13,476 bases of DNA from an uncultured Synechococcus sp. GTDB lineage: Bacteria; Cyanobacteriota; Cyanobacteriia; PCC-6307; Cyanobiaceae. The stretch covers positions 1 through 13,476 of the forward strand of contig CAJWIC010000018.1 of assembly GCA_913040905.1 (NCBI GenBank), in the 5' to 3' direction. The translations under genes and the position numbers were made by a program. The notes beneath the pieces are model-generated. The model saw nothing but the letters and a program-made list of their open reading frames with translations. It searched no databases and had not been told where the DNA came from. Below are positions 1-13,476 of this stretch, in pieces. Positions within the stretch are counted from its first letter, which is position 1, and each line of letters opens with the position of its first letter.

Positions 1-2104
1 ACCAGTCGTCGTTGAGGGAGCTCACATGAACCAGTCCCTCCACCCTGGTCTCCCCCACCTCGACGAAGAAGCCGTAGCTCTGCACACCGCTGACTCGGCC
101 TTCAGCGTCCTGACCCACCAGCGGTTCAGCGGACCTGGCCTGGACCATCGCCAGCAGGTCCCGTTGCAGCTCGAGCACCTGACGCCGCCGGCTGTTGAGC
201 CGCTGGACCAGGCGGTGGTTCACAACGCCCGTCAGCTTTTGTTCCTGCGCGCCCGTGAACAGCGCCCACTGGAGCTGTTCCGCGCAACCACGACGACCGA
301 GATTGATTCGTTCCTTCTGGCGAACATTCGGACGGTCCTTGCCGTCACTCAGGAGCATCTGAATGATCTGCTGGTTGGCCAGCTGCGCGTAGCTCAAGGA
401 CGCGCAGCACCAGGGGACCGGCGGAAGATCCGATTCAACGGTGCCGTCCTCGTCGTTGTGGTCCTGTGGCTTGATTTCGGCCTGGAACTGCGGGTGTGCC
501 AGGGCATGGCTCAGTTGCTGCTCCAACACCCGGCGTTGATCTGACTCCGCGAACACCGTGATCAGTTCCTGCGCCGTCGGGCTGCCATCGTCATCCAGTT
601 CGAGGGGGAGATCCAGGGCTACGGCGGTTTTCGCCACATCGGTCAGCACCGCTGTGTCAGGTTCGCTGCAGATCCTTGAGATGCCGGGGAGCTGCAGTGC
701 GGCGCGGTGCTGACCCCAGGCACGATCGGCCGCTCTCAGCAGTGGTTGAAGGATGGAGTTGGGATCGGTGCGATCGATCACATCAAGCCATCGGTGGGAC
801 TGGCCACTGGGATCGGCCCAACGAAGATCTCCAAGGGCATCCAGCTGTGGCGGCCGTAGATCGAGGGCTACCGATCCAGTGGACCGTTCATGGGCGATCA
901 GACAGTCAGCGCAGAAGAACAGGGTCTGCAGTTGGCCCAGTTGATCTTTGATCGATTTCAACGCTGCCGGGATGCTGCGCGATTTGGGTTTGCGCTCTGC
1001 CAGGGCGCGGAGCTGGGTGACGCTGACCCCGGCGACCGGGCGAATGGTGCTGAGCATGAACTCCCAGTCCGTCAGGTTGCCGTCGGCATCGATGTCCAGA
1101 CGTACCGTCAGGGCGTCGCTGGATTCCCCCTCCTTGAACCGACAGGCCTTCGTGAGGGCTGGTGTGAGAAGGGACTGCCATTCCTCACCCATGCAGATGG
1201 CTTCAGCGCGTTCTCGGAGCCAGAGATCGAGACTGTTCCCTTGGCCGAACCGCTCTGCAACGGACGGCGCATGCAACCACAGGCGACTGCCGCCATCCCT
1301 TGCCTCCACGTGGACCGCAGGCAAAGGTGGAGCATCACGGTGCTGCCAGCTGCTCAGCAGTAATGACGGCTGATCGGTCAGATCGGTGCGACCTTTGCTT
1401 GCAGTGGACTTGACGGAGCCCCGGGGAGCCGCTGGTCGTTCGTGCAGACCGGTTTTGGTCAGCAACAAGTCGCGGTCAGCGGCAGGACCTGCATTGAGAG
1501 GCAGCGGTCGTGCCACATGACCCTGGGCTGGATGCTGCGCAACCGGGTAACGATCGATCTTCACTTCAACAACGGCCGTTGCCGATTCGTCCTGCAGGTG
1601 CTCTTCCGCTTCCGTCGGCAGCTCGATGCTGGTGAGCATGCGGTCATCCAACGGAGCCGCCACCAACCGATCCTGCTGCCGCTCCACCTGGGCAAGCAGG
1701 GACCGGGTACTGCGTTCAAGAATGCATTGAACTTCGCCTTCCGGCGAACGTCGACGACCGCCCTCACGGGTGACGCGCACCAGGACGCGATCGCCATTCC
1801 AGGCGTGATTCAGGTAGTGGTCACGGATATAGATGTCATCGCCACCGTCATCGCGGATGGCGAAACAGAATCCCTTGCTACTGCAACGCAGCCGGGCATC
1901 CAACAGGTCTTCACAGCGATCGCGCAGGAGTCCATCGTCTTCCTGACGGCTGAGGAGACCCAGCTTGCTCAGACCATGAAGAGCAAGATCCAGCCTGTCC
2001 TTGTCAGCCTTGTTTGTCAGCTTGAGGATTTTTGCCAGCGTGGCCTTAGGAACTGGCTGGTCATAGGAAAGCTGATCCAGCAGGTCAGCGACCGAGAACT
2101 TCAT
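1..2104 (-). CDS. RNase R/II-like protein with a degenerate RNB catalytic domain (3' end outside window)
   Basis: An open frame of 701 codons runs from ATG at 2104 to the left edge. The order of domains matches RNase R. A winged-helix-like start covers about residues 1-60 (MKFSVADLLDQL). An OB/cold-shock region follows at about 75-170, with KGFCFAIRDDGGDDIYI and WNGDRVLVRV. An RNB-like region spans about 245-600, and an S1 domain starts near 666 (RVSGVQSYGFFVEVG...VEGLVHVSSL). Family members are processive 3'-5' exoribonucleases using Mg held by an I-D-x6-D-x-D-D cluster. Here the aligned stretch (residues 249-262) reads LLSSWQHRDAPPLP, with P259-P260 where the Asp pair is expected. The later TSPxRRYxDL motif reads ASLSYAQL (568-575). 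The fold seems kept but the active site lost, so exonuclease activity is doubtful. RNA binding or a regulatory role is inference. A GTG at 2131 is an alternative start; neither start has a clear ribosome-binding site. It is last in the cluster after the two UPF0016 genes, with a 95 bp gap. Confidence 0.85.
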   Translation of the reverse strand, partial: MKFSVADLLDQLSYDQPVPKATLAKILKLTNKADKDRLDLALHGLSKLGLLSRQEDDGLLRDRCEDLLDARLRCSSKGFCFAIRDDGGDDIYIRDHYLNHAWNGDRVLVRVTREGGRRRSPEGEVQCILERSTRSLLAQVERQQDRLVAAPLDDRMLTSIELPTEAEEHLQDESATAVVEVKIDRYPVAQHPAQGHVARPLPLNAGPAADRDLLLTKTGLHERPAAPRGSVKSTASKGRTDLTDQPSLLLSSWQHRDAPPLPAVHVEARDGGSRLWLHAPSVAERFGQGNSLDLWLRERAEAICMGEEWQSLLTPALTKACRFKEGESSDALTVRLDIDADGNLTDWEFMLSTIRPVAGVSVTQLRALAERKPKSRSIPAALKSIKDQLGQLQTLFFCADCLIAHERSTGSVALDLRPPQLDALGDLRWADPSGQSHRWLDVIDRTDPNSILQPLLRAADRAWGQHRAALQLPGISRICSEPDTAVLTDVAKTAVALDLPLELDDDGSPTAQELITVFAESDQRRVLEQQLSHALAHPQFQAEIKPQDHNDEDGTVESDLPPVPWCCASLSYAQLANQQIIQMLLSDGKDRPNVRQKERINLGRRGCAEQLQWALFTGAQEQKLTGVVNHRLVQRLNSRRRQVLELQRDLLAMVQARSAEPLVGQDAEGRVSGVQSYGFFVEVGETRVEGLVHVSSLNDDW

Positions 2105-2199
2105 GATGGGGTTGTCGAATCCGGCCTTCACGACCGGGGGATGTTCGGAGCGGCCGAAGGAGATGCCGGGCCGTGCAGAGAGCTCCAACCCGACCCAGT

Positions 2200-2505
2200 T
2201 TATGAGTCGACCTGGTCGTCTTCAGCACCTCCATCGCTGTTGCGCATCAGCAGCTGCGATCCGATGATCAGGAAACCGATGGCGGCCAGAAGCTGAAGCC
2301 ATTCGGTCGGGATCAGGCTGGCGATCGACCCACCGGCCATCGCACCCAACAGACTGGCCAGAACAAGGGCCGTGGAGGATCCCAGAAACACCGCCAGGGG
2401 CCTGTCGGATGTGCCGCTGAGGGCCACTGTGGCCAGTTGGGTCTTGTCTCCCAGTTCAGCCAGGAACACGGTCAGAAAGGTTGAGATCAGAAGGGAGAGA
2501 TCCAT
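2200..2505 (-). CDS. half-size UPF0016 (TMEM165/Gdt1/Mnx-like) cation transporter, second of pair
   Basis: This 101-residue membrane protein has a single UPF0016 repeat. The family signature E-L-G-D-K-T-Q-L-A-T sits at residues 17-26 in the first hydrophobic segment. Two more hydrophobic segments follow at about 36-58 and 66-87, and the tail is acidic (DGGAEDDQVDS). Full-length family members (Gdt1, TMEM165, plastid PAM71, cyanobacterial Mnx) carry two such repeats of opposite orientation and move Mn2+ or Ca2+ against protons. This gene encodes only one repeat, and its paralog lies 3 bp upstream, so a heterodimer of the two products is the natural reading. Which cation it moves, and whether it sits in the thylakoid or plasma membrane, cannot be read from the sequence. 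The ATG at 2505 leaves only 3 bp after the preceding stop, which implies co-transcription. Confidence 0.9.
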   Translation of the reverse strand: MDLSLLISTFLTVFLAELGDKTQLATVALSGTSDRPLAVFLGSSTALVLASLLGAMAGGSIASLIPTEWLQLLAAIGFLIIGSQLLMRNSDGGAEDDQVDS

Positions 2506-2508
2506 CGT

Positions 2509-2841
2509 TCAGAGTCCTGTCGTGTCCAGCAACAGCGTCTGGGCTGCCTGAGCACCCAGCCAGAGCCCCAGGGCGACCATGAGAACTCCCGCCATCGTTT
2601 CCAGACGCTCTGGGGGAAGCGTGCGGGCCAGCCACTGCCCCAGCAGGACACCCACCAGGCTCGAACAGATCAGAGCCAAAGCGGCCCCAAGAAACACAAG
2701 CCAGGGTGAGCCGGACTGAGCCGAAAGGAGCAGTGTCGCCAGCTGGGTTTTGTCCCCCAGCTCGGCGATGAACACGGTGCCGAAGGTGCTGAACACAACG
2801 GCAGCAAAGCCAGGGCGTGCGGCTTCCTTGATTTCAGCCAT
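2509..2841 (-). CDS. half-size UPF0016 (TMEM165/Gdt1/Mnx-like) cation transporter, first of pair
   Basis: This 110-residue membrane protein has one UPF0016 repeat. The signature ELGDKTQLAT is at residues 27-36, and three hydrophobic segments lie at about 11-28, 46-66 and 82-105. The ten-residue signature is identical to that of the next gene, while the rest of the two proteins differs (for example AQSGSPWLVF against GTSDRPLAVF). The pair is therefore an old duplication rather than a recent copy. The start chosen is ATG at 2841, because the frame further upstream reads antisense-like residues inside the preceding gene. A GTG sits directly before it at 2844. The gene overlaps the end of the YkgJ-type gene by 8 bp, a sign of translational coupling. 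It is likely a subunit of a Mn2+ or Ca2+/H+ exchanger made with the next gene's product. Confidence 0.9.
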   Translation of the reverse strand: MAEIKEAARPGFAAVVFSTFGTVFIAELGDKTQLATLLLSAQSGSPWLVFLGAALALICSSLVGVLLGQWLARTLPPERLETMAGVLMVALGLWLGAQAAQTLLLDTTGL

Positions 2842-3199
2842 CACCGCGGCGTTGGACTCGGTTGAACCTACGCAGCTCCCTGCTGCGACCGCCGTAGACC
2901 GAGCGGATCTGCTGCTGGCAACAGTCGATGGCAAAGGCATCCAGCTGATCGGGCTCGATGTTGAACAACTGATCCATGCAACTGACTCGGCAGAATCTGG
3001 GCCGATCGTCATAAATCCGACAGCGTCGACCACCGCTGTCGTAGTGGATGCACCAGCCGTCTCTCCCCACCATCGATAGGTAGGTGGCCTGGTCCTCGTC
3101 GTTGAGGGCTTCAAGCGCTTCGGCCCGTTCCTCCGGTGCGAGGCGACAACAGGCTCCGCATTGGGAGATGCATTGCCACTGTTGGGTCCGATCGGTCAT
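2834..3199 (-). CDS. YkgJ/UPF0153-type cysteine-rich (zinc/iron-chelating domain) protein
   Basis: This is a 121-residue soluble protein. A cysteine cluster C10-x3-C14-x2-C17-C18 (CISQCGACC) opens it, followed by C50, C60, C70 and C74 in WCIHYDSGGRRCRIYDDRPRFCRVSC, where the break between residue runs is only for reading. A C93-C94 pair comes later. This is the CxxCxxCC-type pattern of the family annotated as a putative zinc- or iron-chelating domain. Its biochemical role is not established. The gene starts at ATG 3199 and is first in a compact minus-strand cluster, overlapping the first UPF0016 gene by 8 bp. A metal-binding protein coupled to a probable Mn/Ca transporter pair suggests a shared metal-handling role, which is inference. 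Its upstream region carries several inverted repeats that could be operators. Confidence 0.85.
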   Translation of the reverse strand: MTDRTQQWQCISQCGACCRLAPEERAEALEALNDEDQATYLSMVGRDGWCIHYDSGGRRCRIYDDRPRFCRVSCMDQLFNIEPDQLDAFAIDCCQQQIRSVYGGRSRELRRFNRVQRRGDG

Positions 3200-3207
3200 C
3201 GGTGCAG

Positions 3208-3226
3208 CTGTGACAGCTGATCACAG
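3208..3226. repeat. inverted repeat CTGTGA-N7-TCACAG upstream of the YkgJ-type gene
   Basis: Perfect 6 bp arms enclose 7 bases and end 9 bp before the start codon at 3199. It resembles a CRP/FNR-family half-site pair (TGTGA...TCACA), but the classical spacer is 6 rather than 7 bases. Operator or 5' UTR hairpin are both possible. Confidence 0.4.
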
Positions 3227-3232
3227 GGTGAG

Positions 3233-3245
3233 GGGATCAGATCCC
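3233..3245. repeat. inverted repeat GGGATC-A-GATCCC
   Basis: Perfect 6 bp arms enclose one base, about 34-46 bp upstream of the YkgJ-type start codon. The near-continuous dyad fits a protein-binding site better than an RNA hairpin. No regulator can be named. Confidence 0.4.
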
Positions 3246-3259
3246 AGTCATAGCAAGGC

Positions 3260-3278
3260 ACCTAATGAACTTTTAGGT
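3260..3278. repeat. inverted repeat ACCTAA-N7-TTAGGT
   Basis: Perfect 6 bp arms enclose seven bases (tgaactt), about 61-79 bp upstream of the YkgJ-type start. The arms have the same size and spacer length as the repeat at 3208-3226 but a different sequence. It is a candidate operator. It is not followed by a T-run in either direction, so it is not an obvious terminator. Confidence 0.4.
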
Positions 3279-3327
3279 CTGGCGAGTGACGGCAACGTCG
3301 CGACACTCAACCGATTCTCAATAGCAG

Positions 3328-3420
3328 TCAAAAATGAAAATTGATAACTATGACGATGAGGGCTCCCGGGAACGACTCGGATCCGAGTTGCTGATTCGTA
3401 TTCATCTTGTCCGATGTCAT
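3328..3420 (-). CDS. candidate small ORF, 30 residues, unknown
   Basis: ATG at 3420 is preceded by AGGA ending 4 bases upstream, a good ribosome-binding site for a genome in which most genes lack one. The product starts MTSDKMNTNQQLGSESF and ends with a short hydrophobic stretch (ALIVIVINFHF). It is not recognised, and frames of this length arise by chance. It is listed because of the ribosome-binding site and because the surrounding region is otherwise unexplained. The 14 bp palindrome at 3375-3388 lies within it. Confidence 0.2.
   Translation of the reverse strand: MTSDKMNTNQQLGSESFPGALIVIVINFHF
3375..3388. repeat. 14 bp perfect palindrome ACTCGGATCCGAGT
   Basis: The dyad is perfect with no spacer and is flanked by one G-T and one C-G pair if read as RNA. 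It is a candidate protein-binding site; no matching known operator is recognised. Confidence 0.4.
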
Positions 3421-3468
3421 TTGTTCCTGAAGTTGATACGCCTGACAGGCATCTCAGAAGCTTTCAGG

Positions 3469-3495
3469 GATCAACCGTGTGACTGCATGTTGATC
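3469..3495. repeat. inverted repeat GATCAAC-N13-GTTGATC, possible hairpin
   Basis: Perfect 7 bp arms enclose a 13-base loop. On the minus strand it lies 15 bases after the stop of the 51-codon small ORF, so it may form a 3' end structure for that transcript. No T-run follows in that direction, so it would be an atypical terminator. Confidence 0.35.
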
Positions 3496-3509
3496 GGTGT
3501 CCGGTATGA

Positions 3510-3665
3510 CTAAGCCCTTGTTGGTTGCCAAATTCCGTCGCTTTCCTTGCCATTGCGAAGGGCCTTCTCAGCGAGCTTGAGGTAGTGGAAGTAACTCTGA
3601 CGGTCCTCTGCCTCTGCCGCCTTGTTCATGAGATGCAGATAGTTGAGACGCGACTGCTCGGACAA
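3510..3665 (-). CDS. probable small hypothetical protein, 51 residues, TTG start
   Basis: The frame reads LSEQSRLNYLHLMNKAAEA at its start, continues with a charged, helix-forming middle (about residues 18-40, rich in Glu, Lys, Arg and Leu) and ends in GIWQPTRA before TAG at 3510. The composition is that of a small soluble alpha-helical protein and looks unlike random translation of this GC-rich DNA. The only usable starts are TTG at 3665 or TTG at 3677. An in-frame TAG lies just upstream of the latter, and the first ATG is internal (codon 13). There is no clear ribosome-binding site. It could be an intact small gene with a rare start, or the 3' remnant of a longer gene. I do not recognise the family. 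Confidence 0.45.
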   Translation of the reverse strand: MSEQSRLNYLHLMNKAAEAEDRQSYFHYLKLAEKALRNGKESDGIWQPTRA

Positions 3666-3918
3666 GGTTGAGATCAAAAACGGCTATTCACGATCGCTGC
3701 TGTTTGGTTTCAGACTCAGTAGCCCCCTACACCAGAGCAGGTGGCTTCAGATTTTCTTTCGGAACTGCGTTCTGGGCCAATCGATCACGCCTCACTGGTT
3801 CCGCCAGTCCAGGAATTCAAGCCGTGAAGCAGCTCTGCAAGCCCTGGAGACCTCTGTCGAGGTGTCGCAGAACCAGCACAGCTAATGCAGAAAAGCCAGT
3901 CGTATCAACAGTTGTAAC

Positions 3919-3933
3919 GTGACAAGGCGTCAC
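3919..3933. repeat. inverted repeat GTGAC-N5-GTCAC upstream of psb30
   Basis: Perfect 5 bp arms enclose five bases, about 85 bp before the psb30 start codon. The position suits an operator, but the arms are short enough to occur by chance. Confidence 0.25.
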
Positions 3934-3966
3934 AGAGGTTGCTTGCCAGAGCCCGGCGATGAGCCT

Positions 3967-3985
3967 AGGCCCCGTAATCTGGCCT
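3967..3985. repeat. inverted repeat AGGCC-N9-GGCCT in the psb30 leader region
   Basis: Perfect 5 bp arms lie 32-50 bp upstream of the psb30 start. They could form a leader hairpin or an operator. The evidence is weak. Confidence 0.2.
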
Positions 3986-4016
3986 CTGATCCGCAACAAG
4001 TGAGCGCTTAATCGCC

Positions 4017-4124
4017 ATGGGCATCGACTTCCATCTGATCGCCAATTTCGGAGCCCTTGCGCTGATCACCCTGGCTGGACCTGCCGTGATCTTCATTCTC
4101 TTCTACCGCCGCGGGGCACTTTGA
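4017..4124 (+). CDS. psb30: photosystem II reaction center protein Psb30 (Ycf12)
   Basis: This 35-residue membrane protein starts [20 protein letters not shown] and ends in [10 protein letters not shown]. Psb30/Ycf12 is a single-span, low-molecular-mass subunit at the edge of the photosystem II core that stabilises the complex. The visible pattern fits: a hydrophilic start, one membrane helix at about residues 9-30 containing the conserved A-G-P followed by an I-F stretch, then an R-R-G-x-L stop-transfer end. The length agrees with the short form of picocyanobacteria. It stands alone behind an 800 bp intergenic region and ends 4 bp before the stop codon of convergent recJ, so psb30 transcripts probably extend antisense into recJ. 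No clear promoter or ribosome-binding site was seen. Confidence 0.88.
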
Positions 4125-4128
4125 AGCG

Positions 4129-6039
4129 TTAAGTGCGCAAGCCGAGGGCCAGCGATGCCTCTTCCAACAGGGTCTGAACCCTGGAATCGGAAGCCCGTTG
4201 GTCCTCACACAGCAACACCTGGCGACGATCGATTTCTGCCTCAAGACAGTCGCCGTCCTTGTTGGTCACGCTGAAAACAGCTGATCTGGACGAATCGCCG
4301 TCCTGCTTGCGACTGGCGATGTAGCTCTGCAATCCAAAGCTGAGTTTCACCCGATCCGTGTGTTCACGGATTGCCTTGAGTTCGAGTTGCAGTCGTCGCT
4401 CCCCCCTCCAGACGTTGCGCTTCAGCTCGTAAGCAACATCCACCATTGCCGGCATGGGATTCAGCGGTGGGCATCGCCAGGCCACGGCGCGCCGTTGATG
4501 TCCCCCCTGCTCCAGGGTGATCGACAGATGTCCGCCATTCAGGGCCCGCCAATCGGCTACAGCGCATCCTCTGGACCAGAACAACGGAGCCGGATGCCCA
4601 ACGCCATGGGGGGTCAACGTTTCAAGAGCTGCCCAGAGCTCCCAGTTGATCTCTGCAAGCGACAGACAGGCTTCCGGGCGAATCGGCCGACCGCTTCCCT
4701 GCTGGTTGAACCAGGGTTCAGTGAGTTGATTCAAGCGGTCATGCAGCGCATGCACCTGACTGGCCTTCACCGTGAACCCACCTGCTGCCGGGTGGCCTCC
4801 GAACCGTTCCAGCAGATCCGCACAGTTTTTCAGCACCTGATCCACAGCAAAGCCCTGGGGAGCCCGGGCTGAGGCTCTCAACGCCCCTTCCCCATCACCG
4901 GCCAGAAGCGCCACCGGTCGGTGGTATCGCTCCATGAGACGCGCGGCGACGATCCCGATCACCCCGTGATGCCAGTGGCTCTGCGCCAACAGCAGAAACG
5001 GTGGGATTTGGCCCTCGGCATCCGATTCCACCAAGGCGGTGGCTTCGGCTTCGATCGCATCGCAGAGATCCCGTCGCTGGCGGTTGAGATCGTCACAACG
5101 GCGAGCCAAGGCCATCGTCTTAACGGGATCGGATTCGGTGAGAAGCTCCACCACCAGAACGGGATCACCGAGTCGTCCGACCGCATTGATCCTCGGGGCC
5201 AGTTGAAAACCGATGTCCTCGGCGCTCAAGGCCGTTTCGCCGAGACCCGCCAGCCGCTGCAGTGCCATCAGGCCTTCACAACGGCTGCGGTGCAGAGTCG
5301 TCAGTCCCTCCAGCAACCAACGCCGGTTGGCTCCGGTCAGCGGTGCCATGTCGGCAACTGTGCCGATACAGAACAGATCACGCGCCACCTGAATCGCGTC
5401 CATGCGGTCCAGCCGTTCGGCGACGCTGCTGGCCAGCACGTAGGCCAATCCCACACCGGCAAGACCCCGATAGGGAGATCCTTCAGGCGTGGTGGCGGGA
5501 TGCAGTAACGCTGTCATCCAGGGGCGGGGTTCGGGGATGGTGTGGTGATCGGTCACGATCACATCCATCGACAGCTCCCTGGCCCTTTGCAGGGCCTCCG
5601 CTGCGGCCACTCCGTTATCCACTGTGACCAGCAGACGGATGCCTTTGCCGTGCAGGCGGTCCACCATCGCTGGATTGAGGCCGTATCCCTCCTCCATTCG
5701 GGACGGTATGGCCGGCTCCGGCTTGGCTCCGAGTGGTTGGAGAGCTCTCAGCAGCAGGGCCGTACTGGTCATCCCATCGGCGTCGTAATCGCCGCAGACC
5801 GCAAGGGCTTCACCGTGTTCGCAGGCCTGACAGATGCGATCGACCGCGATCGCAAGATCCGGAAAATGGCTGCAAGCATCGGGCAGATCCGGTGGCGTGA
5901 CGAGGTCTGCCACGGCGTCCTCGTTCAACCCGCGACGGAGCAGCAGGGTCCTCAGGGGCAGAGGTAAGGACAGCCGTGGCCATGGCCTGGCATCCACGAC
6001 AGCCGGCAGCACCCAGGTATGCGGTGAAGTGGCACTCAT
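4129..6039 (-). CDS. recJ: single-stranded-DNA-specific 5'-3' exonuclease RecJ
   Basis: This 636-residue protein degrades single-stranded DNA 5' to 3' in RecF-type recombination, mismatch repair and base-excision repair. The DHH-family motifs are in order. Metal-binding CGDYDADG is at residues 82-89, VTVDNGV at 138-144, the DHH triad in VTDHHTIPEP at 164-166, and GTVADMAPL at 226-234. APRINAVGR follows at 281-289. The DHHA1 domain comes next, with GVIGIVAARL at about 359-368 and GGHPAAGG at 414-421, then an OB-type C-terminal part. All metal ligands look intact. The length is slightly above that of E. coli RecJ (577), owing to C-terminal extension. The ATG at 6039 gives a normal RecJ N terminus. 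It is divergent from the CbbY-like gene with only about 33 bp between start codons, and it converges on psb30 with a 4 bp gap. Confidence 0.95.
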   Translation of the reverse strand: MSATSPHTWVLPAVVDARPWPRLSLPLPLRTLLLRRGLNEDAVADLVTPPDLPDACSHFPDLAIAVDRICQACEHGEALAVCGDYDADGMTSTALLLRALQPLGAKPEPAIPSRMEEGYGLNPAMVDRLHGKGIRLLVTVDNGVAAAEALQRARELSMDVIVTDHHTIPEPRPWMTALLHPATTPEGSPYRGLAGVGLAYVLASSVAERLDRMDAIQVARDLFCIGTVADMAPLTGANRRWLLEGLTTLHRSRCEGLMALQRLAGLGETALSAEDIGFQLAPRINAVGRLGDPVLVVELLTESDPVKTMALARRCDDLNRQRRDLCDAIEAEATALVESDAEGQIPPFLLLAQSHWHHGVIGIVAARLMERYHRPVALLAGDGEGALRASARAPQGFAVDQVLKNCADLLERFGGHPAAGGFTVKASQVHALHDRLNQLTEPWFNQQGSGRPIRPEACLSLAEINWELWAALETLTPHGVGHPAPLFWSRGCAVADWRALNGGHLSITLEQGGHQRRAVAWRCPPLNPMPAMVDVAYELKRNVWRGERRLQLELKAIREHTDRVKLSFGLQSYIASRKQDGDSSRSAVFSVTNKDGDCLEAEIDRRQVLLCEDQRASDSRVQTLLEEASLALGLRT

Positions 6040-6072
6040 GAATCAGCATTGTGCCCGTTTCGGATGGTGTTG

Positions 6073-6825
6073 ATGAGCTTGTTGCAGGGCGTGTTCTGGG
6101 ATGTCGATGGGACTCTTGCCGACTCGGAGATGGACGGACATCGCCCGGCCTTCAACCGTGCCTTTGCTGACCTGGATCTCGCGATTGACTGGGGGCCGCA
6201 GTTGTACGCCGACCTGCTCTCGATTCCCGGGGGGATGAAGCGGGTGCAGTGGTATGCCAGCTCCAGGGGGATCAATCTGAATGATGCTCAGCTTCGGGCG
6301 ATTCGCGACCGCAAACGATTCCATTACACGGCTTTGGCCCGATCAGGTGCCGTATCTCTTCGGACAGGTGTGCGTCGCCTTCTGGAGCAGTTGAACGGCG
6401 CTGGGATCGAACAATGGATCGTGACCTCAAGTGGGTTGGCTTCCGTGGAGGGATTGCTAGCCAGCACCCCGGATCTCAGGGCGTTGTTCCAGGGCATCGT
6501 CACCTCGGATGACGTGAAGGAGAGCAAGCCCTCACCGCAGGGCTACCTGCTTGCCCTGGAGCGCTCCGCACTTCCAGTGGATCAAACGCTGGTGATCGAA
6601 GACTCCGCAGCAGGGCTGGAGGCCGCTCTCGCTGCTGGCTTGCGTTGTCTGTTGACCCCTTCCCCCTGGGATCAGGGGCTGCGGCGGCGGTTCGGCGATG
6701 CCGTCGCGGTGTTTGAGCATCTCGGCGATGGGTCAGAACCAGCGCATCAGATCAGTGGCCCCCCTTGCCGAGATGGGATGGTGACGCTGGAGTATCTGCA
6801 GACCCTTGGTTGTTCCGCAGGATGA
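6073..6825 (+). CDS. cbbY: HAD-superfamily CbbY-like phosphatase (probable xylulose-1,5-bisphosphate phosphatase)
   Basis: This 250-residue HAD hydrolase has motif I FWDVDGTLADSE (nucleophile D10, acid D12), motif II IVTSS (116-120), the lysine motif KESKPSP (K152) and motif III IEDSAAG (E176-D177). The cap segment HRPAFNRAF and the GG-x-KR cluster near residue 53 (IPGGMKR) resemble CbbY proteins. In photosynthetic bacteria and plant plastids those dephosphorylate xylulose-1,5-bisphosphate, a misfire product that inhibits Rubisco. Generic beta-phosphoglucomutase-type or other sugar-phosphatase activity is the alternative. The start may be ATG 6073 or ATG 6064; neither has a clear ribosome-binding site. 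Its stop overlaps the start of the DUF565 gene (ATGA), and the glycerate kinase gene follows, so the run links two routes that protect carbon fixation. Confidence 0.8.
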   Translation: MSLLQGVFWDVDGTLADSEMDGHRPAFNRAFADLDLAIDWGPQLYADLLSIPGGMKRVQWYASSRGINLNDAQLRAIRDRKRFHYTALARSGAVSLRTGVRRLLEQLNGAGIEQWIVTSSGLASVEGLLASTPDLRALFQGIVTSDDVKESKPSPQGYLLALERSALPVDQTLVIEDSAAGLEAALAAGLRCLLTPSPWDQGLRRRFGDAVAVFEHLGDGSEPAHQISGPPCRDGMVTLEYLQTLGCSAG

Positions 6826-7160
6826 GTTCCCTGCAGCACACACGGCTCTCTCGACTGCAGAACCGCGTTGGTGACTCCATCGCAGCAGCGTTCTCCGGTC
6901 CCTGGTGGAGCCGCAGTCTGCAGATCATCGGCTTGTTGATGGGCTTTCTGCTCGGCAGCAGCCTGACGGAGTACCTCAAATCTGCCGTTGGTCTGCGCAC
7001 GATTTCCGCCCTCACGACGCTGATCGCCTGTGAACTGCTGGTGGCTCTGCGTCGACGGGTTCTGAAGACTCCCATGGCATTCCACTGGCGTCTGCTCGAC
7101 AACCTCCGGCTTGGTTTCGTCTATGCCGTTGTTCTGGAGGCATTCAAAGTTGGATCCTGA
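6822..7160 (+). CDS. DUF565 / Ycf20-family membrane protein
   Basis: This 112-residue protein has a basic N terminus (MSSLQHTRLSRLQNRVGDS), two membrane segments (about 33-49, IIGLLMGFLLGSSL, and 60-76, TISALTTLIACELLVAL) and a basic C-terminal region. The pattern FLLGSSL followed by a second helix matches the DUF565/Ycf20 family of cyanobacteria and plastids. In algae and plants these proteins have been linked to non-photochemical quenching. A molecular function is not known. The gene starts inside the last codons of the CbbY-like gene (ATGA overlap). It ends 38 bp into the chosen start of the glycerate kinase gene, so the three are probably one transcript with coupled translation. Confidence 0.75.
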   Translation: MSSLQHTRLSRLQNRVGDSIAAAFSGPWWSRSLQIIGLLMGFLLGSSLTEYLKSAVGLRTISALTTLIACELLVALRRRVLKTPMAFHWRLLDNLRLGFVYAVVLEAFKVGS

Positions 7161-8136
7161 TGGCCAACGCGATATTCCACCCGGCGAGCAGCAGTGTCTG
7201 CTTCGCTATCTCGACGTCGAGGATCACGCGGCCTGGGAACAGCAGTGGCGGACCAGCCAACTGTTCGAATCCACGCTGAATCTCTGGCCCGCCAGTGCTT
7301 CACCCGACTGGCTCTGGAGTCTCGGTTTGCCGTTGCTCACCGAGGCAGCAAGGGATCGATCTCAACGTCGGTTGATCGGCTTGAGCGCTCTGCCGGGATG
7401 CGGAAAAACAACGCTTGGCCATTGGCTTGAACAGGCCGCGTTGCAGCTTGACCTGCCGCTTCAAGTGGTCTCGATCGATGACTTCTACTACGAGGCGGAG
7501 CGCCTGGAGCAGGCCATGCGCGGCAATCCCTGGGCCGTTCCCCGTGCCCTCCCAGGCAGTCATGACGTGCCATTGCTGCATCAGAGCCTTTGCCGATGGA
7601 AACGTGGTGAGACCGTGGATCTACCGCAGTTCGACAAGTCTCTCCGTCAGGGTCGTGGAGACCGCTCAGGCTGGCGCAGCTGTTCGGCGGAGATCCTGGT
7701 GCTGGAAGGCTGGTTCGTCGGCTGTCAGCCGCTCGCGCAGAACGTGTCAATCGAACATGGCTGTGAGCATCTCTCTCCGCCAATCCGTTCAGAGGAACTG
7801 AAGGCACGGGTGCACGTTCAGGACGCACTGCGCAGGTATCAATCAGTTTGGGCAGAACTCGACACTCTTTGGCAAATCAAAGCCCAGGACATTCGATCGC
7901 CTCAGATCTGGAAGCGTCAGCAGGAGAACCAGATGCTGCGTGAGCAGGGCGTTGCTCTCGACAACGCCACACTGCTCGGGTTCATTCGCATGATCCTCGC
8001 GGCGATTCCGCCACGGAGCTTTGATCAGATGGATGCGGATGTTTGCGTCGAGGTTGACCCGGATCGGCGGCTACGCCAGCTGCGGATCAACGAACGGACT
8101 CAGGACTCGCCGTCGTCGGTATCCCTCACGGGATAA
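7123..8136 (+). CDS. glyK: D-glycerate 3-kinase (plant/cyanobacterial GLYK type)
   Basis: This protein of about 337 residues phosphorylates D-glycerate to 3-phosphoglycerate, the last step of the photorespiratory cycle. The visible features are those of the P-loop GLYK family: Walker [13 protein letters not shown] (about 86-97), [10 protein letters not shown] (117-126), GSHD (145-148), the FDKS-x5-GRGDR segment (170-182) and LVLEGWFVG (192-200). It is unrelated to the GlxK and GckA kinases. The start is uncertain: ATG 7123 overlaps the DUF565 gene by 38 bp, while TTG 7150 would cut the overlap to 11 bp and remove nine residues. Both leave the kinase core intact. The 3' end overlaps rpmF on the opposite strand by 37 bp, so no independent terminator lies between them. 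Confidence 0.88.
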
Positions 8137-8276
8137 ACAAATCCCTGGGCACGACCACTGAGAACGGACTTTCCGATCGACATGGCCCGCTGGGCAGCAA
8201 CAGCCGCTTTTCCTTTCCAGGTGGCGCTGCGCTGATTGCGCTTGGCCTTTGAGGTTTTCTTCTTCGGGACGGCCAT
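8100..8276 (-). CDS. rpmF: 50S ribosomal protein L32
   Basis: This 58-residue protein has the typical bL32 N terminus [16 protein letters not shown], followed by WKGKAA, a central [11 protein letters not shown] and an acidic tail (RDTDDGES). bL32 sits in the large ribosomal subunit near the exit side of the peptidyl-transferase region. Like other cyanobacterial and plastid forms, it lacks the zinc-binding cysteines found in many bL32 proteins. The ATG at 8276 has no strong ribosome-binding site. The stop codon lies 37 bp inside the convergent glycerate kinase gene. Upstream, 86 bp separate it from the divergent ftsH start. Confidence 0.95.
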
Positions 8277-8301
8277 TGCGCCTGGTCAACTCCAAACGGC
8301 A

Positions 8302-8331
8302 ATTGTCTGTTGTCAAGACGCCTTGCGTCAA
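8302..8331 (-). promoter_or_regulatory. candidate sigma-70-type promoter for rpmF
   Basis: On the minus strand TTGACG (8326-8331) is followed after 18 bases by GACAAT (8302-8307). Transcription would begin near 8295, about 20 bases before the rpmF ATG. The -35 matches 5 of 6 consensus bases and the -10 matches 4 of 6. Other TTGAC copies in the same interval make the exact choice uncertain. Confidence 0.4.
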
Positions 8332-8362
8332 ATCGCTAAGGTCAAGTCAATTCAAAGCTGTT

Positions 8363-10150
8363 GTGACTTCAGGATCGGAAAGGCCGAAGGAATCCCTGTC
8401 TCCTCAACCTTTATCGAATTTGTTCGGAGGCAAACCGAAGTCCGTCAGCTACTCGAGCTTGCTGGAACAGATTCGCAACGGCGAGGTCAGTGCTCTGGAA
8501 CTGGTTCCAGCACGCCGTGAGGTGCGCGTCACTTACCCCGATGGACTTCAATCCACGGTCAGCATCTTTGTTAACGATCAGCAGATCCTGCGGGCCGCCG
8601 AGGCTTCGGCGACGCCGCTGACGGTGCGAGACATCCGCGGCGAGCAGGCCATGGCTGGTCTGCTGGGGAATCTCGGATTGGTGCTGCTGTTGGTGGTGGG
8701 GTTGTCCTTTCTGTTGCGTCGATCCGCCCAGATGGCCAACCGCGCTCTCGGCTTCGGTCGCAGTCAGCCACGGCTGAAGCCCCAGGAGGACCTTCAGGTT
8801 CGCTTTGAGGACGTCGCCGGGATCAACGACGCCAAGGAAGAGCTTGAAGAGGTGGTCACCTTCCTCAAGCAACCGGAGACCTTCACCGGTCTCGGCGCCA
8901 AGATCCCTCGTGGCGTGCTGCTGGTCGGTCCCCCCGGCACCGGAAAAACGCTGCTGGCCCGTGCCATCGCGGGCGAAGCGGGAGTGCCGTTCTTTTCGAT
9001 GGCGGCCTCGGAATTCGTTGAACTGTTCGTCGGGGTCGGTGCCAGTCGCGTCCGTGATCTGTTTCGACAGGCCAAGGAGAAGTCCCCCTGCATCGTCTTC
9101 ATCGACGAGATCGACGCCGTCGGACGTCAGCGGGGAGCCGGCATCGGTGGCGGCAACGACGAGCGGGAACAAACGCTGAATCAGCTGCTCACCGAAATGG
9201 ATGGTTTCGCCGACAATTCAGGCGTGATTCTTCTGGCCGCCACCAACCGAGCAGATGTGTTGGATGCAGCCCTGACCCGTCCAGGACGGTTTGACCGCCG
9301 CATTGATGTGTCTCTGCCGGATCGCCGTGGTCGTGAAGCGATCCTTGGAGTCCATGCACGAACCCGGCCCCTGGACCCCGCAATCGACCTGGCGGCCTGG
9401 GCTCGCCGGACTCCTGGTTTCTCGGGGGCTGAGCTGGCCAACCTGATTAATGAAGCGGCCATTCTCACCGCCCGTCAACAGCAGCCCTTCATCAGCGATC
9501 GCCAGCTGGAAGGAGCCCTGGAACGGATCACCATGGGGCTCAGTGCCAAGCCGCTTCAGGACAGTGCCAAGAAGCGACTGATCGCTTATCACGAAGTTGG
9601 CCATGCCCTGGTGGCTGCCCTGCTGCCGGCGGCCAACAAGCTCGACAAGGTGACGATTCTGCCCAGGGGAGCGGCGGGCGGTTACACCCGTTTCATGCCG
9701 GACGAGGAGAAGCTGGATTCCGGCCTGATCACCAGAGCCTCCTGCCTGGCGGACCTGGTGGTCTCCCTGGGCGGACGAGCCGCGGAGTTGGTGGTTTTCG
9801 GTCCGTTGGAGGTCACCCAGGGGGCCAGTGGTGATCTGCAGATGGTGGCCCAGCTGGCACGGGAAATGGTCACACGGTTCGGTTTCTCCTCTCTTGGTCC
9901 AGTGGCCCTGGAAGGTCCTGGCACCGAAGTGTTCCTCGGTCGCGATTGGTTCAGCCAGCGCCCTGGTTACGCCGAAAGCACGGGCCAGGCCATCGACACC
10001 CGTGTGAGGGACCTCGCCAAGCAATCCCTGGCTCAGGCGGTGACCCTGCTGGAATCGCGACGTGAGGTGATGGATCGTCTCGTCGATGCCCTGATGGAGG
10101 AGGAAACACTCCACCACGATCGCTTCATGGAGTTGGCTGGACTGGGATGA
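8363..10150 (+). CDS. ftsH: FtsH-family ATP-dependent zinc metalloprotease
   Basis: This 595-residue membrane-anchored AAA+ protease degrades damaged or unassembled membrane proteins; in cyanobacteria FtsH hexamers act in photosystem II repair and other quality control. From the GTG start, an N-terminal beta-rich domain spans about 25-95. One strong membrane helix follows at 100-118 ([19 protein letters not shown]), then Walker A GPPGTGKT (189-196), Walker [10 protein letters not shown] (243-251), a second region of homology from ATNRADVLD to RPGRFDRR (293-313), zinc site HEVGH (410-414) and ASGD (third ligand D491). All catalytic residues are present. The usual first membrane helix before the N-terminal domain is absent. 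The frame stays open upstream to TTG 8249, but that stretch is antisense to rpmF and not hydrophobic, so GTG 8363 is preferred. Its end overlaps the next gene by 4 bp. Confidence 0.92.
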
Positions 10151-12867
10151 GAGTTCTCCTGCTGCTGCTGCCGCTGGTGCTGTTGGCGGCCCGCATGCAG
10201 GTCGAGTGGTCCTGGTTTCAACAGTTTCAACTGGAGACCGTGTTGCTTCATCGCTGGCTGCTTCAGCTGGCCGGCGGCGCAGCTGCGTTGATCCCGATCG
10301 GGCTCGCCCATCGATGGAATCGTTCGATTGACTCATCTCCCCAGACCGGTTCAGCTGCACGGCTGCAGGGTTGGCGCTATTCCCTGGTGCTTCTGCTGGC
10401 GATCGCGCTGCAGCTGGTGGGTCTTGGGGTGATCAACCTGCTGGTTCTGCAGGCGATGGATGATGTGATTCCCCTCGCCGATGGCTGGCAGCTGGGCATC
10501 CACCAACCGCAGCTGCCGGTGCTGCTCCTGATCAGTTTGGTGGCGGTGCTCCAGCCCCGGCTCAGACGCTGGCTGCCCTTGTTCACGTCAGCGGCACTGG
10601 TGCTGATTGCAGCACGAGCCTGGAGAGTCTGGGCCCTCGCCTGGTCGATTCAGCCAGCAGGACTGCAGGAACCCTTTCTGCAGGCGGATGTCAGCTTTGC
10701 GCTGGGCCGCTTCGCCGCGCTCCAGCTGCTGATTGCGCTGCTGAGTTGTGGTGCCTTGTTCTGTCTGGGCCATGGCCTGCAGACCCTGTTGACCCGACCA
10801 CCGGCCCTGAGCGACTGGGGGTGCGCGGTGCCAAGCGCCAGAAATCGTCGACTGTTGCTGTCCATGGCCGCCATGGTGCTGGTGCTGCTTGCAGGCCAGT
10901 GCTGGTTGTCCAGGCATGCTCTGCTGTGGCAACAGCACGGCATCGTGGCCGGGGCCGGTTGGCTTCAACGGGCGGTGACGGAACCGTTCCGAGAGCTGCT
11001 GACCCTGGAACTCCTGCTGCTCGCCCTGGCTCTGCTGTTGCCGTCATCGCTGGTTCTGCGTCGACGGTTGCTGATTGTCTTAGCTGCAACTCTCATCCTT
11101 GAGTTCAGCCTCACCCCTTTCAGCCGCTGGCTCATCCTTCGCCCGCAGGAACTGTCTCTGCAGACGCCCTATCTCGAGGAGGCGATTCGATCCACACGAC
11201 ACGCCTTTCAACTCGATCGGATTACACGGGGCTCGTACAAGCCCGAACCCTCGCTCTCCCAGGCTGATCTTGAGCAAGGCGCCAGCACCCTGCGCAATCT
11301 CAGACTTTGGGACAGCGCTCCGCTGCTGGAAACCAACCGTCAGCTGCAACAGCTTCGGGTTTATTACCGCTTTCCCCAGGCATCCGTCGATCGTTATCCG
11401 CTCTCGCTGCGTGGGGGGACGCCACAACAGGTGATTCTCTCGGCACGGGAGCTTGATCAATCAGCTCTCCCACGCCGCTCTCAGACCTGGCTCAATCGAC
11501 ATTTCGTCTTCACCCACGGCTACGGGTTCACGGTGAGTCCGGTGAACACCCGCGGCGAGGACGGATTGCCGGAATACTTCATCAGTGACCTGGGAACGGA
11601 CACCAGGATCCAGGGCAATCGCGAGCTTGGAATTGAACGGGACGACGTGGAACGGGCCATTCCAGTGGAGAACGCAGCGCTCTATTTCGGCATGCTGCGA
11701 TCTCCCTACGCCGTGGCGCCCACCCGGGTCAACGAATTTGATTATCCCGAAGGAGACCTGAACGTTTACACCCACTACCGCGGAAGTGGAGGACTTCCCA
11801 TCGGCCACTGGCTTCAGCGGGCTGCAGCGGCCACGTATCTGCTGGAACCGCGGCTGCTGACAGCGGGATCGATTGATCCGACCTCCAAACTGCTGATCCG
11901 CCGGGAAGTCCGTCAGCGCGTCCATGCGATCGCACCATTTCTCGATCTTCGAGGGGACCCCTATCTGATCTCCATTCCTGATCCGGTTGACCCAGCAATC
12001 GGCTCCGAGCAGCACCAGTACTGGGTCGTTGAAGGGTTCACGCATTCCTCTACATATCCCTACAGCGCGGCTGTTTCCAGCAATGATTCCGATCGCTATC
12101 TACGCAATTCAGTCAAGGCTGTGGTGGATGCCTACAACGGCAGCGTGCAGTTGTACATCAGTGAGCCGGATGACCCGTTGATCCAGGGCTGGGCTCGGGT
12201 GTTCCCACAGTTGTTCCAGACCCTCGAGCAGATGCCATCCTCAATCCGTGATCACCTGCGTGTTCCGGAGGAATTGTTTGATGTTCAGGTCAAACAACTG
12301 CAGCGCTATCACGTTGAAGATCCACGCGTGTTTTACAGCGGTGATGACGTCTGGCAGGTTCCGCTGGAGGTTTACGACGGTGAACAGATCACAGTGCGCC
12401 CGTACCACATCACAGCCCAGGTCCTGGACCGCAGCAGCTCCGAATTTCTGCTGTTGCAACCCCTAACCCCCTTGGCACGTCCCAACCTCACCGCCTGGCT
12501 GGCGGCACGAAACGATGGAGACAACTACGGCAAATTGGTTCAGATTGATTTTCCCAAGGACACACCGATTCTCGGCCCCGAACAGGTGCAGGCCCTGATC
12601 AATCAGGATCCAGAGATCAGCAAGGTATTCGGTCTTTGGGATCGCGGCGGATCCCAGGTGGTACAGGGGAACCTGCTCGTGGTTCCTGTCGGCCAATGTC
12701 TTCTTTATGTGGAACCCGTTTATCTGCGAGCCAGCAAAGGTGGTCTTCCGTCTCTCACCAGGATTGTTGTGAGTGATGGACGATCAATCGCCATGGCGGA
12801 TACCCTGCCCGATGCCATCGATCGACTCATGCAAAAAACCCTGCCGCCGGTGGCGACAGGGTCTTGA
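10147..12867 (+). CDS. UPF0182 (COG1615) family large integral membrane protein
   Basis: This 906-residue protein has a hydrophobic first third with about eight or nine membrane segments, including residues 2-16, 39-55, 78-101, 123-135, several between 140 and 260, and 279-325. A large, probably extracytoplasmic domain fills the remaining two thirds. Family-like stretches are VKAVVDAYNGSVQLYISEPD, PDDPLIQGWARVFPQLF, DVWQVP and EFLLLQPLTP. UPF0182 proteins occur widely in actinobacteria and cyanobacteria, and their function is not established. The gene overlaps ftsH by ATGA, so translation is probably coupled and the protein may be an FtsH partner or substrate (inference). The C terminus (TLPPVATGS) is encoded by DNA that also forms the terminator of the convergent peroxiredoxin gene. 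Confidence 0.9.
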   Translation: MRVLLLLLPLVLLAARMQVEWSWFQQFQLETVLLHRWLLQLAGGAAALIPIGLAHRWNRSIDSSPQTGSAARLQGWRYSLVLLLAIALQLVGLGVINLLVLQAMDDVIPLADGWQLGIHQPQLPVLLLISLVAVLQPRLRRWLPLFTSAALVLIAARAWRVWALAWSIQPAGLQEPFLQADVSFALGRFAALQLLIALLSCGALFCLGHGLQTLLTRPPALSDWGCAVPSARNRRLLLSMAAMVLVLLAGQCWLSRHALLWQQHGIVAGAGWLQRAVTEPFRELLTLELLLLALALLLPSSLVLRRRLLIVLAATLILEFSLTPFSRWLILRPQELSLQTPYLEEAIRSTRHAFQLDRITRGSYKPEPSLSQADLEQGASTLRNLRLWDSAPLLETNRQLQQLRVYYRFPQASVDRYPLSLRGGTPQQVILSARELDQSALPRRSQTWLNRHFVFTHGYGFTVSPVNTRGEDGLPEYFISDLGTDTRIQGNRELGIERDDVERAIPVENAALYFGMLRSPYAVAPTRVNEFDYPEGDLNVYTHYRGSGGLPIGHWLQRAAAATYLLEPRLLTAGSIDPTSKLLIRREVRQRVHAIAPFLDLRGDPYLISIPDPVDPAIGSEQHQYWVVEGFTHSSTYPYSAAVSSNDSDRYLRNSVKAVVDAYNGSVQLYISEPDDPLIQGWARVFPQLFQTLEQMPSSIRDHLRVPEELFDVQVKQLQRYHVEDPRVFYSGDDVWQVPLEVYDGEQITVRPYHITAQVLDRSSSEFLLLQPLTPLARPNLTAWLAARNDGDNYGKLVQIDFPKDTPILGPEQVQALINQDPEISKVFGLWDRGGSQVVQGNLLVVPVGQCLLYVEPVYLRASKGGLPSLTRIVVSDGRSIAMADTLPDAIDRLMQKTLPPVATGS
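12833..12862 (-). terminator. rho-independent terminator of the peroxiredoxin gene
   Basis: Read on the minus strand, ACCCTG-T-CGCC, loop ACC, GGCG-G-CAGGGT forms a stem of 10 pairs with one internal mismatch, followed directly by six T (A-run at 12833-12838 on the plus strand). It begins 36 bases after the peroxiredoxin stop. It lies entirely within the last codons of the UPF0182 gene. On the plus strand the stem is followed by cttgattc, a poor T-run, so it is probably one-directional. Confidence 0.8.
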
Positions 12868-12897
12868 TTCACACCGTTGATTGGACGATCGATGTGA

Positions 12898-13476
12898 TCA
12901 ACCGATGGCGGAGAAATACTCCTTGGAGCCCTTGGGATCTTCCAGCATCGTGGCAGCTCCGGGCGTCCAGTTGGCGGGGCAGACTTCGTCGGGGTTCGAC
13001 TGAACGTACTGGAAGGCCTGCAGAAGACGAAGGGTTTCGTCCACATTCCGACCCACGGGCAGGTTGTTGATGGTGGCGTGAACAATCACTCCATCGGGAT
13101 CGATCAGATAGAGACCCCGCAGAGCTTTGCCTTCGTCATCGAGGATGTTGAAAGCGTTGCCGATTTCCTTGTTGAGGTCAGCGACGAGGGGATAGTTGAT
13201 GTCACCAATACCACCCTGGTTGCGGGGGGTCTGGATCCAGGCCAGGTGGCTGAACTTGCTGTCGACGGACACGCCGAGGATTTCGCAATTCTTGCTTGAG
13301 AAATCGGCGTAGCGGTCACTGAACGCCGTGATCTCCGTGGGGCAGACGAAGGTGAAATCCAGGGGATAGAAGAACAGCACCACGTACTTACCGCGGTACT
13401 GGGACAGGGAGATCTCCTTGAATTCCTGGTCCACCACTGCAGTGGCAGTGAAATCGGGGGCCTGATGGCCCACACG
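12898..13476 (-). CDS. typical 2-Cys peroxiredoxin (5' end outside window)
   Basis: The visible 192 codons encode a thiol peroxidase that reduces H2O2 and organic peroxides, using thioredoxin-type donors. The peroxidatic motif [11 protein letters not shown] and the resolving cysteine in DEVCPANW are both present, as are the GGIGD loop and the C-terminal EYF. The GG(I/L)G plus YF pair is the family signature for sensitivity to overoxidation. The visible part begins R-V-G-H-Q-A-P-D-F, which is normally preceded by a few residues in this family. The GTG at 13473 is therefore probably internal and the real start lies beyond the right edge. A strong terminator follows 36 bases after the stop at 12898. 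Confidence 0.95.

Follow-up and report, generated by a model that had tools for sequence, protein, structure and literature searches.

The gene at positions 2 to 2104 on the minus strand of the window (the whole 13,476-nucleotide stretch of DNA analysed here) is, judged from its sequence, the picocyanobacterial ortholog of Zam, a protein family already described in 2022. Its product is very probably an RNase R-type paralogue that is non-hydrolytic and acts as a redox-switched factor binding RNA and/or protein, with Rnb as the real exonuclease. The family itself was known; what is added is its picocyanobacterial member and some clade-specific features, namely a graded erosion of the active site, the signature W-x5-P-x-L-P-A, a linkage to GDT1 genes and a natural loss of the first redox cysteine in Synechococcus RCC307. 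Picocyanobacteria dominate the ocean's phototrophs, and they carry the most eroded form of this pseudo-ribonuclease. An earlier note, made from the letters of this DNA, had described the gene as a selected, non-hydrolytic relative of RNase R; the description is well supported, with the product probably non-hydrolytic, and had already been published for Zam, a family that the note did not recognise.

A Zam Gene at the Edge of the Window

The frame (2-2188, minus strand) is open for 729 codons and exits the window at base 2, before its stop codon. Its ATG lies at 2102-2104 (minus), consistent with the end coordinate of 2104 in the earlier note, and an in-frame TTG upstream of this ATG lengthens the frame to 2188. 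The entire matching protein, P0001 (791 aa), differs from the frame at no more than 3 of 729 residues, the alternative start codon being translated as L in this comparison; the differences listed are residue 432 (A here, S in P0001) and residue 567 (Q here, H in P0001). Four Pfam domains, OB_RNB (65 bits), RNB (128), CSD2 (33) and a truncated S1 (27), all score above their cut-offs, which bears out the earlier note's frame of more than 700 codons with the RNase R domain order. CSD1, CSD2, RNB and S1 are found in one protein, as in Zam, S1 being completed in P0001. The gene and its domains are:

2..2104, minus strand: zam, RNase R-like pseudo-nuclease; 3' end cut off, with 62 residues missing relative to P0001
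1727..1894, minus strand: cold-shock domain 1 (OB_RNB, Pfam), residues 99-154 of the frame; the best conserved domain, followed by S1
485..1390, minus strand: RNB domain (Pfam) without catalytic residues, residues 267-568
5..118, minus strand: first part of the S1 domain (Pfam), residues 691-728; P0001 continues through S1

The best matches among solved structures are Ribonuclease R chains, 8cdu (E 4e-24), which we take to be from B. subtilis, and 5xgu. The NCBIfam model RNase_R (TIGR02063) gives zam 146 bits against a cut-off of 598, and because the score is so far under the cut-off we regard the gene as a divergent relative of RNase R; identity as an active RNase R was ruled out by the same score. 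A tblastn search against plasmids returned 37 records, none cyanobacterial by organism name, and those with annotation were rnr (one also rlmB). Many databases still name Zam proteins ribonuclease R, and four Zams (P0083, P0144, P0156 and P0214) are misannotated publicly as ABC transporter permease or iron ABC transporter substrate-binding protein.

Zam takes its name from resistance to acetazolamide. Thomas et al. (2022; PMC9145284) describe the family as a clade of cyanobacterial RNB proteins in which the active site is degenerate and CSD1 has two conserved, redox-active cysteines. The same study gives a deletion phenotype for PCC 7002 and PCC 6803 and states that PCC 7002 Zam, aggregation-prone in vitro, displayed neither nuclease activity nor RNA binding (data not shown there). 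In Synechocystis, zam is among the genes whose repressed clones grow worse in L-lactate (PMC7125299). In the main text of PMC9145284, Prochlorococcus, the word marine, Synechococcus elongatus, WH8102 and Gloeobacter are all unmentioned.

For comparison we assembled 106 distinct Zams (the window's own, 17 from named loci or their genomes, and 88 from a sample of the phylum, after 7 identical rows had been dropped) and 28 Rnb-type rows, which represent 27 genes, one having been fetched twice, and include five rows (four genes) from genomes without Zam. An RNB protein of 503 aa (L113) that fits neither class was left out. In a quick tree without bootstrap, which carries long-branch warnings and a long picocyanobacterial branch (1.0), the 106 Zams group together, apart from 7 Rnb/RNB outgroup rows, in one clade with 100% SH-aLRT support. 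The tree holds neither the PCC 7002 nor the PCC 6803 sequence, and orthology to these rests on the phylum-wide sampling.

The Former Active Site and Its Conservation

RNase R and RNase II have four acidic metal residues and an Arg pair within TSPxRRYxDL. In zam, Asp1, Asp3 and Asp4 are replaced and the Arg pair is absent:

1289..1366, minus strand: former Asp cluster (residues 275-300), which now reads SLLLSSWQHRDAPPLPAVHVEARDGG and includes the picocyanobacterial W-x5-P-x-L-P-A
380..409, minus strand: former TSPxRRYxDL motif (residues 594-603), which now reads CCASLSYAQL, without either Arg

A profile-profile alignment (HHalign) of 30 picocyanobacterial Zams with the 28 intact RNB rows gave a probability of 98.6 and an E value of 7.5e-16 over 296 columns. 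It placed LLSSWQHRDA(PP)LPAVHVE on TIDDAETKDI--DDALGLE, a register in which Asp1 has become Ser and the Asp pair Leu-Pro. The earlier reading by eye had the same Ser and the same loss of the pair, but its Pro-Pro arises only with its own placement of the two-residue insert; in that register 2 of the 24 rows of the alignment described below have Asp at residue 288. D285, which HHalign sets opposite Asp2, is Asp in 28 of 53 picocyanobacterial proteins and may be one retained, if poorly conserved, Asp, the number of acids counted at position 2 depending on whether the MAFFT or the HHalign register is used. At the second motif, CCASLSYAQL aligns on TSPIRRYSDL without a gap, with both Arg lost and the Tyr kept; the loss of Arg noted earlier stands, and the two-residue gap proposed with it (ASL--SYAQL) is unnecessary. 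Without the Asp residues of the metal site and the substrate Arg pair, the zam product most likely cannot hydrolyse RNA. In E. coli RNase II, Asp209 is needed for cleavage and not for RNA binding.

The altered site is common to the gene's relatives. When P0001 was aligned with 23 homologues (58-89% identical to it), P287 and P290 were found in 24/24 rows and Arg at neither position of the former pair. A frameshift or local error at the site was ruled out because the homologues share it. What is more, the dead site is itself conserved: in an alignment of 53 picocyanobacterial proteins (A2), chosen from the 120 matches listed and 80 loci, W281 is present in 53, P287 in 52, P290 and A291 in 51 and L289 in 48. 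Given a conserved W-x5-P-x-L-P-A inside a dead site, the pocket looks repurposed, with a signature of its own.

These residues also bear on whether zam is a decaying gene or the product of a local assembly error, a reading to which we give a negligible probability. Conservation of the majority residue among picocyanobacteria is low in the N-terminal part (0.52), in the RNB domain (0.53) and in the stretch that follows RNB (0.49), compared with 0.82 in CSD1, 0.77 in S1 and 0.60 in CSD2, and the picocyanobacterial branch is long, as decay might produce. Against this, the pseudo-site signature is kept, zam is present in Prochlorococcus loci too, and a single closed frame of at least 700 residues is found in 76 of 80 named loci, the other four being truncated by a contig end rather than a stop. 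Between the window and the nearest locus used (L006), dN/dS is 0.104 over 701 codons, an approximate value, as dS is about 1.5 and synonymous sites are near saturation; three other, less saturated picocyanobacterial pairs gave 0.07, 0.11 and 0.17. The gene is under purifying selection. For practical purposes decay is refuted by the conservation data and dN/dS, and the statement in the earlier note that this is not a decayed gene was correct.

Graded Erosion across Cyanobacterial Zams

All 28 Rnb rows have Asp at positions 1, 3 and 4 and both Arg of RRY, position 2 being Asp in 12 and Glu in 16. None of the 106 Zams has four Asps; Asp1, 3 and 4 together occur in 2, the Asp pair in 6 and RR in 37. 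Among the 30 picocyanobacterial Zams, an acid at position 3 or 4 occurs in none, Glu at position 1 in four and RR in one, while the other 76 include 36 with RR. The erosion of the Zam active site is, on these alignments, graded, with picocyanobacteria at the extreme. The earlier note had proposed that the two motifs were lost independently; the data do not demonstrate this, the Asp cluster being damaged in 106/106 and the Arg pair kept in 36/76 of the non-picocyanobacterial proteins. No-regain parsimony on the quick tree has the Asp pair lost independently 7 times, a figure that drops to at least 1 once branches with support below 95 are collapsed; the corresponding count for RR is inflated by L068, one picocyanobacterial row that reads RR. 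In a 24-row clade that holds L114, whose named relatives among the matches listed are Dolichospermum, Anabaena, Nostoc and similar genera, E-N replaces the Asp pair and RR is kept.

In two Zams, L097 (genome G035) and L098 (G019), Asp1, the Asp pair and RRY are all present, but the stretch from Asp1 to the pair is 3-5 residues longer and position 2 has no aligned Asp; these proteins are possible weakly active intermediates. At the other end, L200 (G093) is a highly divergent Zam from which both CSD1 cysteines and the entire active-site loop are missing.

An alternative is that the RNB fold of Zam has kept some ability to cleave RNA, either weakly or with its metals arranged differently, which we consider very unlikely for the window's gene. 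The Asp pair and RR are kept together in 6 of the 76 non-picocyanobacterial Zams, two of them also with Asp1, and the literature on Anabaena points the same way. There, Alr1240 is reported to have RNase II-like activity, degrading unstructured RNA only, and to stimulate RNase E, in a 2022 review whose gene list has sll1290 and sll1910 from Synechocystis next to all4450 and alr1240 from Anabaena (PMC10989914); and Thomas et al. identify as Zam the Anabaena protein that binds RNase E and find the canonical site in no Zam (PMC9145284). If the review is correct about the activity and Thomas et al. about the identity, active Zams exist. Alr1240 may be Rnb, the activity may belong to a Zam whose site is altered, or it may have come from a contaminant in vitro; the name PCC 7120 is absent among the 120 Zam matches listed. 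On the other side, the window's Zam has neither Asp1, Asp3, Asp4 nor either Arg, positions 3 and 4 are without acid in 30/30 picocyanobacterial Zams, of which 29 have lost RR, and rnb is essential in PCC 7002 though zam is present, which the authors take to speak against nuclease redundancy (PMC9145284). A non-hydrolytic Zam remains our preferred reading of the window's gene.

A Second RNB Gene with an Intact Site in Related Genomes

A non-hydrolytic Zam would stand beside a working enzyme, and the second, intact RNB protein that the earlier note had suggested looking for was found in 7 of the 8 related genomes reached via named loci, including that of L006, the nearest tree row to the window. 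In the eighth, a Prochlorococcus record (L005) whose genome may be incomplete, Zam alone was seen. The Synechocystis Rnb (Sll1290, the number being from PMC10989914) is an active RNase II (PMC3293843).

Across the phylum sample, 96 of 194 genomes have an RNB match and 93 an OB_RNB match. In 89 genomes the OB_RNB match is a strong one, at E 1.7e-9 or better, within a frame of at least 699 residues; the remaining four (G012, G021, G026 and G049) are weak, with E 4e-5 or worse. Zam is thus kept by 89 of the 96 genomes with any RNB match, the seven others being G012, G018, G026, G043, G046, G055 and G061. All 89 were read, 88 as fetched sequences and G001 through its copy, which is the WH7803 locus L010. 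The other 98 of the 194 sampled genomes have no RNB-domain match and may be non-photosynthetic lineages.

The two genes also differ in their surroundings. Upstream of Rnb, the ribosomal S18 gene rpsR is present in 19 of the 28 rows; upstream of zam it is present at none of 112 loci. Two Rnb rows had 250 or fewer upstream bases, 5 of the 9 rows without S18 are from genomes without Zam, and 7 of the 112 Zam loci are repeat copies of a gene already in the set. A CxxCxxCC-like gene, read by eye, adjoins Rnb in L176.

The Cysteine Pair of CSD1

Zam has two cysteines six residues apart in the L12 loop of CSD1, and both are found in the window's frame:

1883..1885, minus strand: codon of Cys102 (C73 of PCC 7002 Zam), in RLRCSSKGFCFA; invariant in 24/24 rows
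1865..1867, minus strand: codon of Cys108 (C79 of PCC 7002 Zam), placed by alignment, codon checked

Counted from the ATG, C102 and C108 of the frame are residues 74 and 80, with the six-residue spacing of PCC 7002 Zam. Both cysteines are present in 104 of the 106 distinct Zams and in none of the 28 Rnb rows. The first is residue 73 in 67 and residue 74 in 18 of the 87 proteins in which the scan found a start and the motif. In PCC 7002, C73 and C79 are redox-active, with a redox-dependent mobility shift, and the C73S and C79S mutants phenocopy the deletion, so that changing either Cys to Ser abolishes function in vivo (PMC9145284).

Synechococcus RCC307 (L065) naturally has Ser where other Zams have the first redox Cys (ARVRSSSKGFCF); in PCC 7002 this substitution abolishes function. 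The Cys is retained in the other loci with similar identity, namely L070, L071, L073 and L079. With Ser for the first Cys in RCC307 and both cysteines missing from L200, the CSD1 disulfide is not universal.

Gene Neighbourhood

Upstream of zam, a CxxCxxCC gene and two GDT1 genes (2200-3199, minus strand) overlap or abut in an operon-like order:

2200..2505, minus strand: half-size GDT1/UPF0016 gene for a divalent-cation (Mn) exporter, immediately upstream of zam (PF01169, 82 bits)
2509..3114, minus strand: second GDT1/UPF0016 half-size gene, domain at residues 109-183 (PF01169, 86 bits); true start probably internal
2834..3199, minus strand: CxxCxxCC (YkgJ-type) putative metal-chelating protein, next upstream (PF03692)

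Members of UPF0016 have been described as Mn transporters (PMC8236900). Of 81 picocyanobacterial loci, the window included, 71 had more than 1.5 kb upstream. In 70 of these a GDT1 frame lies upstream of zam with its end no more than 400 nt away, distances being taken, as also for UbiX, between stop-to-stop frames; the exception, L060, has it at 566 nt. No GDT1 match was found beside zam in 76 non-picocyanobacterial loci, which, as their flanks are short (medians of 765 bases upstream and 984 downstream, some much shorter), means that it is not adjacent there. A UbiX-like gene lies downstream of zam in 56 of 71 picocyanobacterial loci with more than 0.8 kb downstream and in 38 of the 76 others, some of which have hardly any downstream sequence. 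Being found also outside picocyanobacteria, the zam-UbiX link looks older.

A record titled as a Bifidobacterium breve MAG (L058) has a picocyanobacterial-type zam with GDT1, CxxCxxCC and UbiX; its title looks wrong or the bin contaminated. Elsewhere in the window, a 341-aa frame at 7111-8136 (plus strand) has a P-loop-like motif and no Pfam match, and presumably resembles glycerate kinase-type proteins.

Discussion

The evidence allows us to propose how a non-hydrolytic Zam might work. The Cys pair, in the RNA-contact loop of CSD1, would form or break a disulfide with the photosynthetic redox state. This change would alter binding by the OB-fold/S1 face of Zam, and the altered binding would shift the RNA turnover of photosynthesis genes, possibly via RNase E. 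RNA is a rather likely ligand in this scheme, and RNase E a more doubtful partner.

Alternatively, the main role of Zam may be structural: as an inactive subunit it would hold or block Rnb or RNase E, being their partner or competitor, and its contact with RNA would be of lesser importance. The retained OB and S1 domains, the co-precipitation with RNase E of an Anabaena protein named "RNase II" (PMC10783494) and the redox-gated activation of RNase E proposed by Thomas et al. (PMC9145284) are consistent with this. On the other hand, the RNase E interaction belongs, according to PMC10989914, to Alr1240, a candidate Zam, and no physical link between Zam and Rnb was seen. We consider such a role somewhat unlikely as the main one, and prefer a redox-switched binding factor.

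More speculatively still, and improbable as a whole, the dead RNB pocket of picocyanobacteria may have been rebuilt as a new binding surface (W-x5-P-x-L-P-A) and zam may have joined a Mn-export operon, CxxCxxCC - GDT1 - GDT1 - zam - ubiX, that would couple the cytosolic redox/Mn state, via the CSD1 cysteines, to the turnover of photosystem mRNA. If this were true, picocyanobacterial Zam would be a clade-specific link from metal and redox state to RNA.

Three kinds of Zam can be compared as a graded set: the picocyanobacterial type, the Nostocales type, in which E-N stands for the Asp pair and RR remains, and the six that retain the Asp pair. This set could decide whether nuclease activity exists in any Zam, a point on which two published accounts disagree.

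Compared with known systems, the zam product resembles RNase R (8cdu; 5xgu of E. coli) and RNase II in domain order and sequence similarity and differs in missing their catalytic Asp residues and RR. Cyanobacterial Rnb shares the RNB domain with Zam but has an intact site and, in most rows, the upstream rpsR that Zam loci lack. The closest likeness is to the Zam of Thomas et al. (Synechocystis Sll1910 and PCC 7002 A1543; PMC9145284), in domain order, in the CSD1 cysteines six apart, in the degenerate RNB site, in the Rnb with an intact site alongside, as seen in 7 of 8 related genomes, and in the wide cyanobacterial occurrence. Picocyanobacterial Zams differ from other Zams in that the RR pair is gone (29/30) and W-x5-P-x-L-P-A has been gained, and their genes lie behind a GDT1 gene pair that does not adjoin the other sampled Zams.
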